From: Lentisphaeria bacterium
GTDB lineage: Bacteria; Verrucomicrobiota; Lentisphaeria; Victivallales; Victivallaceae
Length of the DNA stretch: 64,000 nt
Assembly: GCA_017507125.1 (NCBI GenBank)
Contig: JAFWBQ010000055.1
Location: 1-64,000 of the forward strand
Direction of reading: 5' to 3'
Part shown: positions 1-64,000 of the stretch, piece after piece
How the letters are laid out: each line of letters opens with the position of its first letter
Numbering within the stretch: the first letter of the stretch is position 1
Notes under the pieces: generated by a model
What the model saw: the letters and a program-made list of their open reading frames with translations, nothing else
Databases searched by the model: none
What the model was told of the DNA's origin: nothing
Position numbers and translations under genes: made by a program

Positions 1-301
1 CGGGGGAAAAGCCCTTTTGAGGAAAGGTCTTTTTCCCCCGCCCCAAACCCCACCCCCTTTTCCCAAACCTTTTTCAGTAACGCTTTTCATTTTTGAGTTC
101 TCAAAAATAAAAAGCGGTCTGTAAAAGTTTTTTGTAAAAAATTATTTTACCTACCCGTGAAGGGAACAGAGCCTTATTCAAATGCATAGTATACTCCTGA
201 AAAGAGCAAAAGTCAAGAGCTTCCCCGCTCCTCATCCGTAAAAGTTCTGCACTTTTTTCTTGACATCCCCTGTTTATGGATGAAAGGAGAACAAAGTAAT
301 T
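1..301. repeat. 5' flanking region with a long inverted repeat at 1-40
   Basis: Positions 1-10 are the exact reverse complement of 31-40, and inside that an inner pair (13-17 with 23-27) also matches, so 1-40 can fold into one long hairpin. It may be the terminator of a gene to the left of the window. The rest, to 301, is AT-rich and shows no coding frame I trust. A Shine-Dalgarno run (AAAGGAGA) lies at about 281-288 and serves the gene starting at 302. Confidence 0.55.
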
Positions 302-619
302 ATGATCGTAGAATTAAAATCCCTGATACCGGCTCTTGAAGAGAGCTTTGAAGAAGGCGCCGAAGAGTTCAGCAAGGTGCTCACTGCGGAACAGTCAGCC
401 GCAGAGAAACCCCTTACGGAAATCCCGGAACTGCTTGCACGTCTGCAAAAAGAGGAAACTTTTTCCGGAGAAAATACCATTTCCCCTTCAAAAGAGCACA
501 CCGTGCCCCTGCTCCTTGAACAACTGCTCAGGAGTTCAGAAAGAAATGCTTCTTCTTCAGAAAAAATAGCCGACCTGCTGGAAAACCGGGAAAATGTTTT
601 TCCCCCCACATACAATTGA
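302..619 (+). CDS. small acidic protein of unknown function
   Basis: This is a 105-residue, Glu/Ser-rich protein with no membrane segment and no motif I recognise. It starts at ATG 302 behind a good ribosome binding site about 14 bases upstream. Predicted character is helical and acidic, with Leu-Leu pairs spaced as in coiled coils (for example LLLEQLLRS near residue 70). The next gene begins 25 bases downstream with its own ribosome binding site, so the two probably share a transcript. The alternative frame at 336-569 is a shadow. No function can be assigned. Confidence 0.6.
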   Translation: MIVELKSLIPALEESFEEGAEEFSKVLTAEQSAAEKPLTEIPELLARLQKEETFSGENTISPSKEHTVPLLLEQLLRSSERNASSSEKIADLLENRENVFPPTYN

Positions 620-644
620 CAGAATATTAAGGAGGAAGTCTACA

Positions 645-1490
645 ATGATCCAGTGCAGTCTGAAAAATCTTTTCACCCGCTCTCTGAATTCCGGAGGGAG
701 CTGCCGCAGCGCACGTCTCAACTACATCGTTTCCGGAGTTTCCGAAAACGAAAATGATCCCGGTGCCGCCATACTTCAGGAAGTCCGCTCCATGGCTCCG
801 AAAGAACTTGACGGCGCCGAACTCTCACGGGTGACGCTGATCAAAAGTCACGGCGGCGGCGTCTTTGAGGCTCAGGCAGAGTATGAACAGACCTCACCCG
901 AACGTCACAGCCGTAAGAAAATCGGCGACCGTCTGTGGACCTTTGACACCACCGGCGGCAGAGAAAATGTGATCCACGGTAAACTGCTCAAAAGGGAAAC
1001 TGACCCCGTATCCGGATTTCTTCCCGATCCGGGAACTCTCATCAACTGGAACGGCAAACATGATGACAGATTTCATGTGGGCGGCACTCCGAAAATCGTG
1101 CCATCCATGCGTGAAAGCTGTATTGCCGTATTCCGGGAAAGCGATGTCACGCCCCAATTCAGACGTAAGATCATGGAACTGACCGGCTGCCTCAATGACG
1201 GTTCGTTCCACTCCTGGGAAGCGGGAGAAGTGCTTTTTCTCGGAGCTTCCAGCTCAGTGCCTTTCCGCAACGATCAGGGGGTGAAGATCACTGAGATAAC
1301 ATTCCGTTTCGCTATCCGCCGCAATCAAAGTTCTCTGGAAATAGGCGGCGTAAATATGGGTCCTGCCGGAGGCTGGGATATCCCCTGGTCGATCACCATG
1401 CCTCAGCATGAGGATTTCAAGCCCGTTACGGTAGGCGCATACTTGAGTTCCATTTACGAAAAGGGGGATTTTTCTGCCCTTAAACTCTGA
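645..1490 (+). CDS. conserved-type protein of unknown function
   Basis: I place the start at ATG 645 (MIQCSLKNLF), because AAGGAGG sits at 629-635; an upstream in-frame start at 594 would overlap the preceding gene and lacks a ribosome binding site. The 281-residue product is soluble, with no signal peptide. It has a stretch resembling a beta-rich assembly protein (WTFDTTGGRENVIHG near residue 95; WDIPWSITMPQHEDFKP near residue 245). I do not recognise the family. The company of a small acidic gene upstream would fit a remnant structural or phage-like pair, but nothing nearby (no portal, terminase or integrase) supports a prophage. Confidence 0.65.
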   Translation: MIQCSLKNLFTRSLNSGGSCRSARLNYIVSGVSENENDPGAAILQEVRSMAPKELDGAELSRVTLIKSHGGGVFEAQAEYEQTSPERHSRKKIGDRLWTFDTTGGRENVIHGKLLKRETDPVSGFLPDPGTLINWNGKHDDRFHVGGTPKIVPSMRESCIAVFRESDVTPQFRRKIMELTGCLNDGSFHSWEAGEVLFLGASSSVPFRNDQGVKITEITFRFAIRRNQSSLEIGGVNMGPAGGWDIPWSITMPQHEDFKPVTVGAYLSSIYEKGDFSALKL

Positions 1491-1498
1491 TTGTCTAC

Positions 1499-1527
1499 TT
1501 GAAAAAAAACCTTTTCCGGGGTATAGT
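1499..1527 (+). promoter_or_regulatory. sigma-70-type promoter for the DUF4091 gene
   Basis: TTGAAA at 1499-1504 and TATAGT at 1522-1527 are separated by 17 bases. Transcription would start near 1534, leaving a leader of about 80 bases before ATG 1616. Confidence 0.6.
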
Positions 1528-1550
1528 AAGGAGATGTATCATAAACAGAA

Positions 1551-1580
1551 GAAGAAAGCGCAGAAGCGCTTCTTTTTTTC
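1551..1580 (+). terminator. hairpin with U-tract inside a 5' leader
   Basis: AAGCGC (1556-1561), loop AGAA, GCGCTT (1566-1571), followed within two bases by a run of T to 1579; the segment 1562-1573 is itself a perfect palindrome. It lies between the predicted transcription start (~1534) and ATG 1616, so it could either terminate read-through from the upstream pair or act as an attenuator of the downstream gene. Confidence 0.45.
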
Positions 1581-1615
1581 AAGCCTTTCACAAGAGATCC
1601 AATGAGGAGTGAATT

Positions 1616-3322
1616 ATGGTTGATGTCCGACTGATAAGTGCCCTTGAAAAGGTTCTCCAGGAAACTTCAGAATTGAAGGCTCCGGAGTTCCGTTCCGATG
1701 TAGCTGCCCGCGGGGAGATCTATTCGTTCCAGATCGCTGTGCGTTCTGATGATTTTACCATTATGCGTATTGAAAGCGCAAGTGAACTCAACACCCGTGT
1801 CCGGGTGGTCAAAAGCGTTCCTGTCCTTTATGCCGGAACCGGCGCCGACACGGATGTGATCAACGGCAACAAACCCGGTTTTTACCCCGATTTGCTGGAT
1901 GATCCCGACTTCGGGGAGCAGTTCCGTCTGGTAAAAAATATATGGCAGTGCCTCTGGGTCACCGTCTATGTGGGCAAAGACCAGAAACCCGGTAAATATC
2001 CCATTGAGATCGGCATCCGGAACATGGGAACCAATGAAGTTGAAGCAAAACCTGTTTTTGATCTTGAGGTCCTTGATTTTGAACTCGTCCCCCAGACCCT
2101 CAGCAACTACAACTGGTTCCATGTGGACTGCCTCTTTGACTACTACAAGGTCCCCTGCTGGAGCGAGGATCACTGGCAGATCATTGAAAACTTTGCCCGC
2201 AACGCTCATGATCATGGTGTGACCATGCTCTACACTCCCTTGTGGACCCCGCCGCTGGATACCGCAGTGGGACACAGCCGTCCCACCTGCCAGCTTCTGG
2301 ATATCACCCTTGATCTTTCGACCCTGACCTACTCCTTCAACTTTGACCGTCTGCGCCGTTACATTGAACTGGGGCAGAGCATCGGTTTCAAAGAATTCGG
2401 CATGAGCCATCTTTTCACCCAGTGGGGAGCCAAATGCTGTCCCAAGATCCAGGCAACGCTGATCAACTCCGCCCGGAGCATCGCCACTGAACGGTACGGG
2501 GCACAGCATGACTGGAAAAAATTTGTGGCAGATCAGTTTACAACCATTTTCAGCTGGAACATCGAATCTACCTCTCAGGAGTACGCCGATTTCCTGAAAC
2601 AGCTCTTCCCCGCTCTGCTGCCTGTGCTGCGTGAATACGGACTGGGCAAAGAAAACTGTTTCTTCTCACTTTCAGATGAACCCCATAACGATCATCTGGA
2701 AACCTACTCCAAATGTGTCGAACTGACCCGGCCGCTCCTTGAGGAGTTTGAAACCATTGAAGCTCTTTCACATCTTGACTTCTATAACAAAGGACTTGTG
2801 AAACACCCTGTCCCCAGCATCAGCAAGATCGAAGAGTTCAAAGAAGCGGTCTCCCCCCTGTGGGGCTATTACTGCTGCGGCCCTGAAGCGGGTTATCCCA
2901 ACCGTTTCATCGGTATGCCCTCCCGCCGTCCCCGCAGTTTCGGAATGCTTGCCTACATCTATGATCTGGCTGGGTTCCTCCACTGGGGATTCAACTTCTA
3001 CTACTCCCAGTACTCCTGGCGCGCTGTGGATCCCTTCTTCACCACAGACGCGGGCGGTGCCTTCCCTGCGGGCGACTCCTATCTGGTTTACCCCGGCAAG
3101 TACGGTGATCCCCTTGACTCACTGAGGCACGAATCATTCTTCGCAGGACTTCAGGATCTCCGCGCCTGCCGCACCCTCGAAAAGAAGATCGGCAGAGAAG
3201 CTGTCCTCGCACTGCTCAATGAAGGGGCGCCCCGTCCCCTGAAGATGAACGATTTCCCTGCCTGCGATGAATTCCTGCTGGGAAAACGCCGCGCCATTTA
3301 CGAAGCTATCGCCGCCAATTGA
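1616..3322 (+). CDS. DUF4091-type glycoside hydrolase-like protein
   Basis: This 568-residue protein has no signal peptide. The N-terminal ~150 residues look like a beta-sandwich, followed by a TIM-barrel-like part. The segment FSLSDEPHNDH (near residue 350) carries the Asp-Glu pair typical of the DUF4091 glycosidase-like family. The C-terminal block with WGFNFYYSQYS, GDSYLVYPG and DSLRHESFFAGLQDLRA matches the conserved DUF4091 region as I know it. It is probably a cytoplasmic carbohydrate-active enzyme whose substrate is unknown. Start ATG 1616 has GAGGAG a few bases upstream. It is followed 21 bases later by metY, so co-transcription is possible but functionally unexplained. Confidence 0.75.
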   Translation: MVDVRLISALEKVLQETSELKAPEFRSDVAARGEIYSFQIAVRSDDFTIMRIESASELNTRVRVVKSVPVLYAGTGADTDVINGNKPGFYPDLLDDPDFGEQFRLVKNIWQCLWVTVYVGKDQKPGKYPIEIGIRNMGTNEVEAKPVFDLEVLDFELVPQTLSNYNWFHVDCLFDYYKVPCWSEDHWQIIENFARNAHDHGVTMLYTPLWTPPLDTAVGHSRPTCQLLDITLDLSTLTYSFNFDRLRRYIELGQSIGFKEFGMSHLFTQWGAKCCPKIQATLINSARSIATERYGAQHDWKKFVADQFTTIFSWNIESTSQEYADFLKQLFPALLPVLREYGLGKENCFFSLSDEPHNDHLETYSKCVELTRPLLEEFETIEALSHLDFYNKGLVKHPVPSISKIEEFKEAVSPLWGYYCCGPEAGYPNRFIGMPSRRPRSFGMLAYIYDLAGFLHWGFNFYYSQYSWRAVDPFFTTDAGGAFPAGDSYLVYPGKYGDPLDSLRHESFFAGLQDLRACRTLEKKIGREAVLALLNEGAPRPLKMNDFPACDEFLLGKRRAIYEAIAAN

Positions 3323-3343
3323 AATTTGAAAGGATCCTTAACT

Positions 3344-4624
3344 ATGGAAAACAACTGGAAACTTGAAACTCTTGCCGTTCAGGCGGGGTACATCCCCGGC
3401 GACGGCGACGCCCGTATTGCTCCCATCGTCCAGAGCACCACTTACAAATATGACAATGCCCAGAGCGTTGCCGATCTTTTTGACCTGAAGAAAGCGGGAT
3501 TTTTCTACACCCGCCTTGCCAATCCTACCGTGGATTGTTTTGAAAAACGCATCGCCGCTCTCGAAGGCGGCGTGGCCGCTGTGGCTCTTTCAAGCGGTCA
3601 GACGGCCAACTTTTCCGCCATTGCCAACATCGCCAAATGCGGCGACCACGTTGTGACCATTGCGGCACTTTACGGCGGAACTGTTTCTCTTTTCAGCAAT
3701 ACAATGAAAAAGTTCGGTATTGAGTTCACTTTTGTGGCTCCCGATGCCTCCGCTGCTGAAATCGAAGCTGCTTTCAGACCCAATACCAAAGCTCTCTTCT
3801 GCGAAACGCTGGCTAATCCCGCCCTGATTGTGGCGGATCTGGAACTTTTCGCTGAAATCGCCCACAAAAATCAGGTTCCCCTGATCGTGGACAACACCTT
3901 CCCCACACCCGCTCTCTGCCGTCCTTTTGAGTTCGGCGCGGACATTGTTGTCCACTCCAGCACCAAATACATTGACGGACATGCCACCAGCGTAGGCGGC
4001 GTGGTCATTGAAAAGGGCGGATTTGACTGGAAGTGCGGCAAATTCCCCGAATTCACCGATCCTGACAAGAGCTACCACGGCACCGTTTACACCCGTGACT
4101 TCCCTGAAACGCCTTTCTCTGTGAAACTCCGCGTCCAGCTGGTCCGTGACCTGGGATTCCCTATGATGCCTTTCAATGCGTTCCTCACCCATCTGGGTGT
4201 GGAAACTCTGGCTCTGCGTATGGAGCGTCACAGCGAAAACGCTCTGAAACTTGCCCGATTCCTTAAAAATCATCCTCAGGTGGGCTGGGTCAACTACCCC
4301 GGTCTGGAAGAATCCCCTGAACATGCCCGTATCCGGAAATACATGCCCAAAGGTGCCTCCGGCGTGCTGACCTTCGGGGTCAAAGGCGGTTCCGCTGCCG
4401 GTGAAAAGGTGATGGACTCACTGAAACTTGCCGCCATTGCCGTTCATGTGGCTGATGTCCGCACCTGCGTGCTCCATCCCGCCAGCATGACCCATCGCCA
4501 GCTTTCTGAAGCTGAACAGATCGCAGCCGGTGTCAGTCCGGATCTGATCCGCGTCTCTGTGGGTATTGAAAACATCGACGATATCATCGCAGACTTTGAT
4601 CAGGCTCTCAAAGCAAGCTGCTGA
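3344..4624 (+). CDS. metY: O-acetylhomoserine sulfhydrylase (PLP enzyme)
   Basis: A 426-residue member of the Cys/Met-metabolism PLP family. It converts O-acetylhomoserine and sulfide to homocysteine, or handles O-acetylserine-type substrates. Visible marks are the N-terminal LAVQAGY..., the YTRLANPTVD segment, ALSSGQTANFSAI, the cofactor region VDNTFPTPALCRP, and the PLP lysine in HSSTKYIDGHATS (K208 counted from ATG 3344). Length and motif order are those of MetY rather than MetB or MetC. I choose ATG 3344 because AAAGGA lies just upstream; the upstream in-frame TTG at 3326 would swallow it. A strong terminator follows immediately. Confidence 0.9.
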   Translation: MENNWKLETLAVQAGYIPGDGDARIAPIVQSTTYKYDNAQSVADLFDLKKAGFFYTRLANPTVDCFEKRIAALEGGVAAVALSSGQTANFSAIANIAKCGDHVVTIAALYGGTVSLFSNTMKKFGIEFTFVAPDASAAEIEAAFRPNTKALFCETLANPALIVADLELFAEIAHKNQVPLIVDNTFPTPALCRPFEFGADIVVHSSTKYIDGHATSVGGVVIEKGGFDWKCGKFPEFTDPDKSYHGTVYTRDFPETPFSVKLRVQLVRDLGFPMMPFNAFLTHLGVETLALRMERHSENALKLARFLKNHPQVGWVNYPGLEESPEHARIRKYMPKGASGVLTFGVKGGSAAGEKVMDSLKLAAIAVHVADVRTCVLHPASMTHRQLSEAEQIAAGVSPDLIRVSVGIENIDDIIADFDQALKASC

Positions 4625-4638
4625 TCCCGAACAAACAG

Positions 4639-4679
4639 CACCGGAGAGGAACAAGATGTTTCTCCCCGGTGTTTTTTTA
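4639..4679 (+). terminator. intrinsic terminator after metY
   Basis: A 15-position stem (4639-4653 with 4657-4671; one mismatch, one G-T) closes a 3-base loop and is followed by seven T. Confidence 0.85.
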
Positions 4680-4936
4680 TATCTTCCCCGCAGCTTTTAA
4701 ATTTCCTCCGGAATAATTTCGGACAAAATAACTTTTCATCCTTTTAAAACACAAAGGGAACTTTGCATCTTCTTTCCGGCGGGCTGCTCACCGGATTTTC
4801 CCTCAGAAGGTTCAAAGTTCCGCATCGTGTTAGTCAAAACTAAGTGTTGCATTGATAATATACTCTATCCTCTTAAAAAAAGCAAGAACCGGAATCAAAA
4901 TTTTTTCTCTTTTTTTCGTCTTGGAAAATGGAGCGC
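4680..4936. other. intergenic region with no gene seen
   Basis: The 257 bases between the metY terminator and the next promoter are AT-rich and hold no convincing open frame, RNA fold or repeat. Confidence 0.5.
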
Positions 4937-4965
4937 TTGAAAAAAATATAGCAACGGTTTATATT
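4937..4965 (+). promoter_or_regulatory. promoter of the HAD-glp-like operon
   Basis: TTGAAA (4937-4942), 17 bases, TATATT (4960-4965). The same pair of hexamers with the same spacing precedes the tRNA-Lys gene. Confidence 0.75.
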
Positions 4966-5015
4966 AAGTAAACAACAAACTAAACATATATTTTTAAATC
5001 GCAAGGAGAGTATCT

Positions 5016-5825
5016 ATGCCCGGAGCCATCAATTTTGCCGGTCTGCGCCAGGTCTTTCTGGATATGGACGGAACCATTTATGAAGGAGACCACCTTTACG
5101 ACTGTACGCTGCCTTTCCTGAATTTCCTCAAAAGCCGCAATATCAACTACGCTTTTATCACCAACAACTCCTCTTTCAGCACACCTGAATACGTTGAAAA
5201 GCTGACCCGGATGCAAGTTCCTGCAGCATCTGACAATTTCTACACCTCCACAGATTTTGCCATCGACTATCTCAAAACGAACCATCCTGAGATCAAGCGG
5301 ATCTACTGGTTCGGCATGCCCAAACCCGCTCTCCACTTTCAGGAGGCCGGCTTTGAACTGGTGGATGAAAATACCATCCCGGATGCTGTGGTCCTGGGCT
5401 TTGACCGGGATGTGACTTATCCCAAACTCTGCCGCAGTTCTTATCTCATCCAGCAGGGTATCCCCGGTTTTGCGACCCATCCCGATCCGGTCTGTCCCAG
5501 TGACAAGCCCACCTGTCTTATTGACTGCGGTGCCATCACCCACTGCATTGAATATGCCACCGGCAAAAAGCTCACTGTTCTGGGCAAGCCCAATCCGGAA
5601 ATGCTCCGTCTTGCCGCCGCCCGGCGCAATGTGACCATTGACCAGTGTCTCATGGTGGGCGACCGTCTCAAAACCGATATTGCCGTGGGCAGAAACTCCG
5701 GAGCCTACACGGCCTGGATCTCTCCTGTTCCCTGCGGCGATGAAGTTCCCGAAACGGGCAGACCCCATGTCAACGTAAAAGATCTGGGCGTTCTTCAGAA
5801 AATGTGGGAGGGATCCGGAAAATGA
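5016..5825 (+). CDS. HAD-superfamily phosphatase, NagD/phosphoglycolate-phosphatase-like
   Basis: A 269-residue type-IIA HAD hydrolase. Motif I is FLDMDGTIYEG (Asp16, Asp18), motif II is FITNNSS, the C-terminal segment is LGKPNPEML, and motif IV is MVGDRLKTDIAVGRNSG. The cap lies between motifs II and III, as in NagD, glycerol-3-phosphate or phosphoglycolate phosphatases. The stop codon overlaps the start of the GlpA-like gene (ATGA), so translation is coupled. That makes glycerol-3-phosphate or a related C3 sugar phosphate an attractive but unproven substrate. The ribosome binding site AAGGAGAG precedes ATG 5016. Confidence 0.85.
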   Translation: MPGAINFAGLRQVFLDMDGTIYEGDHLYDCTLPFLNFLKSRNINYAFITNNSSFSTPEYVEKLTRMQVPAASDNFYTSTDFAIDYLKTNHPEIKRIYWFGMPKPALHFQEAGFELVDENTIPDAVVLGFDRDVTYPKLCRSSYLIQQGIPGFATHPDPVCPSDKPTCLIDCGAITHCIEYATGKKLTVLGKPNPEMLRLAAARRNVTIDQCLMVGDRLKTDIAVGRNSGAYTAWISPVPCGDEVPETGRPHVNVKDLGVLQKMWEGSGK

Positions 5826-7276
5826 ACCAGTACGATGTGACTGTCATCGGCGCGGGAGCCACAGGCGGCTCCATCGCCTGGCAGCTCTCCCATTTTGACC
5901 TGAAAGTGGCACTGGTCGACCGTTGCGCCGACGCTTCATTCGGGGTCAGCAAGGCGAACTCCGGAATCGTTCACGGCGGGTTCCACCACTCCGCCGACTC
6001 AACACTCAAGGCAAAACTTGAGCTTGAGGGCAATGAAATGTTTGATGATCTGCAGAAAGAGCTGGACTTTGAATTCACCCGCTGCGGCATTCTCGTGGTC
6101 GCTTACAGCGATGAGGAACTCCCCCAGCTTCAAAAACTCTATGAAAGAGGCGTCGGGAACAATGTCCCCGGCATCGAAATGTGCGACAGAGCAAGACTTC
6201 TGGAGCTTGAACCCAAATTGACCGACAGCGCCGTTGCCGGATTTTTCGTTCCGCGGGGCGGCGTCATTGAACCTTACGGTTATGTCTTTTCACTGGTGGA
6301 GTCTGCAGAACTCAACGGCGTGGAGTTCTGGAGGAACTTTCAGGTGGTTTCCGCAGAAAAAGAGAAGGGATTCCGCACCCTTACTGCTGCCGACGGCAGA
6401 AAAATACAGACTCGCTTTATCGTAAATGCCGCCGGACTTTATGCCGATGAGGTATCCAGGATCTGCGGGGGAGAAGAATTTGAGATCCGTCCCCGGAAAG
6501 GAGAGGAGTACCTTCTTGACCGCACCAGTCCCGGCAGACCCTCAAAGGTGATCTTCCCGGTGCCGACGCCCTGTTCCAAAGGTATGCTGGTGATCCCCAC
6601 AGCAGGCGGAACCACCATGATCGGTCCCTCCGCCACAATGGTGGGAGACAAAGAGGAAAACGATACCACTCAGGAAGAGCGCGAAATCATTTTTGAACAT
6701 TCAAAAAAGATGGTCAAAGGCATCTCAGAAAGAGATCTTGTGGCGGCATTTTCCGGACTGCGCCCGGTGCTCCCCGGCAATGAGGACTTCTTCATCGCCC
6801 GCTCCGCAAAAGCGGAAGATCTGATCCAGGCGGCGGGTATCCAATCCCCCGGGCTCACCGCCTCACCCGCCATCGGCGTCTATGTCAGAAACATATTGGC
6901 GCAGTGCGGCGTGGAACTTAAAGAAAAAACGGCTCCCCGGAAGATCCTGCCCCCGAAGAACCGGGCAAGGGAACTTTCACCGGAAGAGCTGGATAAACTC
7001 CACGCTGATGAAAAACTTGCCGCAAGGATCATCTGCCGCTGCGAATTCATCTCTGAAGCGGAAATCGTTGCAGCAGTCCGCAGAGGTCATGTCACCCTTG
7101 ACGGGGTCAAGTTCCGCACCCGCGCCGGAATGGGCAGATGCCAGGGCGGCTTCTGCGCTCCCAAAATCATGCAGATCATTTCCCGTGAAAGCGGGATCCC
7201 CATGGAAGAACTGACCAAACGGGGCCCCGGCAGCGAACTGCTTGCCGGCAGACTCGGTTCTCTGGAGGTGAAATAA
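5822..7276 (+). CDS. FAD-dependent oxidoreductase, anaerobic glycerol-3-phosphate dehydrogenase GlpA-like
   Basis: A 484-residue flavoprotein: FAD-binding VTVIGAGATGGSIAWQL at the N-terminus, a DAO-type oxidoreductase body, and a C-terminal BFD-like [2Fe-2S] domain with CRC (IICRCEFIS) and the pair in MGRCQGGFC. This is the organisation of GlpA-type subunits. I take ATG 5822 as the start (ATGA overlap with the HAD stop, GGAGGG about 10 bases upstream) rather than an in-frame GTG at 5804. It is followed by an overlapping GlpB-like gene and a DUF1667 gene. This trio is widespread in anaerobes and is usually annotated as a glycerol-3-phosphate dehydrogenase or polyol oxidation system. Confidence 0.85.
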   Translation: MNQYDVTVIGAGATGGSIAWQLSHFDLKVALVDRCADASFGVSKANSGIVHGGFHHSADSTLKAKLELEGNEMFDDLQKELDFEFTRCGILVVAYSDEELPQLQKLYERGVGNNVPGIEMCDRARLLELEPKLTDSAVAGFFVPRGGVIEPYGYVFSLVESAELNGVEFWRNFQVVSAEKEKGFRTLTAADGRKIQTRFIVNAAGLYADEVSRICGGEEFEIRPRKGEEYLLDRTSPGRPSKVIFPVPTPCSKGMLVIPTAGGTTMIGPSATMVGDKEENDTTQEEREIIFEHSKKMVKGISERDLVAAFSGLRPVLPGNEDFFIARSAKAEDLIQAAGIQSPGLTASPAIGVYVRNILAQCGVELKEKTAPRKILPPKNRARELSPEELDKLHADEKLAARIICRCEFISEAEIVAAVRRGHVTLDGVKFRTRAGMGRCQGGFCAPKIMQIISRESGIPMEELTKRGPGSELLAGRLGSLEVK

Positions 7277-8511
7277 TGAAACAACTTAATTGTGATGTGG
7301 CTGTCATCGGTGCCGGCGGTGCCGGACTTTCCGCCGCTGCCGCAGCCGCTGCCGCCGGAAAAAATGTGGTGGTCATCGACCGTGAAGAAAGTTGCGGCGG
7401 CGTCCTCTGCCAGTGTATCCACAATGGTTTCGGACTGCGCTACTTCAACGAAGAACTAACGGGCCCCGAATACGCTCTGCGGATGGAGCGCTGCGCCAGA
7501 GAATCCGGCGCCCGTATCATGCTGGGTGAAACTGTGGGTTCCGTCAAACGCCACAGCGACAACACCCTTGAAGCGACCCTCTTTTCCGCAGCAAACGGGG
7601 TCACACAACTTAACGCCAAAGCCATGGTCTTTGCCACCGGCTGCCGTGAACGCACCCGCGCCAACATCGCCGTCCCCGGTGACCGGAGCGCCGGTGTTTA
7701 CACCGCGGGCTCCGCCCAGAAACTGATGAACCTGACCGGAATGCTTCCCGGCAAACGTGCCGTTATCGTAGGTTCAGGCGACATCGGTCTCATCATGGCG
7801 CGGCGCTGCCGCTGGAGCGGCATTGAAGTCGCCGCCGTGGTGGAGATCCTGCCCGAACCCTCCGGGCTCCCCCGGAACATCGCCCAGTGTCTGAGAGACT
7901 TTGACATTCCCCTTCTTCTTTCTCACCGCTGCGCCCGTATTATGGGGCGCAACCGGGTGGAAGCTGTGGAAATCGAAAATCTCATTACCAAAGAACGTTT
8001 CACCTTTCAGTGCGACACAGTGCTTTTCTCTGTGGGCCTGATCCCTGAAAACGAACTTTTAAAATCCATGGGAGTCGCGATGAATCCCGCCACCGGCGGT
8101 CCCTGTGTAGACGGCAACTGTCAATGCGCGCTCCCCGGCATCTTTGCTGCGGGCAACTCGCTTCACGTCCACGACCTTGTTGACTTTGCTTCTCTTGAGG
8201 CGCGCCGTGCCGGAGAAGCCGCAGCAGAATATGCCTCAAGGGGCAAGCTGCCTTCCGCCGATGCAGAAGTCAGCTGCAGCAAGAGCTTGAAATACGCCAT
8301 TCCCAACAAATGCGTCCCGGGGAGTGCCTGTGAATTTTTCTTCCGTCCCACAGTCAGCTGCGCCAGAGCCAAACTCACAGCTCTGGCTGACGGTCAGGAA
8401 ATCGCAAAAAAAATGTGTATCTCTGTCCGTCCGGCAGAAATGCTCGCCATGAAGGCAGAGATCCCCGCCGGGAGTGCCAAAGTTGAATTCCTTCTGGAGG
8501 AGTGCAAATGA
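7276..8511 (+). CDS. FAD/NAD(P)-binding oxidoreductase, GlpB-like partner subunit
   Basis: A 411-residue two-dinucleotide-domain protein: VAVIGAGGAGLSAAAAA for FAD and AVIVGSGDIGLIMARR for a second nucleotide, with a cysteine cluster ESCGGVLCQCIHNG near residue 40. The ATG at 7276 overlaps the previous stop (TAATG), and its own stop overlaps the start of the DUF1667 gene. It probably passes electrons between the GlpA-like flavoprotein and NAD(P) or another carrier. HcnB-like or opine-oxidase-like functions are alternatives, since the same three-gene format is used for other substrates. Confidence 0.85.
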   Translation: MKQLNCDVAVIGAGGAGLSAAAAAAAAGKNVVVIDREESCGGVLCQCIHNGFGLRYFNEELTGPEYALRMERCARESGARIMLGETVGSVKRHSDNTLEATLFSAANGVTQLNAKAMVFATGCRERTRANIAVPGDRSAGVYTAGSAQKLMNLTGMLPGKRAVIVGSGDIGLIMARRCRWSGIEVAAVVEILPEPSGLPRNIAQCLRDFDIPLLLSHRCARIMGRNRVEAVEIENLITKERFTFQCDTVLFSVGLIPENELLKSMGVAMNPATGGPCVDGNCQCALPGIFAAGNSLHVHDLVDFASLEARRAGEAAAEYASRGKLPSADAEVSCSKSLKYAIPNKCVPGSACEFFFRPTVSCARAKLTALADGQEIAKKMCISVRPAEMLAMKAEIPAGSAKVEFLLEECK

Positions 8512-8849
8512 AAAAAATGATCTGCATCACCTGCCCCACAGGATGTGAAATGGAAGTTCTCTGCGACGGTGACAAGATCACCGTTTCAGGCAATCGCTGT
8601 CCCCGGGGCGCAGCTTACGCCGAAACAGAAATCAAAGATCCCAGACGTACAGTGACAGCAGTGGTCCACACTGAGGGAGGAAAATTCCAAAGTGTCCGCA
8701 CGGACAAACCTCTTCCCCGGCCGCTGATCCCCGGACTGCTCAACAGGATCCTGAAAGAGAGCTACCCCGAAGCAGAACCCGGAGCAGTCATTCTTCCTGA
8801 TATCGAAGGCACCGGCGTCAATCTCATCGCCACCGGCCCTGCGCGCTGA
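8508..8849 (+). CDS. DUF1667 redox protein, small third subunit
   Basis: This 113-residue protein begins at ATG 8508, overlapping the preceding stop (ATGA), with GGAGG upstream. The N-terminal CITCPTGCEMEV plus a later NRCPRG make a four-cysteine cluster, the mark of DUF1667 proteins that accompany GlpA/GlpB-like flavoproteins. A metal or Fe-S centre is likely by family. It stands in for the larger GlpC seen in enteric bacteria and has no membrane segment, so how the complex reaches a quinone, if it does, is not shown here. Confidence 0.8.
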   Translation: MKKMICITCPTGCEMEVLCDGDKITVSGNRCPRGAAYAETEIKDPRRTVTAVVHTEGGKFQSVRTDKPLPRPLIPGLLNRILKESYPEAEPGAVILPDIEGTGVNLIATGPAR

Positions 8850-8855
8850 GAAAAA

Positions 8856-9149
8856 TCAGGAACGCAAAAAGAAACAGCGGTAACATTTGATGGTACCGTT
8901 GACACCCGTACAGCAAAGGACCCGGGCGATCGTTCGCCTGAGTCCTTTTATTTCCACCTCGTCTCCGGGAGCGGGCGACGCCTCAGGCTCCAGCAGAAGC
9001 TGGGAATGATCCTCCACGGCGCCCTCCCTGCCGGTTTTGAAATGCTCCATCAGGAAGGCATCAAAGGGGGTTCCTCCATCACTTGTGCAAGAGCCGTCGG
9101 GCTGAAGTGTGCAGCGGAAGAGGATTGCTTGGCAGTTGGGTTTGAACAT
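8856..9149 (-). CDS. small Cys-containing protein of unknown function
   Basis: I set the start at the ATG ending at 9149 (MFKPNCQAIL), which has AGGAGAA just upstream; a longer in-frame start at 9197 lacks this. The 97-residue product has several cysteines (CTCTG-like pattern LCCTGVNG and a terminal CYRCFFLRS) and no signal peptide. It converges with the DUF1667 gene, leaving only six bases between the stops. The upstream kinase gene lies on the same strand 93 bases away. I do not recognise the family. Confidence 0.6.
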   Translation of the reverse strand: MFKPNCQAILFRCTLQPDGSCTSDGGTPFDAFLMEHFKTGREGAVEDHSQLLLEPEASPAPGDEVEIKGLRRTIARVLCCTGVNGTIKCYRCFFLRS

Positions 9150-9242
9150 AGTTATTTTCTCCTTTCTGCCAACAAGAGAAAATGTCAGGATTTTCAACCC
9201 ATCCGGCGGCTCTCTTCACCTCAGGCCGGTCTGCTGAAAAGG

Positions 9243-10256
9243 TCAGATGATAAAAAAGAAAGCTGTCAGAACAGCGAGGATCACAATAAAAACAAGCACA
9301 ATCCACAACACAACAGAAACCCTTCTGTTATGCTCATCGCTGCCGGGATCAAAGCTGCTTTCCTCCACAATGACCGGAGGCGTGAAAACAGGCGTATAGA
9401 GCCGTTCTTTGATGGCTGAGAGTCTGCTGCGGACTTCGGCCCAGCTCTGAGGACGCGCGCCGGGATCTTTTGCAAGCATGGAGTCGATATATGCCGCCAG
9501 TTCCGGATCAAGATCCGGGTTCGCCTCAAGAAGTGACGGCGGTATTTTTTCCAGATGCGCAATTTGAAGCTCTTCTATGGTTCCGGCAAAGGGCGGCACC
9601 CCTGAACTGAGTTCAAAAAAGGTGATACCGAAACTGTAAATGTCGCTTGTCACTTGAGAACTGCCCCTGCCTGCTGCGACTTCCGGCGCCATATAGAGGG
9701 GCGTCGCCACGATTTCTCCGGGAGCGGCACCGCTGCCCACACCGGCAAGGCCGAGGTCAGCCAGTTTCAACTTTTTATCACTGCGCCGCACCAGCAGATT
9801 GCCGGGTTTGATATCCCGGTGAATGATCTTTCTTGAGGTCCATGCATAGTGAAGGGCATCCGCAAGCTGGATCGACAGATCAAGCAGCAACTCCAGAGAA
9901 AGCAGTTCCGGCTCATTGGTCCGTATCTCTTCAACGGAGCTGCCCTCCACATACTCCATAACAAAGTAACAGATACCTTCCGGAGTCCTGCCGGCCTTGA
10001 TCGCCTGAACGACATTGGGATGCTCCAGTTTGGCGGCGGTCTTGCTTTCTCTGAAAAATTCGTTGATGGTTTCACGATCCTCAGAAAACTCCGACTGCAG
10101 GATCTTGAAAGCAAAAAGCCGATCCATCATCAGATGGCGGGCGAGATAGACCACCCCATAGCTGCCGTTGCCGAGAAGTGCTTCAAGGCGGTAGCCGTCG
10201 ATTTCTGCTCCCAGAAGTTCTTCGGGAGTGGGGAAGTTGTCTGCAAAATTTTCCAT
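9243..10256 (-). CDS. membrane-anchored Hanks-type serine/threonine protein kinase
   Basis: A 337-residue protein: glycine loop LGNGSYGVV (28-36), catalytic lysine in FAFKIL (K51), catalytic loop HRDIKPGN (D148), metal motif DLG in place of DFG (167-169), and the TPLYMAPE activation-segment end. After about residue 285 a linker leads to one C-terminal transmembrane helix (VVLWIVLVFIVILAVLTAFF), so the kinase domain should be cytoplasmic with only a few residues beyond the membrane and no sensor domain. Substrates are unknown. No ribosome binding site precedes the ATG, and the promoter predicts a start of transcription almost at the start codon. Confidence 0.88.
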   Translation of the reverse strand: MENFADNFPTPEELLGAEIDGYRLEALLGNGSYGVVYLARHLMMDRLFAFKILQSEFSEDRETINEFFRESKTAAKLEHPNVVQAIKAGRTPEGICYFVMEYVEGSSVEEIRTNEPELLSLELLLDLSIQLADALHYAWTSRKIIHRDIKPGNLLVRRSDKKLKLADLGLAGVGSGAAPGEIVATPLYMAPEVAAGRGSSQVTSDIYSFGITFFELSSGVPPFAGTIEELQIAHLEKIPPSLLEANPDLDPELAAYIDSMLAKDPGARPQSWAEVRSRLSAIKERLYTPVFTPPVIVEESSFDPGSDEHNRRVSVVLWIVLVFIVILAVLTAFFFII

Positions 10257-10575
10257 AACAGTTATAATATAATACAGTAAGATGCTTTTGTCAACATACC
10301 GATGGAAAATTCTGCAGATAAGCGCGCCTCTCTTTCTGAGAAAAACTTTTACCCCCTCCTGTTCCTCCCTGACAGGAACGATATTTCACTGAAAAGTGAA
10401 AATGTTTCAAAAAAAATTAAAAAAAAAGGGTTTCCACATTTGAAAAAAAGCTATTCCGGTATTATCTTACATCATGTGTATACATCCCAGACGGCTGGAG
10501 CGTGCAGCAGTTAGAGAATCACGCTCTGTTCCCGCTTCGGGTACAGCGAAAAAATGAGAGAATGGAGTTTGAGCT
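10257..10575. other. intergenic region between the kinase and EIIA-like genes
   Basis: This region holds the kinase promoter on the minus strand. On the plus strand a weak promoter candidate (TTGAAA 10440-10445, TTATCT 10463-10468, 17 apart) could drive the EIIA-like gene, whose ribosome binding site GGAG is at about 10563. An open frame at 10302-10514 lacks a coding look. Confidence 0.4.
10266..10294 (-). promoter_or_regulatory. promoter of the kinase gene
   Basis: On the minus strand TTGACA (10294-10289), 17 bases, TATATT (10271-10266). The predicted transcription start near 10259 leaves at most a few bases before the ATG at 10256. Confidence 0.7.
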
Positions 10576-11046
10576 ATGAAGTACGATTTTACCGAGTATG
10601 TCACCAAAGATTCGGTCATGACCCTTACCGGAACGACCAAACTTGAAGTGATGGATCAACTTATCCAGAGAGCTGCGGATCTGACCAAGCTCAACCGCGA
10701 CCTTATCTTCCGTCTGGTGTGGAAACGTGAACAGATGATGACCACCGGTATCGGCGGCATGCTGGCACTTCCCCACATCAGAACCAATGACATTCTTCAT
10801 CCTTATGTCATCGTCGGCGTCACCGAGTCCCCCATTGCCGACTATCAGTCTCAGGATGATCAGCCTGTGCGTGTCATCGTCTTTACAGTTGCCCCCGACG
10901 AAGACTCCGACGCCTATCTGCGTCTGTTGGGCAGCATCTCCCGGAAGCTCCGCAATGAACAGCTTGTAGAGTCCCTGATCCTTGCCATGCCCAACACGGT
11001 GAAGATCCTTGAAACGATCCAGTCTGAGTGCAAGGAAGAAGAATAA
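10576..11046 (+). CDS. PTS EIIA type-2 (PtsN/fructose)-like protein
   Basis: A 156-residue protein with the EIIA fold signature TTGIGGMLALPHIRT, in which His67 matches the phosphorylated histidine of fructose/nitrogen-type EIIA proteins. It then continues with the usual GVTESPIADYQSQDDQPVRVIVFTVAP-type core strand. No EIIB, EIIC, HPr or EI gene lies near it. A regulatory role (PtsN-like) is therefore more likely than sugar transport. It is followed two bases later by a zinc-ribbon-like gene in the same direction, probably co-translated. Confidence 0.8.
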   Translation: MKYDFTEYVTKDSVMTLTGTTKLEVMDQLIQRAADLTKLNRDLIFRLVWKREQMMTTGIGGMLALPHIRTNDILHPYVIVGVTESPIADYQSQDDQPVRVIVFTVAPDEDSDAYLRLLGSISRKLRNEQLVESLILAMPNTVKILETIQSECKEEE

Positions 11047-11048
11047 TC

Positions 11049-11444
11049 ATGAAATCTGCCGTTCCGGCTCCCGGAGAAGCCAAAGCAAAGATTGATTTCC
11101 GCTGCCTGACAGAGGATTGCACAGGCGTCATCGAATTCAATCTCAGAGAGATCGCCGACAGAGATTTTCAGGCGGTCTGTCCGGTGTGCCACCGGGCATA
11201 CGCTCTTGATGCCGCCCTGCGGGATAAACTGGAGCGCATGATGAAACTTATTGAGGCGCTCAGAAACTCAGAGGATATTCTGGGAGACAGTGTTGTCTCA
11301 GTAAATGTGGCAGGGGGAGAGGTGCGTGTCCCTTACGCCCTGCTGTTGACCAGGCTCAATACTCTCATAACTTTAAATCTCGGCGACACCCCCACAGACT
11401 TCCATCTCTGGGTGGAGCCATCTTCACCGGAGACATTCAGGTGA
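11049..11444 (+). CDS. zinc-ribbon-like protein of unknown function
   Basis: A 131-residue soluble protein starting at ATG 11049, two bases after the EIIA-like stop. CLTEDC (near residue 18) and CPVC (near residue 45) can bind one metal ion. A helical segment follows (ALRDKLERMMKLIEALRNSED). The C-terminus resembles a short strand-rich cap (VSVNVAGGEVRVPYALLLTRLNTLITLNLG). The function is unknown. The tight pairing with the EIIA-like gene is the main clue. Confidence 0.65.
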   Translation: MKSAVPAPGEAKAKIDFRCLTEDCTGVIEFNLREIADRDFQAVCPVCHRAYALDAALRDKLERMMKLIEALRNSEDILGDSVVSVNVAGGEVRVPYALLLTRLNTLITLNLGDTPTDFHLWVEPSSPETFR

Positions 11445-11471
11445 ACCCGTTTTAACATGATTTTTAACTAT

Positions 11472-11494
11472 GCCGCGCTGCTGCGCGGCGCTTT
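11472..11494 (+). terminator. GC-rich hairpin before pyrE
   Basis: A perfect 7-bp stem (11472-11478 with 11483-11489) closes a TGCT loop; the following tract is only GCTTTTG, so termination may be partial. It lies 30 bases upstream of pyrE. Confidence 0.5.
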
Positions 11495-11520
11495 TGTAAT
11501 TTGAGTAGGAGGTTTTTACC

Positions 11521-12087
11521 ATGACTGAACGTGAAATTATCGAGATCCTTGAAAGCTCCGGAGCCTTGCTCAATGGACATTTTCAGCTTCGCAGCGGTCT
11601 GCACAGCAACCGTTTTTTTCAGGCCGCACTGCTTCTGCAGTATCCTGATAAAGCAGAGACCGTGTGCCGTTTTCTTGCCGAACAGTACAAAGAGTGCGGC
11701 GCCACTGCTGTGATCTCCCCTGCCGTGGGCGGTCTGATCGTCGGACAGGAAGTCGCACGTGCATTGGGTGTCCGCGCCATCTTCGCTGACAAAGAAGATG
11801 GTGAACTGGTTCTGAAGCGGGGATTTTCCATCGCTCCCGGAGAAAAAGTCCTGGTGGCAGAAGATGTGGTCACCAAAGGCGGCAGAGTCCAGCAGACTGT
11901 TGACCTTGTCCGCGCCAAAGGCGGCGAAGTGGTGGGTATTGCAGTCATCGTTGACCGTTCCGGCGGAGATGCCTCTTTCGACGTGCCCTTCAAAAGTGCT
12001 CTCAAGCTGAGTCTCCCCACCTACGATCCTGCCGAGTGTCCTCTCTGCGCCCAGAAGCTCCCCATTGACCGTCCGGGATCTAAATAA
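11521..12087 (+). CDS. pyrE: orotate phosphoribosyltransferase
   Basis: A 188-residue PRTase that makes orotidine monophosphate from orotate and PRPP in pyrimidine synthesis. It shows the N-terminal hood with LRSGLHSNRFFQ, the substrate lysine region (FADKEDGELVLKRGF), and the PRPP-binding motif VLVAEDVVTKGGRV. Start ATG 11521 has AGGAGG upstream. secA begins two bases after its stop, so the two genes are surely co-transcribed, an uncommon partnership. Confidence 0.92.
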   Translation: MTEREIIEILESSGALLNGHFQLRSGLHSNRFFQAALLLQYPDKAETVCRFLAEQYKECGATAVISPAVGGLIVGQEVARALGVRAIFADKEDGELVLKRGFSIAPGEKVLVAEDVVTKGGRVQQTVDLVRAKGGEVVGIAVIVDRSGGDASFDVPFKSALKLSLPTYDPAECPLCAQKLPIDRPGSK

Positions 12088-12089
12088 TC

Positions 12090-15000
12090 ATGATCAATGC
12101 AATTCTCAAAGCCATCTTCGGCACAAAATCCCAGCGGGATCTCAAAAGGATGCAGCCGCTGGTCAAAAAGATCAATGCCATAGAAGTTGAACTGCAAAAA
12201 CTTTCGGATGAAGAGCTGCAGGCAAAAACCCCCGAATTCAAGAATCGTCTTGCCAACGGGGAAACTCTTGATGATATCATGTGCGAAGCCTTCGCCGTGG
12301 TCAAGAATGCCTGCCGCCGTTTGGTGGGCAGAGAAGTGGAAGTCTGCGGACAGACCCTCAAATGGGATATGATCCCCTTTGATGTGCAGATCATGGGAGG
12401 TATCGCACTTCATCGCGGAAACATCGCCGAAATGGCAACCGGTGAAGGTAAAACCCTCGTCGCAACCATGCCCCTCTACCTCAACGCTCTGACCGGAAAA
12501 AACTGTCAGCTGGTCACTGTCAACGACTATCTGGCGCGCCGTGACTCCACCTGGATGGGCTACATCTATACTTTCCTCGGTCTCACCGTCGGCTGCCTGC
12601 AGAATATGCAGCCCCCGGATGAGCGCCGTGCTCAATACGCATGTGATATCACCTACGGCACAAACAGTGAGTTCGGTTTCGACTACCTGCGCGACATGGG
12701 TATGGCGACTGCTGCCGACCAGCTGGTTCAGCGCGATCACTATTATGCCATCGTGGATGAAATCGACAGTATCCTCATTGATGAAGCCCGTACACCGCTG
12801 ATCATTTCCGGCCCGGTCCCCATGGCGACCGATCAGTTTGCGGAACTCCAGCCCAAGGTGGCCTCTCTCTACAAGAAGCAGAACGAACTCTGTTCCCGTC
12901 TTGCCAAAGAGGCGCGGGATGTCATCAACAATGAAAACGCTTCTGATGATGAGCTTGAAGCTGCCCTGCGGAAACTTCTTCAGGTGCGTTTCGGTATGCC
13001 GACCCACAAGCAGCTGCTCCGGCTTCTTGAAGACGGTTCTGTGCTCAAAGAGCTTGACCGTTATGAATCCCAGGTCCGCAGCGACAACAACCGGGGCATG
13101 CTTCAGGAAGTTCAGAGCGAACTTTACTTCACCATTGATGAAAAGACCCACGAAGCCGATCTTACCGCCAAAGGGCGCCAGGCCATCGAGCCGGACGATC
13201 CGGATGCATTTGTGGTTCCGGATCTGCTCCTTGAGATCAGCAAGATCGAAAATGATAGCGCCATGAGCGCCGCTGACAAAGTGGCAAAGAAAGAGGAATT
13301 TCAGGAGTACTTTGCCGATAAGAGCGAGAAACTCCATGATCTTTCCCAGCTGCTCAAGGCGTACTGCCTTTTTGAAAAGGATGTGAACTATGTGGTCCAG
13401 GACCGCAAAGTTATGATCGTTGACGAGCACACGGGGCGTCTCATGCCGGGACGCCGCTTCTCGGATGGACTCCATCAGGCTCTGGAAGCCAAGGAAAATG
13501 TTCCCATTGAACAGGAAACACAGACCATGGCGACCATCACCATCCAGAACTATTTCCGCATGTATACCAAACTTGCCGGTATGACCGGTACTGCGGAAAC
13601 CGAAGCTGCCGAGTTCCACCAGATCTACAAGCTGGATGTCATCACGATCCCCACCAACCGTCCCTGTATCAGAAAAGATGACAACGACTCCATCTTCAAG
13701 ACCCGGCGTGAAAAATTCAACGCCATCATCGACGATGTCATCGAACGTCATGAAAAGGGACAGCCGGTGTTGTTGGGTACCATCTCTGTGGATGATTCTG
13801 AGACTCTTTCCAGAATGCTCACGATCCGCAAGATCCCTCACAATGTTCTCAACGCCAAAAACCACCAGCGCGAAGCTGAGATCGTCGCCAATGCCGGATG
13901 TCCCGGCGCCGTCACCGTTGCCACCAACATGGCGGGTCGCGGTACCGACATCAAACTGGCTCCCGGCGTAGCAGAAATGGGCGGACTCCACGTCATCGGC
14001 AGCTCCCGCCACGACTCCCGGCGCATTGACCGCCAGCTGCGGGGACGCTGTTCCCGTCAGGGCGATCCCGGTTCTTCCAAGTTCTACGTTTCTCTGGAAG
14101 ACAATCTCATGCGTCTTTTCGGTTCGGACCGTATCATCAAGATCTTTGACCGTTTCGGACTCCAGGAAGGTGATGAACTTCAGCACCCCTGGCTCAATAA
14201 ATCCATTGAGACCGCTCAGCGCCGTGTGGAACAGCAGCACTTCGGGATCCGTAAACGCACTCTTGACTTCGACGATGTGATGAATAAGCAGCGCGAGATC
14301 ATCTACGCACTGCGTAAAGATGCACTGCTTTCTGAAACGCCCCATGATGTGCTTTTCGGTATCGTCGAACAGGTGGTCGAAGCCGAAGTGAACAACGTCG
14401 CCGCGCTCCGGCCTGAAGGAGCCAAAGAGGGCAAGTTCGACACTGCCAAGCTGGCGGGTGCATTGAGCATCATCTTCCCCCTTGACATCAAGCCCGAAGA
14501 ACTTACCGAAGGTATCGGCAGCGCCACAGGTCAGCTCAATGATCCTGCGGCACTGACCATGCAGATCGTCAACCGTCTGGAAAGTGCATGGCTCGACAGC
14601 CACGCCTCAGATGCGCCTGAAGATCTGGATTATCTGCGGCGCCAGACGGTTCTTGAAGCCATCGACAAACTCTGGCAGGAGCACCTCTATGCCATGGATA
14701 ATTTGCGTTCCAGCATGTCTCTGCGGGTCTACGCCCAGAAAGATCCTCTGGTGGAATACAAAAACGAAGCCTATAACATCTTCAAGGATCTGATGGATCG
14801 TATTTACCGTCAGGTGGCAGAAAATCTTTTCGTCATGACCCTCAATCAGTATGAGTCTTTTGAAGAGATGTTCAACGCCATGCCCATTGAGATGCAGCAT
14901 CAGCTGATGGAACAGTTTGCCCAGAGTCCTGACGGTCAGTTCGTTATGGCTCCGGAAGGGATGGATATGGAAAATGCTCCGGTCATGATGCCTCAGGAAA

Positions 15001-15122
15001 TGGAAGAAGCTGAACCTGAGATCCAGGTCACCTACTACCGCGAAGAGCCTAAAGTGGGCAGAAATGATCCCTGTCCCTGCGGCAGCGGCAAAAAGTATAA
15101 AAAATGTTGTGGAAAAGAGTAA
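12090..15122 (+). CDS. secA: preprotein translocase ATPase SecA
   Basis: A 1010-residue motor that drives unfolded preproteins through SecYEG. Walker A is MATGEGKT (residues 115-122) and Walker B lies in YAIVDEIDSILIDEARTPL. The preprotein cross-linking region contains a longer insert than in E. coli, at about residues 250-400. NBD2 carries TNMAGRGTDIKL and RQLRGRCSRQGDPG. The C-terminus ends in the SEC-C zinc motif DPCPCGSGKKYKKCCG. It starts two bases after pyrE, and the GH36 gene follows seven bases after its stop. Confidence 0.97.
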   Translation: MINAILKAIFGTKSQRDLKRMQPLVKKINAIEVELQKLSDEELQAKTPEFKNRLANGETLDDIMCEAFAVVKNACRRLVGREVEVCGQTLKWDMIPFDVQIMGGIALHRGNIAEMATGEGKTLVATMPLYLNALTGKNCQLVTVNDYLARRDSTWMGYIYTFLGLTVGCLQNMQPPDERRAQYACDITYGTNSEFGFDYLRDMGMATAADQLVQRDHYYAIVDEIDSILIDEARTPLIISGPVPMATDQFAELQPKVASLYKKQNELCSRLAKEARDVINNENASDDELEAALRKLLQVRFGMPTHKQLLRLLEDGSVLKELDRYESQVRSDNNRGMLQEVQSELYFTIDEKTHEADLTAKGRQAIEPDDPDAFVVPDLLLEISKIENDSAMSAADKVAKKEEFQEYFADKSEKLHDLSQLLKAYCLFEKDVNYVVQDRKVMIVDEHTGRLMPGRRFSDGLHQALEAKENVPIEQETQTMATITIQNYFRMYTKLAGMTGTAETEAAEFHQIYKLDVITIPTNRPCIRKDDNDSIFKTRREKFNAIIDDVIERHEKGQPVLLGTISVDDSETLSRMLTIRKIPHNVLNAKNHQREAEIVANAGCPGAVTVATNMAGRGTDIKLAPGVAEMGGLHVIGSSRHDSRRIDRQLRGRCSRQGDPGSSKFYVSLEDNLMRLFGSDRIIKIFDRFGLQEGDELQHPWLNKSIETAQRRVEQQHFGIRKRTLDFDDVMNKQREIIYALRKDALLSETPHDVLFGIVEQVVEAEVNNVAALRPEGAKEGKFDTAKLAGALSIIFPLDIKPEELTEGIGSATGQLNDPAALTMQIVNRLESAWLDSHASDAPEDLDYLRRQTVLEAIDKLWQEHLYAMDNLRSSMSLRVYAQKDPLVEYKNEAYNIFKDLMDRIYRQVAENLFVMTLNQYESFEEMFNAMPIEMQHQLMEQFAQSPDGQFVMAPEGMDMENAPVMMPQEMEEAEPEIQVTYYREEPKVGRNDPCPCGSGKKYKKCCGKE

Positions 15123-15129
15123 ATCAAAG

Positions 15130-16746
15130 ATGAAAATCACAACACAATTTGCAGAAAAGAAAATCGTTGAATCGGCAAGTGCCCGTGATATGCTTCCGGT
15201 GAAAACCGGCAATGCCAGACGGGGTACGGTCAAATTTTCGTACTCCATCGCCGATGTCCACTCCTACTGGCACAGTTTTCTTCCCTCTGTGGGTGAGCGT
15301 ATTCCGTGGACCATGGAAAGTACTTTTGCCGCCCAGCGGGGAATGCCCTTTGTGGTCTTTTTCAACACGGCCGGCCTCAGCAAGCTGGCAGTGGGTTTGG
15401 TAGACTGTGACTGTGACAGCAAATTTTCCGGAAAAATGAATCAGGAAACGGGCTGTTACGACATAACCTGGGAAATTTCCGCACCTGAAAGTATCAGAGA
15501 TTTCAAACTCTGGTACGACGTGGCGGAGCGTCCCTGGCAGGAGCAGATCCCTCTGTGGCGTGAAAATCTGGCAGATATCAGCTGTGACTTTCCGCGTTCT
15601 GTCTGGGATCCTGTCTTCTGCACCTGGTATGCCGTTCACGGCGCAGTGACTCAGGAGTGGAGCACGAAAACCGCCCGGAAAGCCGCAGAACTTGGCTTCA
15701 AGACCTTTATTCTGGATGACGGCTGGTGCTACGCCGATATGAAGCGGGTTTCTCCCTCCACCATTTCCACATGGTACGAAAAGATCGGCGACTGGCAGGT
15801 CGATGAAGTCAAATTCCCCGATTTCAAAAAGCACGTCGAAGATGTAAAGAGCTTCGGCATGAGGTATCTGCTCTGGGTCGCCCCCTATCTCATCGGTGAT
15901 CACAGTGCCATGTACGAAAAGCTGAAAAATATACCCGGTGCCATCTTCGGCGAATATCTGGAAGGCTACTACAAACTTGCCCCCGAAAATGCTGAAGCGG
16001 CAGCGCCCATGCTTGATCTGATGGAAGAGCTCATGAAGAAATATGATCTTGACGGTTTGAAAGTGGACTTTCTGGATCAGATCCACCCCAATCTGGAAGA
16101 TCCCAGAGCAGAGGCGTGTTTCAAGTTTACCGAAGAGCTTTCAAAGCGGATCAGAGCATGCAAAAGCGACGCCATGATCGAGTTCCGTCAGAGCTATGCT
16201 GTTCCCCGGATGATCTCATGCGGAACCCAGTTCCGCGCCGGTGATGCGCCCTTCGATTTTCTGTTGAACTTGCGGCGCATCGCCCAGATCCGTCTGGCGT
16301 TGGGAGATTGTATTCCTGTCCATGCTGACCCCGCTTACTGGCCCGCCGATGAACTGCCGGTGAACATTTCACGCCACTTCATCGCCATGATGGCAGGTGT
16401 TCCCATGCTCTCGGTGGAACTTGCGGATTTGAGTGAAGAGGCAGAAGCCATCTGCCGCTTCTGGATCAGCTTCTACAACCGTCATGCAGGATGGCTCAGC
16501 AAGGCACATTGGGAGTTCGACTACAAAGGCGGACAGTTGGGTTGTGCCACCGGTACGACTCCTCAGGCCGCCATTGCCATTGTGGCAGATCCCCTGCGGG
16601 TGCCGGAATTCAAGAGTTCCGGATACCTTCTCAATCTTTCCTATGCTCCCATCACTTTCCCCGGAGCTCAGGTCTTTGACTGGAAGGGCGAAGCTCTTAC
16701 CGGCGATGTGATTCCTGAAGGCTGTGGCGCTTACATCAAGCGCTGA
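15130..16746 (+). CDS. GH36-type alpha-galactosidase-like protein
   Basis: A 538-residue protein without a signal peptide. After an N-terminal beta domain the barrel contains WSTKTARKAAELGFKTFILDDGWCY and GLKVDFLDQIHP, whose Asp313 (from ATG 15130) matches the GH-D clan nucleophile. The candidate acid/base Asp is in FRAGDAPFDF. It probably acts in the cytoplasm on alpha-galactosides or related oligosaccharides taken up by transport. The start is ATG 15130 rather than an in-frame ATG at 15064 that overlaps secA. The ribosome binding site is weak, consistent with translational coupling to secA. Confidence 0.82.
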   Translation: MKITTQFAEKKIVESASARDMLPVKTGNARRGTVKFSYSIADVHSYWHSFLPSVGERIPWTMESTFAAQRGMPFVVFFNTAGLSKLAVGLVDCDCDSKFSGKMNQETGCYDITWEISAPESIRDFKLWYDVAERPWQEQIPLWRENLADISCDFPRSVWDPVFCTWYAVHGAVTQEWSTKTARKAAELGFKTFILDDGWCYADMKRVSPSTISTWYEKIGDWQVDEVKFPDFKKHVEDVKSFGMRYLLWVAPYLIGDHSAMYEKLKNIPGAIFGEYLEGYYKLAPENAEAAAPMLDLMEELMKKYDLDGLKVDFLDQIHPNLEDPRAEACFKFTEELSKRIRACKSDAMIEFRQSYAVPRMISCGTQFRAGDAPFDFLLNLRRIAQIRLALGDCIPVHADPAYWPADELPVNISRHFIAMMAGVPMLSVELADLSEEAEAICRFWISFYNRHAGWLSKAHWEFDYKGGQLGCATGTTPQAAIAIVADPLRVPEFKSSGYLLNLSYAPITFPGAQVFDWKGEALTGDVIPEGCGAYIKR

Positions 16747-16765
16747 CACTTTCTGAGGTCATTCT

Positions 16766-18424
16766 GTGAAAAACATAAGCCGTCACCTCGTTTGCTGGGG
16801 GGCGGCTTTTCTTTTGCTCACGGGAGCACTCTTCGTTCTCCCCCCCGGTGCCGTCTGGATCACCGACAATGGCAACAAATACATGATGATGCGGAACTTT
16901 GCCAACGGCGAAGGTCTGCGGATCCCCCATCCGGAAGCAAGCCTTTTCCCCACAGGGGGATTCCATTTTATCCCCGTACAAGATGGAGTTTGTTCATTTT
17001 ATCCGGAGTATTTGAGTTTTTTCACATCATTCTCATACAAACTTGCGGGCGAAAGGGGGACACTGTTTTTCCCCCTTGCGGCAACTCTTCTGCTTCTTTT
17101 TCTGGCGTGGCGCTGCTGGCACATTCCCCCGGTGCTTCTGCTTTTGAGTACGCCTCTTTTCTTTTATTCTCTTCTTTTATGGGAAATGACTCCCAGTGTT
17201 TTTCTGGTCACAGTTTCTCTTCTTCTTGCAGAAAGGAAAAAATTCACCGCCGCAGGAGCAGTGCTGGGCATTTCACTTCTCATGCGTGAAGAGGCATACT
17301 TTATCTTTGCCGCCCTGTGCGGAGCGTTTCTTTTCACCCGCAATTTCAAAGCGCTTCTGAAATTTGCCGGGGGATTTCTCTGTGCAGCGCTCCCGATCTG
17401 GCTCTATCAGTGGAGTTTCCACGGACACATCCTCGGCACCCACGGCAAAAATTACTATGTGAACAATAATGCGAACTTCACCATCTTTTCCCAGTGCAAG
17501 GCGGCATTTTTCAACTGTTTTCACCATCTTATCCGTTTTGACGGCTGGGAAAGCTCCCTCTGCAATATGTTTGCGTGGAGCGTCCTCTTCCCCCTTGCCG
17601 CCGGTGCCGCGCCCCGCTTCAAAGCGTGGAAAAACTTAAAATATGGAGCGTGTGCCATATACCTTGGAGCCATGTTTTTTCTATGCGCCGGATTGTTTTT
17701 TCACAAAAACACCATCTACGCCGCTTCCATGCTGACAGGATTTCTCACAGCCGCTCCTGTGATCCTGGGATTTACGGTCAACTGGCGCGCCTTTGTGCGC
17801 TGCCGGAAGTTCCGTCTCATGGCGCTTGCCACACTGCTTTACACGATCGCCGTTCCATTTCTGATGACCGCAAGCGATGTGGGACTTGTCTGGGGGGCGC
17901 GGCATTTTCTCATTTTGCTGCCGCTGCTTGTACATTTGAGTTTTTGCGGATTCCGCCTCATGGGCATTCCCCGGGTCACTTTTTCTTCCTTCCGTAAAGA
18001 GCAGCTGATTCCTCTGGCGGCACTGCTTTTAAGTGTTTTCATCCAGCTTTTCGGATTGTTTGCTCTGCACAGAGTTTCCGGAGAGTCGTTCCGCATAGAG
18101 CAAAAACTTCTTGCCGCACCTGAAAAGATAATTGTAACTGACCTCTTTTATCTGCCGGAACAGATGCCCCGTCTTTTCTTTGAAAAAACCATTCTGCAAG
18201 TCACCGGTGCAAAAGATCTGGATACCCTTTCCCGCTGGCTTCAAAAGCAGAAGCATCGGAGTTTTCTGCTCATTATTTCGCCTCAGTTCCGCAGAATGAA
18301 CGATACCGTACTCAAAAGTCTGCTTGAAAGATATCCTCTTACAGCCCCTCCTGAAAAAATGACAGGCAAGGGTGGATTCCCCGACTTTTTCGCAGGTAAG
18401 TGCCGCGTGCAAAACAGCAGATAA
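16766..18424 (+). CDS. polytopic membrane protein, possible GT-C-type glycosyltransferase
   Basis: A 552-residue protein with about ten hydrophobic helices. It begins with a GTG codon at 16766 (MKNISRHLVCWGAAFLLL), with GAGG about 10 bases upstream. The first loop contains ITDNGNKYMMMRNFANGEGL, and the short acidic and aromatic first periplasmic loop plus many membrane spans resemble GT-C (ArnT/PMT-like) transferases. I do not see the DE or DD signature clearly, so this is a structural guess. A C-terminal soluble tail of about 100 residues follows. The gene lies 19 bases after the GH36 gene. Confidence 0.6.
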   Translation: MKNISRHLVCWGAAFLLLTGALFVLPPGAVWITDNGNKYMMMRNFANGEGLRIPHPEASLFPTGGFHFIPVQDGVCSFYPEYLSFFTSFSYKLAGERGTLFFPLAATLLLLFLAWRCWHIPPVLLLLSTPLFFYSLLLWEMTPSVFLVTVSLLLAERKKFTAAGAVLGISLLMREEAYFIFAALCGAFLFTRNFKALLKFAGGFLCAALPIWLYQWSFHGHILGTHGKNYYVNNNANFTIFSQCKAAFFNCFHHLIRFDGWESSLCNMFAWSVLFPLAAGAAPRFKAWKNLKYGACAIYLGAMFFLCAGLFFHKNTIYAASMLTGFLTAAPVILGFTVNWRAFVRCRKFRLMALATLLYTIAVPFLMTASDVGLVWGARHFLILLPLLVHLSFCGFRLMGIPRVTFSSFRKEQLIPLAALLLSVFIQLFGLFALHRVSGESFRIEQKLLAAPEKIIVTDLFYLPEQMPRLFFEKTILQVTGAKDLDTLSRWLQKQKHRSFLLIISPQFRRMNDTVLKSLLERYPLTAPPEKMTGKGGFPDFFAGKCRVQNSR

Positions 18425-18458
18425 GAAAGATCTTCCACTCTGGAGGATTGAAAGCAGA

Positions 18459-18488
18459 GGCGTTCTTCAACTGGAGAACGCCTGGGTT
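18459..18488 (+). terminator. hairpin after the membrane protein gene
   Basis: GGCGTTCT (18459-18466) pairs with AGAACGCC (18475-18482), followed by TGGGTTTT; a modest intrinsic terminator. Confidence 0.6.
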
Positions 18489-18582
18489 TTAAGCTGATTT
18501 TCAGGAAGAAATCAAATTTTTACAATTTTTTTACAATTTTTTTAAAAAAGCCCCTTGTATTTTTTAAGAATTGGAGTTATTT

Positions 18583-18588
18583 TATAAT
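18583..18588 (+). promoter_or_regulatory. candidate -10 element for rubrerythrin
   Basis: A perfect TATAAT sits 65 bases before the start codon, but no good -35 is found at 16-18 bases; the leader would be about 58 bases. Confidence 0.4.
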
Positions 18589-18652
18589 TGTAGTCAATAC
18601 AAATCAATAAAAAATCAAATAAACCAAACCTTAAATGAAAGGAAAATGAAAA

Positions 18653-19201
18653 ATGGCTAAATTCGTATGCGGTGTTTGCGGTTATGTTCACGAAGGTACT
18701 GAAGCTCCTGCCAACTGTCCCCAGTGCAAAGCTCCTGCGGCAAAGTTCGTGAAGCAGGAAGCCGGCGAAACCAAGTGGGCCATTGAACACAAGATCTGCT
18801 CCATTGAAGGGATCGCTCCTGATGTGGTCGAAGGTCTCCGCGCCAACTTCAACGGCGAGTGCTGCGAAGTGGGCATGTACCTTGCCATGAGCCGTCAGGC
18901 CGAGCGTCAGGGATATCCTGAAATCGCCGAAGCCTACAAGCGCTACGCCTTTGAAGAAGCCGAACACGCCGCCAAATTCGCCGAACTGCTGGGCGAAGTG
19001 GTCACTCCCTGCACCAAGAAAAATCTGGAACTGCGCGCTGAAGCTGAAGGCGGCGCCTGCTGCGGCAAGCTGGATCTCGCCAAACGCGCCCGCGCTCTGG
19101 GTTATGATGACATCGCCGACACCGTCTTTGAGATGGCGAAAGACGAGGCCCGCCACGGCGCAGGCTTCACCGGACTGCTGAAACGCTTCTTCGGCAAATA
19201 A
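18653..19201 (+). CDS. reverse-type rubrerythrin (NADH peroxidase)
   Basis: A 182-residue protein with the rubredoxin domain first (CGVC at 6-9 and CPQC at 22-25). A ferritin-like diiron domain follows, with [25 protein letters not shown] and DEARHG helices supplying Glu and His ligands. Rubredoxin-first order is that of reverse rubrerythrins, which reduce hydrogen peroxide in strict anaerobes. Gene length and motif order agree with the family. Base usage is strongly GC-biased at third positions, as in highly expressed genes. A strong terminator follows, so it is a single-gene unit. Confidence 0.92.
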
Positions 19202-19225
19202 ACAACAAAAATCTCCTGAAACTCA

Positions 19226-19260
19226 AGCAGGAGGGCTCTTGTGAGTCCTCCTGCTTTTTT
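19226..19260 (+). terminator. intrinsic terminator after rubrerythrin
   Basis: A perfect 9-bp stem (19226-19234 with 19247-19255) followed by six T. Confidence 0.88.
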
Positions 19261-19293
19261 CTGCCTTTTTACTCTTTTTCACGGATTTTCCTA

Positions 19294-19322
19294 TTGACAA
19301 ATCGCACTTGAAGATGTAGAGT
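19294..19322 (+). promoter_or_regulatory. promoter of the fucosidase gene
   Basis: TTGACA (19294-19299), 17 bases, TAGAGT (19317-19322). Confidence 0.65.
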
Positions 19323-19382
19323 AAATGGTGTTCGCAAAAATAACGCTTATTTTGTCAAATACCCCAACTTGAAGGAAATATT

Positions 19383-20600
19383 ATGGAAGACAAATTCGCC
19401 TGGTTCGATGACGCACGTTTCGGAATGTTCATTCACTGGGGAGCCTATTCCTGCGGCGCCCGCTATACATGGCTCAAAAGTCATGAAAAAATGACCACCG
19501 AACAGTACAACAAATACACCGATCACTTTGATCCCGATCTTTTTGATCCTCAGCAGTGGGCAAAAGCCGCCAAAGCAGCCGGAATGAAATACTTTGTACT
19601 GACTTCCAAACACCATGACGGGTTCTGTCTTTTTGACAGTAAATATACCGACTACAAATACAAGAAGCGTGACCTTCTCAGAGGGGTCATCGACGCGTTC
19701 CGCGCCGAGGGACTCCGGGTGGGCGTCTACTACTCCCTGCCCGACTGGCACCACCCCAATTATCCCCATGATGCCCGCCATCCCCAGCGCGACATTCCGC
19801 AGGAGTGCGATTACCTCCCCTACCGCGAATATCTTCACAACCAGATCCGCGAGATCCTGACCAACTACGGCAAGATCGACATTGTCTGGTTTGACGGTTC
19901 CTACCCCGACACTGCCCACATCTGGGATATGCCCGCCATCCGCGCCATGGCGCAGGAACTTCAGCCGGGGATCCTTATCAGCCGCCTGCCCGGATATGAT
20001 GACTTCAAGACCCCTGAGCAGAATATTCCCCAGCAGGGACTTTTCAATGATGACGGCACCCCCGCTCACTGGGAAGGCTGCCAGGTGCTGCACGGCGAAT
20101 GGTGCTATATCCGCGAAAAGAAGTGGAAGACTGTTCCCGAACTGATCCAGATGCTGATCCGTCACACCTCCCGGGGCGGAAATCTGCTTCTGAACGTGGG
20201 TCCCACCTCCCGCGGACTTCTGGATAAACACACTGTGGAACTGCTGGAAGGTCTGGGAGAGTGGATGAAGTGGAACTCCAAAGCCATCTACAACTGCACC
20301 GGCGCACCTGCCGAGTTCCCTGAACCCGAAGGCTGCCGCTACACCTATAATAAAGAGCGCAACACCCTCTATCTTCACATTCTTTCATGGCCCGACCGCC
20401 GTATTGATCTGCCCGGTCTGGGTGAAAAGGTGGAATATGCCCAGCTCCTCTGCGACGGCGGCGAGATCGGATTCACCGAACACATGCCCGGAAATGTCAA
20501 CGGCCCCCGCAACCCTGCCAAAGGAACGCTGCGTTTGGCGCTGCCTGTAACTTCACCTGAACTGCCTATTCCTGTCATTGAACTTTTCCTGAAGAAATAA
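19383..20600 (+). CDS. GH29 alpha-L-fucosidase
   Basis: A 405-residue enzyme with the GH29 N-terminus (WFDDARFGMFIHWGAYS) and the KHHDGFCLFDS block. The nucleophile region IDIVWFDGSYP places the catalytic Asp at residue 171. There is no signal peptide, so it probably hydrolyses imported fucosylated oligosaccharides in the cytoplasm. The C-terminal ~90 residues form the usual beta-domain. It is followed 16 bases later by a secreted DUF4838 protein on the same strand, suggesting a small glycan-use operon. Confidence 0.92.
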   Translation: MEDKFAWFDDARFGMFIHWGAYSCGARYTWLKSHEKMTTEQYNKYTDHFDPDLFDPQQWAKAAKAAGMKYFVLTSKHHDGFCLFDSKYTDYKYKKRDLLRGVIDAFRAEGLRVGVYYSLPDWHHPNYPHDARHPQRDIPQECDYLPYREYLHNQIREILTNYGKIDIVWFDGSYPDTAHIWDMPAIRAMAQELQPGILISRLPGYDDFKTPEQNIPQQGLFNDDGTPAHWEGCQVLHGEWCYIREKKWKTVPELIQMLIRHTSRGGNLLLNVGPTSRGLLDKHTVELLEGLGEWMKWNSKAIYNCTGAPAEFPEPEGCRYTYNKERNTLYLHILSWPDRRIDLPGLGEKVEYAQLLCDGGEIGFTEHMPGNVNGPRNPAKGTLRLALPVTSPELPIPVIELFLKK

Positions 20601-20616
20601 GAAAGGCTTCAACCTT

Positions 20617-23589
20617 ATGAAACTTGTTTTTCAAAGTTTTGTCTTTATTTTTGCGGCGCTGCTCCTCTGCGGAGCAGGGGTCCCCAAGTTCAGCCGCACG
20701 CCTGTTTCAAAGCGAAGCATCAAGAGTGACTCCAAAGTTCAACTGGTCATGTTTGACAAAAAAAAGGTGAACTTTGAAATCGTTCCCGGCCCCACTCAGG
20801 TCGCCCGCTTTGCCGCTGATGAAATGGCGCAGCGCCTTTCCAAAGTGCTGGGGGTGAAGATCACTCCCGTTAAAAAGCCTTCGGGGAAATGCACCGCCAT
20901 CATCATCGGCGACGCGGCACTTGCCAAAAAACACGGCATGGATGTGAGCAAGATCGACCGGGACGGATATTTTATCCGTACTGTGGGCAAAAACATCATC
21001 ATCGCAGGTTCAGATGATCCGAAAGCCAACCCCAGGCATCACGGATACTTTGAGCGCGGCTCCCTTTTCGGCGTTTACGAATTTCTGGAGCGCTTCGCCG
21101 ATGTGCGCTACTACTTCCCCGGCGACATGGGTATCGTCACTCCCCGGAAAAACCGTTGGGTGCTCCCCGGCATTGACATCACCGACCGTCCGGACTCCAT
21201 CTACCGCAAGTCCAGCACCATTTTCAGCGGCAACAGGGAAAAGCTGCCTCTTTACATGTACCGCAACATGACAGCGGTGCAGCACTTCAGAGACAAGGAG
21301 TACCAGCGCCGGTTCATCACCCGGGACATGCACTTCACCCACGGCCTTGCCCACATGGGACTGAAAGAGCGTTTCGGAAAAACCAAACCTGAATTTTTCG
21401 CCCTTTCCAAAGACGGACGCCGCTACAATGGTCATGATATCATCCGCACCCCCAGCGATCGGAACGGACAGATCTGTTTCAGCAGCAAAGAGTTGAAAGA
21501 TGTCATCATCAAAGATACGGTGGAGTGGGGAACCGGCAAAGATCTTGACCGCAAAGAGTGGCGGAAACCCAACGAAGCAAGACGCTTCGTCAATTTCCGG
21601 GAAAATATCCGTCCTTTCTTCTGCATCATGCCCAACGACTGCGCCGCCCCCTGCGCCTGCAAGGGATGTGCGCCCCATTTCAAAGCCTACGCGCTGGGGA
21701 AACCCGACAAGGTGTGCAGTGATTTCATCTGGGATTGGATGATAGATATTGCTGAAGCTGTTGGCAAAAAGACCTCTGATGTCTATGTGACCACCATGCT
21801 TTACAATCCTTACCACATCATCCCTGCCAGAAAGATCCCGGCAAACCTTATGATCCGCGCCGCTGTGACAGGTCCCTGGGCAAAAGGAAAAAATGCGGCA
21901 GACAATTACAAGTCCATCGTTGACCTGACCAAAAAACTGAACCACAAGATCCAGCTCTGGACCTATCTCATCAACGCCGGCGAGCGGGGTATCCCCGAAG
22001 TTCCCCACGGCACTCCCAAAGCGGTGGGGGAATTCTACAAAAAGGTCGCCCCCTACTCCTACGGAGCATTTCAGGAGGCTGAGGCCCAGACATGGCTCTT
22101 TGCCTATTTGAACTGCTACGTCTTTGCCAAAGTTTCATGGGACAACTCTCTGGATGTGGATCAGCTCCTTGCCGACCACGACCGCAGCATGTTCGGTCCT
22201 GCGGCGCCTCAGATGAAAGAGATCCGGGAAAGCTGGGAGCGTCATTTTCTCAATGACATCTGCAACAGCTATCTTGACACGCCGGAAGGCCCCGTCCTTT
22301 CCAAACCCACCTACATCGATGTCTGGGAAAAGATCTACTCTCCCGCAGAGCGTCAGCGCATTTCATCACTCTTTGACAAAGCTGAAAAAGCAGCGGCAAA
22401 AGATAAAGATGCTCTCGCCCGGGTGAAGTTCATCCGTCAGGAGATCTGGCAGAAGGTCCTTGACCACGCTCAGGCGTGGAACAAACAGAATGATGACCGT
22501 GATGCCTGGGTGGGCTCCATGGCAAAAAGGAACGCCCCTGTGGTCATTGACGGCAAACTGGATGAAAAAGATTGGCAGAATGCCCCCGTCCACTATCTGC
22601 GTCCCCGGCAGATCGGGAAGAACTTTACCGATCTTGTGGAAGTTTATACAAAGTTCAAAGTTCTCTATGACAAAGATTATTTCTACTTTGCCATCGTTTC
22701 AGATGAACCCCATACGGCAGCCATGAGCAATCCGGTGCGTCAGAATGATGACACCCGCATGTGGATGGACAACCTTGTGGAGCTTTTCCTTGCATCTGAT
22801 GCCAAGTCCAAAAAGCTCTACCAGTTCATGGTCACCTCTTCCGGTCAGTGGGCAGATATGACCAACATTCCCGGAAAAGTGGATACTTCATGGAACAGCG
22901 GCATGGAGTTCAAGACCTCTGTCACCCCCAACAAGTGCTGGAGCGTTGAAATGCGGATCCCCCGCAAAGTCATGCCGGAACTCAAAGAGACTTTCATGTT
23001 CAACGTCACCCGCCACCGTCAGCTGACCGATACCAAAGTCAAGGTCATAACCCACTTCTACACCTGGAGTGCCTTTGCAGGGGCGCTCCTGGCGGAAAAG
23101 TGCGGCATCATCACAGATGCCCCCCAGGGAACCAATCTGGTCCTTGACGGCGGTTTTGCCCTGCCTTTCGGATGGGGTAAAGGGAAACGCTCCCCCTGGA
23201 ACGGTGCCGCAAAGGTGCAAGTGCAGCTTGAGACCCGTTCCTTTGTCACAGGAGGCCGCTCTGTCATCATGGACTCCGTCAACAAGGATCTCACCCAGTG
23301 GTTCAAGGGACTTAAACCCGACACCCGCTACCGTCTCTCTTTCTATTTGAAACTTGAAAATGTGAAAAAGCTCAAAAGCTACGGCGGTATCGGTATGATG
23401 GTGGGATTCGGAAACAGCAAAAGTTTCCGTCCCTTTACCTCTCTCCTGGCGGGCAGCACCTCCTTCCGGCGCTTTGCCTTTGAGTTCAAAACGCCGGAAG
23501 TGCTCAAAAATCCTGCGGTGTGGTTCTACTTCCGCAACGCCTCCGGAAGAGTTCTTGTTGATGAAGTCAAACTTGTTGAAGTGAAATAA
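20617..23589 (+). CDS. secreted DUF4838 protein with CBM9-like and jelly-roll domains
   Basis: A 990-residue protein with an N-terminal signal peptide (about 20 hydrophobic residues ending in LLLCGAG; the residue before Cys is Leu, so it is not a clean lipobox). Residues ~50-150 resemble the alpha-glucuronidase N-terminal fold (VARFAADEMAQRLSKVLG), followed by the DUF4838 barrel. At about residues 640-820 there is a CBM9-like sandwich beginning APVVIDGKLDEKDW. A final jelly-roll-like module follows from GTNLVLDGGFALPFGW. Substrate is unknown; the linked fucosidase suggests a host or plant glycan. Confidence 0.85.
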   Translation: MKLVFQSFVFIFAALLLCGAGVPKFSRTPVSKRSIKSDSKVQLVMFDKKKVNFEIVPGPTQVARFAADEMAQRLSKVLGVKITPVKKPSGKCTAIIIGDAALAKKHGMDVSKIDRDGYFIRTVGKNIIIAGSDDPKANPRHHGYFERGSLFGVYEFLERFADVRYYFPGDMGIVTPRKNRWVLPGIDITDRPDSIYRKSSTIFSGNREKLPLYMYRNMTAVQHFRDKEYQRRFITRDMHFTHGLAHMGLKERFGKTKPEFFALSKDGRRYNGHDIIRTPSDRNGQICFSSKELKDVIIKDTVEWGTGKDLDRKEWRKPNEARRFVNFRENIRPFFCIMPNDCAAPCACKGCAPHFKAYALGKPDKVCSDFIWDWMIDIAEAVGKKTSDVYVTTMLYNPYHIIPARKIPANLMIRAAVTGPWAKGKNAADNYKSIVDLTKKLNHKIQLWTYLINAGERGIPEVPHGTPKAVGEFYKKVAPYSYGAFQEAEAQTWLFAYLNCYVFAKVSWDNSLDVDQLLADHDRSMFGPAAPQMKEIRESWERHFLNDICNSYLDTPEGPVLSKPTYIDVWEKIYSPAERQRISSLFDKAEKAAAKDKDALARVKFIRQEIWQKVLDHAQAWNKQNDDRDAWVGSMAKRNAPVVIDGKLDEKDWQNAPVHYLRPRQIGKNFTDLVEVYTKFKVLYDKDYFYFAIVSDEPHTAAMSNPVRQNDDTRMWMDNLVELFLASDAKSKKLYQFMVTSSGQWADMTNIPGKVDTSWNSGMEFKTSVTPNKCWSVEMRIPRKVMPELKETFMFNVTRHRQLTDTKVKVITHFYTWSAFAGALLAEKCGIITDAPQGTNLVLDGGFALPFGWGKGKRSPWNGAAKVQVQLETRSFVTGGRSVIMDSVNKDLTQWFKGLKPDTRYRLSFYLKLENVKKLKSYGGIGMMVGFGNSKSFRPFTSLLAGSTSFRRFAFEFKTPEVLKNPAVWFYFRNASGRVLVDEVKLVEVK

Positions 23590-23620
23590 ACCAAAAGTAG
23601 ATTCCCCGTAAAAAAGAAAG

Positions 23621-23663
23621 GTAACCGGCAATTCACTCTTATTGAATTGCCGGTTACTGTTGT
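23621..23663 (+). terminator. intrinsic terminator after the DUF4838 gene
   Basis: A perfect 15-bp stem (23621-23635 with 23643-23657) with a 7-base loop, then TGTTGT; stable stem but a weak U-tract. Confidence 0.75.
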
Positions 23664-23705
23664 ATAACAGAACTGTTTTTCAAAAAATTAAAACTGCACA
23701 TCCTC

Positions 23706-23866
23706 ACGCCCGCAAGGGCGTATTTCACGTTTGACGCAGTCAAACTCATCACACATTCACATCTGTATGTGTAAACATGAATCCCGGCTCCAACTACGCC
23801 AATCTGGCATGGGGGGACATTTGAACGGCTCCATGTCGCCCCTTATCCACAATGCTTTTACGCATT
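23706..23866. repeat. tandem array of six small hairpins
   Basis: Six consecutive inverted repeats can be read by eye. 23706-23721 has a 6-bp stem with a GCAA loop. 23729-23745 has a 7-bp stem with a GCA loop. 23758-23771 has a 5-bp stem. 23798-23808 has a 4-bp stem. 23811-23842 has a 10-position stem with one mismatch. 23851-23866 has a 5-bp stem. The stems differ in sequence, so this is neither a CRISPR nor a REP copy. No coding frame crosses it convincingly. Confidence 0.65.
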
Positions 23867-24607
23867 GATCCCCTTCTCTTTTATGAACTTTCGCCCTATC
23901 TTTTCATGGTTTGCTCTTGCCGGGGGGCAGGATCCCGTCACTCTCTCTCCGGTCACATCGATTTTCAAAAAAACTGAATTATTTTCAAACATGTTGTAAG
24001 ATTTGCTCTTTGAAGAGGAAATTATAAATAGAGGGCTGTATTTCAGTCAAGAACACACTCAAGATCAGCAATCTCAAGAAGGACTCCGAAAAGCTGATTT
24101 TTTATTTGACAAAGAAGTAATTCAGAGCTATATCAAATATTTTTTCAATTCGGGAGAAAAAATTACATAGAAAATAAACGTTAAACAAAAACAAGGCTGG
24201 TTATTGCATCAGAAAACGCCAAATTTCAAGTAATAAGTCCAGAATCTGTCGAAAAAGAGAAATGCTCCGCTTTATTTAAGAGTCCCTTCTGTTTTACACG
24301 GATTTATGGTCATTGGCGTGCCTCTGAGGCAGATGCGGAAAGAGGTACGTTTTTTTATTCGGTACATATTCTTTCCATGCAAAATCAATTGCCCGCAGAA
24401 AGGAGGGCAGTGTAACGAATTTTCTGTAAAAAAGCGTATGCCGGAAGCGGGCAGGTTTGCATAGGGCGCAAACCTGCGAGAATGGGGCTCCCAACTCGTA
24501 GGAGGCAGGTTTGCGAACTGTGTGTAACTCGGTTGATTTTCAAAAAAACGTGATAAATTCTCTAAAAGACTCCTGAGAAAAGTCACAAAAAAGAGGATTT
24601 ATCACAA
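23867..24607. other. AT-rich intergenic stretch without a recognised gene
   Basis: This 741-base stretch has lower GC than the flanks. A 56-codon open frame at 24003-24170 (starting TTG, ending TAG) reads like a decayed protein fragment (RGLYFSQEHTQDQQSQ) but matches nothing I know. A minus-strand frame at 24272-24586 has no coding character. The right end presumably includes the left flank of the transposase remnant. Confidence 0.5.
24451..24514. repeat. inverted plus direct 10-base repeat beside the transposase remnant
   Basis: GCAGGTTTGC occurs at 24451-24460 and again at 24505-24514; its exact reverse complement is at 24468-24477 with a 7-base loop. The right copy sits just before the sequence leading into the transposase remnant. 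Confidence 0.6.
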
Positions 24608-25073
24608 ATGGAGTATAGCACAGAAAAAGAAATTTTGCAACCGATTTTGGAACATGGAATGGAAGGAATGTCCGAAGTTTTACAAAAATTGTTCAATTTG
24701 GCAATGAAATTGGAACGGGAGAATGCTTTGAAAGCCTTTCCGTACCAACGGACAGAAGGTAGAACTGGCTATGCCAATGGGTTCAAGGAACGGCACATCC
24801 AGAGCCGTATCGGCGAACTTGAATTGCAGATTCCACAGACCCGCAATGTGGAATTTTATCCCAGTTGCCTTGAACGGGGACTGCGCAGCGAAAGAGCAAT
24901 AAGATTGGCTATGGCAGAGATGTATATTCAAGGTGTTGCCACATAAGGAGTTTAAAAAACGAACAAGATGTATTAAATTATTTCCCAACAAGGAATCTTT
25001 GCGAAAGACAGCAACCGCACTTCTGATCGAATTGGATGAAACATGGCTCGGAGAGAGCAAGCGTTACATCTGA
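24608..25073 (+). pseudogene. IS256/mutator-type transposase remnant with internal deletion
   Basis: The first 112 codons (24608-24946) encode a recognisable IS256-family N-terminus: EHGMEGMSEVLQKLFNLAMK, then YQRTEGRTGYANGFKERH and GELELQIPQTRN, ending at ...AEMYIQGVAT and a stop. In another frame downstream, 24976-25073 encodes what looks like the C-terminus of the same family (LFPNKESLRKTATALLIEL, then DETWLGESKRYI). The whole DDE catalytic core, about 200-250 codons, is missing between them. The element is inactive. The domain assignment is by memory of the family. Confidence 0.8.
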
Positions 25074-25226
25074 GGTACTGCGAGGATTTTAGAGAATTTA
25101 CAGAAAATATGTTACGTAGCCGAAAGGAGAATTTTTATAAAGTAAAAAAATTTAATACAGAAAGAAAAATTTCGAACATTATAAAGAGAAACATTAATAT
25201 TTATTCGGAAAACAAAAGGTGATATT

Positions 25227-26420
25227 ATGAAATTTTTGATTTTAATTTTGGGCATTTCTTTGTTACTCGCCGGATGCTCAAAAACTCCGGCTGAGAAAGT
25301 TGCAAAAGCTATTTTGGAAAACAATATACAGGAGCTGGATCTTGCATTACGGGAAAAGCCACTTTTGAAAAATTTTAAAGATAAACATGGACGTACCATT
25401 GAGGATTTGCTTAAGCTGTCCTCCAATCCGCGCAGAGATGAACTGATTGGAAAGTACATTGTGAATAACGCTTTTGAATTTGCCAAAACGACCGACAAAG
25501 AGGCTGCTCTTAAAATTTATGAACGTGGTATTTACACTGGAGTTCTTTCTACTAAAGACGCGCTGAACCCCACTGTGTTGCACATGTGTATAAATAACAA
25601 AAACCTTGCCGGTGTTGAAATATTACTGAGCAACAAGGATATTTCTCCAACCATTTCACATTCGGAATGGTTACGCCCACTTGAGTGTGCGCTGCTCCAA
25701 GAAAGCGTTGCCATGGTTCAGTTGCTTGGAAAATATGGTGCAAAAAGTTACAATTATGTTGACATTTTGGGTTATTTGTATAGAAGGGCGGGCAGTGAAA
25801 AAAGGTTAGGCAGTTTTGTTAAATTTATGATCACCCAGGGATACACAACCGCCCAAGAAACAACGCATTATCCTTATCCTTGGTCAAGCAAACACTACTT
25901 AGAACTCTGCAAAGCCTTTGCTGTAGACAAAAGCTTTTCTTTTGATGGGGTCATCGAAAATATGTTTCGTACGTCTGAACTCAATTCAATAGATGGGGAA
26001 ATTCTTGCGTATCTGGCTAAGATAAACAGAACCGGCAAATATGATTTGAAAACAATTTGGGAAAATGCAACTCATGACGTCCATATCAGATTTTTTGACA
26101 CATTAAGCAAGACAAGAAATCAAAAGCTTCCATCAGAGTATCTCTGGAAGATAGCAATGAAGAAAAAAGATTTTGAGGCATGTTTTGCGTATCTGGCGTA
26201 TACCGATTGTCCATTCCCGAAAGAATTTTATAACGTACAGGAATATGAAGTTATTTCATGTATCCATAGTTGCCTGCAGGACACTATGAAATGGCTGGGC
26301 GATAAATATACCGAAATCACCTTTGCCAGAAAACGGGACGTGTTGCCAGCCGTAAAGAAAAAATCTGCCTCAACTGAAGCGCAGTATAAAAAAGCGTATA
26401 AAGCATACTGGGGCAAATAA
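25227..26420 (+). CDS. lipoprotein with ankyrin-like repeats
   Basis: A 397-residue lipoprotein: the N-terminus MKFLILILGISLLLAGCSK ends in a clean lipobox (LAGC), so Cys17 should be lipid-modified. Two or three ankyrin-like units follow (EKVAKAILENNIQELDLAL; NPTVLHMCINNKNLAGVEILLSN; RPLECALLQESVAMVQLLGKYGA). The rest is helical with no known domain. Codon use is clearly AT-richer than the flanking chromosome, which together with the transposase remnants on both sides suggests acquisition by transfer. The ribosome binding site AAAGGTG precedes ATG 25227. Confidence 0.75.
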   Translation: MKFLILILGISLLLAGCSKTPAEKVAKAILENNIQELDLALREKPLLKNFKDKHGRTIEDLLKLSSNPRRDELIGKYIVNNAFEFAKTTDKEAALKIYERGIYTGVLSTKDALNPTVLHMCINNKNLAGVEILLSNKDISPTISHSEWLRPLECALLQESVAMVQLLGKYGAKSYNYVDILGYLYRRAGSEKRLGSFVKFMITQGYTTAQETTHYPYPWSSKHYLELCKAFAVDKSFSFDGVIENMFRTSELNSIDGEILAYLAKINRTGKYDLKTIWENATHDVHIRFFDTLSKTRNQKLPSEYLWKIAMKKKDFEACFAYLAYTDCPFPKEFYNVQEYEVISCIHSCLQDTMKWLGDKYTEITFARKRDVLPAVKKKSASTEAQYKKAYKAYWGK

Positions 26421-26495
26421 ATTCTATGGTCAATGTTTTTATAAACATTATTTTTTTATCAGAATCGAAACAATAACAAAATAAGGAGATCTGTT

Positions 26496-26774
26496 ATGAA
26501 AAAAATGATTCTGTTCGGTGCCATGCTGGCATGCCTGCTCGGTCTGTGCGGCTGTGGTGACTCTGCGTTGGAAGAAAGTGCTGCTCCTCTTGTTACAAGC
26601 ATCATCAAAGATCAGCTTGGAGGCAGCGCAAAATGCGTGTCTGTTGAAATCACCGAAAAGATTTCCGACACCCATTTCCGGGCAAAAGCCAATCTTGACA
26701 ATGGCAACGCCCTTGTCATCATGATCGAAAAAAGCGGAGACGATCAGATTCTGGTTACTATTCCCAACCAGTAA
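26496..26774 (+). CDS. small lipoprotein
   Basis: A 92-residue protein with a signal peptide and lipobox (LLGLCGC, modified Cys at about residue 20). A short mature part follows (SIIKDQLGGSAKCVSVEITEKISDTHFRAKANLDNG) that reads as two strands and a helix. AAGGAG lies upstream of ATG 26496, and a strong terminator follows. It resembles the many small lipoproteins with a cystatin-like or DUF4156-like tail; I cannot assign a family. Confidence 0.72.
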   Translation: MKKMILFGAMLACLLGLCGCGDSALEESAAPLVTSIIKDQLGGSAKCVSVEITEKISDTHFRAKANLDNGNALVIMIEKSGDDQILVTIPNQ

Positions 26775-26841
26775 GCATCAGCACGGAATTGTCTCTACTG
26801 CCGACCGGATACTTTTTGATCCGTTTTCGGAATATTGGCAA

Positions 26842-26878
26842 AATCCCGGAATCATAGGAGATGGTTCCGGGATTTTTT
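26842..26878 (+). terminator. intrinsic terminator after the small lipoprotein
   Basis: A 10-bp stem (26842-26851 with 26865-26874) followed by T to 26879. Confidence 0.88.
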
Positions 26879-26884
26879 TGAGTC

Positions 26885-27205
26885 ACTTTCACTTGCGTTT
26901 TTTTTCTGCGGGATTCACCGGGGGGGGGATGCCGCGGTATTTCTTGAAAACAGCGTTCAAATAATATTCGCTGCGGGATCCCATCAGCAAGGCGATCTCG
27001 CGCAAGGGCAGAGGCGATTGATCCAGACAGTCAATGATTTGAGAAATACGCTCTTCGTTGAGAAGAAAATCCTTTGCCGAAATATTCATGGAGCAAGTGC
27101 AATGTCCGGGATTCCGAAAGTCCCAGGGTTTCCGCAAGGTCTCCTGCTCTCACATCCTCTCTGAAACGATAGAGCCTGATTATAAAAAATCGTTATTGTC
27201 CTGAA
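26885..27205 (-). pseudogene. broken AraC-family regulator (C-terminal part)
   Basis: Two halves of an AraC-type DNA-binding domain are readable in different frames. One gives REDVRAGDLAETLGLSESRT (first helix-turn-helix, at about 27165-27095). The other gives ISQIIDCLDQSPLPLREIAL and then LMGSRSEYYLNAVFKKYRGI (second helix-turn-helix). A frameshift lies near 27075. A tract of nine G on the plus strand (26920-26928) then shifts the frame again: one extra base would give the tail GESRRKKTQV, more like a normal AraC end. The N-terminal half is absent at the junction with a transposase fragment. Confidence 0.72.
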
Positions 27206-27702
27206 TTTTGTGAAAAACATTTATATTTGCCAATGTTGACGGCAACATTGCCCTCACAATTCATTTTGTTTTGCCAATAGTTCTCCCACGCTTTGGCATT
27301 TGTAAACCGTTTTAATATTATCCTTGCGATTTTTGTCGCGCCTTTATCACTCCAACCGCAGGCGGTTTTCTTTAACCGCCTGTCGGGTTCTCTCATAACC
27401 CGTTCAACCATTGAAGATGCTCGCGGGGGAATCAATTCCCTTTTGAGCCATCTTTTTATATAACCCAACCTCCACAGCTTCGCCCGTCGGATGTAAGTTG
27501 CAGCAGCAGCAAAAGTTTTTGCCGCACTTTGAACAACGGATATGCCAGAAATCCATTTGAACTCGCCCAAACTGGTTCTGATACGGCGTTCAAAACCGCC
27601 GTTCAGAGTCAAATACCCATCGTGAGAGCACTTCTGACGGTTCGTATTGTTAAAGATCCGGTGCATTAAAAGCTCTTGTGACAGTTGCAGAGTCATCTTC
27701 AA
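27193..27702 (-). pseudogene. C-terminal transposase fragment, family not assigned
   Basis: The 169-codon frame encodes a segment resembling the C-terminal third of an IS transposase: SSMVERVMREPDRRLKK followed by GWSDKGATKIARIILKRF, a pattern of conserved Glu, Arg-rich and Trp-Ser residues seen in ISLre2/UPF0236-like and related elements. There is no N-terminal catalytic part and no ribosome binding site. Its 3' end abuts the broken AraC gene, so an insertion or deletion event probably joined the two. Family assignment needs a profile search. Confidence 0.55.
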
Positions 27703-27779
27703 TATGCCGGCGAAGCCTTGTTTTCAAAGGAATCTGCCAACTTTTTTACTGATTTGTCCAGAAAAAATCCATTTCCCCC

Positions 27780-27808
27780 TTGACAAATCGATATTTCCAT
27801 AGTATCTT
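27780..27808 (+). promoter_or_regulatory. candidate promoter of the pseudopilin at 27940
   Basis: TTGACA (27780-27785), 17 bases, TATCTT (27803-27808); the leader would be about 125 bases. Confidence 0.5.
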
Positions 27809-27939
27809 ATTTCGCATCTTATCAATTCCTTAGTTTTTTGTGTGGTTATTAAAAAATATAAAGGTCAGATGTACTTTTGTCAGACAACCCGTTACATCAC
27901 AAAATTTGGGATATTAACAAATAAGAAACAATAAACATT

Positions 27940-28686
27940 ATGAAAAATAAATTCTTTACTCTTATTGAGCTTCTTGTCGTCATTGCCATTATTGCCATTC
28001 TCGCCGCCATGCTGCTGCCTGCCTTGCAGCAGGCGCGTGAGCGGGGACGCTCCGCCAAATGTATCAACAATCACGGCGGCATTGTCCGGGCGCTTCACGC
28101 CTACACAAGCGACAACAGAGAGTTCTTCCCCACGCCCCACAAGCGCAAGGGTACTCAGACTTATGTCCTCGGGACCTCTGCTGAAAGTGAGATGCTGGCA
28201 AGCTATCTCAACTGCGTCCGCTCTACCAATCTGCTTATCGGCAGTCAGGAAACGAGCAGCGTAAAGAACTGTATCTACGCCTGCCCCAGTGCCGGTCCCA
28301 ACAGCAGAAGCGACTCCCGGAACGCAACGCTGGGGGTCAGCGATGTCTTCGGAACTCCCGCATCAAGTCCGTACAACACAGGCGGCCCCACTGCGTGGAA
28401 GATGAACCATGTAAAATATCCCTCTGCCTCCTGTTTCACAGGTGACACCAACTATTACGCAGTCATCCTGGAACACTATGTTTCAGCAGCCTACGGTACA
28501 CTTTATCCCTACCGCCACAACAACGGCAACACCGTTTCACTGGTGGATGGAGGAGCTGTGATCCTTTCAAAGGGAAAACTGCCCCACCGGACTGCGGGGT
28601 ATCCCGGATATCACCCCAAAGGAAACAACTGCTACTTCTGGCGTCCGGCGGATTACGCAGGGCGCTATCTGGCGCAGGTCCGCTGA
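27940..28686 (+). CDS. type II secretion/pilin-like pseudopilin
   Basis: A 248-residue protein with the N-methylation signal [19 protein letters not shown] at the very start and a single hydrophobic helix running to [12 protein letters not shown]. It is then a globular secreted domain with cysteines (CINN, CPSAGP, SCFTGD) and a C-terminal LVDGG motif like the H-X9-DG end of planctomycete/lentisphaeral prepilin-like proteins. Prepilin peptidase should cut before the Phe. No Gly is at -1, as is common in this group. The role is unknown; these proteins occur in large paralogous sets. Confidence 0.85.
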
Positions 28687-28703
28687 AACATTCCGTTTCA
28701 TGC

Positions 28704-28744
28704 CCCCTGCTCTTCTTTTTACAGGAGGAGCAGGGGATTTTTTG
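28704..28744 (+). terminator. intrinsic terminator after the pseudopilin
   Basis: A perfect 9-bp stem (28704-28712 with 28728-28736) followed by ATTTTTTT. Confidence 0.85.
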
Positions 28745-28774
28745 CAAAAATTTTTATTTTTTTAAATTTTCGGC

Positions 28775-28803
28775 TTGAAATTTACTCAAACCGGGGCTAT
28801 ATT
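28775..28803 (+). promoter_or_regulatory. promoter of tRNA-Lys
   Basis: TTGAAA (28775-28780), 17 bases, TATATT (28798-28803), ending 13 bases before the mature 5' end of the tRNA. Confidence 0.8.
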
Positions 28804-28816
28804 ATATACCATACAA

Positions 28817-28892
28817 GCGCTCATAGCTCAGTTGGTAGAGCAAGTGACTCTTAATCACTGGGTCCTGGGTTCGAGTCCCCGTGAGCGCACCA
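28817..28892 (+). tRNA. tRNA-Lys (anticodon CTT)
   Basis: A full cloverleaf with encoded CCA: acceptor GCGCTCA/TGAGCGC, D-arm with AGCTCAGTTGGTAGAGC, anticodon stem AGTGA/TCACT with loop CTCTTAA (CTT anticodon, reading AAG), and T-arm GGGTTCGAGTCCC. A promoter and a terminator flank it closely. Confidence 0.97.
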
Positions 28893-28902
28893 TTTGATCA
28901 TC

Positions 28903-28929
28903 AGCCGTTCCTCCGGGAATGGCTTTTTT
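28903..28929 (+). terminator. terminator after tRNA-Lys
   Basis: AGCCGTTCC (28903-28911) pairs with GGAATGGCT (28916-28924), with one G-T pair and six T. Confidence 0.85.
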
Positions 28930-28978
28930 ATTTGTGGTTTTCTGAATTGCCGATTTACATTGCAAGGAGTATTTGAAA

Positions 28979-29878
28979 ATGGTGTGGGGAATCATCAGTC
29001 TGGTCATTGTGGGCATGAGCTGGACTATTGTCGGCGCCGTCATGGGACTCGCCCCTAAAAAGAATCTGGATCCCGCTATCATTCAGCTGACAGGTGCTGT
29101 GGTTTCAGTGACAGCAGGAGCATTGATGCTCCCCGGAACCGATGTGTCATCAATTCCCGACGCCACTCTTTTCTGGTGCGGTCTTTCTTACTGGGGCGCA
29201 GGCGTCCTCAACTGTATCATGCTCATATTGATGTCCCTTGCCATGCAGAAAGGGCCCAACGGCATTATATGGGCGATCATCCAGTCGGCGATGATCTTCC
29301 CCTTTATGACGGGGATGATCTTTTTTAATGTGGAACCCAAATTTATCCGGATCGCCGGACTCATTTTCATTCTGATTTCTCTTGCCCTTTCCGGTTTCAG
29401 CAAGGGAAACAAAGTCTCAAGCGGCAGCTGGAAGCTGATGGCCCTTGCCGCCTTTGCCATTACGGGAGTGGTTCAGAATCTCACAAGCCTGCCCTCTTAC
29501 TTTGAATCTGCTCAAAAGATCACGCCGGTCTTCCGGACGATGGCCCTTGCCTCAGGCGTTTTGACAACGGCAGTGATCCGCACCTGGTATTTGCGGAACA
29601 AGCTCTCTCTCAAAGAGAACTTCAAATCCAAATGGCTCTGGATCTTCACCTTTTCATTGCAGTTTTTCGGACTCGTATTTGCCATATTTCTTCAATATCC
29701 GGGGATGGATACTCTGGCAAGATGCGGCGTGGGGTCACTTTCATACCCGCTGCTGGTGGGTTCCTGCCTGGTGGGATTTTCACTTTACAGCATATTCATC
29801 CTCAGAGAGAAAAACTCTCCCTTGCAGTATGGGGCGCTGGGGTGCTGCCTTGCCGGCATCGTGATGATCTGTCTTTGA
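28979..29878 (+). CDS. DMT-superfamily-like membrane transporter
   Basis: A 299-residue protein with about ten transmembrane helices and short loops, starting at ATG 28979 with AAGGAG at 28964. Size and topology fit the drug/metabolite transporter superfamily (RhaT/EamA-like), although the EamA repeat is not obvious. The terminal LREKNSPLQYGALGCCLAGIVMIC block matches the usual end of such carriers. It converges with a second EamA-type gene on the minus strand, seven bases from stop to stop. Substrate unknown. Confidence 0.72.
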   Translation: MVWGIISLVIVGMSWTIVGAVMGLAPKKNLDPAIIQLTGAVVSVTAGALMLPGTDVSSIPDATLFWCGLSYWGAGVLNCIMLILMSLAMQKGPNGIIWAIIQSAMIFPFMTGMIFFNVEPKFIRIAGLIFILISLALSGFSKGNKVSSGSWKLMALAAFAITGVVQNLTSLPSYFESAQKITPVFRTMALASGVLTTAVIRTWYLRNKLSLKENFKSKWLWIFTFSLQFFGLVFAIFLQYPGMDTLARCGVGSLSYPLLVGSCLVGFSLYSIFILREKNSPLQYGALGCCLAGIVMICL

Positions 29879-29885
29879 AGTGCCT

Positions 29886-30788
29886 TTACAGGACGGTTAT
29901 GACAAGTCCTGTGATGATGAGCGCCACGCCGATGAACTTGGGCAGCGAGGGGCGCTCTTTCAGAATGAAGATACCGCCCAGAAGTCCGAAAATAAGCCCC
30001 AGCTGCCTGAAGACCTGAACGTATGAAACATTGGTCACATAGTTCATTGCCATCAGCACTGTGATATAGGTCAATGAGGCAAAGCCGCCTGCGGCAAAGG
30101 GTTTCCAGTCCCGCTCTTTGAAAAAGGCGGCAAAGTTCTTCTTTTCACCGGGGAGCAGCAGCACAGCGATTCCCATAAGGGTACTCAGGAATATACCGCG
30201 CGTAGAGTAAAAGGTCATGGAAACAACAGGCTTTGCAAGATCGGGACAGGCCTGACGCAAGACAAGCTGCGCCTGACTGTCAAAGATGGTGTACCCCGTG
30301 GTTCCGCACGCCACAAGAAAGATGAAAAACATCTTTGAAGAAAGATAATCCCGCCATTTGAAATGGGAAAAATCCTGCATGGGCATCATCATGCACCCCA
30401 CGAAAACGATTGCCATTCCCAGAAGCGCAAGAGGTGTAAGGGGTTCTCCCCACCCGGCGATGGAGGTCACTGCCGCCGTAAGCAAAAGAGGCAGGGAGCG
30501 CATCATGGGATAGGCGGTAGACATTTCCATGGTCCGGTAGGCTCTGACCAGTCCCAGACAGTAGCAGAAGTCAAATGAAACAGAGCAGAGCACATAGAAG
30601 AAAAAGAGCCAGGGCAGTCCCGGCACATTGACCGGAGTCCAGAGCTGGGTATGGAGCCACATGGAAGCCGCCGTCATGCAAATAAGAGCGTAGAAAGAGA
30701 CACTCATGGCAGAACGCTTGGCAAGAAGATTCCATGAGGCATGGAGCCCCGCAGAAAAAACGATCAATAAAAAAGCAAAAAGTGACAT
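29886..30788 (-). CDS. EamA/DMT-family transporter
   Basis: A 300-residue protein with ten transmembrane helices in two repeats. The N-terminus is FSAGLHASWNLLAKRS, with LVRAYRTMEMSTAYPMMRSLPLLLT at the first repeat's conserved region. The C-terminus has FRQLGLIFGLLGGIFILKE typical of EamA domains. The promoter TTGAAT-17-TATATT lies upstream, and GAGG precedes the ATG at 30788. It probably exports or imports a small polar metabolite; the specificity cannot be read from sequence. Confidence 0.82.
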   Translation of the reverse strand: MSLFAFLLIVFSAGLHASWNLLAKRSAMSVSFYALICMTAASMWLHTQLWTPVNVPGLPWLFFFYVLCSVSFDFCYCLGLVRAYRTMEMSTAYPMMRSLPLLLTAAVTSIAGWGEPLTPLALLGMAIVFVGCMMMPMQDFSHFKWRDYLSSKMFFIFLVACGTTGYTIFDSQAQLVLRQACPDLAKPVVSMTFYSTRGIFLSTLMGIAVLLLPGEKKNFAAFFKERDWKPFAAGGFASLTYITVLMAMNYVTNVSYVQVFRQLGLIFGLLGGIFILKERPSLPKFIGVALIITGLVITVL

Positions 30789-30863
30789 AATTCAACCTCA
30801 GTTCTTAAAAAAGATCAATGCCGGGGGCACTCGTTCACAACTGACGGCTCCGGCATCTTACTT

Positions 30864-30892
30864 AATATACCACTAAAAAAGGATTTATTCAA
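30864..30892 (-). promoter_or_regulatory. promoter of the EamA gene
   Basis: Minus strand: TTGAAT (30892-30887), 17 bases, TATATT (30869-30864). The leader of about 70 bases contains a GC-rich imperfect hairpin. Confidence 0.65.
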
Positions 30893-30907
30893 GAGCAGAA
30901 GAGTTTT

Positions 30908-32284
30908 TCAGCGGTAATAAGCCCTGTGGGAACGGCGGCGTGTGCTGACACTTTCTTCTGAAGTTCCGGCGCTCACAAGCTCATAAAGGATCGCCTGCTT
31001 CTTGCCGGGGGCGGCACGCAGAACGCGTCCCAGACGCTGAACATGTTCCCGGACGCTTCCTGTCCCCGCCAGAATGATCCCCACAGCGGCAGCAGGAACG
31101 TCCACCCCTTCGTTGAGGACCCGGTTGGTGACCAGCACAGGGTACACACCGGTACGGAATTTTTCCAGAAACTCTTTCCTTTCAACAGCTTTAGTCAAAT
31201 GGGTCATAACCGGTAGACAAAAACGTCTTCCCAGTTCATAGGCAGCGCCGTTATCGGCGGTAAAAATAATGATCCTCTCACCGGCGTGGCGCCGGAGTAT
31301 TTCCCACAGTGCACGTATCTTTGCCTCTCCGCCCCGGGCAAGACGGCGCTGATCCAGAAAGGCGCGGAACGCAAGGCGGCCTTCACTGCTGCGTCCGGCA
31401 AGAGCAAGAAAACGTCCCCAGGCGTTTTCCTGGCGGAAGTCGATCCGGTTGCGCCGGATGAAATCAAGGTAGTATTTGCGGGCACTTGAATAGAGCTCAT
31501 ACTCTCCGGGATCAAGAGGGATCTCCCAATGTTTCACTTCGTAAGGAGCAAGCACCTTCCCTTCCAGTTCATCTATATTGACCTGACAGACGATTTCTCC
31601 CAGAAGATCTTTCATGATCTCCATACGCTCCTCTGAAAGCTCAGGAGTGGCAGAAAGTCCCAGACGGTAGGGAGCGATGCACATAGAGGCCCCGAGACGC
31701 GTTTCCGGTGCGGGCAGATGATGACACTCATCGGCAATAAGGAGCCCGAAACGGTTCCCGAGAAACTCCATATTCAAGACGGCGGAGTCATAAGTACAAA
31801 CAGTCAGAGGGGTAATGTTCCTTGAACCGCCCCCGAGCATTCCCACCGGCACTGAAAAAAAGCGTTCAAGGACAGCTGCCCACTGGGAAAGAAGATCAAT
31901 GGTGGGCACAAGCACAATGGCAGCTCTCTGCAAAGCGGCAATGGCCATGACTGCAAGGATCGTCTTACCGCTGCCGGTAGGCAGCGCGGCAATGCCCCTG
32001 GAACCGGCTTCGCTCCAACGCTCAAGAGCCTCTTTCTGATGAGGCCGCGGTGTGATTTTTTCTTTCAACTCCCAACTGCCGTCAAAAGAATAATCAGGAA
32101 CCTGATTCTCAAAGGGAATTTTATGAAGGCGCATCGCCATGACGGCGGCGGCGTAGTCGCATCCACGCGCCCGGAAAGTGCCGGTACGGGGGTCGGCTTT
32201 GAAAAGATGAAGAAGGCACTCCGGAAACTCTTCACCTTTTGCAAGGGTCAGTTCCAGTGTGCCTGAAGAAAATTCAAGTATCAT
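30908..32284 (-). CDS. XPB/SSL2-type superfamily 2 helicase
   Basis: A 458-residue DEAD/DEAH-type helicase. It has an N-terminal ~75-residue damage-recognition-like domain, motif I LPTGSGKT (101-108), motif II DECH (185-188), motif III LSATP, then a C-terminal RecA fold with NEGVDVPAAAVG and motif VI QRLGRVLRAAPGK. Bacterial XPB homologues have this size. Its partner nuclease Bax1 (DUF790) is not present. The start overlaps the stop of the small membrane-protein gene upstream by four bases, so they are coupled. Confidence 0.9.
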   Translation of the reverse strand: MILEFSSGTLELTLAKGEEFPECLLHLFKADPRTGTFRARGCDYAAAVMAMRLHKIPFENQVPDYSFDGSWELKEKITPRPHQKEALERWSEAGSRGIAALPTGSGKTILAVMAIAALQRAAIVLVPTIDLLSQWAAVLERFFSVPVGMLGGGSRNITPLTVCTYDSAVLNMEFLGNRFGLLIADECHHLPAPETRLGASMCIAPYRLGLSATPELSEERMEIMKDLLGEIVCQVNIDELEGKVLAPYEVKHWEIPLDPGEYELYSSARKYYLDFIRRNRIDFRQENAWGRFLALAGRSSEGRLAFRAFLDQRRLARGGEAKIRALWEILRRHAGERIIIFTADNGAAYELGRRFCLPVMTHLTKAVERKEFLEKFRTGVYPVLVTNRVLNEGVDVPAAAVGIILAGTGSVREHVQRLGRVLRAAPGKKQAILYELVSAGTSEESVSTRRRSHRAYYR

Positions 32285-32541
32285 TTGCGGATCGGCCGGA
32301 ACGCTGCGATACCACCTGTAATAACGGCGGCGATAAAGGCTGTACCGGCGGCCATGGAGATCCTTTCACCGGTGGTCAGCTGCGTAAAGAAACTTGCGAA
32401 AAAGATTCCGAAAAGCGCTCCGGCGATGAGCGCCGCAGCACCGCAGCCGATTCCTCTTTTCACATTGGGAGTTTCCGGTTCAGCGGCGCGGGCGGCCTCA
32501 AGCAGTTTGAGCTTGACTTGAGGGTCAAGTTCTTCGTCCAT
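32281..32541 (-). CDS. small two-helix membrane protein
   Basis: An 86-residue protein with an N-terminal acidic helix (MDEELDPQVKLKLLEAARAA) followed by two hydrophobic segments (CGAAALIAGALFGIFFASFF; AAGTAFIAAVITGGIAAF). The function is unknown. It sits between the TIM-barrel isomerase gene (six bases apart) and the helicase (four-base overlap), so all three probably form one transcript. Confidence 0.7.
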   Translation of the reverse strand: MDEELDPQVKLKLLEAARAAEPETPNVKRGIGCGAAALIAGALFGIFFASFFTQLTTGERISMAAGTAFIAAVITGGIAAFRPIRK

Positions 32542-32547
32542 AATCTC

Positions 32548-33414
32548 TTACGCTTCTGCAAAAAGTTTCCGGGCGTTATCAAGGCTCACTTTACAGGCCC
32601 AGAGGCAATCTTCTTTGCCCTCAAATTCGATGGAAACATAACCATCGTAACCTGACTCCTTGATGATCTTAACGATGGGAACCAGCTCAACGCTGCCGTG
32701 ACCGATAACGGTGGCGCGCAGGAAGTGTCCGGCACGGGTGCGGCTCCAGCCTTCACCCACAGGAGGATTGCCGGCGGTACGGCGGAAGAAGTCCTTGAAG
32801 TGGATGAAAGAGGCAATGTCGATGTTGGTGCGGACTGATGCCACAGGATCACCGTCGGCGCAGAGGAAGTTGCCCACATCAAGAGTGGTCTTGTAGTTGG
32901 GCAGATTCACCATATTGACCAGACGGCGGACACGCTCGCAATTCTGGAAGTGGTATCCATGATTTTCCACGCTGCAGGTGATGCCGAACTGAGCGGCATA
33001 AGAAGCCACTTCGCGGCAGCAGTCAGCCACGAGGGGAAGATCCTTTTCAAAGTTCTCAAGGGTGCTGTCAGGAATGGAGCGCCATCCGGCATCATAACGC
33101 ATGAATTTCACACCGAGACGGGCGGCGATATCCACTTCGCCCTTGACGCGGGCGACCTCCCGGGCACGGGCGGCGGCGTCATCGTTGACGAAGTTGGCGC
33201 CGATGGTGTAACTGGAAAGATCGATCCCGGCTTCTTTGGCACGGGCGGCAAGCTTTTCAGGCAGTCCGGGGGTATGGCTGTCCCAGGCACCGCCGGGGAC
33301 GACTTCCATGTGTTCGCCGCCGGCATTGGCGATCCAGTCGATTGCCTCAAGAATACCCAACTGACCGCTGCCGATGGCGCGTGAAAGGCTGTAACTGCTC
33401 AAACCGATTTTCAT
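32548..33414 (-). CDS. sugar phosphate isomerase/epimerase (AP endonuclease-2-like TIM barrel)
   Basis: A 288-residue barrel starting MKIGLSSYSLSRAIGSG. Metal-ligand type positions include HMEVVPGG, CSVENHGYH, LDVGNFLCADGD, FIHFKDFF, GHGSVELVPIV and VSIEFEGKED. That order is typical of xylose-isomerase-like/IolE-type proteins in Lentisphaerota and Planctomycetota, which often act on keto-sugars or inositols. Substrate is unknown. A promoter (33482-33455) and AAGGAG precede the start. Confidence 0.85.
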   Translation of the reverse strand: MKIGLSSYSLSRAIGSGQLGILEAIDWIANAGGEHMEVVPGGAWDSHTPGLPEKLAARAKEAGIDLSSYTIGANFVNDDAAARAREVARVKGEVDIAARLGVKFMRYDAGWRSIPDSTLENFEKDLPLVADCCREVASYAAQFGITCSVENHGYHFQNCERVRRLVNMVNLPNYKTTLDVGNFLCADGDPVASVRTNIDIASFIHFKDFFRRTAGNPPVGEGWSRTRAGHFLRATVIGHGSVELVPIVKIIKESGYDGYVSIEFEGKEDCLWACKVSLDNARKLFAEA

Positions 33415-33454
33415 AAGATTAGCTCCTTGATGTTGAAGTGTAAAGTACAGTTAT

Positions 33455-33482
33455 ACTATATCATGAAAAAAGGATTTTTCAA
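33455..33482 (-). promoter_or_regulatory. promoter of the isomerase-helicase operon
   Basis: Minus strand: TTGAAA (33482-33477), 16 bases, TATAGT (33460-33455). Confidence 0.6.
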
Positions 33483-33569
33483 GAGCCGTTTTTTGATAAA
33501 GAGAGCTTTTTTCGCGGGGATCTGCCGGCCAGCTCCCGGACAAAAGAAAGAAACCGGCAAAAGCGGGGG

Positions 33570-34268
33570 TCATTTTCTGACAGACTCCGGTGCTTTCCGG
33601 ATGATCTCAAGCTGCACTTTCGCCCCCGGCATCAGCTCACGGAGTTCGCCTGTCACCGGAACAGCGCCGGAAATCATGGCACGGGTTTCAAGCACACGCA
33701 GTTTGACTTTGCCGTCGGCGGTGACAAAAGTCATGCCGGGAAAGACCCCTTGCAATGCGCCCACTGAAAGAACTGCCATATTGAGTTCATATTTTATGGC
33801 TGTCACACGGACATCTTTGAGAAGTGAATCCTCTTTCGCTGCAGCGGTATCGGCAATGGAGTTGACCCTTGCGGCACTGCGCTCAAGATCTTCAAGCGCC
33901 ATAACAAGGCGGACACGGTCTGCAGAAGCAATGGGGAGCGCATTGAGACGGGGACGGAGTTGTTCAGCAAGGGACATGGTTTTGAGAACCATATCTCCAG
34001 AGGCGTCAGAGAGGATCTTCAGGGCGTGAAGCAACCGCTGCTCACGCTCAGAAACGGAAGTAAAACGGCCGTCAGTACTGATATTGCTCATCCAGACTCT
34101 GAGTTTTCTCAACTGCCCCTCTTTTTCTGCCAGGAGCGCCGTCAGACGGTCAAACTCCCGCTGCTGCTGCTCCAGTTGGTTTTTCAGGCGGCGTACCTCG
34201 TCCCGGGGAGATTCCCCTGCAAGATGCGTCAAAGTAAAAACCAATATAAAACAGCCAAAAAATCTCAT
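33570..34268 (-). CDS. secreted coiled-coil protein of unknown function
   Basis: I start at the ATG ending 34268 (MRFFGCFILVFTLTHLAG), behind AAGGTGG, rather than at 34340. The 232-residue product has a signal peptide and then a coiled coil (DEVRRLKNQLEQQQREFDRL). A helical middle follows. A C-terminal beta part (GMTFVTADGKVKLRVLETR, then VPVTGELRELMPGAKVQLEI) looks like a small barrel of the sort seen in rod-shape or peptidoglycan-associated proteins. It is transcribed alone from TTGACA-17-TAAGTT. The function cannot be assigned. Confidence 0.7.
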   Translation of the reverse strand: MRFFGCFILVFTLTHLAGESPRDEVRRLKNQLEQQQREFDRLTALLAEKEGQLRKLRVWMSNISTDGRFTSVSEREQRLLHALKILSDASGDMVLKTMSLAEQLRPRLNALPIASADRVRLVMALEDLERSAARVNSIADTAAAKEDSLLKDVRVTAIKYELNMAVLSVGALQGVFPGMTFVTADGKVKLRVLETRAMISGAVPVTGELRELMPGAKVQLEIIRKAPESVRK

Positions 34269-34330
34269 TCCACCACCTTGTACACTGCCGCTTAACCAAT
34301 AAATGCCTTTTTGCTCCATGAAGCTCTTGT

Positions 34331-34359
34331 AACTTAGCACTTCTTTACCATTTTGTCAA
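34331..34359 (-). promoter_or_regulatory. promoter of the coiled-coil protein gene
   Basis: Minus strand: TTGACA (34359-34354), 17 bases, TAAGTT (34336-34331). Confidence 0.55.
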
Positions 34360-34466
34360 GTTGAAAGCTCTTTTTTCTCTTTTGTTTCCCCGTTGCCTCT
34401 TCCGGCAGCTCTTCTGAAAATCCCGCAGCAGCAGAAAAGGAGTCTTCCCCCCTGCGGTCGCGAAAG

Positions 34467-34835
34467 TCACCAATATTGTGAAGGAAGAATAAACTTTGTG
34501 ATCCAGGAAATTCCCAACAGAGCGATCCATGCGTAAAAAATCCACTGCGGCAGAAGGAGCTTCTTTTTTTCAATTATACCCTTTGCCATCAATATACCGG
34601 AAAGCAGGATCAGAAAAATATAGACCAGCGTAAAAGGGTTGTAAAGCAGAGATTCTCTGATATTTCCCTGAATAAGAGAGCGCAGGGAGCGGATCCCACC
34701 GCTGCTGGGACACGGTAACTTGGTAACATATTTAAAAAAAGAAGGAGGAATCTCACCTTGTACAATAAAGATGAGATTCCACACCAGATAACAACTCAAC
34801 GTTGTTATAACTGTCAGCTTCCTCCAATTGATCAA
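34467..34835 (-). CDS. DUF2752 membrane protein
   Basis: A 122-residue protein with three transmembrane helices. The loop LPCPSSGGIRSLRSLIQGN followed by LYNPF is the DUF2752 signature (normally CPxCGxTR...GD...NP); here Ser replaces the second Cys. It starts at a TTG whose bases overlap the stop of the preceding 58-residue gene (TTGA), so translation is coupled. The function of the family is unknown. Confidence 0.78.
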   Translation of the reverse strand: MINWRKLTVITTLSCYLVWNLIFIVQGEIPPSFFKYVTKLPCPSSGGIRSLRSLIQGNIRESLLYNPFTLVYIFLILLSGILMAKGIIEKKKLLLPQWIFYAWIALLGISWITKFILPSQYW

Positions 34836-35008
34836 AGGATTTCCTGACCGCAGGAAGGGCAGACTTTTTTCTTACAGGAATCCATAACGAAGGGCAGCCA
34901 GACCAGAGGAATGCAGAACAGCACAGTCAGAACCAGAATAATGATTCCGGTATTGTTCAAACCATTGGAAACGGGCGTAACTTCATTGTTGCAGCAACGA
35001 CAAACCAT
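34832..35008 (-). CDS. 58-residue zinc-ribbon membrane protein
   Basis: A short gene starting at the ATG ending 35008, behind AAGGAG. It encodes MVCRCCNNEVTPVSNG, then one transmembrane helix (IIILVLTVLFCIPLVWLPFV), and ends KKKVCPSCGQEIL. The CRCC and CPSC pairs on either side of the helix could bind a metal only if both ends lie on the same side. Its stop overlaps the start of the DUF2752 gene by three bases. Similar small zinc-ribbon/TM proteins often accompany DUF2752 proteins. Confidence 0.78.
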   Translation of the reverse strand: MVCRCCNNEVTPVSNGLNNTGIIILVLTVLFCIPLVWLPFVMDSCKKKVCPSCGQEIL

Positions 35009-35248
35009 AATAAAACTCCTTCTAATATTACATTGACATCGAACAAAAGATTGCCGGAAAGAGGGCCTCCGGGAGTTGCCGAATGGACAAAAATGCGCTG
35101 TCTGTCATCAATTTGCAGTGATTTTCATCCTGTAATTGAATATAGCATATCTTTTTTAACTTTTCAACTGTCAATACGTACATTTTTAAGAAAAAAATTT
35201 CAAAGACACCTTCATCCCCGGATAAAAGTTCTGCAAAATCCGCAAAGT

Positions 35249-36907
35249 TCAATCTCTGTGCAGCTCTTTCAACAGCTCTCTGGCATGTTTCCGGGCGGCT
35301 GAGGTATTGCCCAGCATCCGGGCGATCTCAGGCTCAGGGTCTTTCAGCAGTTCCACACGGCTGCGGACTCCGCCTTCCTCTGCGCTCTTGGAAACCTTGA
35401 AGTGATGATCCGCCCGTGCCGCCACCTGTGCCAGATGAGAAATGGAAATGATCTGACGGCTTTTACCCAGATTGTGCAGTTCCTCTCCCACAGCATTGGC
35501 GGTTTCACCGCCGATATTCATATCGATTTCATCAAAGATCACAGTTGGGACATCATCCGCATCGGCAAGAACGGTCTTCAATCCCAGCATAAGTCTTGAA
35601 AGTTCGCCTGAACTTGCGATTTTTCTCAAAGGCAGCACTTGAGAACCGGCATTGGCGGAAAAAAGCATTTCAAACCTGTCTGCACCGGAAGGCCCCGGTT
35701 CGCAGGAGCAGAACTCTGCTTCAAAGCGGCATTTGCCGAAGCCGAGAGACCTCAATTTCTCTTCGATCTGAGCAAGAAATCCTTCAGCAGCTTTTTTGCG
35801 CTGCTGCGAAAGCTCCTGACACACCTTTTCAAGTTCCTCTCCGGTACGGGCGATGCGGGCGGAAAACTCCGCAGCGGTCGCGGCAGCGGCATTGTAACGC
35901 GCCAGTTCCTCTGCGGCGCGGTCACGATTGGAAAAGAGTTCCTCAAGGGAGGGACCGTAACGGCGTTTCAGGGTAAAAATTTCCCCCATGCGGCTTTCGA
36001 TGGCGGCAAGTTCTTCAGGGTCGAGATCGACTTTTGAAGAGAGGTCTGAAAGTTCTCTTCCCAGCTGTTCGATCCCCTCCTGAATGACGGTGCACTCCTG
36101 AGACAGCGGGTCACACGATGCCCCCAGACGGCTCAGTTCATCCAGCTTGCGGTAGACGGTTCCCATGAGATCCGCGATGGAGTTTTCTGACTCGGAAAGC
36201 ATCTGGACAAGTCCTTCGGAAATGCCGATGATCTCTCTGGCGTTTGATGCCATGCGGAACCTCTCTGCAAGAGTTTCATCCTCCCCCGGCTCCGGATCGA
36301 CGGCATTGATCTCATCCAGCATCAGTTTGAGCCGGTCGGCTTCGGCGGCGGAAGGCAGATTCTGTTTGAAGTTTTCCTCTTCGCGGCATATCTCCCGCAA
36401 TTGGGCGCAGAGTGCGGCACATTTTCCGCGCAGCTCCATGGTTCCGGCGCAACGGTCAAGGAGTTCCAACTGCCGCGCCGGCTGCTGCAGAGAAAGCTGT
36501 TCATTGACCTTCTGTCTGTCAACAAGAAAAGCACCGAGAGCCCCCGACAGCTTTGCTGAACAGGGCTGATCATTGGCAAACTGCCGGGTGCCGCTTGAAG
36601 TCATGACCCGCCGGAGCGAAACTTCACCTGAGTCACGGTCAAATTCGATCCCCGACTCTTCCAGGAGTTCTCCGACGGCTCCTCTGAGAGCTTCCGGCAC
36701 GGTAAAAAGAGCACTGACACTGCATCGCGAAGCGCCTGAACGCAGCACATTCTGGCCGGTTCTTTCGCCGGTTAGAAAAGAGAGGGCCCCCAGCATGATG
36801 GATTTGCCGGCGCCGGATTCACCCGTTATTACGTTGAACCCGGGAAAGAACTCGATCTCAGAGTGTTCGATCAGCGCGTAATTGTCGATTTGCAGATAGT
36901 TGAGCAT
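35249..36907 (-). CDS. recN: DNA repair protein RecN
   Basis: A 552-residue SMC-like ATPase for double-strand-break repair. The N-terminus is MLNYLQIDNYALIEHSEIEF, followed by Walker A GESGAGKS (29-36). Long coiled-coil arms flank the middle. The C-terminal half has SSGELSRLMLGLKTVLADAD (signature), PTVIFDEIDMNIGGETANAV (Walker B) and ISHLAQVAARADHHFKVSK. Length matches the family. It is the last gene of a four-gene minus-strand operon. Confidence 0.95.
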   Translation of the reverse strand: MLNYLQIDNYALIEHSEIEFFPGFNVITGESGAGKSIMLGALSFLTGERTGQNVLRSGASRCSVSALFTVPEALRGAVGELLEESGIEFDRDSGEVSLRRVMTSSGTRQFANDQPCSAKLSGALGAFLVDRQKVNEQLSLQQPARQLELLDRCAGTMELRGKCAALCAQLREICREEENFKQNLPSAAEADRLKLMLDEINAVDPEPGEDETLAERFRMASNAREIIGISEGLVQMLSESENSIADLMGTVYRKLDELSRLGASCDPLSQECTVIQEGIEQLGRELSDLSSKVDLDPEELAAIESRMGEIFTLKRRYGPSLEELFSNRDRAAEELARYNAAAATAAEFSARIARTGEELEKVCQELSQQRKKAAEGFLAQIEEKLRSLGFGKCRFEAEFCSCEPGPSGADRFEMLFSANAGSQVLPLRKIASSGELSRLMLGLKTVLADADDVPTVIFDEIDMNIGGETANAVGEELHNLGKSRQIISISHLAQVAARADHHFKVSKSAEEGGVRSRVELLKDPEPEIARMLGNTSAARKHARELLKELHRD

Positions 36908-36918
36908 GGGTATACACT

Positions 36919-37869
36919 TCAGTTAAAATTGAGTTTATAGACCCCCCGGTCAAAAGAGGCGCACAGCACTCTTCCCAGCTCCGCTGCCAGATTGCCGGAT
37001 TTTTCCCTGTCACCGTCGGCATAAGCCGCGATAAAGTCAAACATATCAGACACGGTAAGAACCACAGGCAGCGTACAGTTGAGTTTGGATTCCATCAATT
37101 TCTGCACCTCTGCAAGAACAGCTCCGGCACCATAAAGAAAAGGCTCTATTTCAAGTTCAGTCACAGGGGGAGTCAGCTGATGCATCATGGCAAACGCTTC
37201 CATACTGAAAAAAAGATGGACACATGGAAAAAGAGTGGTAACGCCGTTTATCTTCAAAACGCCGGAATCACTCAGTTTCTTTGCCTCCGGCGGAAGCATG
37301 GCGGCAATGGCACTGCGCGAAAGAGTGATCTCCGGCGTCCGTTCCACGGCACTGTGGACACTTTCCAGCTCAAGGATCCTTTCATAATAGCGCGCAAGTT
37401 CCAGAAAAAGGTGTGCAGGCGCCCGTCTTATCTCCAACTTTGCTGCAGCCTCAATGATCTTGTCGATGACTTTATTGAAAAGTTCCCCGGTCACTCCCAG
37501 ATGCCCTCTGAGCATTTCGCACAACGTGCCCCGTTCCGGCGTGACCAGAAGTTCATTCTCGGTACCGGTCCCTGAACGGTAGAACTTGGCGACCTCGGGG
37601 AATCCGATCTCTTCAAGGAGTCGCGTCACCGCCCGTTCAAGCTCCCCTCTGCCGAAGACCAGTTCGCTGCGGGGCGCGTTGCGGAGCGTGTACTCCACTG
37701 CCAGCACGATATCCCGGGGAAGGTCTGCCGACTCCCGGAGTCCTGCGGCAAGGAAACAACCGGCGAGGCGGGTCTGAAGCAGCTCACTGTCAAAGGGGCA
37801 GAGATCCCCTTCAAACTCCCGGATCATGACCAGGGTCTGTTTTTCGTGGGGCGGAAAGCGGTGCGGCAT
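36919..37869 (-). CDS. protein of unknown function with an ATP-cone-like N-terminus
   Basis: A 316-residue soluble protein. Residues ~15-100 (MIREFEGDLCPFDSELLQTR; then ELERAVTRLLEEIGFPEVAKFYR) look like an ATP-cone, the nucleotide-sensing domain of NrdR and ribonucleotide reductases: pFDxxxL, four helices, FxxVAxxYR. The remaining two thirds (AHLFLELARYYERILELESV; EIEPFLYGAGAVLAEVQKLM) are helical and unknown to me. It lies between a DUF4838 gene (3 bases apart) and recN (11 bases apart). The N-terminal likeness is by eye only. Confidence 0.6.
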   Translation of the reverse strand: MPHRFPPHEKQTLVMIREFEGDLCPFDSELLQTRLAGCFLAAGLRESADLPRDIVLAVEYTLRNAPRSELVFGRGELERAVTRLLEEIGFPEVAKFYRSGTGTENELLVTPERGTLCEMLRGHLGVTGELFNKVIDKIIEAAAKLEIRRAPAHLFLELARYYERILELESVHSAVERTPEITLSRSAIAAMLPPEAKKLSDSGVLKINGVTTLFPCVHLFFSMEAFAMMHQLTPPVTELEIEPFLYGAGAVLAEVQKLMESKLNCTLPVVLTVSDMFDFIAAYADGDREKSGNLAAELGRVLCASFDRGVYKLNFN

Positions 37870-37872
37870 CGT

Positions 37873-39672
37873 TTATTTTCCGTTCAAAAAGTTCCGGTGT
37901 TGGCGTATGTAGTCATCTTCCCAGTCCAGATTGAAGTGAAGATACTCTTTCCCTTTCCGGATGGCTGTGCGCCACGCTTCAAAGTAGACATCAAAACGGT
38001 TGTGGACAAAGACGCGGGTATCCCGGTGGGAGTGGATCCAGCTCAGCAGATGGTCGATCTCAGGGATCCCGGCGCATCCGGCGTGGAAGGCGTCAAAAAG
38101 CGCCTTGTAGCGGTAGAGATATTCGGTCCAGATACGCAGTTCCCGGCGGAGTTTGCACAGGGGGGCTTTGGCTTTGAGGGCTTCGGCAAGGGCCACAGCT
38201 TTGGCATAAGGACCAAGCTCTGTGCGGCTGAAAAGTGCGTAGGGATAGGTCACATGGCAGGGTCCTGCGGAACTTGTAATGCTCCGCATGTGTTCGTAAA
38301 ATGCCTCTGCTTCTGCGGCATCCTCACCGAAGAGGGCTTGCATCATCTGCGGCACAGCCTCTTCCTCTTTTTCGCCCCGGAGCGCTTTTGCCATGGCGAT
38401 GAAGTTCAAGCCGTAAACGCTCCAGTGGGGCGGATGGAACTGGGTGGCGATACCGTCCACACCGATGGATTCATAATAAGCGCACTCCTGAAAAATGGTA
38501 CGGTGGAAAATTTGAGGCAGAGAGAGATAAAAGTTCACTCCCATGTAGTACTCATAGATTACCACTTTGCCTCCCTCTTTGCAGTCGCACCATGCCTTGA
38601 TATCATCGGCATAACGGGAGTTGATGGGGCATTTTTCATCTATCCTGTGGTTGATGCAGCGCCAGTAGGGAGCCATCATCACTGTCAGATTCGGGGTAAG
38701 CTTAAACCCTTCAGAGGGACGGCAATAGTTGATGTAGGCGCAGAAATAGAGATCGAGATCGGGTCTGTGTTCTGCCAGCTGTCCTGCCACATCCTGAACC
38801 ATGTTGTGATAGATGCGGTCAGCGATGTAAACGTGAGAGGAAAGAGAGTAGAGTTCGCCGTGTTTGCTTTTATCGTAGAATTTGGAACACTCCTCACATT
38901 CGCACCAGCCGAAACCGTCATTGGGAGTCAGACCGACGGATTTGAGTTCGGGATTTTTCCCGATGTACTCAACCATGTTTCTGACGATCTCTTTACGCAA
39001 TTCTTTGTTGGTGGTGCAAAGCTGTTTTCCCAGCAGCAGGGCGTTTTCATCCTTTTCGGGTTTGATGCGGGTCCCGTTGACTTCAGCAAAAAATTCAGGA
39101 TGCTCTTTGTAATACTTCTGAGCCGGGATCCAGTAATCAAAGTTGTGGTGACCGCTCTGGATCTCAATACCGCGGATCCGGAACGCCTCACGTCCCCGTG
39201 CATCCAGACCGTCATAGTATTTCATCCAGACGTTGAGGAAATTCAGTTTGTTTTTCGCCATCCAGTCGGCAAGGAGGGGCGACTCTTCGTTAAAGGGATA
39301 CTCCTGAATAAATCCGCGCACCTTAAAGGGAACTTTCCGGGCAGGAATCACAATCCCTTCAGAAATTTCCACATCACCGGAATCGTTGAGCAGATCCCGC
39401 CCGGGTTCGTAGAAAAAATATCCCAGGATCTTTTCGGCAAAGTCATAGACGCCGTAGAGTATTTCAACAGAATCAGGAGCGGCGACGGTCAGCACAGACT
39501 CTTTGAATCTGACCTCAAACGAAGGCAGAGTTCCATCCTTTTCAAACACGACGCTCCAGGAGCCCGCCCGCTGAAACCGTTTCCGGCACAGTGCGGACAT
39601 TTCATCGGCGGCAAGACAGAGCGTGGGATCTTCAAACGCTCCTTTGACAACAGGATATCCGTTTAAAAGCAT
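37873..39672 (-). CDS. DUF4838 glycosidase-like protein, cytoplasmic
   Basis: A 599-residue protein with no signal peptide, unlike the DUF4838 protein at 20617. The N-terminal ~110 residues are alpha-glucuronidase-domain-like. The barrel carries LKSVGLTPNDGFGWCECEECSKF, LYFCAYINYCRPSE and YEYYMGVNFYLSLPQIFH, which are typical DUF4838 blocks with Asp and Glu candidates for catalysis. It belongs to a tight operon with a pyridoxal-kinase-like gene upstream. Substrate is unknown. Confidence 0.83.
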   Translation of the reverse strand: MLLNGYPVVKGAFEDPTLCLAADEMSALCRKRFQRAGSWSVVFEKDGTLPSFEVRFKESVLTVAAPDSVEILYGVYDFAEKILGYFFYEPGRDLLNDSGDVEISEGIVIPARKVPFKVRGFIQEYPFNEESPLLADWMAKNKLNFLNVWMKYYDGLDARGREAFRIRGIEIQSGHHNFDYWIPAQKYYKEHPEFFAEVNGTRIKPEKDENALLLGKQLCTTNKELRKEIVRNMVEYIGKNPELKSVGLTPNDGFGWCECEECSKFYDKSKHGELYSLSSHVYIADRIYHNMVQDVAGQLAEHRPDLDLYFCAYINYCRPSEGFKLTPNLTVMMAPYWRCINHRIDEKCPINSRYADDIKAWCDCKEGGKVVIYEYYMGVNFYLSLPQIFHRTIFQECAYYESIGVDGIATQFHPPHWSVYGLNFIAMAKALRGEKEEEAVPQMMQALFGEDAAEAEAFYEHMRSITSSAGPCHVTYPYALFSRTELGPYAKAVALAEALKAKAPLCKLRRELRIWTEYLYRYKALFDAFHAGCAGIPEIDHLLSWIHSHRDTRVFVHNRFDVYFEAWRTAIRKGKEYLHFNLDWEDDYIRQHRNFLNGK

Positions 39673-39693
39673 AAGTCAAATTATCTCCAGATT

Positions 39694-40533
39694 TCAAATC
39701 AAGTTCAGTTTTTCAAGCAGACAGGGGATGGCGCGCTCAAACTCGACCCCATAGGGGACATGGTCAGGATTCTGCAAAGTCATGCGGATCGACTCAACGG
39801 TAAATTCAACGGCAGTTTCCAAAGCCTGAGCCATATTCTGCTCGCGGATCAGTGCCGCAAAAAGCGCAGCCGAAAAAAGATCCCCGGTACCGTGAAACGT
39901 TCCCGGCTGTTCCTCGCCGAAATAGGTGGAATACTCCTCTTTTTCGGCGTTCCATGCTGCGACACCGTATCTGCCTTTTTCGTAACTGACACCGGTGATG
40001 ACCACATTGGGGCATCCCAGACCGGCAAGACGTTTGAGTCTTTCACGGATATACTTCTCATCATAGCCGCTCCCGCAGTATTCTTCACCCAGCATGGCTG
40101 CGACTTCAGTCAGATTGGGAACGATCACATCCGCCTTACCGCAAAGATGGGCCATCCGTTTGGCAAAAGCGCTGTCAAATCCCACATAAAACTTGCCGTG
40201 GTCCCCCAGAACGGGATCCACCAGTTTGAGCATTCCCGGCTTGTTGAACATGGCAAAAGTCTCTTCAACCAGTTCGATCTGGCGGAACGATCCCAGATAG
40301 CCGGTTGAAATGCCGTCAAAGGAAAAATCGTGTTCTTTCCAGTTTTTGCATACAGGAGCGATCTCATCGGTCAAATCGTGAAATGTAAAGGATTTGAACC
40401 AGGTATGGACCGAAAGCATCGCAGTCGGCATAATGGCAGTTTCAATACCTGCCGCAGAAATCACCGGCAACGCCACTGTCAGCGAACATTTTCCCAGACA
40501 TGAAATATCCTGTATTGAAAGGACACGTTTCAT
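39694..40533 (-). CDS. pdxY: pyridoxal/pyridoxamine kinase
   Basis: A 279-residue PfkB/ribokinase-like kinase: N-terminal RVLSIQDISCLGKCSLTVALPVISA, DPVLGDHGKFY, and the anion-hole motif PGTFHGTGDLFSAALFAAL with the catalytic Asp. This is the sequence pattern of PdxY/PdxK enzymes in the PLP salvage pathway. It is the first gene of the operon ending in recN and has its own promoter. The nearby abundance of PLP enzymes (metY, ilvA) is not specific evidence. Confidence 0.85.
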   Translation of the reverse strand: MKRVLSIQDISCLGKCSLTVALPVISAAGIETAIMPTAMLSVHTWFKSFTFHDLTDEIAPVCKNWKEHDFSFDGISTGYLGSFRQIELVEETFAMFNKPGMLKLVDPVLGDHGKFYVGFDSAFAKRMAHLCGKADVIVPNLTEVAAMLGEEYCGSGYDEKYIRERLKRLAGLGCPNVVITGVSYEKGRYGVAAWNAEKEEYSTYFGEEQPGTFHGTGDLFSAALFAALIREQNMAQALETAVEFTVESIRMTLQNPDHVPYGVEFERAIPCLLEKLNLI

Positions 40534-40571
40534 TGACTTTCCCCTTCTGAATTAAAAAATCACATTTTCAT

Positions 40572-40600
40572 AATATACTTTGAAGAGAGGATTTTTTCAA
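40572..40600 (-). promoter_or_regulatory. promoter of the pdxY-recN operon
   Basis: Minus strand: TTGAAA (40600-40595), 17 bases, TATATT (40577-40572). Confidence 0.75.
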
Positions 40601-40646
40601 TTGTCAAGGCAACTATTTTGCCTGAAAAAGAAGTTTTTACAAAGGT

Positions 40647-41294
40647 TCAGTTCCCGTAAACCTCTTCATTGAGCTGTTCAAAAAAAGTTTCCATGAATCT
40701 GAGCCGCTCCGCTCCCATACGGCGCCCGGCAGGGGTCAGCATGGCACCGGGAAGATGGCGCAGTTTCACCAGATACTCCCGGTAGGCGGTATCTTCAGGA
40801 CCGTAAGCCCCATTGCCAAGTGCCTCTTCCGGAGTATTATGGACCCTTGCCCCGCAGGCTCCGGCAAAGAGAAAGGCTCTGCCCAGCCCCACGGCGCCCA
40901 GTGAATCCAGTTTGTCAGCATCGTAAAGGACCTTTCCCTCAGGGGTATCGGGCACGATGCCGTCCCGGTAGCGGTGGCTCCGGACAGCGGCGGCAACGGC
41001 GGCGCAGAACGGTGCATCCATATTTTCTTCAGCCAGAAGCTGAGCTGCGATTTCGGCGCCTCTCCGGGCATGACACACCTGCCCTTTGGAGGCGTGTTCC
41101 TCCGGACGGGCGCAGTCATGGAGCAAAGCGGCGAAACGGACGATTTCCCGGTCCGCCCCCGGCTCTTCCGAAAGGAGCAGTTCGGCGTTTTTCATCACCC
41201 TCAGGGTATGATCGTAATCGTGTCCGGCTCCGGAATTGAGCAAAAGAGCCTTGAGCTTTTCACTCAAGGCGTCAAAAGCAGAGTCATAATTCAT
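40647..41294 (-). CDS. HD-domain phosphohydrolase-like protein
   Basis: A 215-residue HD-superfamily protein: GHDYDHTLRVMKNAELL, AALLHDCARPEEHA (the HD pair), later AVRSHRYRDG and LYDADKLDSLGAVGL. This pattern is found in uncharacterised phosphohydrolases acting on nucleotides or other phosphate esters. Its ATG at 41294 overlaps the stop of the FNT-family gene by four bases, making it the last gene of a long minus-strand operon. Confidence 0.82.
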   Translation of the reverse strand: MNYDSAFDALSEKLKALLLNSGAGHDYDHTLRVMKNAELLLSEEPGADREIVRFAALLHDCARPEEHASKGQVCHARRGAEIAAQLLAEENMDAPFCAAVAAAVRSHRYRDGIVPDTPEGKVLYDADKLDSLGAVGLGRAFLFAGACGARVHNTPEEALGNGAYGPEDTAYREYLVKLRHLPGAMLTPAGRRMGAERLRFMETFFEQLNEEVYGN

Positions 41295-41926
41295 GATCTT
41301 CTGACATGTCCTGCAAAGGGCAGCAGCATTCCGCCGAGGGAGTTCCCCAGGGTCATGACGCCGATGGCGCCGAGAGCCTTCCAGCTCCAGGCATCAGCCG
41401 CGGAAAAGTAGTACATGTTGGCGATGCAGTGTTCAAATCCGCTTAAAATAAAGATCGCCACGCAGAGAAAGAGCACAGGTACCCGGACAACGGCATCCAG
41501 TTCATCTTTGCGCTTGAAAGTCTCTACTGCCGTATACATGAGGATGCCGCAGAAAAAGGAAAGGATCAGCCAGCTTGTGACGGAATCCCCCGCCTTGGCG
41601 GCACAGACAGCAGAAACTCTTTCAGCAAAGGCGGGAAAGCTCCGGGTCTGGCGCACCAGCTGCCCCACAGCGAAACATCCGGCAAGGTTCCCCGTCCAGA
41701 TGAGGAAAAGCTCAAGGAGGTACCGGGGCGTATTCTTCCCCTGTACCGCAAGATATCCGATGGCGCCGGTATAGAGTTTGAAGCCGTAGCTTACAATGGT
41801 CAGCAAACCGAATCCGAAGAGGAACGCCCCCATGACCGGATCGGGAACCGCCATGCAGACGGTTCCCGCAATGCCGATGAAAAGTCCGGCGAGGATCGCG
41901 TTGAGAAAGATTTTGCCGTATCCCAT
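41291..41926 (-). CDS. formate/nitrite transporter (FNT) family channel
   Basis: A 211-residue protein with six transmembrane helices. LFGFGLLTIVSYGFKLYTGAIGYL corresponds to the conserved first-repeat block and SGFEHCIANMYYF to the second-repeat hallmark containing the central His of FocA/NirC pores. I start at ATG 41926, which overlaps the previous stop (TGATG); the further in-frame TTG is less likely. In FNT proteins formate, acetate or similar anions pass; here it is embedded in an esterase operon, so acetate release is a plausible cargo (inference). Confidence 0.85.
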   Translation of the reverse strand: MGYGKIFLNAILAGLFIGIAGTVCMAVPDPVMGAFLFGFGLLTIVSYGFKLYTGAIGYLAVQGKNTPRYLLELFLIWTGNLAGCFAVGQLVRQTRSFPAFAERVSAVCAAKAGDSVTSWLILSFFCGILMYTAVETFKRKDELDAVVRVPVLFLCVAIFILSGFEHCIANMYYFSAADAWSWKALGAIGVMTLGNSLGGMLLPFAGHVRRS

Positions 41927-43869
41927 CAAAGAAGCTCCATAAGAGTTTTGTCAGAGATATTGGCATCGTGAGTTTGAAGAGCCTCTTTCAGCTCGCCTGC
42001 AACACCGCAGAAGATCACGTTGCGCCGCACATTGAGCAGAGCCAGACCTTTGAGTCCGCCCAGTTTTCCCATGAGGGGCTGATAGTTGAGTTTTTCTCCC
42101 CAGCAGGATTCATCAACGCCTGAAAGATCCACTACAGTACGGCATCCCAGAAGGGCGGAAGCCGCAAGAACGGCAGGGGCGTTGGCAGAGACTCCGGCAA
42201 GGGTGACATTCTTGTATTTACGCTCTTTGAGCAGCACCACAGAGGTGATGATATCCTGAACACGCATACAGAAGTAGGAGTCATTGCAGGCAGCATCCAG
42301 CGGATCATCATCATTCCGTGCCGGATTGTTCACATTTGCCGCCGTTGCGCCTGTTGCGAAAAGCTCCGCAAGGTAGGTATGGGCATCAAGTTTGAAAAGT
42401 TCATCGGTCACAGAAACTTTTTCACCCTCGTTGAAATAGTCCATACACTCCTTTTCCACGGGGTAGCAAATGGCATTCTCTGAATCCATGGCATGAGCGG
42501 GTCTCAAGCGGAAGGTATTGATTATTTCCCCGGTTTCACGGCGGGAAACCACCATGGCCCAGGCTTCGCCCCCGGGCAACTTCCAGTTGCCGTGGGTGAC
42601 GCGGAAGACCACATCAGAGGTGGGTTTATCGCTTTCAAGCATCTGGCGCAGGATATCGGTCCGGCTGTTCTGCCAGAGCAGAAAATCGCCGCCAAAATCA
42701 AAGGCTGAGGCGGTATAGACCTTTTTCAGCTGTTCACAGGACTTTTTAAAAGTTTCATCCGTAGGTTCTGCGGGTTTCACGCCGCCGTGCCACAGCTGTT
42801 CAGGAGCGGGAACCTTGTCGGTACTTTCAGGGATGATCTCCCCGGCATCCCTGCCCTGAAGCTGACGGACAAACCAGGCGTAAACATGCTGACGGGTGCG
42901 CTGATTGTAGTTGTGACCGTCATCATAGAAGAAACTTTCCACATTCTCTTCGGCGTGGTAGAGTTTATAGATCTCTTTCAGCTTCGGCACCTCATAATCG
43001 GGGTTGAGGTTGGTCCAGTCACCGGTGACACCGGGGAGCAGTATGGGCCGGGGCGCAATAGCTGCCACCATGTCAAAACTGGTCAGCCCCCGGGTGCGGA
43101 GCAAAGGTCCCTCTTCACAGGTGCATCCCCCCATAAAGTGGAGAGAGAGCATACAGACCGGGCAGACAACCTTGATCCGGGGATCCAGCAAACCGATGAA
43201 CCAGGTCTGGGAGCCGCCGCCTGAAGCACCGGTACAACCGATGCGCGAAGGATCAACAGCGGGATGGGAGGCGATGAAATCCACCGCCCGCATACTGTTG
43301 GCAGTCTGGAGTCCGAAAGGTGAAACACCGTTGAAATAGGCCTCAAGGCGGGGTTCTTTTTGCCACCGGTGGGGCATTTCGTTGTTATCATTGTAGCCGA
43401 TCATGTCGTATGCAAAGACGGCAAAGCCCAAACGGGCAAGCTCCATGCAGCGCATGATGACGCCGCCGGTGGGCTTGTGGTCGACTCTGCCTTTGTTCCA
43501 GTGTCCGTGGGGACAGAGGATGGCAGGGAGTTTGCCGGTGAACTTTTCAGGGGTGAAAAAGTTTCCGGTCAGCCGCAGTCCCGGCAGGGTCTGGATCTCA
43601 ACATCGGTGATGGTGACACCGTCAATGTTGCGGGGAGAGCTCTCTTTGGGTTCAAGGGGAAGAAACTCCACCCCCGGCTCAAGTCCGGCGCTGAGGCGCA
43701 CCCGGCGGATGACAGAATCCCGCATACAGCGGTGTTCCTCCTGATTGGCGGGGATCTTTGCCGCATAGGGATAAACGCCGTACTCTGTTTCAAAATAACG
43801 GCGGTCGGCAAAAGAGGCCTCTTTCGCGCCATACTCCCAGGGAATAACTTTGACTTTTTCTTCACTCAT
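41926..43869 (-). CDS. acetyl-xylan-esterase-like alpha/beta hydrolase
   Basis: A 647-residue protein without a signal peptide. The first ~400 residues are an AXE1-like hydrolase: ILCPHGHWNKGRVDHKPTGG, FDMIGYNDNNEMPH-type oxyanion region, the nucleophile elbow GCTGASGGGSQTWF, and the DDGHNYN histidine. The last ~230 residues look like a second, degenerate alpha/beta fold (PAVLAASALLGCRTVVDLSG). The product probably deacylates sugar esters in the cytoplasm. It is followed by overlapping FNT and HD genes and preceded by an uncharacterised glycosidase-like gene. Confidence 0.8.
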   Translation of the reverse strand: MSEEKVKVIPWEYGAKEASFADRRYFETEYGVYPYAAKIPANQEEHRCMRDSVIRRVRLSAGLEPGVEFLPLEPKESSPRNIDGVTITDVEIQTLPGLRLTGNFFTPEKFTGKLPAILCPHGHWNKGRVDHKPTGGVIMRCMELARLGFAVFAYDMIGYNDNNEMPHRWQKEPRLEAYFNGVSPFGLQTANSMRAVDFIASHPAVDPSRIGCTGASGGGSQTWFIGLLDPRIKVVCPVCMLSLHFMGGCTCEEGPLLRTRGLTSFDMVAAIAPRPILLPGVTGDWTNLNPDYEVPKLKEIYKLYHAEENVESFFYDDGHNYNQRTRQHVYAWFVRQLQGRDAGEIIPESTDKVPAPEQLWHGGVKPAEPTDETFKKSCEQLKKVYTASAFDFGGDFLLWQNSRTDILRQMLESDKPTSDVVFRVTHGNWKLPGGEAWAMVVSRRETGEIINTFRLRPAHAMDSENAICYPVEKECMDYFNEGEKVSVTDELFKLDAHTYLAELFATGATAANVNNPARNDDDPLDAACNDSYFCMRVQDIITSVVLLKERKYKNVTLAGVSANAPAVLAASALLGCRTVVDLSGVDESCWGEKLNYQPLMGKLGGLKGLALLNVRRNVIFCGVAGELKEALQTHDANISDKTLMELL

Positions 43870-43903
43870 GATTTTATATTCCTTGTCTTCATTAAAATAT
43901 CAT

Positions 43904-45856
43904 TCAGCTGAGCCGGTAGATACCGACAGTACCCGTTTCCTGCTGACAGGCGGTTTCAACCACATTTCCGTCGGCATAGAAAGCGATGGGCTCCCACATG
44001 CCGCAGGAGGAGAGCCGCTCCACCTGCCGGGGCGCTTTTTCAACAGCGAGCCTGATCTTGAGGGGGTCGGCGGAATAGTTGAAAACAGCGCAGACCAGTG
44101 CGCCGTCGGGCATGAAGCCGCAGTTGATGCGGGCATCCTGCTGCTCAAGGAGATAGCAGGGAACGCCGCCGAGCCGCCTGAGAAACTCTGTATACACTTC
44201 CTTTCTGCCGGGGTTGAGAACGTGCATATAGTGCCACTCTTTGATGTTCATGGCAGTAACGATCACTTTGCCGCCGGAAGCATTGGTGAAAAAGGTGCTG
44301 CCCGGCATGGTGAACTCTGAAGCGCCCCCTTTGTACTGGGAGAAGAAAACTTCGCTCAAAACTTCACTTCCGGGAAGAGCTTTCAGCACAGGGGTATTGT
44401 TGGCGGCAAGGAATCCCATTCTGATGCCGGTGCTTTTCTGAACTTCCACATTGCCCCGGGGCGCGGTTTCAAGAGCTTCAGCGCCCATCATGGCGCCGAA
44501 TCCCCGCGCCGTCAGTTTCACTGCGGCGGCACCGTCGATCAGAGCGGCACCTGAAAGCATTTCACGGATCTCTTCATCGGTGTAATAGTCGCTCTGACCG
44601 CCGTTCAAAAGAGAGATGCCCCCTTTGAAAGCGGTATCTTCATAACGGACCGGGAATCCCATCTTGCCGAAGCAGCAGCTGTTCCAGTCGCCTCCGTTGA
44701 AGAAATATTGTCCTCTGACCGGGTAAGGCTCTCTGTCAAGAGCAGGCACATGGATGACACCGCCCGCCGGAGTCCAGTTTTTGCGGATATGGAGCACCTG
44801 ACGGTAGAAGTACTGGTTTTCACTCAGGATCTTTTCATAGGGACGGGAAACTTCACGCAGGGGATATGCCCCCTGATCCAGCCACAGTTTGCCGCCGTCA
44901 AGCCCCATAAGGAGTCCGCTTGTGATGTGCTGGTGCATGGTGCGGGCGGATTTGCTGTAACGGTTGTGGGGACAGGTGTCGGATTCATCAAGGAGTTTGA
45001 ATCCCCACTTGCGGGCGTTGACCACCTGAAATCCGGTTGAAGCGTTGCGCCACACCTCTTCTTTGGGGGCTCCTTCAAGATAATAGGCGTTGCTGATCCG
45101 CAGGAAAGGCTCCGTTCCCCCGGCAAGGACCCGGGTTTCCATTTCCGCATAATCGTAGCGGGTGGAAACGATACAGCACCCGCAGGAAATGGAAGGATCA
45201 ATGGAATCAATGGCTTTACGCATGGTTTGAGAGAGTTTTTCCATGGCGTTGATCTGAGCCTTTTCAAAGGCAATGGCAACAGGGTCATGGGGAGCGGCAT
45301 TGGTGATGGCGTCAGCCAGCTCCTGCCGGGTATATTCTCTGCCCAGCATTTCAGAAACCATCTTCACATGGCGGTCGCAGTAACAGGTTCCGTCAAACAT
45401 CCGCATATCATCATCGCCGAGGGTGAAGGCAGGTCTCTCTTCGCAGAGCGTTGCGATGCAGTTGTAAATGTAGTCCAGAAATCTCTGATCCAGGGGGCAG
45501 CAGCGGTGGGTTTCAGAGCCGTCTGCTTTAAGGATCTTATCAGCTTCAATGCCGCACTGGGGGGCAAGGTTCCAGTATCCGCCGTGTCCCAGAGTGGTCT
45601 GAAAAAGGATACCCAGACGGATCTCTTTTTCACCGGCAAGCAGAGCTTTCAGTTTGCGGAATGTCTCTTTCTGGATCTTCACCTTATCATAGATATCATC
45701 CCCCTGAGGGTGGAGAGGAAAGCTCATGGCGTAATCGGTGATGCCGGTCTTTTTGAAACGTTCAGCGATCAGTTGGGCAAGATACTCCTCCTCCCCCGGA
45801 AAATGGGGAATGATGGAAACAAAAAAGGGTTTGGGCAAATTGACAGAATTATTCAT
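43904..45856 (-). CDS. large uncharacterised protein, possibly glycosidase-like
   Basis: A 650-residue protein starting at ATG 45856 (MNNSVNLPKPF) behind AAAGGATC; a longer ORF start at 45898 is not needed. The N-terminal two thirds read like a TIM barrel (FVSIIPHFPGEEEYLAQLIAER; TLGDDDMRMFDGTCYCDRHV with acidic pairs; LLDESDTCPHNRYSKSARTM). The C-terminus is beta-rich (ALVCAVFNYSADPLKIRLAV). I do not recognise the family; GH42/GH-A-like enzymes are the best comparison. It lies between two esterase-like genes and is probably co-expressed. Confidence 0.65.
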   Translation of the reverse strand: MNNSVNLPKPFFVSIIPHFPGEEEYLAQLIAERFKKTGITDYAMSFPLHPQGDDIYDKVKIQKETFRKLKALLAGEKEIRLGILFQTTLGHGGYWNLAPQCGIEADKILKADGSETHRCCPLDQRFLDYIYNCIATLCEERPAFTLGDDDMRMFDGTCYCDRHVKMVSEMLGREYTRQELADAITNAAPHDPVAIAFEKAQINAMEKLSQTMRKAIDSIDPSISCGCCIVSTRYDYAEMETRVLAGGTEPFLRISNAYYLEGAPKEEVWRNASTGFQVVNARKWGFKLLDESDTCPHNRYSKSARTMHQHITSGLLMGLDGGKLWLDQGAYPLREVSRPYEKILSENQYFYRQVLHIRKNWTPAGGVIHVPALDREPYPVRGQYFFNGGDWNSCCFGKMGFPVRYEDTAFKGGISLLNGGQSDYYTDEEIREMLSGAALIDGAAAVKLTARGFGAMMGAEALETAPRGNVEVQKSTGIRMGFLAANNTPVLKALPGSEVLSEVFFSQYKGGASEFTMPGSTFFTNASGGKVIVTAMNIKEWHYMHVLNPGRKEVYTEFLRRLGGVPCYLLEQQDARINCGFMPDGALVCAVFNYSADPLKIRLAVEKAPRQVERLSSCGMWEPIAFYADGNVVETACQQETGTVGIYRLS

Positions 45857-45869
45857 TTTCAAAGATCCT

Positions 45870-47822
45870 TTATACTTCAGGAATGGGTTCGTTGACAAAG
45901 TTGATGATGTTCAAATTTTTTTCTTTACCGACAGTTTCATAAATTTCAGGCAGGTCGGTGATTTTGAGGACTCCCGGCACCATACAGGATTGGGGCCATG
46001 CGGTGACGCGTTTCTGAACCATGGAGATCCATGACGCAGGGGCGTCATGCAATGTGACGGATTCAATTTTCTCAGAGAGAAGCGCCGCAAGGATCCCCGG
46101 AACCACACCCTGCCCCCGGGCAATGAGGTGCAGATGCTGAACACCCGCAGATTTTGCATATTCAACAGCACTCAGCACATCCAGCACCCGGCGCGCCGCC
46201 ATGGATGAACCGAACATGAGTTCAATGCCGTCATAGTGATAGTCCTGATTGAAAACGGTGCAGAATTTGCGGTATTCACTGCCGAAACTGCCGGTCTGAG
46301 CCAGAGATTCGCCCATGTTGCGGAAATCAAAGCCTGCCATGATCTCTTCCGGATCGCGGTCATACTTGAGGACCTCGCTTCCCGCGTCAAGATGAGGCAG
46401 ATAAAGAGTCATTTTTTCAAGGGCGGGGAAATGACGGTATGCCCGTTCAGCATTGATCTTCAATGTCCCGAAAACGCCCGGTTCCGTTTCAATGCCGAAA
46501 CGGGAAAAGACAGAGCGCTCAGGGGTTATGGAAGGACAGCTGATGGGGGGCAGATGGCGGCAGTAGGGCAAGGGGATCTCCCGGGGGAGTCCCAGAAGTT
46601 TTGTCATTTCCTCTTTCAGTTCAGCGGTGGAGAGTTTTTTTCTTGACTCAGCCATTTCAAGTGCGGATCTTTCAAGAAGTTTGTGCAGAGTTGCAAGCTC
46701 GCTGCGGCTGGTCAGAAGCTGTCCGGAAGCGGTGCAGAAAGTCTCCTGAGGCGTAAAGGTTTTCAAATCTTCAGGCTCAGGAGCAGAGGGCATTCCGGCG
46801 TGGGTTCCGAAAAAATGATACATCGCCTCCCGGTTTTCAATGGAGTATCCGTGATCGGTGGGACCGATGAAGAGCTGCAGATTTTCCTCGGCGCCCAGAA
46901 GTTTGTAAACTTTACGGGCATTTTCAAAGGTTTCTTTCAATCCCCGGGCGTCAAAGAAGTCGTTTTTCTGCCCCAGAAGGAGTACCGGGCGGGGGGCATA
47001 GGCAAGGATCAGATCCCCCATTTCACATCCTTTGCCCAGGATCCCCGGAACCATCTGTTCGGCGTCGGCGACCAGTTCATTTTCAAAGTTCCGCTGCCAG
47101 CTGGTGACATAACAGCTGGGGGCCGCCATGGTGAAGCGGCTGTCAAGAGCCTGCACAAAGGCGGTCATGGTGCCGCCGCCGGAGTTGCCGGTGATGCCGA
47201 TGCGCTCCGGATCCACTTCACTGCGTGAAAAAAGATAATCCAATCCTCTGAGAGCATCGTATGCCCGCCATGCCCCCAGAAATTCTCCGCAGAGCCGCAG
47301 CTGTTTCCCCATCATGGTGTGTTCCGATGTGCAGCCGCTGATGTGCTTGGCATGGGGGACATCAAGGAACTGTTTTCTTTCGCCCTGACTCACAGGATCG
47401 ACCAGCAGCACAACATATCCCTGCAGCACCAGATTCAGAGCTGCCCGCTGATAGTTTTCACATGCCTTGCCTTCGCCGCTGTGTCCGCAGAGAAAGAGGA
47501 CGCCCGGATGTTTCCCCGGCGTGTCAGGCAGATAGAGATTGGCGGTGACAGGAAAGGAGGGACGGCTGAAATAAATGATCTTTTCGATCCGGAATCCTTC
47601 TTTTTCAACAACGCCGCAAAGTTCTGTTTCAGGGACGCTTCTGTCAGAAGGCATGGGGAAACAGCTCTGCACTCTGGCGCGGATATCTTCCACATATTTT
47701 ACGGCCTCCTCTCTGTTTGAGAGTGCATCAATACGTTTGGTGCGTGCTTCATTGAGCTTACGCATACGGTTGACGGCATGTTCCTGGATCATATTGCCGT
47801 ATATGGATCGCTGATTATGCAT
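45870..47822 (-). CDS. AXE1-type acetyl-xylan-esterase-like protein, copy A
   Basis: A 650-residue protein starting at ATG 47822 (MHNQRSIYGN) behind AAAGG; upstream residues in the open frame belong to the leader. Residues ~80-400 are an AXE1 fold: PGVLFLCGHSGEGK, VDPVSQGERKQF, nucleophile elbow ITGNSGGGTM, and TDHGYS near the catalytic His. The C-terminal ~200 residues, AAMDEPN-type with LHLIARGQGVVPGILAALLSE and VTLHDAPASW, resemble a second hydrolase fold. It is a clear paralogue of the gene at 48008, and it has its own promoter. No signal peptide. Confidence 0.85.
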   Translation of the reverse strand: MHNQRSIYGNMIQEHAVNRMRKLNEARTKRIDALSNREEAVKYVEDIRARVQSCFPMPSDRSVPETELCGVVEKEGFRIEKIIYFSRPSFPVTANLYLPDTPGKHPGVLFLCGHSGEGKACENYQRAALNLVLQGYVVLLVDPVSQGERKQFLDVPHAKHISGCTSEHTMMGKQLRLCGEFLGAWRAYDALRGLDYLFSRSEVDPERIGITGNSGGGTMTAFVQALDSRFTMAAPSCYVTSWQRNFENELVADAEQMVPGILGKGCEMGDLILAYAPRPVLLLGQKNDFFDARGLKETFENARKVYKLLGAEENLQLFIGPTDHGYSIENREAMYHFFGTHAGMPSAPEPEDLKTFTPQETFCTASGQLLTSRSELATLHKLLERSALEMAESRKKLSTAELKEEMTKLLGLPREIPLPYCRHLPPISCPSITPERSVFSRFGIETEPGVFGTLKINAERAYRHFPALEKMTLYLPHLDAGSEVLKYDRDPEEIMAGFDFRNMGESLAQTGSFGSEYRKFCTVFNQDYHYDGIELMFGSSMAARRVLDVLSAVEYAKSAGVQHLHLIARGQGVVPGILAALLSEKIESVTLHDAPASWISMVQKRVTAWPQSCMVPGVLKITDLPEIYETVGKEKNLNIINFVNEPIPEV

Positions 47823-47883
47823 GAAAGACCTTTCTTTTAACTGAGAAAAAACAAATGCGCCTCTTACCGAAGAGCTGTTGAGT

Positions 47884-47912
47884 AAATTAGCACAAAAGCG
47901 GTGTTTTTTCAA
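47884..47912 (-). promoter_or_regulatory. promoter of the esterase operon at 47.8-40.6 kb
   Basis: Minus strand: TTGAAA (47912-47907), 17 bases, TAATTT (47889-47884). Confidence 0.6.
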
Positions 47913-47944
47913 GTTCAGGAGCCTCTTTTTTCCCCATTTTAAGG

Positions 47945-47989
47945 CAAAAAAGCTCCTTTGCGTTTCTTTTCATTGAAATACAAAGGAGC
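47945..47989 (-). terminator. terminator between the two esterase paralogues
   Basis: Reading the minus strand, a 9-bp stem (47989-47981 with 47960-47952) is followed by seven T (47951-47945). It ends the DUF975-esterase B transcript. Confidence 0.85.
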
Positions 47990-48007
47990 AGCGGCTGCTG
48001 AAAGTGT

Positions 48008-49966
48008 TTACACTTCAGGAATGGGTTCATTGACAAAGTTGACGATTTCAAGAGCTTTTTCGCTCCTGACGGCGTCGTATATTTCAGGCAGGTCGGTAAA
48101 GTTGAGCACTCCGGGCAGCATACAGGACTGGGGCCACCGGGTGATCCGTTTTTTCGCCATGCTCAAATAGGATTCAGGGGCATCCAGCAGCGTCAAACTT
48201 TCCACATCCTCAGAAAGAAGCGCTGCAAAGAGAGCGGGGAAACATCCCAGTCCCCGCGCCATGAGGTGCAGATGCTCTGTGCCGTTTGCCTTGATAAAGG
48301 CGATGGCGCGCAGAGTGTCAAGAACACGGCACCCCAGCATGGAAGAGCCGAACATAAGCTCAATGCTGTCGTAGTGGTACTCCTGATTGTAGGTTGAAGA
48401 AAATTTCCGGTATTCATCCCCGGGAACACCTGTAAGGGTCAGGGACTCCCCGGTGTTCCGGTAGTCAAATCCGGCAAAGATCTCTTCCGCGCCTCTGTCG
48501 ATCTTGAGGACTTCGCTCCCGGCATCCAAATGGGGAAGATAGAGGGTCAGCTTTTCCAGTTTGGGGAAGTGGAAAAAGTAGGAGTCCCTGTTGATCTTCA
48601 AGGTGGTGATGATCCCCTCTTCGCTTTCCAGACCGAACCGGGAAAGGGTGAGGCGCTCGCCGTAGATGGAAGAGGCGTAAAAGGGACGCAGGATGCGGGA
48701 ATAGGGCACTTCAATTTTTTCCGGCAGTTTCAGAGCCTGATACACCTTTTCTTTCAGCACAGGCAGAGAGAGCTTCGGACGGGTCTGAGTCACTCTGTCG
48801 GCTTCGGCGGAAACAAGCTGAGAAACAGTGGCAAGTTCCCTGCGGCTTGTGATGAGCTGCCCGGTGGCGGTGCATTTCAGCTGGGCGTTGCTGAAAGTTT
48901 CTGTTGCGTCGGATTCAACAGTGTCACACTCCACTTTGGCGTGAGCGGCAAAAAACTTATACATCGCCTCCCGGTTTTCAATGGAGTATCCGTGGTTGGT
49001 GGGTCCGATAAAATATTGCAGATTTTCTTCCGCTCCGAGGAGTGTATAGACTTTTTTCGCAAGCGTATAAGTTTCAATAAGTCCCCTGTGGTCAAAGAAG
49101 TCGTTTTTCTGCCCCAAAAGCAGAACGGGCCGGGGCGCCTGAGCAAGGATAAGATCCCCCATTTCACATCCCTGTTCCAGAATACGGGGCGGGATCTGCT
49201 CCACATCGGGGCCGAATTCGTTTTCAATGTTCCGCCGCCAGCTGGTGATGTAGCAGCTGGGCGCCGCCATGGTGAAGCGGTCATCAAGGGCATGGACAAA
49301 ACTGGTGAGGGTTCCGCCGCCGGAGTTGCCGGTAACGCCGACGCGTGAAGGATCAACTTCACTGCGTGAAAGCAGATAGTCAAGACCTTTCAGTGCATCA
49401 TGGGCTCTCCAGTTCCCGAAATAGTCGCCGCAGAGCCGCAGTCCCCGCCCCAGCATGGAGTGTTCACAGCAGCACTGACCATTGATCCCCTGAGCATGGG
49501 GCACATCCACAAACTGCCACCGTTCCCCCTGACTGATGGGGTCGGGAACCAGCACCACATAGCCCTGGAGTGCCAGATTCTGAGCGCCCGCCTGATAGGC
49601 GTCTGCGCCTTTGCCGTTGGCGCTGTGTCCGCAGAGAAAGAGGACTCCCGGATGTTTTCCCGGGGTATTGGGCAGATACAAATTGGCGGTGACAGCAAAG
49701 TTTTCCCGGCTGAAATAGATGATCTTTTCAATGCGGAACTTCTCTCTTTCAATGACGCCGCAAAGTTCAGACTCCGGAACAGAACGGTCCGCAGAGAGAG
49801 AAAAGCAGCTGCGGACTTTGGCGCGGACTTCAGCAACATAGGCTTCGGCGTCGGCGCGGGTCTGCAAGGCATTGATCCGGGCGGTGCGCTTTTCGTTGAG
49901 GGCGCGGATGCGGCGTACAGCATGTTCCTGGATCATGCTGCCGAAAAATGAACGTTGGTTGTGCAT
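48008..49966 (-). CDS. AXE1-type acetyl-xylan-esterase-like protein, copy B
   Basis: A 652-residue paralogue of the gene at 45870, aligned without gaps over long stretches (both start MHNQRS, share SVPE.ELCGV, FRIEKIIYFSR and TANLYLP, and end in NFVNEPIPEV). The nucleophile is Ser215 in VTGNSGGGTL; the His region is TNHGYSIENREAMY. Differences concentrate in surface stretches such as INGQCCCEHS against ISGCTSEHTM, so the two may prefer different acylated sugars. It is co-transcribed with the DUF975 gene, twelve bases upstream, and ends at the terminator at 47945. Confidence 0.85.
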   Translation of the reverse strand: MHNQRSFFGSMIQEHAVRRIRALNEKRTARINALQTRADAEAYVAEVRAKVRSCFSLSADRSVPESELCGVIEREKFRIEKIIYFSRENFAVTANLYLPNTPGKHPGVLFLCGHSANGKGADAYQAGAQNLALQGYVVLVPDPISQGERWQFVDVPHAQGINGQCCCEHSMLGRGLRLCGDYFGNWRAHDALKGLDYLLSRSEVDPSRVGVTGNSGGGTLTSFVHALDDRFTMAAPSCYITSWRRNIENEFGPDVEQIPPRILEQGCEMGDLILAQAPRPVLLLGQKNDFFDHRGLIETYTLAKKVYTLLGAEENLQYFIGPTNHGYSIENREAMYKFFAAHAKVECDTVESDATETFSNAQLKCTATGQLITSRRELATVSQLVSAEADRVTQTRPKLSLPVLKEKVYQALKLPEKIEVPYSRILRPFYASSIYGERLTLSRFGLESEEGIITTLKINRDSYFFHFPKLEKLTLYLPHLDAGSEVLKIDRGAEEIFAGFDYRNTGESLTLTGVPGDEYRKFSSTYNQEYHYDSIELMFGSSMLGCRVLDTLRAIAFIKANGTEHLHLMARGLGCFPALFAALLSEDVESLTLLDAPESYLSMAKKRITRWPQSCMLPGVLNFTDLPEIYDAVRSEKALEIVNFVNEPIPEV

Positions 49967-49978
49967 AAAAAACTTTCC

Positions 49979-50614
49979 TTATTCCTGAACCGGGATCTCC
50001 TCTGCCGGAATTTCCGGTACAGCTGCAGTAAATCCTTTTTCTTCACAGAGGGACAAATAAAATTGCGCGTAAAAGCACATTACGAAAGGTATGAGCCACA
50101 AAAGACCGATACACAGGGTCAGAACGGAAACCAATATGAACACGACTGCCCAAAGCAGTCCGTAACCGAAGAGCCGCCATTTGGCGCCTTTGACAAGTTC
50201 GCAACTCCGCTTCATTGCGCTTTCAGGATCGAGAGAAGGATCATCGACCATGAGAAAAAGAGTCTGAGAGTAACGCAGTGCGGCAATGATCCCCGGCACA
50301 ATAAAAAGCAGCCCCCACAACATTGTAAAGAGAGTCGGCCGTAAAACGCCCCAGACATACCGTCCATATTCATTGAACGGATTGAAAAGTATTCCGAATT
50401 TGATCTCTTTTTCCTGCATGGCAGAAAGAGAGAGCTTGTTCATTCCGGCAGTAAGAGGAGCCAGCAGAACCGCCGCCAGGAATCCGGCGAACTGATTGGC
50501 GCTCCCCATGATCAGGTTGTAGCAGACACTCCCCCCGATCAAAGTCCCCCATTTGCCGCGCATTTTTTGTGAAGTCAACTTGCAGAGAGTAAAAAAACCA
50601 ACTGAATTTCCCAT
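49979..50614 (-). CDS. DUF975-type membrane protein
   Basis: A 211-residue protein with about five transmembrane helices. The conserved block ALRYSQTLFLMVDDPSLDPE, followed by AMKRSCELVKGAKWRLFGYGL, is the DUF975 signature. Its function is unknown. It starts a transcript that continues into esterase copy B twelve bases later. Confidence 0.8.
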   Translation of the reverse strand: MGNSVGFFTLCKLTSQKMRGKWGTLIGGSVCYNLIMGSANQFAGFLAAVLLAPLTAGMNKLSLSAMQEKEIKFGILFNPFNEYGRYVWGVLRPTLFTMLWGLLFIVPGIIAALRYSQTLFLMVDDPSLDPESAMKRSCELVKGAKWRLFGYGLLWAVVFILVSVLTLCIGLLWLIPFVMCFYAQFYLSLCEEKGFTAAVPEIPAEEIPVQE

Positions 50615-50662
50615 AAGCCCCCCCTTGAATTAAGGATTGAAATAACGATTTCCTCAAGAGTT

Positions 50663-50691
50663 AATATACAGCACCAATCTTCTCTTTGCAA
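50663..50691 (-). promoter_or_regulatory. promoter of the DUF975-esterase B transcript
   Basis: Minus strand: TTGCAA (50691-50686), 17 bases, TATATT (50668-50663). Confidence 0.65.
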
Positions 50692-50726
50692 GTTCAAAGA
50701 CCGGTTTTCAGAAAAGTTTCTTCGCC

Positions 50727-51635
50727 TCAGGCTCTGCCGGAGCGGGCATTCAGACCGTATTTCTGCAAGATGGCGGCGGCAGCGGCGATCTTTTCCTCTG
50801 AGGGGGATTCTGCCTCAGGCATGGTGTCGGAGATCCGGAGCGCCCGATACTTGTTTCTTGCCAGAGCATGATAGGGGAGCAGTTTCACAGATTCAATACA
50901 AAGTCCGCCCAGAAAAGCGCCTGTGGCTTCCATATTTCCGTCGGAGTCATTGCACCCCGGCACAAAGGGAATGCGGATCTCTATTCTTGCTCCGTTGGCT
51001 GAAAGGAACTCCAGATTCGCCTTTATCAATTCATTGGACTGCCCCGTAAGGCGTTTGTGCATCATAGAGTCTGCGTGTTTGAAATCCACCAGAAACATAT
51101 CGGTAACTTCAAGGGCCTCTTCAAGAGTTTTCTGCGGCACAAAAGCACAGGTATCAAGGGCGGTATGGATCTTCTCTTTTTTGAGAGCTTTGAAAAGAGA
51201 GAGTGTAAACTCTTTCTGCATCAGAGGCTCCCCACCTGAAACGGTGACGCCTCCGTTGGAGTTTTCATAAAAATCCCGGTCTTCAAGAGCAAGGGCGAAC
51301 GCCTCTTCAACAGTGACCTCTCTGCCGTAAAGTTTCATGGCGCTCACAGGGCACACTTCTTCGCATTTGCCGCACGCCTGACAGGAGTCCCCGTCAAAAA
51401 GGTGTTGCCCCTCTTCAAAGCTGTGCGCGGCTGCGGGACAGACCGCCCGGCAACTGCCGCAGCTGCGGCACAGATCTTTGTAAAAACCTGTCTGAGGCAG
51501 CGGGGAGGTGCTTTCAGGATTGTGGCACCAGATGCACTTCAAGGGACATCCCTTGGTGAAAAAGGCGGTACGGATCCCGGGGCCGTCGTGGACGGCAAAA
51601 CGTTTGGTATCAAGAAGAATGCCTGTGATCGCCAT
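50727..51635 (-). CDS. glycyl-radical enzyme activase (radical SAM)
   Basis: A 302-residue radical-SAM protein that installs the glycyl radical on its partner. The SAM cluster is TKGCPLKCIWCHN (Cys30, 34, 37 from the chosen start), and an inserted ferredoxin-like part adds two CxxCxxCxxxC clusters (CRSCGSCRAVCP; CQACGKCEEVCP), typical of activases outside the classical PflA. GGEPLMQKEF follows. The stop of the GRE gene (TAATG) overlaps an ATG at 51641. I prefer ATG 51635 because GGAG is then eight bases away. Confidence 0.9.
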   Translation of the reverse strand: MAITGILLDTKRFAVHDGPGIRTAFFTKGCPLKCIWCHNPESTSPLPQTGFYKDLCRSCGSCRAVCPAAAHSFEEGQHLFDGDSCQACGKCEEVCPVSAMKLYGREVTVEEAFALALEDRDFYENSNGGVTVSGGEPLMQKEFTLSLFKALKKEKIHTALDTCAFVPQKTLEEALEVTDMFLVDFKHADSMMHKRLTGQSNELIKANLEFLSANGARIEIRIPFVPGCNDSDGNMEATGAFLGGLCIESVKLLPYHALARNKYRALRISDTMPEAESPSEEKIAAAAAILQKYGLNARSGRA

Positions 51636-51640
51636 GGTCA

Positions 51641-53866
51641 TTACTCCGCAATATTTTCCGCCCGCCGGATGTAGGCGTCCTGCTCGCATTTGGGAAGTTC
51701 CACAAAGCGGACGTTCCATCCGCAGACTCTTATTTGCAGATTGGCATATTTCTCAGGTTCAACTTGAGCTTTTTTCAGCGTTTCAGCGTCAAAGATGTTG
51801 AAGTGTATTGCAACGCCCCCTTTGGCAAAGTAGGTGTAGAGCACTCCCCGCAATGCGGCAAGTCCCTCCTCCCCCTGAACTGTGGCAGGGTGCATCATCA
51901 CATCAAGGGGGAAATCCCCGGGAAGATCAAGGGCGTTCATGGTGCAGACGGATTTGATGAGAGCGGTGACGCCGTTTCTGTCCATGCCCATGGTGGGGGA
52001 AAGGTTTTTGGAAAACTCTTCACCGGCAAGGCGTCCGTCAGGGGTGGCGCCGGTTTTTCCGCCCATGGAAATAAACTGCCGGGCGCAGTGTCCTGAGGCT
52101 GCATAAAATCCCTTTCGGGCATTGGGACGCATATTGATCTTGCGTCCGGCGTAATGGGCAAGTATATGGGCGTAGAAATCCACCTCTTCAATGCCGTTGC
52201 CGAACTTGTCTCTGTCAAGCAGGATCCTGGTGCGCAGCTCTTCGGCGCCTGCCCAGTTGTTTTTCAGGATCTCCCGGAACTCCTGCAAAGTCAACTCTTT
52301 TTTCTCAAAGACGAACTTTTTCACCGCCATCAAAGCATCCACCGCCGTACCGATGCCGCAGAGCAGAATGCTTGAAACGTTGTAAACGTTGCCGTTTGAA
52401 AAGGCATCCCTGCCCGTTACAAGACTGTTCAGAGCGGTCACGGAGTAAAGGAGCGACGGATTCACTTCATGAAGATTGGCTTCATTTCCGTCGGCACACT
52501 TGATGATGACTTCAATGATATCGTCAAGATAACGCAGGAAACTTTTGAAAAAGTCGTCAAAGTTTTTGATCTCATCCAGCTTGAGGGCGCCGCAGTTTTC
52601 AACCGTGTATCCTGTTGCGGGGTCTCTGCCGTCGTTGAAAATCAGTTCAAAGATCTTCATAAAATTGGCATGTCCGGCGCCGGTGCCGTTGGCGATGCCC
52701 CGGGCGGCGGTTTCATAGCACCCTGTGACGTTGCATGTGCGCGCCTCTTCTTCGGAGTAGCCGTAACACATCTTTATTTTTCTGATGTTGTCATCAGAAA
52801 CAAAGACCAGACTGCTGTGTCCGTCACGGATCATGCGGAACGCCGTATCAAGAAGTTTCCGGGGCGTATTCTTTGCAACTTTCAGCTGGATCTTGGGGGT
52901 GGGGATGTGCAGTTCATCAAAGACATCAAGGATCAGATAGGAAACATCGTTGTAAAGAGAAGAGCCGTCTTTCGCCGTTCCTCCCAGATAGAAGGGGTGT
53001 CCCCAGTAGTTGTCAATGGAACCCCACTGCATGAGGAAGCAGGTGAGAAACTCCCGCATATCCTCAATGGTGTAGCGTCCTTCTTTCAGATCCCGTTCAT
53101 AGAAAGGCAGCAGCAGATCATCCAGATTCCCCCCCAGAGAGCGGACCTGAAAGTGGTCAATGTGTTCACAGTAGTAAAACTGCACATAAATAAGCATCAG
53201 CACTTCGTAAAAATCCCGTGGCGGTCCCTGCCGGAGCTGTTCAAGGCAGCGGATCTCCCGTTCTATTCTGGGATTTCCGGCGTGGCGGGCGCGGGCAAAA
53301 TCGATCAGTTTCCCCAAATGGTCAAGGAGGGCGTTGACAGTGATCTTCATTCCCTCAAAGTGGGCGGCAACAGCGGGGGTTAAAGTTCCCTTTTCCTCAT
53401 GGAGTTTACGGTACTTTTCAAGGCGTTCCAGCAATCCGGGATACCCCAGTTCCACCATGGCGTCCCAGTCGGGGACGGAGTGGTCAAAGTCTTTCCAGAT
53501 CATGTGAAGTCCGGCGCTGTTCCGGGGCCAGCACATTTCGGCGCGTTCTTTATTGACGGTGGAGTCGACCTCATAGTTCCAGCGTCCCACCAGGGGGGCG
53601 AGAGGACGTTTCTTTCTGTCATAGCATCCGAAACCGGGGAAATCGTCATGGGGATTGACATCAATGAACATCTGCTGACACACATGTTCAAAACAGCGTG
53701 CCTTGATCACAGGCTTGGGCAGATCCTGAAGGGTGAGAGTGTCGGCAAATTCAAGAATATGTTCAATGATCTCTTCCTGGGAGACTCCCGTCCCCTCTTC
53801 AAAAACAGGTTTACGGAACTTGTTGACCAGATATTCACGGTCACTGTCAAATGATGCGTAAAGCAT
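51641..53866 (-). CDS. glycyl-radical enzyme of unassigned substrate
   Basis: A 741-residue member of the pyruvate-formate-lyase superfamily. The thiyl cysteine is Cys383 in VTGCYETAARG, with the neighbouring Glu385 expected of dehydratase/lyase-type GREs rather than true PFL (Cys-Cys). The glycyl-radical loop is IRVCGWNVRF with Gly716. The start is ATG 53866 behind AAAGGAG, not the upstream ATG at 53896. The tyrosine after the Cys (GCYE) differs from the GCVE of diol, choline and hydroxyproline enzymes that I know. No microcompartment shell gene is near. An AraC regulator is divergent. Confidence 0.88.
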   Translation of the reverse strand: MLYASFDSDREYLVNKFRKPVFEEGTGVSQEEIIEHILEFADTLTLQDLPKPVIKARCFEHVCQQMFIDVNPHDDFPGFGCYDRKKRPLAPLVGRWNYEVDSTVNKERAEMCWPRNSAGLHMIWKDFDHSVPDWDAMVELGYPGLLERLEKYRKLHEEKGTLTPAVAAHFEGMKITVNALLDHLGKLIDFARARHAGNPRIEREIRCLEQLRQGPPRDFYEVLMLIYVQFYYCEHIDHFQVRSLGGNLDDLLLPFYERDLKEGRYTIEDMREFLTCFLMQWGSIDNYWGHPFYLGGTAKDGSSLYNDVSYLILDVFDELHIPTPKIQLKVAKNTPRKLLDTAFRMIRDGHSSLVFVSDDNIRKIKMCYGYSEEEARTCNVTGCYETAARGIANGTGAGHANFMKIFELIFNDGRDPATGYTVENCGALKLDEIKNFDDFFKSFLRYLDDIIEVIIKCADGNEANLHEVNPSLLYSVTALNSLVTGRDAFSNGNVYNVSSILLCGIGTAVDALMAVKKFVFEKKELTLQEFREILKNNWAGAEELRTRILLDRDKFGNGIEEVDFYAHILAHYAGRKINMRPNARKGFYAASGHCARQFISMGGKTGATPDGRLAGEEFSKNLSPTMGMDRNGVTALIKSVCTMNALDLPGDFPLDVMMHPATVQGEEGLAALRGVLYTYFAKGGVAIHFNIFDAETLKKAQVEPEKYANLQIRVCGWNVRFVELPKCEQDAYIRRAENIAE

Positions 53867-53974
53867 AGCTCCACTCCTTTCATGGGTTGTCATCATACTT
53901 ATAATATAATATCAACTTCAGGAATATTGAATGAATAAAAAAGAGCAATATTTATACTTTTGTGACTTTGAAGT

Positions 53975-54002
53975 TTGTATTTTCAAAAAAAGGCTCTATA
54001 TT
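53975..54002 (+). promoter_or_regulatory. promoter of the AraC regulator
   Basis: TTGTAT (53975-53980), 16 bases, TATATT (53997-54002). The opposite-strand GRE promoter has TATATT but a poor -35 (TTCAAT), consistent with activation by the AraC protein (inference). Confidence 0.55.
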
Positions 54003-54024
54003 AGTGTGAAAGGAAAAAACAATA

Positions 54025-54840
54025 ATGCCTGTCAGAAACAACTCATTTGCCATACAGACGGCGAACCGCCTGAATCTTGAAGTGCAGCATTTTGCCAAAG
54101 GCACCTGGCCCGTGGCAGGCAGAGAGTATCACACCCTGCCTGTCAACCGTTTTTTCATGGTCATCAACAATCCCGGCGGGAAGTTGTGCCGCATTGAGGA
54201 CGCCCGGGACACCTTTGTTCTGAAACCGGGGAATGCCTATTTTGCCCCTCTGCACCACCCCTGTAAATTTCTTCTTGACAGGGAACTGGAATTTATCTCC
54301 ATCCACTTCACCCTTGAACTTTATGAGGGAGTCGACATCTTTTCCGGCTTCGGACATCTCTGTGAAATTGCCGACGCCTCACTTCTCCGCCGGGCGCAGG
54401 AGGCCTTTGAATGCCCCTCGGAGTTTGCCTCTGCGCTTCAGCTGCAGAGTCTTATTACGGAGTTTGCGGCGCGTCTGGTCAACATGCCCTTTACTGAATT
54501 GGAACATGTCACCCGTTTCGCACCCTATAAAAAGGAGCTTGATTACCTGCAGAAAGTCCCCCCTGCCCGGGTGACAGTGGAGGAACTTGCGGCGCTCCAC
54601 GGTGTTTCCAGAGAGAATTTTTCCCGGAGTTTCACCCGCCAGACGGGGATCACTCCCAAAAACTTTCTGACCCGCATGATCCTCAGCCGGATATGCCGTC
54701 AGCTGACCACAGAAAAAAAGAATATCCGTGAAATCGCCTTTGCGGCAGGATTCAACAACGAATTTTACTTTTCCAAGTTCTTCCGCAAGCACATGGGGTG
54801 TTCCCCCAAAGAGTACCGCCGGCGCACCCGGCTGAAATAA
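54025..54840 (+). CDS. AraC-family transcriptional regulator
   Basis: A 271-residue regulator: an N-terminal cupin-like ligand domain (LKPGNAYFAPLHHPCKFLLD) and a C-terminal double helix-turn-helix. The first HTH is VEELAALHGVSRENFSRSFT. The second is NIREIAFAAGFNNEFYFSKF followed by FRKHMGCSPKEYRR. It is divergent from the glycyl-radical enzyme gene with about 160 bases between start codons. It probably activates the GRE-activase operon in response to a sugar or related ligand. Confidence 0.9.
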   Translation: MPVRNNSFAIQTANRLNLEVQHFAKGTWPVAGREYHTLPVNRFFMVINNPGGKLCRIEDARDTFVLKPGNAYFAPLHHPCKFLLDRELEFISIHFTLELYEGVDIFSGFGHLCEIADASLLRRAQEAFECPSEFASALQLQSLITEFAARLVNMPFTELEHVTRFAPYKKELDYLQKVPPARVTVEELAALHGVSRENFSRSFTRQTGITPKNFLTRMILSRICRQLTTEKKNIREIAFAAGFNNEFYFSKFFRKHMGCSPKEYRRRTRLK

Positions 54841-54869
54841 GAAAACAACAATTTTTTTCAATTCCGGAC

Positions 54870-54897
54870 TTGACGGATCTCAAAAAGGTGTTATATT
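54870..54897 (+). promoter_or_regulatory. promoter of the isoleucine operon leader
   Basis: TTGACG (54870-54875), 16 bases, TATATT (54892-54897), giving a start near 54904 and a leader of about 400 bases before ilvB. Confidence 0.65.
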
Positions 54898-54929
54898 ACA
54901 AAAAAGAGTTATCAAAAGGTCGTTTTAAG

Positions 54930-55010
54930 ATGAATTTTCTTTTCAACAGCATTATTATGATCGCCATCGCCGCAATTATTATTTGCGACGGTGTCCTTTG
55001 CTGTTGTTGA
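54930..55010 (+). CDS. leader peptide 1 of the isoleucine operon
   Basis: A 26-codon ORF starting at ATG 54930 with AAAAGG 10 bases upstream. Seven of its codons are Ile, grouped as SIIMIAIAAIII (codons 7-18: Ile at 8, 9, 11, 13, 16, 17, 18); the end is DGVLCCC. It is followed 20 bases after its stop by an intrinsic terminator. Ile clustering at this density is what is expected of a control-codon peptide for ribosome-mediated attenuation. The ORF is too short and unusual to be an ordinary protein. Confidence 0.75.
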   Translation: MNFLFNSIIMIAIAAIIICDGVLCCC

Positions 55011-55029
55011 GAATCAGAAAAAAATCAGG

Positions 55030-55067
55030 AACTCTCTGCGGCGGTAAAGCGGCAGAGAGTTTTTTTT
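55030..55067 (+). terminator. attenuator terminator 1 of the isoleucine operon
   Basis: A perfect 10-bp stem (AACTCTCTGC 55030-55039 with 55052-55061) extended by an inner GC pair, followed by seven T. The 5' arm plus loop (55037-55043) is complementary over 7 bases to 54968-54974 inside leader ORF 1, and another partial match (54990-54997 with 55027-55033) exists; either could act as antiterminator. Confidence 0.82.
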
Positions 55068-55072
55068 ATGCA

Positions 55073-55219
55073 ATGAAAACCTCAAAACACAATTATCACT
55101 TCTCTTTCTCCCCGGCTCCGGAAGCTGCCGGGAGCTTTGCTGTCTCCGCTTTTTTCCGTTTTATCAACATTATTTCCATTATTTTTTGCATTATCATTAC
55201 CACTCCCGGCACAAGTTGA
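55073..55219 (+). CDS. leader peptide 2 of the isoleucine operon
   Basis: A 48-codon ORF from ATG 55073 to TGA 55219. The N-terminal part is ordinary, but codons 29-42 read FINIISIIFCIIIT: eight Ile codons (three at 55190-55198) directly before TTPGTS and the stop. The final Pro-Gly region overlaps the 5' arm of the antiterminator. The ribosome binding site is unclear; GAGAG in the 3' arm of terminator 1 lies 13 bases upstream and would be hidden when that terminator forms. The shape resembles the IlvL and ThrL peptides of enteric bacteria. Confidence 0.75.
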   Translation: MKTSKHNYHFSFSPAPEAAGSFAVSAFFRFINIISIIFCIIITTPGTS

Positions 55220-55251
55220 AAAATAAAACCAGAAAATTCAAGTTCTGCCGG
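55206..55251 (+). promoter_or_regulatory. antiterminator stem of attenuator 2
   Basis: CCGGCACAAGTTGAA at 55206-55220 can pair with TTCAAGTTCTGCCGG at 55237-55251 in 13 of 15 positions, across a 16-base loop. Its 3' arm shares CCGG (55248-55251) with the 5' arm of terminator 2, so the two folds exclude each other. Its 5' arm overlaps the last codons of leader ORF 2, just after the Ile run, as in classic attenuation. Confidence 0.8.
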
Positions 55252-55277
55252 AAGAAAAAATCTTCCGGTTTTTTTTT
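55248..55277 (+). terminator. attenuator terminator 2 of the isoleucine operon
   Basis: CCGGAAGA (55248-55255), loop AAAAA, TCTTCCGG (55261-55268), followed by nine T; it ends 31 bases before ilvB. Confidence 0.9.
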
Positions 55278-55308
55278 ATACCGTCATCAAAAGTCAAGGA
55301 AATCCTCA

Positions 55309-56970
55309 ATGGTACGAACAGGAGCAAACATCGTTATCGAATCTCTCTGCCGCAACGGCACAGAAACACTTTTCGGCTACCCCGGCGGCGCCGTGCTGCC
55401 CATCTATGAAGAACTGTACCGCAACAGTTACCGCCTCAGGCACATTCTCTGCGCCCACGAACAAAACGCCGTCCACGCCGCCGATGGTTATGCCCGGACC
55501 ACGGGCCGTCCGGGAGTCGTCATCGCCACCAGCGGCCCCGGGGCCGCCAATCTGGTCACAGGTATTGCCACAGCCGGCCTTGACAGTGTGCCCCTTGTGG
55601 TCATTACAGGCAACGTAAGCGTTCCACTCCTCGGCAAAGACAGTTTTCAGGAGCTTGACATCACCTCTGTCACCCGGGGGATCACCAAACACAACTTTGC
55701 GGTAAACTCCCCCTGTGAACTTTCCCGGGTCATAGATGCCGCGTTTCACATCGCCCTTGACGGCCGTCCGGGACCGGTGCTGATAGACATTCCCAAAAAC
55801 GTTCAAAATGAGAGCTGTCAGGAAGAAGATGAAAGTTCGCCTCTTTACTTCACCCGTAAGAGACCTCTCCCTGCTCTTGATGCACTCATCCGGATGCTCT
55901 GCGAAAGCAGCCGTCCTCTGATCTATAGCGGAGGCGGCATCATTTCAGGTCGGGCATGGGGGGAATTGGAAGAACTTGCCAACAGAATTGACGCTCCGGT
56001 CGTTTTCAGCATGATGGGGCTTACTGCCATGAGAAGCAGTCATCCGCGGAACGGCGGCATGTGCGGCATGCACGGAACCGCTCTATCAGCTGAATTGCTG
56101 AAAAAATGCGACCTTATCCTTGCTCTGGGAGTCCGTTTTTCCGACCGTGCGTCAGGGAACTGCGAAAAATTCAGGGAAGGGAAAAAAATCATCCATATTG
56201 ACATCGATCCCAGTGAAATCAATAAAAATGTTTCAGCTGATATAGGGATCACAGGCAGCCTGAAAAGTGTTTTGACAGAACTTCTGAAAACTCTTCCCCG
56301 GCAGTCCCGTCCTGAGTGGCAGCAGTTCCATAAGAGTATCAAGCTGAAAAATGTCCCGGCTGAAATAAAGACTCTTGTCCCGGAAAACCTCTTCCCCGCA
56401 GTGGCAAAGTATTGCGATGAAGATTGTGTCATTGTCACAGATGTGGGGCAGCACCAAATCTGGACCATGCACTATTATCCATTCAAAACGCCCGGCTCTC
56501 TTCTGACTTCAGGAGGACTTGGCACGATGGGATATGGTCTCGGTGCCGCCATAGGCAGTTCAGTTGCCCGGGGCGGAAAAAGAACACTTCTTTTTACCGG
56601 AGACGGCAGTTTCGGCATGAGTTTGCAGGAACTTGCCACTGCGGTCTCACAAAAGCTGCCGCTTCTCATCATTATCTGCAACAACGGTGTTCTGGGAATG
56701 GTGCGCCAGTGGCAGACCATGTTTTACGATCAGCACTACTCCCACACCACACTGAACCGTCAGACCGATTTTCCGGCACTGGCGCGGGCTTTCGGAGCAG
56801 AGGGGAAAAAAATCACAACCCTTGAAGAGCTTGATTCTGCTCTTCAAGATCTTGCTCCTGACCGTCCGACGGTACTTGACTGCCGCCTTGACAAAGATGA
56901 ATGGGCACTGCCCATAATTCCGCCGGGAGGCAGCATTGAAGAAATGATAACTGAAAAAAAAGGAATTTGA
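55309..56970 (+). CDS. ilvB: acetolactate synthase (acetohydroxyacid synthase) large subunit
   Basis: A 553-residue ThDP enzyme making acetolactate and acetohydroxybutyrate, the first shared step of branched-chain synthesis. Marks: the catalytic Glu region LFGYPGGAVLPIYEEL to CAHEQNAVHAADG, the FAD-binding-type SGGLGTMGYGLGAAIG, and the ThDP motif LFTGDGSFGMSLQELA ending in NN. The start is ATG 55309 with AAGGA at 55296. It heads an operon with a small regulatory subunit and ilvA, and its expression would depend on the two upstream attenuators. Confidence 0.95.
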   Translation: MVRTGANIVIESLCRNGTETLFGYPGGAVLPIYEELYRNSYRLRHILCAHEQNAVHAADGYARTTGRPGVVIATSGPGAANLVTGIATAGLDSVPLVVITGNVSVPLLGKDSFQELDITSVTRGITKHNFAVNSPCELSRVIDAAFHIALDGRPGPVLIDIPKNVQNESCQEEDESSPLYFTRKRPLPALDALIRMLCESSRPLIYSGGGIISGRAWGELEELANRIDAPVVFSMMGLTAMRSSHPRNGGMCGMHGTALSAELLKKCDLILALGVRFSDRASGNCEKFREGKKIIHIDIDPSEINKNVSADIGITGSLKSVLTELLKTLPRQSRPEWQQFHKSIKLKNVPAEIKTLVPENLFPAVAKYCDEDCVIVTDVGQHQIWTMHYYPFKTPGSLLTSGGLGTMGYGLGAAIGSSVARGGKRTLLFTGDGSFGMSLQELATAVSQKLPLLIIICNNGVLGMVRQWQTMFYDQHYSHTTLNRQTDFPALARAFGAEGKKITTLEELDSALQDLAPDRPTVLDCRLDKDEWALPIIPPGGSIEEMITEKKGI

Positions 56971-56973
56971 ACC

Positions 56974-57216
56974 ATGGAAAAATTCACAGTTGAATTGACA
57001 GCCGCCAACAGCTGCGGTGTTCTCCACCACATTTCAGGAGTCTATGCAAAGTGCCGGATAAATATAGACGCTCTGACATTTGCTCCGGAAGCAGAAAGTG
57101 AACTTGCTGTCATGCAGGTCACTTCAAAAGGCAATGAAAGTGTACGCACCCATCTGCTTAAGCTGCTTTTAAAACTCTATGATGTTAAAAGTGTCACATT
57201 GACACAGCCAAAATAA
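56974..57216 (+). CDS. ilvN: ACT-domain small subunit of acetolactate synthase
   Basis: An 80-residue ACT protein (MEKFTVELTAANSCGVLHHI, then SGVYAKCRINIDALTF). It begins three bases after ilvB. The length is that of the single-ACT IlvM/short IlvN form rather than the ~160-residue two-domain IlvH, so valine feedback may be weak or absent. The family role is to bind the large subunit and set activity and feedback. It is followed 14 bases later by ilvA. Confidence 0.85.
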   Translation: MEKFTVELTAANSCGVLHHISGVYAKCRINIDALTFAPEAESELAVMQVTSKGNESVRTHLLKLLLKLYDVKSVTLTQPK

Positions 57217-57230
57217 AAAGGGAAAATATT

Positions 57231-58424
57231 ATGCTGACTCTTGATAAAGTTTACCGTGCCGCCCATCTGCTTTCAAAAGTTGCAAGAAAAACCGACATGA
57301 TCGGTGCCGGGAACTTGCGTTCCGACTGTGATTTGAGGTTGAAAGCAGAAAATCTTCAGCTGACAGGATCTTTCAAACTCCGCGGAGCCTTTTTCAAAAT
57401 CGCTTCACTTCCAGAAGAGACAAAGGAGCGGGAAATCGTTGCATGTTCTGCGGGAAACCACTCTCAGGGCGTCGCCTATGCGGCAGCAAAACTGAAACGC
57501 AAAGCCGTGATCTTCATGCCCGGCACAGCCCCTATTTCCAAGGTTGAAGCCACCCGCAAACTCGGAGCTGAGATCCATCTGATCGACGGTGTCTACGACG
57601 ACGCCTCCAATGCCGCCGAAGAGTACTGCCGCCGAACTCAGGGAATCTTCGTTCATCCCTTTGATGATGAGGATGTCATAGCAGGCCAGGGAACCATCGC
57701 GCTGGAAATTCTTGAACAGTTTCCGGAAGTCGACACCCTGTTTCTCCCCGTGGGAGGCGGCGGTCTGCTGGCAGGGACGGCATTCACCATGAAACAGTTG
57801 AAACCTGAATGTAAAGTTTACGGAGTTCAGGCAGAAGGAGCCCCCGGCATGCATAAAGCCTTTATAAACAAATCATCTGTCACCCTTGAACGCGTCTCCA
57901 CTTTTGCTGACGGAATCGCTGTCAAGCATCCCGGGGAATTGACCCGGCAGCTCTGCTGTCAGTATGCAGACGGGATCCTGACCGTTTCAGATGATGAGAT
58001 CGCCTCAGCCATCCTTGCTTTAATGGAAAAGCAGAAGCTGGTCGCCGAAGGAGCCGGAGCTGCCGGAACCGGTGCCATTCTGGCTGACAAACTTCCCCTT
58101 GCCGGAAGACACGTCTGCGCCGTGATCTCAGGCGGTAATATTGATGTGAACATCCTTTCGCGGGTCATCAATCGGGGACTCCTCTCAAGCGGCAGGAGAG
58201 CAGAACTGAAAATCGCCATGCTGGACAAACCGGGACAACTCCATGAAGTTTCAGGCATTATCGCCCGCTGCGGCGCCAATGTCATCCAGGTGCGCCATGA
58301 TCCGGGGGGTGAACACGCTGACATCATCGGATGCTTTCTTCATGTCAAGATGGAAACCCGTTCTGCGGAACAATTGGAAGAGATAAAATCCAAATTGACC
58401 CGTGCCGGATACAAACTTGTGTGA
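57231..58424 (+). CDS. ilvA: threonine dehydratase
   Basis: A 397-residue PLP enzyme that converts threonine to 2-oxobutanoate, the committed step to isoleucine. The PLP lysine is Lys49 in LTGSFKLRGAF. The glycine-rich phosphate loop is VGGGGLLAG. A C-terminal ACT domain (LKIAMLDKPGQLHEVSGIIA) follows; this short single-ACT layout is shared by many TdcB/IlvA proteins. Its place behind ilvB and ilvN and under an Ile-rich leader argues for the biosynthetic role. Confidence 0.92.
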   Translation: MLTLDKVYRAAHLLSKVARKTDMIGAGNLRSDCDLRLKAENLQLTGSFKLRGAFFKIASLPEETKEREIVACSAGNHSQGVAYAAAKLKRKAVIFMPGTAPISKVEATRKLGAEIHLIDGVYDDASNAAEEYCRRTQGIFVHPFDDEDVIAGQGTIALEILEQFPEVDTLFLPVGGGGLLAGTAFTMKQLKPECKVYGVQAEGAPGMHKAFINKSSVTLERVSTFADGIAVKHPGELTRQLCCQYADGILTVSDDEIASAILALMEKQKLVAEGAGAAGTGAILADKLPLAGRHVCAVISGGNIDVNILSRVINRGLLSSGRRAELKIAMLDKPGQLHEVSGIIARCGANVIQVRHDPGGEHADIIGCFLHVKMETRSAEQLEEIKSKLTRAGYKLV

Positions 58425-58449
58425 TCTGCGGAACCCGGAAAAATGAAAC

Positions 58450-58484
58450 GGGGAGCGCCGTTTCAGCGTGCGCTCCCCTGCTTT
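58450..58484 (+). terminator. terminator after ilvA, possibly bidirectional
   Basis: GGGGAGCGC (58450-58458) pairs with GCGCTCCCC (58470-58478), followed by TGCTTTT. On the minus strand the same stem is followed by TTTCATTTTT and may also end the converging GH5-like transcript. Confidence 0.8.
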
Positions 58485-58488
58485 TAAG

Positions 58489-59586
58489 TTACTGATTCTG
58501 TTTTTCCGCCCACTCCTCATCGGCGTACTGACAGAACTGTTTGATGATCTCGATCTCTTTGGGGTCGTAGGGGTGGAGACTGGGACGGAAAAGATCATGC
58601 TGCCACTTGGTGACATCAATATTTGCCCCCTCTCCGGCTTCAATGCGCCGCCACATGGACTCCCAGGGTTCGTAGGTCTGTGAAAGACCTGCCACAAATC
58701 CCCAGTTCCAGCAGCTCACCTTTTCCAGATAAAAGAGGGGGAACATCTCTTCCACAGTGTCGTGGAAAGGCCTGTGGAGCCACTCCGTATTGAGGAGCGG
58801 TCTGTTGTGTTTTTTCAACTGGGCAATATAGATGATATTGGCCCGGTAGCTGCCGTAGCAGTGGAAACTTACCACATCGGAGTTTTCAAGAGCCGTCTTC
58901 TCGGCGGCTTTGAAATTCCGGCAGCCGGTCCAGACACCGGAGGTCAGGGGCTGGGAGGGATCGCAGGAACGCGCCACATCAAAGATCTTCTGAACATGGG
59001 GAACAGAGATCTCATGACGGTTGTTGTTGCCGGGTTCGTTGAAAAGATCCCAGACACAGATGCGTTTGTCGTCTTTGTACTTTGAGATGATCTCGCGGAC
59101 CATATTGAAAAAGACTTCAGCCGTATCCTCTTCATCAAGGATACTGAATCCCACCGCATCGGGGTGGCTGCCGTGGGGGGAGTTCTTTCTGCCGCCGTGA
59201 TATCCCCAGTCATACTCCTGCACCCCGATGTGGGGCGCCCGGTAGGCGGCATTTTTGGGAACGGTGCAGTCGTTGCCGAAACAGACCATAACAGCAATAT
59301 TATTTTTGGCGGCGACTTCAAGGAACCTTTCAAAACGCACCATAAAGGAGTCGTGTTCCTCGGCATAAACGATATGTTCAAGGATCACACGGATCGTATT
59401 GTAGCCGATGGAACTTGCAAGAGCCAGCTCCCGGTCACAGGTTTCAAGATGTTTCTCAAAATCCAGTTCCTGCCAGAAAGCGATACGGTTGCAGCAGTCA
59501 GAGGGGAGAAAATTGCATCCCCGCAACCAAGGTGTATTATTGTACCACTCCCATGCTTTTTCACAGCTCCAGCGTTCACGGCCCAT
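58489..59586 (-). CDS. GH5-like cellulase-family glycosyl hydrolase
   Basis: A 365-residue TIM-barrel protein with no signal peptide. YNTIRVILEHIVYAEEHDSF is followed by the acid/base region VWDLFNEPGNNNRH, and the nucleophile-type Glu is in LLNTEWLHRPF near residue 270. These two glutamates are placed as in clan GH-A (GH5-like). It likely acts on imported beta-linked oligosaccharides; the substrate is unknown. The promoter TTGATT-17-TATATT is upstream. Confidence 0.83.
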   Translation of the reverse strand: MGRERWSCEKAWEWYNNTPWLRGCNFLPSDCCNRIAFWQELDFEKHLETCDRELALASSIGYNTIRVILEHIVYAEEHDSFMVRFERFLEVAAKNNIAVMVCFGNDCTVPKNAAYRAPHIGVQEYDWGYHGGRKNSPHGSHPDAVGFSILDEEDTAEVFFNMVREIISKYKDDKRICVWDLFNEPGNNNRHEISVPHVQKIFDVARSCDPSQPLTSGVWTGCRNFKAAEKTALENSDVVSFHCYGSYRANIIYIAQLKKHNRPLLNTEWLHRPFHDTVEEMFPLFYLEKVSCWNWGFVAGLSQTYEPWESMWRRIEAGEGANIDVTKWQHDLFRPSLHPYDPKEIEIIKQFCQYADEEWAEKQNQ

Positions 59587-59632
59587 AAGAAGATCCCTTT
59601 CAAGTTTTCAGTCAAATAAATTGCCTCTATAT

Positions 59633-59661
59633 AATATAGCGCCTCCGCGCCTCTAAATCAA
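59633..59661 (-). promoter_or_regulatory. promoter of the GH5-like gene
   Basis: Minus strand: TTGATT (59661-59656), 17 bases, TATATT (59638-59633). Confidence 0.65.
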
Positions 59662-59683
59662 ACACCGATCTCGCCTTTGAAAC

Positions 59684-59711
59684 TTGAAAAAACATGAGTT
59701 AATGCTATATT
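59684..59711 (+). promoter_or_regulatory. promoter of the pseudopilin pair
   Basis: TTGAAA (59684-59689), 16 bases, TATATT (59706-59711), 50 bases before ATG 59762. It lies back to back with the GH5-like promoter. Confidence 0.65.
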
Positions 59712-59761
59712 AAGGAATTACATCATCAAAAACAAAGCAAACTTTCAAAGAGAAACTTAAA

Positions 59762-60532
59762 ATGAAACGACGCCCCACCTTTTTTGCGTTCAGGGGAAGC
59801 ACATTCACATTGATCGAACTTCTGGTCGTTATAGCCATTATCGCCATTCTTGCCGCCATGCTGCTGCCCGCGCTGCAGCAGGCCCGGGAACGGGCCCACA
59901 CCACCACCTGCACCAACAATCTGATCCAGATCGGCAAGGCACGGGCCCTCTATCAGGATGACAACAACGGCTACATCACCCCCTACCGTAACGGTGGGGG
60001 CAGCGGAAACCGTTACTTTTACAGCCGCAATCCCAATAACAATCTGATCGCAAGCTATCTGGGATATGTCACTGATGAAGAAGACCCCGGCCGTATCGGT
60101 GCCGTTTACGTCACAAAAAAGGGAGCAAAAAAAATCGGTCCTCTTTTGTGTCCTTCCGCCCCTGTTCAGGGAGTTACCAAACAGGGAAGCACCTACTTCT
60201 ACAACGTCAACTCACAAATCACCCATAGTCCCGGTATCAAGATCGGACAGGTTTTCCGTCCCTCCATCAGCAGTGCCGTAGCTGATGTGGGACTTGCCCA
60301 TGGCAGAAACGATGTTTACTACAGCTACCGCTCCAAAGGGATCGATCCTACGTCAAGTACGACGACCTCCATTTTCGATCCCCGCCACAAGGGAGGGGTG
60401 AACTTCCTCTTCCTCGACGGACATGTTGAAAGAGTTCCTTTCGCAAAAATTCCGGATCAGGATGAGACCACAGGCGTTTACAACTGCGTCTTCTATCAGC
60501 CCTGGCAGAGAAAAGTCCCCGCAGGCTGGTAA
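59762..60532 (+). CDS. pseudopilin-like protein (H-X9-DG type)
   Basis: A 256-residue protein with a 17-residue leader ([14 protein letters not shown]) before [19 protein letters not shown]. The mature part ends in [21 protein letters not shown], the H-X9-DG signature of Planctomycetota/Lentisphaerota prepilin-like proteins, plus two cysteines (CTNN and CPSAP). It is likely processed by prepilin peptidase and secreted or surface-displayed. The next gene encodes another paralogue 74 bases downstream. Confidence 0.88.
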
Positions 60533-60606
60533 GAAAAAGACCCTTTTTTTATATTGAAAACAGACCGGCAAAAAACAATAAACCCGAAAAATAAGGAAGA
60601 TCCATT

Positions 60607-61476
60607 ATGAAAAAGAAATCTGCTCTTACCTTGATCGAACTTCTGGTGAAAAGATCCCATCTCTGCTGTGATCGTGTTTATGGCAAAGAAGAAGGTTTTT
60701 CACCTGCCCATGGGCAGGTGAAGCTGTACAGCTTCACGCTGATTGAACTGCTGGTCGTTATCGCCATCATCGCCATTCTTGCCGCCATGCTGCTGCCCGC
60801 CTTGCAGCAGGCGCGGGAGCGGGGCAAATACTCCAGTTGCGCCAACAACCTCAAAAACTGCGGAATGTTCGCAAACTCCTATGCCGAAGACAACAAAGAC
60901 CACGCCTCTTTTGCCTGGGAGCAGAACGGTTCCGGAACCGGTTATGGTCCCCAAAGCAGCGGAGCCTGGTTCACGATGCTGGCTCCCTATGCCGGATATT
61001 ACAGAAACACCCATCTCGCCATCAGTAAAGTTCCCGGAGCTATGCAGCGCGACGACAAACCGGGGGTCTTTTCCTGCAATTCAGCGCCCTATGTCACAAA
61101 AGACCGGGGTGCCAAGATCGACTTCTCCATTTCCATCAACGCAAGAGGTCAGGTCGATCGGATTCTTTCCTCCGGAAAAAATTACAGACAGCTTCTCTGG
61201 TCCCGGATCAAAAATCCCACCCGCTGCGCCTGGGTTCTGGATGTCAGACAGAAATCCCCTGACAGTTCGCTTTACATCAACCTCAACAGCATGGAGAGTT
61301 TTACCTCCTGCAACTGGGGACACTTTACCGGTAAAAGCGCTCAGGTTTCCCATGTTGACGGACATGTGGGGTCATACACCAGTGCCTACATGATCGGGCC
61401 TGTCCACTCCGGCAGCCCCTGGGCGCCCCATAAGGCGGGTATCTTCTATTACAGAATGTTTAACGACAGCAAATAA
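60607..61476 (+). CDS. pseudopilin-like protein with an in-frame N-terminal insert
   Basis: A 289-residue relative of the preceding gene. It begins [14 protein letters not shown], then reads 36 extra residues ([20 protein letters not shown] and HGQVKLYS) before the real [14 protein letters not shown] helix. TLIELLV is thus duplicated with the insert between copies (insert plus one copy spans about 60628-60735). The insert encodes two Cys and is GC-poor. Its 3' end is made of two overlapping palindromes. The rest is a normal globular domain ending in SHVDGHVGS. Whether the export signal still works is open. Confidence 0.85.
60699..60737. repeat. two overlapping perfect palindromes inside the pseudopilin gene
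   Basis: 60699-60722 is a perfect 24-base palindrome centred on CCCATGGG, and 60718-60737 is a perfect 20-base palindrome centred on GCTGTACAGC; they share five bases. Both lie in the inserted, in-frame segment. Such paired palindromes look like a mobile, REP-like cassette end. Confidence 0.85.
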
Positions 61477-61480
61477 TCCC

Positions 61481-64000
61481 ATGAAAAAAAACGCATTTTT
61501 ACTTCTTCTCTGTACGGCATTTACTGCATCTGCCAATTCGTTTCCCAACAACTCTTTTGAGTATGACGTGGAGCCTCTGTGGAACAGAATGCCTGATGAA
61601 GAAGTCATGCGTTCAAAAAAAGAGGTTTTCTCTTACAGCAGCGACTGCGTTTCCGGGAAACGCTCTCTGCATCTGAAAGGGCAGAAATTAGAAGTTGCCT
61701 ACGAAAGCGGCGCAAGGTTCCAGAAAGGGAGCGGCTTTTTCTCACTCATGATGAAAGCACCCCGTCCCGTCCGGGTCAAAGTCCAATGCGTTTACTATCT
61801 CGAAACCGACAAAAGTAGTGTCATTGAAAAGAGCTTCAAAGTCACAGAGAAGTGGCAGAATTTTCTTGTTCCCACCGATTATCCTTTCGGGAGATTCCGC
61901 CGGAGCGGCATGACCATCGGTCCCACAAAGGTCATCATTGATCCCGGAAAAAATGAAATCCTCGTTGATGACTGTTTTCTTTCTGAAGGCAAGCGCCCCC
62001 CGAAAAAGATCCCTGCAGGTCCGGCAACAGGTGTTCCTGAAAAGGAGATGACACTGCCCCCTTACATTCCCCTGCCTGCGGCAGACTCTTTCGGCAATGG
62101 TGAATGCACTGCCTCAACATGGGAGTTCCGCCTTTTCCCCGGCAAAGGGGGAGCGGAAAGCAATGTGCCTCTTTCAGGGGTAATGCTCTTTCCCAAATCA
62201 AAAGTTTACTTCAACTCAGGCACTTTTGCGCTTTACGACGGAGCAAAAAAGCTCCCGGCGCGTTTTTATCCTGTTTCAGCGTGGCCCGGCGACAGATCAC
62301 TTGCCGCCCTGCGCGTTGACTTTACTGCGGATACCGCCTCAAAGGTCAAAACCCTCAAGCTCCGTTTCACACCGGGAGCAAAGAAAAATATTGCTTCCGT
62401 CTCCCTTGCCGCTTCCGGAGTCAAAGCAGATCCTGACGCTTCGGTCCTCTGGGAGCAGAATGGAACTCTGGGGAAAGCTGTTCTTGCAGGCAGGGATTAC
62501 ACTGGCAGAAAGTACACCTTCAAAAAGACTTTCAGCACCTTTGAAAACGGTACTCTGCTCCGCCGGGGCAAAATGGTCTCTGCCGACGGAAAATCCATGG
62601 GGGCAGTTGATATCCGCCTCAAAGGATTCGGCAGCCGGAGCGGTGTTGAGCTTGACATTGCACTTTCCAACACCTCAAAAAAGTTCATTCTCATAAAAGA
62701 ACTCTTCTGGCAGAGCGAAGCTCCCGCCGGACTCCCTCACGGCTGGCGCACCATTTGGGGCGATCACCTGAAAAAACGCTTTACCGAAAAACAGATCATC
62801 AACGGCAGGACGACTGTAAAAACTTATCAGGGAACCTTGGAAGAGCTGCCTGAATTCACCCTCTCTTCCCCCGGCGGCGTTTCACTTCACGTTTTCAACG
62901 GCGCCCAGACGTTCCCCAATGAGCTTGAAATGACTCCCGGAGCCGTCAAAGGCGCCCTCTGGCCCGCTTCGGCAAAGGTTCTCTCTCTTGCTCCCGGCAT
63001 GACTCTGAGGAAAAAGTTCCTTGTGTCCCCCGCGCCTCTCTTCAAAACGCCTGACACCCCTGCCATGGTCATGGCGGCGGCAAAACACTTTGCCGACTCC
63101 AAAGTGATGATTTCCATGTGCGCTTCAAACCCAAAGCGGCAGCCTTTCTTTGAAAAACGCCTGAAAGAGGGTCTGGGAAGACTTTCATTTGAAGAGCTCC
63201 ACAGCCGTTTCTGTTACGGACAATTCAACTACGGCGACCACTACGGCGACGGCGGCTGGGGCAATCTGGAGTCCTTTGAAGATTACGTTCTCTACCACCG
63301 TGCCATGCGTTCTGAAGATCCCGCCCTTTTCCGTCTGGCGCAGACCGCATCGCGCCACTATGCCGACATTGACACCGATATCCGGAATGGACTTCCCCAC
63401 ACCCACAGCGCCAACCACATCATCGGCGGCAACGGCTTCGGACACGCCTGGATCCCCGGCGTCATGAGTGCCTGGCTTCTGACAGGGGATCCCGCCATTT
63501 ACCAGACCGCACGGCGGCAGCTGGACGCCTGTATAAAACTGCCTCTGGACTCAGGAGAGATCCAGCAGGGGCGGAATTTCGGATTCTTTCTGCTGACTTT
63601 GGCTGAGGGGTACGCCATCTTCAACGATCCTGCGGCGGTGAAACGCTACATGGCACAACTGAATTACCAGATCGACCGCTTTGAAAAAAATGCTCCAACG
63701 GCTGAGGAGAAGCGGCTCCAGCGCACTTCAGTTCCCCGGCAGAACAGTCTTTTTTATGTGACAACTTCAGGACTTGTCCCCTTTCACTGCTGGTACGGAC
63801 TGACTGCTTTTCTGAAGATGTATCATCTGACAGGTGATCCTCTTATCAGAAAAGTTCTTGAAAAAGAGTTCGCCAACATTATGAACCTTGAAATGACTTT
63901 CCGCCCCCAGATAGAGACCCACTGGCCGGGACTCCCTGCGGAGCAGCTGATGCCCACCATTGCCACAGATTATCTTTTCGGACGGGGCGCTTTCTTTTAC
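61481..64000 (+). CDS. large secreted protein, PcRGLX/YetA-like (partial)
   Basis: Open from ATG 61481 to the window end, at least 840 codons, with a signal peptide (MKKNAFLLLLCTAFTASANS). The N-terminal ~180 residues look like a carbohydrate-binding beta domain. From ~residue 560 onward the sequence matches my memory of YetA/PcRGLX-type six-hairpin proteins (exo-rhamnogalacturonan lyase-like): YGDHYGDGGWGNLESFEDYV, HTHSANHIIGGNGFGHAW, MSAWLLTGDPAIY. It starts four bases after the pseudopilin stop with no clear ribosome binding site, so coupling is likely. The C-terminus and stop lie beyond the window. Confidence 0.72.
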   Translation, partial: MKKNAFLLLLCTAFTASANSFPNNSFEYDVEPLWNRMPDEEVMRSKKEVFSYSSDCVSGKRSLHLKGQKLEVAYESGARFQKGSGFFSLMMKAPRPVRVKVQCVYYLETDKSSVIEKSFKVTEKWQNFLVPTDYPFGRFRRSGMTIGPTKVIIDPGKNEILVDDCFLSEGKRPPKKIPAGPATGVPEKEMTLPPYIPLPAADSFGNGECTASTWEFRLFPGKGGAESNVPLSGVMLFPKSKVYFNSGTFALYDGAKKLPARFYPVSAWPGDRSLAALRVDFTADTASKVKTLKLRFTPGAKKNIASVSLAASGVKADPDASVLWEQNGTLGKAVLAGRDYTGRKYTFKKTFSTFENGTLLRRGKMVSADGKSMGAVDIRLKGFGSRSGVELDIALSNTSKKFILIKELFWQSEAPAGLPHGWRTIWGDHLKKRFTEKQIINGRTTVKTYQGTLEELPEFTLSSPGGVSLHVFNGAQTFPNELEMTPGAVKGALWPASAKVLSLAPGMTLRKKFLVSPAPLFKTPDTPAMVMAAAKHFADSKVMISMCASNPKRQPFFEKRLKEGLGRLSFEELHSRFCYGQFNYGDHYGDGGWGNLESFEDYVLYHRAMRSEDPALFRLAQTASRHYADIDTDIRNGLPHTHSANHIIGGNGFGHAWIPGVMSAWLLTGDPAIYQTARRQLDACIKLPLDSGEIQQGRNFGFFLLTLAEGYAIFNDPAAVKRYMAQLNYQIDRFEKNAPTAEEKRLQRTSVPRQNSLFYVTTSGLVPFHCWYGLTAFLKMYHLTGDPLIRKVLEKEFANIMNLEMTFRPQIETHWPGLPAEQLMPTIATDYLFGRGAFFY

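Follow-up and report, generated by a model that had tools for sequence, protein, structure and literature searches.

Upstream of an ilvB gene, in an isoleucine/valine biosynthesis operon of an uncultured Lentisphaeria bacterium of the gut, lie two short isoleucine-rich open reading frames in series, each followed by a predicted intrinsic terminator, which raises the question of whether translation of these frames could control transcription of the genes downstream. We refer to the whole 64,000-nucleotide stretch of DNA that was analysed as the window. Its source is a draft genome of 137 contigs (G000); among the near relatives, those with names are metagenome-assembled genomes of Lentisphaeria/Lentisphaerae, two of which came from the colon of sheep and roe deer. 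A sequence-only reading of the window had proposed that the second unit, attenuator 2, has the geometry of classic attenuation. The features of the locus are as follows.

54870..54897, forward strand: sigma-70-like promoter TTGACG-16-TATATT, predicted for the whole leader (consensus scan 10/12, extended -10 TG)
54930..55010, forward strand: leader ORF 1, MNFLFNSIIMIAIAAIIICDGVLCCC, 7 Ile among 26 codons
54996..55012, forward strand: antiterminator 1 5' arm, the last codons and stop of leader 1; duplex with 55033-55049
55033..55049, forward strand: antiterminator 1 3' arm, overlapping the 5' arm and loop of terminator 1
55029..55062, forward strand: intrinsic terminator 1, -22.2 kcal/mol, running into a U8 tract
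55073..55219, forward strand: leader ORF 2, MKTSKHNYHFSFSPAPEAAGSFAVSAFFRFINIISIIFCIIITTPGTS, 48 codons, 8 Ile codons at 55163-55198
55126..55134, forward strand: segment 1 (protector), TGCCGGGAG, pairing with 55203-55211 in the nascent RNA
55203..55211, forward strand: partner of segment 1, overlapping the antiterminator 2 5' arm
55206..55220, forward strand: segment 2, the antiterminator 2 5' arm (sequence, covariation, shuffles)
55237..55251, forward strand: segment 3, the antiterminator 2 3' arm, sharing 55247-55251 with the terminator
55247..55269, forward strand: segments 3:4, intrinsic terminator 2, -13.9 kcal/mol, U-tract to 55277
55309..56970, forward strand: ilvB, acetohydroxyacid synthase (AHAS) large subunit (Pfam TPP_enzyme_N/M/C)
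56974..57216, forward strand: ilvN-like ACT protein, AHAS small subunit (Pfam ACT_AHAS_ss)
57231..58424, forward strand: ilvA-like putative threonine deaminase (PALP + ACT; Pfam PALP, E 1.9e-78)

The last of these genes takes its name from its domains and its place in the operon, and given the ilvB, ilvN-like and ilvA-like genes downstream, isoleucine is the signal to be expected. Relatives have TTGACA/TATATT-like elements at the place corresponding to the promoter. Elsewhere in the window, 50727-53896 encodes a glycyl radical enzyme of the pyruvate formate-lyase-like type together with a radical-SAM activase-like protein, divergent beside an AraC-type regulator (54025-54840). Leader ORF 1 has an in-frame homologue in 14 further genomes, and leader ORF 2 an alignable ORF in 15. 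The 8 Ile codons of leader 2 fall within its last 18 codons, and, with an Ile frequency of 6.5% assumed, the enrichment over its last 20 (8/20) has a binomial P of about 2e-5. In L015, the usual TAG stop of leader 2 reads CAG, and the frame is 4 codons longer (QKIK).

How widely is this arrangement kept? An ilvB of the window's subtype (E at most 1e-140) was found in 19 of the 137 genomes of the order, two of which end at a contig edge before the leader. Attenuator 2 precedes ilvB in 16 of the 17 genomes with an intact leader region, and 15 of these 16 carry both attenuators, each a complete unit of leader ORF, antiterminator and terminator. G120 (L101) has neither attenuator before ilvB, and G011 (L007), where attenuator 1 is absent, is a natural single-attenuator variant. 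Between terminator 2 and ilvB, L007 has about 265 nt of other sequence and L009 (G002) about 260 nt of extra sequence. When a covariance model of the element was run against 198 genomes of the class, strong matches stood before ilvB only, with a single match in the window's own genome; a general repeat or genome-wide element was rejected on these grounds. Of the weaker model matches, L122-L125 were inspected by eye and had neither a convincing leader nor a BCAA gene that could be recognised, and no Ile leader was found upstream of the genome's other two ilvB-like genes (L002, L003). A second ilvB copy in G127 (L109; contig C170, about 13650-13734, minus strand), apparently frameshifted with a 197-aa frame, carries a leader 1 and an attenuator 2 match of its own and lies about 8 kb away from the intact ilvB on the same contig. 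Two species (L033 versus L012/L034) are identical from the 3' half of leader 2 to the end of terminator 2 and differ in leader 1 and in the start of leader 2, which suggests recombination within the leader. Outside the order, the closest IlvB found (57% identity) belongs to a Treponema sp. (L036), where the gene is preceded by one short leader-like ORF (MRFAVIGIVAVLSIILRETAILR) and one very strong terminator (-32 kcal/mol).

At attenuator 2, the proposal was that 13 of the 15 positions of 55206-55220 pair with 55237-55251, and direct reading of the sequence confirmed this: the 5' arm is CCGGCACAAGTTGAA, the reverse complement of the 3' arm is CCGGCAGAACTTGAA, and the mismatches are at positions 7 and 10. 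The proposed overlap of the 3' arm with the 5' arm of terminator 2 is likewise present, the common stretch being 55247-55251 (GCCGG). The antiterminator hairpin is the minimum free energy structure of 55206-55251 (-13.8 kcal/mol, RNAfold), equal in the window to terminator 2 at -13.9 kcal/mol; the alternative stem is thus not much weaker than the terminator, an outcome on which the original proposal had depended. A duplex of such stability with 55237-55255 appeared in 1-2 of 5000 dinucleotide-preserving shuffles of the upstream side, and chance complementarity of the arms was therefore rejected. The 5' arm had also been placed inside the last codons of leader 2, directly after the Ile run. The first part stands, but the second does not, since 8 nt separate the end of the last Ile codon (55196-55198) from the arm, and the codons that follow this Ile are Thr-Thr-Pro-Gly-Thr-Ser-stop. 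Counted from where the last control codon begins, the 5' arm lies 10 nt downstream, and the alignment has no gap in this interval. The terminator, with its U-tract, lies between leader 2 and ilvB in the window and is found in all relatives.

If the antiterminator is a functional structure, it should be maintained by paired changes in relatives, as the sequence-only reading had stipulated. RNAalifold run on the attenuator 2 alignment showed the terminator and not the antiterminator, as expected wherever the terminator is the stronger fold, and for this reason we specified the antiterminator in advance as the helix to be tested, using a plain MAFFT alignment of 15 distinct tails. Its helix is paired in 98.5% of cells, and compensatory double changes occur at 4 of 9 pairs, a level reached by none of 500 shuffles; these double changes come from three sequences (the window, L009 and L012) and so represent few independent events. 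Sliding the partner by 1-3 columns lowers the pairing to 18-44%. Two adjacent pairs that are GG/CC in relatives have become AA/UU in the window, and since the window's terminator does not use these bases, the change supports the antiterminator alone.

The ribosome would decide between the two folds, and we computed them on the RNA downstream of the ribosome only, with its 3' edge varied over 7 nt past the A-site codon. In equilibrium folds of the window, antiterminator 2 has a probability of 0.95-0.99 as long as the A site holds an Ile codon no further along than about 55190 (0.64 with the A site at 55190 under the largest footprint). This probability falls at 55193-55196 in a footprint-dependent manner; from Thr 55199 onwards, the stop codon included, it is about 0 and that of terminator 2 about 1. 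Folding with blocked ribosome positions, the check suggested at the outset, therefore gives a sharp switch where the Ile run ends. A ribosome at the leader 2 stop codon masks the 5' arm, just as anticipated; the companion claim, that a ribosome stalled on Ile codons leaves the arm free, holds for the upstream codons, but the last Ile codon in the A site already masks it in part. Together, the masked folds and the covariation describe an antiterminator that is mutually exclusive with the terminator and masked with the ribosome at the stop codon, not at the control codons. Balanced stems in the window, covariation and the switch with ribosome position all support the reading of attenuator 2 as a classic attenuator.

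The relatives differ in their energetics: terminator 2 measures -22 to -29 kcal/mol, versus -12 to -16 kcal/mol for the antiterminator, and prevails at every ribosome position in equilibrium folds. Such dominance, and the good quality of both hairpins as intrinsic terminators, would fit a constitutive terminator region that only cuts read-through from upstream, with the Ile-rich ORFs and alternative pairing being incidental. We consider this very improbable, because the covariation of the antiterminator is independent of the terminator, two in-frame Ile-rich ORFs are kept in 15 genomes, and the elements are flanked by the promoter and by ilvB, all on one strand. Known attenuators, moreover, give like results in the same calculation, with a terminator probability of 1.00 at every ribosome position for E. 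coli thrL and leuL, and of 0.77-0.91 for ivbL. Such attenuators are held to work since the antiterminator forms first. In the mutationally tested Rli60 attenuator of Listeria, the antiterminator has -10.3 and the terminator -17.1 kcal/mol (PMC5864092). Because thrL, leuL and Rli60 show the same imbalance, the stronger terminator in relatives is no counter-evidence to ribosome-mediated attenuation; since it always wins at equilibrium, the antiterminator there must act kinetically. Relatives may follow a kinetic design with a very strong terminator, and attenuator 2 of the window, its stems balanced enough to switch even at equilibrium, a near-equilibrium design.

RNA folded without a ribosome adds a further element. 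In nascent RNA of the window ending at 55215-55220, 55126-55134 pairs with 55203-55211 at a probability of 0.94-0.97, and this predicted protector pairing would make the classical 1:2 / 2:3 / 3:4 set complete. The antiterminator 5' arm of relatives is also paired upstream (probability 0.23-0.82), in several by a similar protector in other letters, CCGTTGCCG with CGGCACGG. In the window, antiterminator 2 displaces the protector before the terminator is complete (probability 0.99 in RNA ending at 55252); by 55270 the protector is back at 0.56 with the terminator at 0.98, and at 55277 an alternative hairpin using the U-tract clouds the fold. Full-length ribosome-free RNA gives antiterminator 2 a probability of 0.42. 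Since the fold is not clear-cut, the untranslated default state of the window's attenuator 2 may be leaky, as modelled.

Protector structures that exist without a ribosome, and the fact that riboswitches and protein-controlled attenuators also use competing antiterminator and terminator folds as output, raise the alternative that a trans-acting factor or ligand (an RNA-binding protein or riboswitch) controls attenuation, with the ORFs as by-products. This too is very improbable in our assessment: at gathering level, neither a riboswitch nor a T-box of Rfam was found in the leader, no conserved aptamer-like core was seen outside the stems, and the conserved upstream part is instead an ORF with runs of product-cognate codons at a fixed distance from the antiterminator. 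Attenuator 1 matches Thr_leader (RF00506; 27.6 bits, E 0.0037, gathering score 55) and His_leader (RF00514; 27.4 bits, E 0.018, gathering score 49) weakly, which reflects general attenuator shape, and attenuator 2 matches neither. Membership of a known Rfam family was rejected, there being no leader match at gathering level and the best weak matches lying far below.

Does attenuator 1 operate by ribosome position as well? Its antiterminator duplex, 54996-55012 with 55033-55049, has -20.7 versus -22.2 kcal/mol for terminator 1, and duplexes as stable occurred in 5 to 27 per 3000 shuffles, depending on the stretch shuffled. Across 15 sequences the helix (GGCUGGUU..UGUUGAG / CUCUC..GAUCAGCC) is paired in 92.7% of cells, a level reached by 5 of 500 shuffles; the changes are mostly one-sided, with one double change counted, and the window pairs in a register shifted 3 nt from that of relatives. 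This helix accounts for the conserved loop of terminator 1, and perhaps for the ending of leader 1 in Cys codons (TGT TGT TGA). Masked folding in the window gave no equilibrium switch, terminator 1 winning at all ribosome positions; among relatives, such a switch is seen in L011 and, weakly, in L033. Support for attenuator 1 is therefore good, but weaker than for attenuator 2.

The two leaders could sense different signals. Leader 2 of relatives has a common Ile/Val-rich ending (for example VVVSVAAVIIIAIIISVIIITPPGTV) with Val runs (VVVSVAAV), leader 1 is mostly Ile, and leader 1 ends GCGTAGCCC in many species. Leader 1 might then respond to Ile (possibly with Cys) and leader 2 to Ile and Val, integrating two signals as mgtCBR does, which would be a variant of tandem attenuation and not an alternative to it. 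We regard this variant as possible but rather unlikely. The Cys codons TGT-TGT-TGA coincide with the antiterminator 1 5' arm and may be kept for pairing, and the window's leader 2, whose end FAVSAFFRFINIISIIFCIIITTPGTS aligns with the relatives' ending, has lost nearly all of its Val codons; in the window both leaders would then sense Ile. Within the Ile codons of leader 2, before the antiterminator 5' arm, L004-L007, L011-L017 and L033 have a small hairpin (GCGTAATTATTATTACGC), which L008 (GGCGTCATTATGATGGCGCC) retains with the letters of both sides altered; it is missing from the window, L009 and L010. This hairpin may be a transcription pause hairpin.

We conclude that tandem ribosome-mediated transcription attenuators very probably set the expression of ilvB-ilvN-ilvA according to the supply of charged isoleucine tRNA. 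With ample isoleucine, the ribosome would pass the Ile codons of leader 2 to the stop codon and cover 55206-55220, and the terminator at 55247-55269 would form. When isoleucine is short, the ribosome would stall on Ile codons at 55163-55195 and leave 55206-55220 free to capture 55237-55251 during transcription, so that no terminator forms and RNA polymerase enters ilvB. Without a ribosome, 55126-55134 would first hold 55203-55211 (the 1:2 protector). Attenuator 1 would act likewise just upstream, in which case the transcript must pass two Ile-dependent gates. A point against this model is that, for ribosome binding at leader 2, the window offers only a poor Shine-Dalgarno-like sequence, GAGAG, at a distance of 13 nt from the ATG; as this lies within the 3' arm of terminator 1, leader 2 would be translated only once gate 1 is open. 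Computation shows the pairings, how they are conserved and covary, and how the equilibrium folds of attenuator 2 change with the place of the ribosome; we infer that both leaders are translated, that transcription terminates at both sites, that the response is to isoleucine and that the gates multiply. To the further proposal, that serial attenuators for the operon's own product evolved in gut Lentisphaeria as a steeper (multiplicative) switch, with gates shifting between kinetic and near-equilibrium design and between Ile plus Val and Ile only, we give roughly even weight.

The closest classical counterparts are the E. coli leaders ivbL, ilvL, leuL and thrL, which likewise place a BCAA- or product-rich leader ORF directly before a biosynthetic operon and an antiterminator in competition with an intrinsic terminator; in ivbL, thrL and leuL the terminator dominates at equilibrium, as in the relatives here. 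They differ in having one attenuator, not two, and in belonging to another phylum; ivbL is Val-rich, whereas the leaders here carry Ile codons, and we claim no homology of leader or terminator sequence. Tandem T-boxes and tandem riboswitches also place sensing terminators in series before one operon, but these sense tRNA or ligand directly, whereas at our locus sensing would fall to a translating ribosome. Rli60 of Listeria monocytogenes (ilv-leu) resembles a single gate of our locus, with a BCAA leader peptide, segments 1-4 and control of ilvD shown by mutants, and differs in its single attenuator, 13-aa leader, additional CodY control and origin in Firmicutes (PMC5864092). The Salmonella mgtCBR leader (mgtM, mgtP) has two leader ORFs in one 5' leader, with mgtP a codon-stall attenuator, but responds to two signals (ATP and proline) and serves a Mg transporter/virulence operon (PMC3641672); at our locus, by contrast, the control codons of both leaders correspond to the product of the operon itself. 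The mgtCBR authors called their tandem "singular" and noted that nutrient biosynthesis genes are normally under a single attenuator (PMC3641672).

In the open-access literature, where older work may be missed and absence is weak evidence, we found no leader-peptide attenuation in Lentisphaerae or Verrucomicrobia, no tandem leader-ORF attenuators other than those of Salmonella mgtCBR, and no amino acid operon preceded by two attenuators for one signal. Reports of ribosome-mediated attenuation come mainly from Proteobacteria, Actinobacteria and some Firmicutes (PMC2965389, PMC5864092), and the theory of attenuator sensitivity covers a single attenuator (PMC1183508). A conserved same-amino-acid pair is a natural test of how serial attenuators shape sensitivity, with about fifteen natural variants available and one species that has attenuator 2 only. 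For annotation, the conservation adds two unannotated leader genes and two terminators. Compared with the systems that our search found, each gate is known in kind, and the tandem arrangement for the same signal and the phylum are new.
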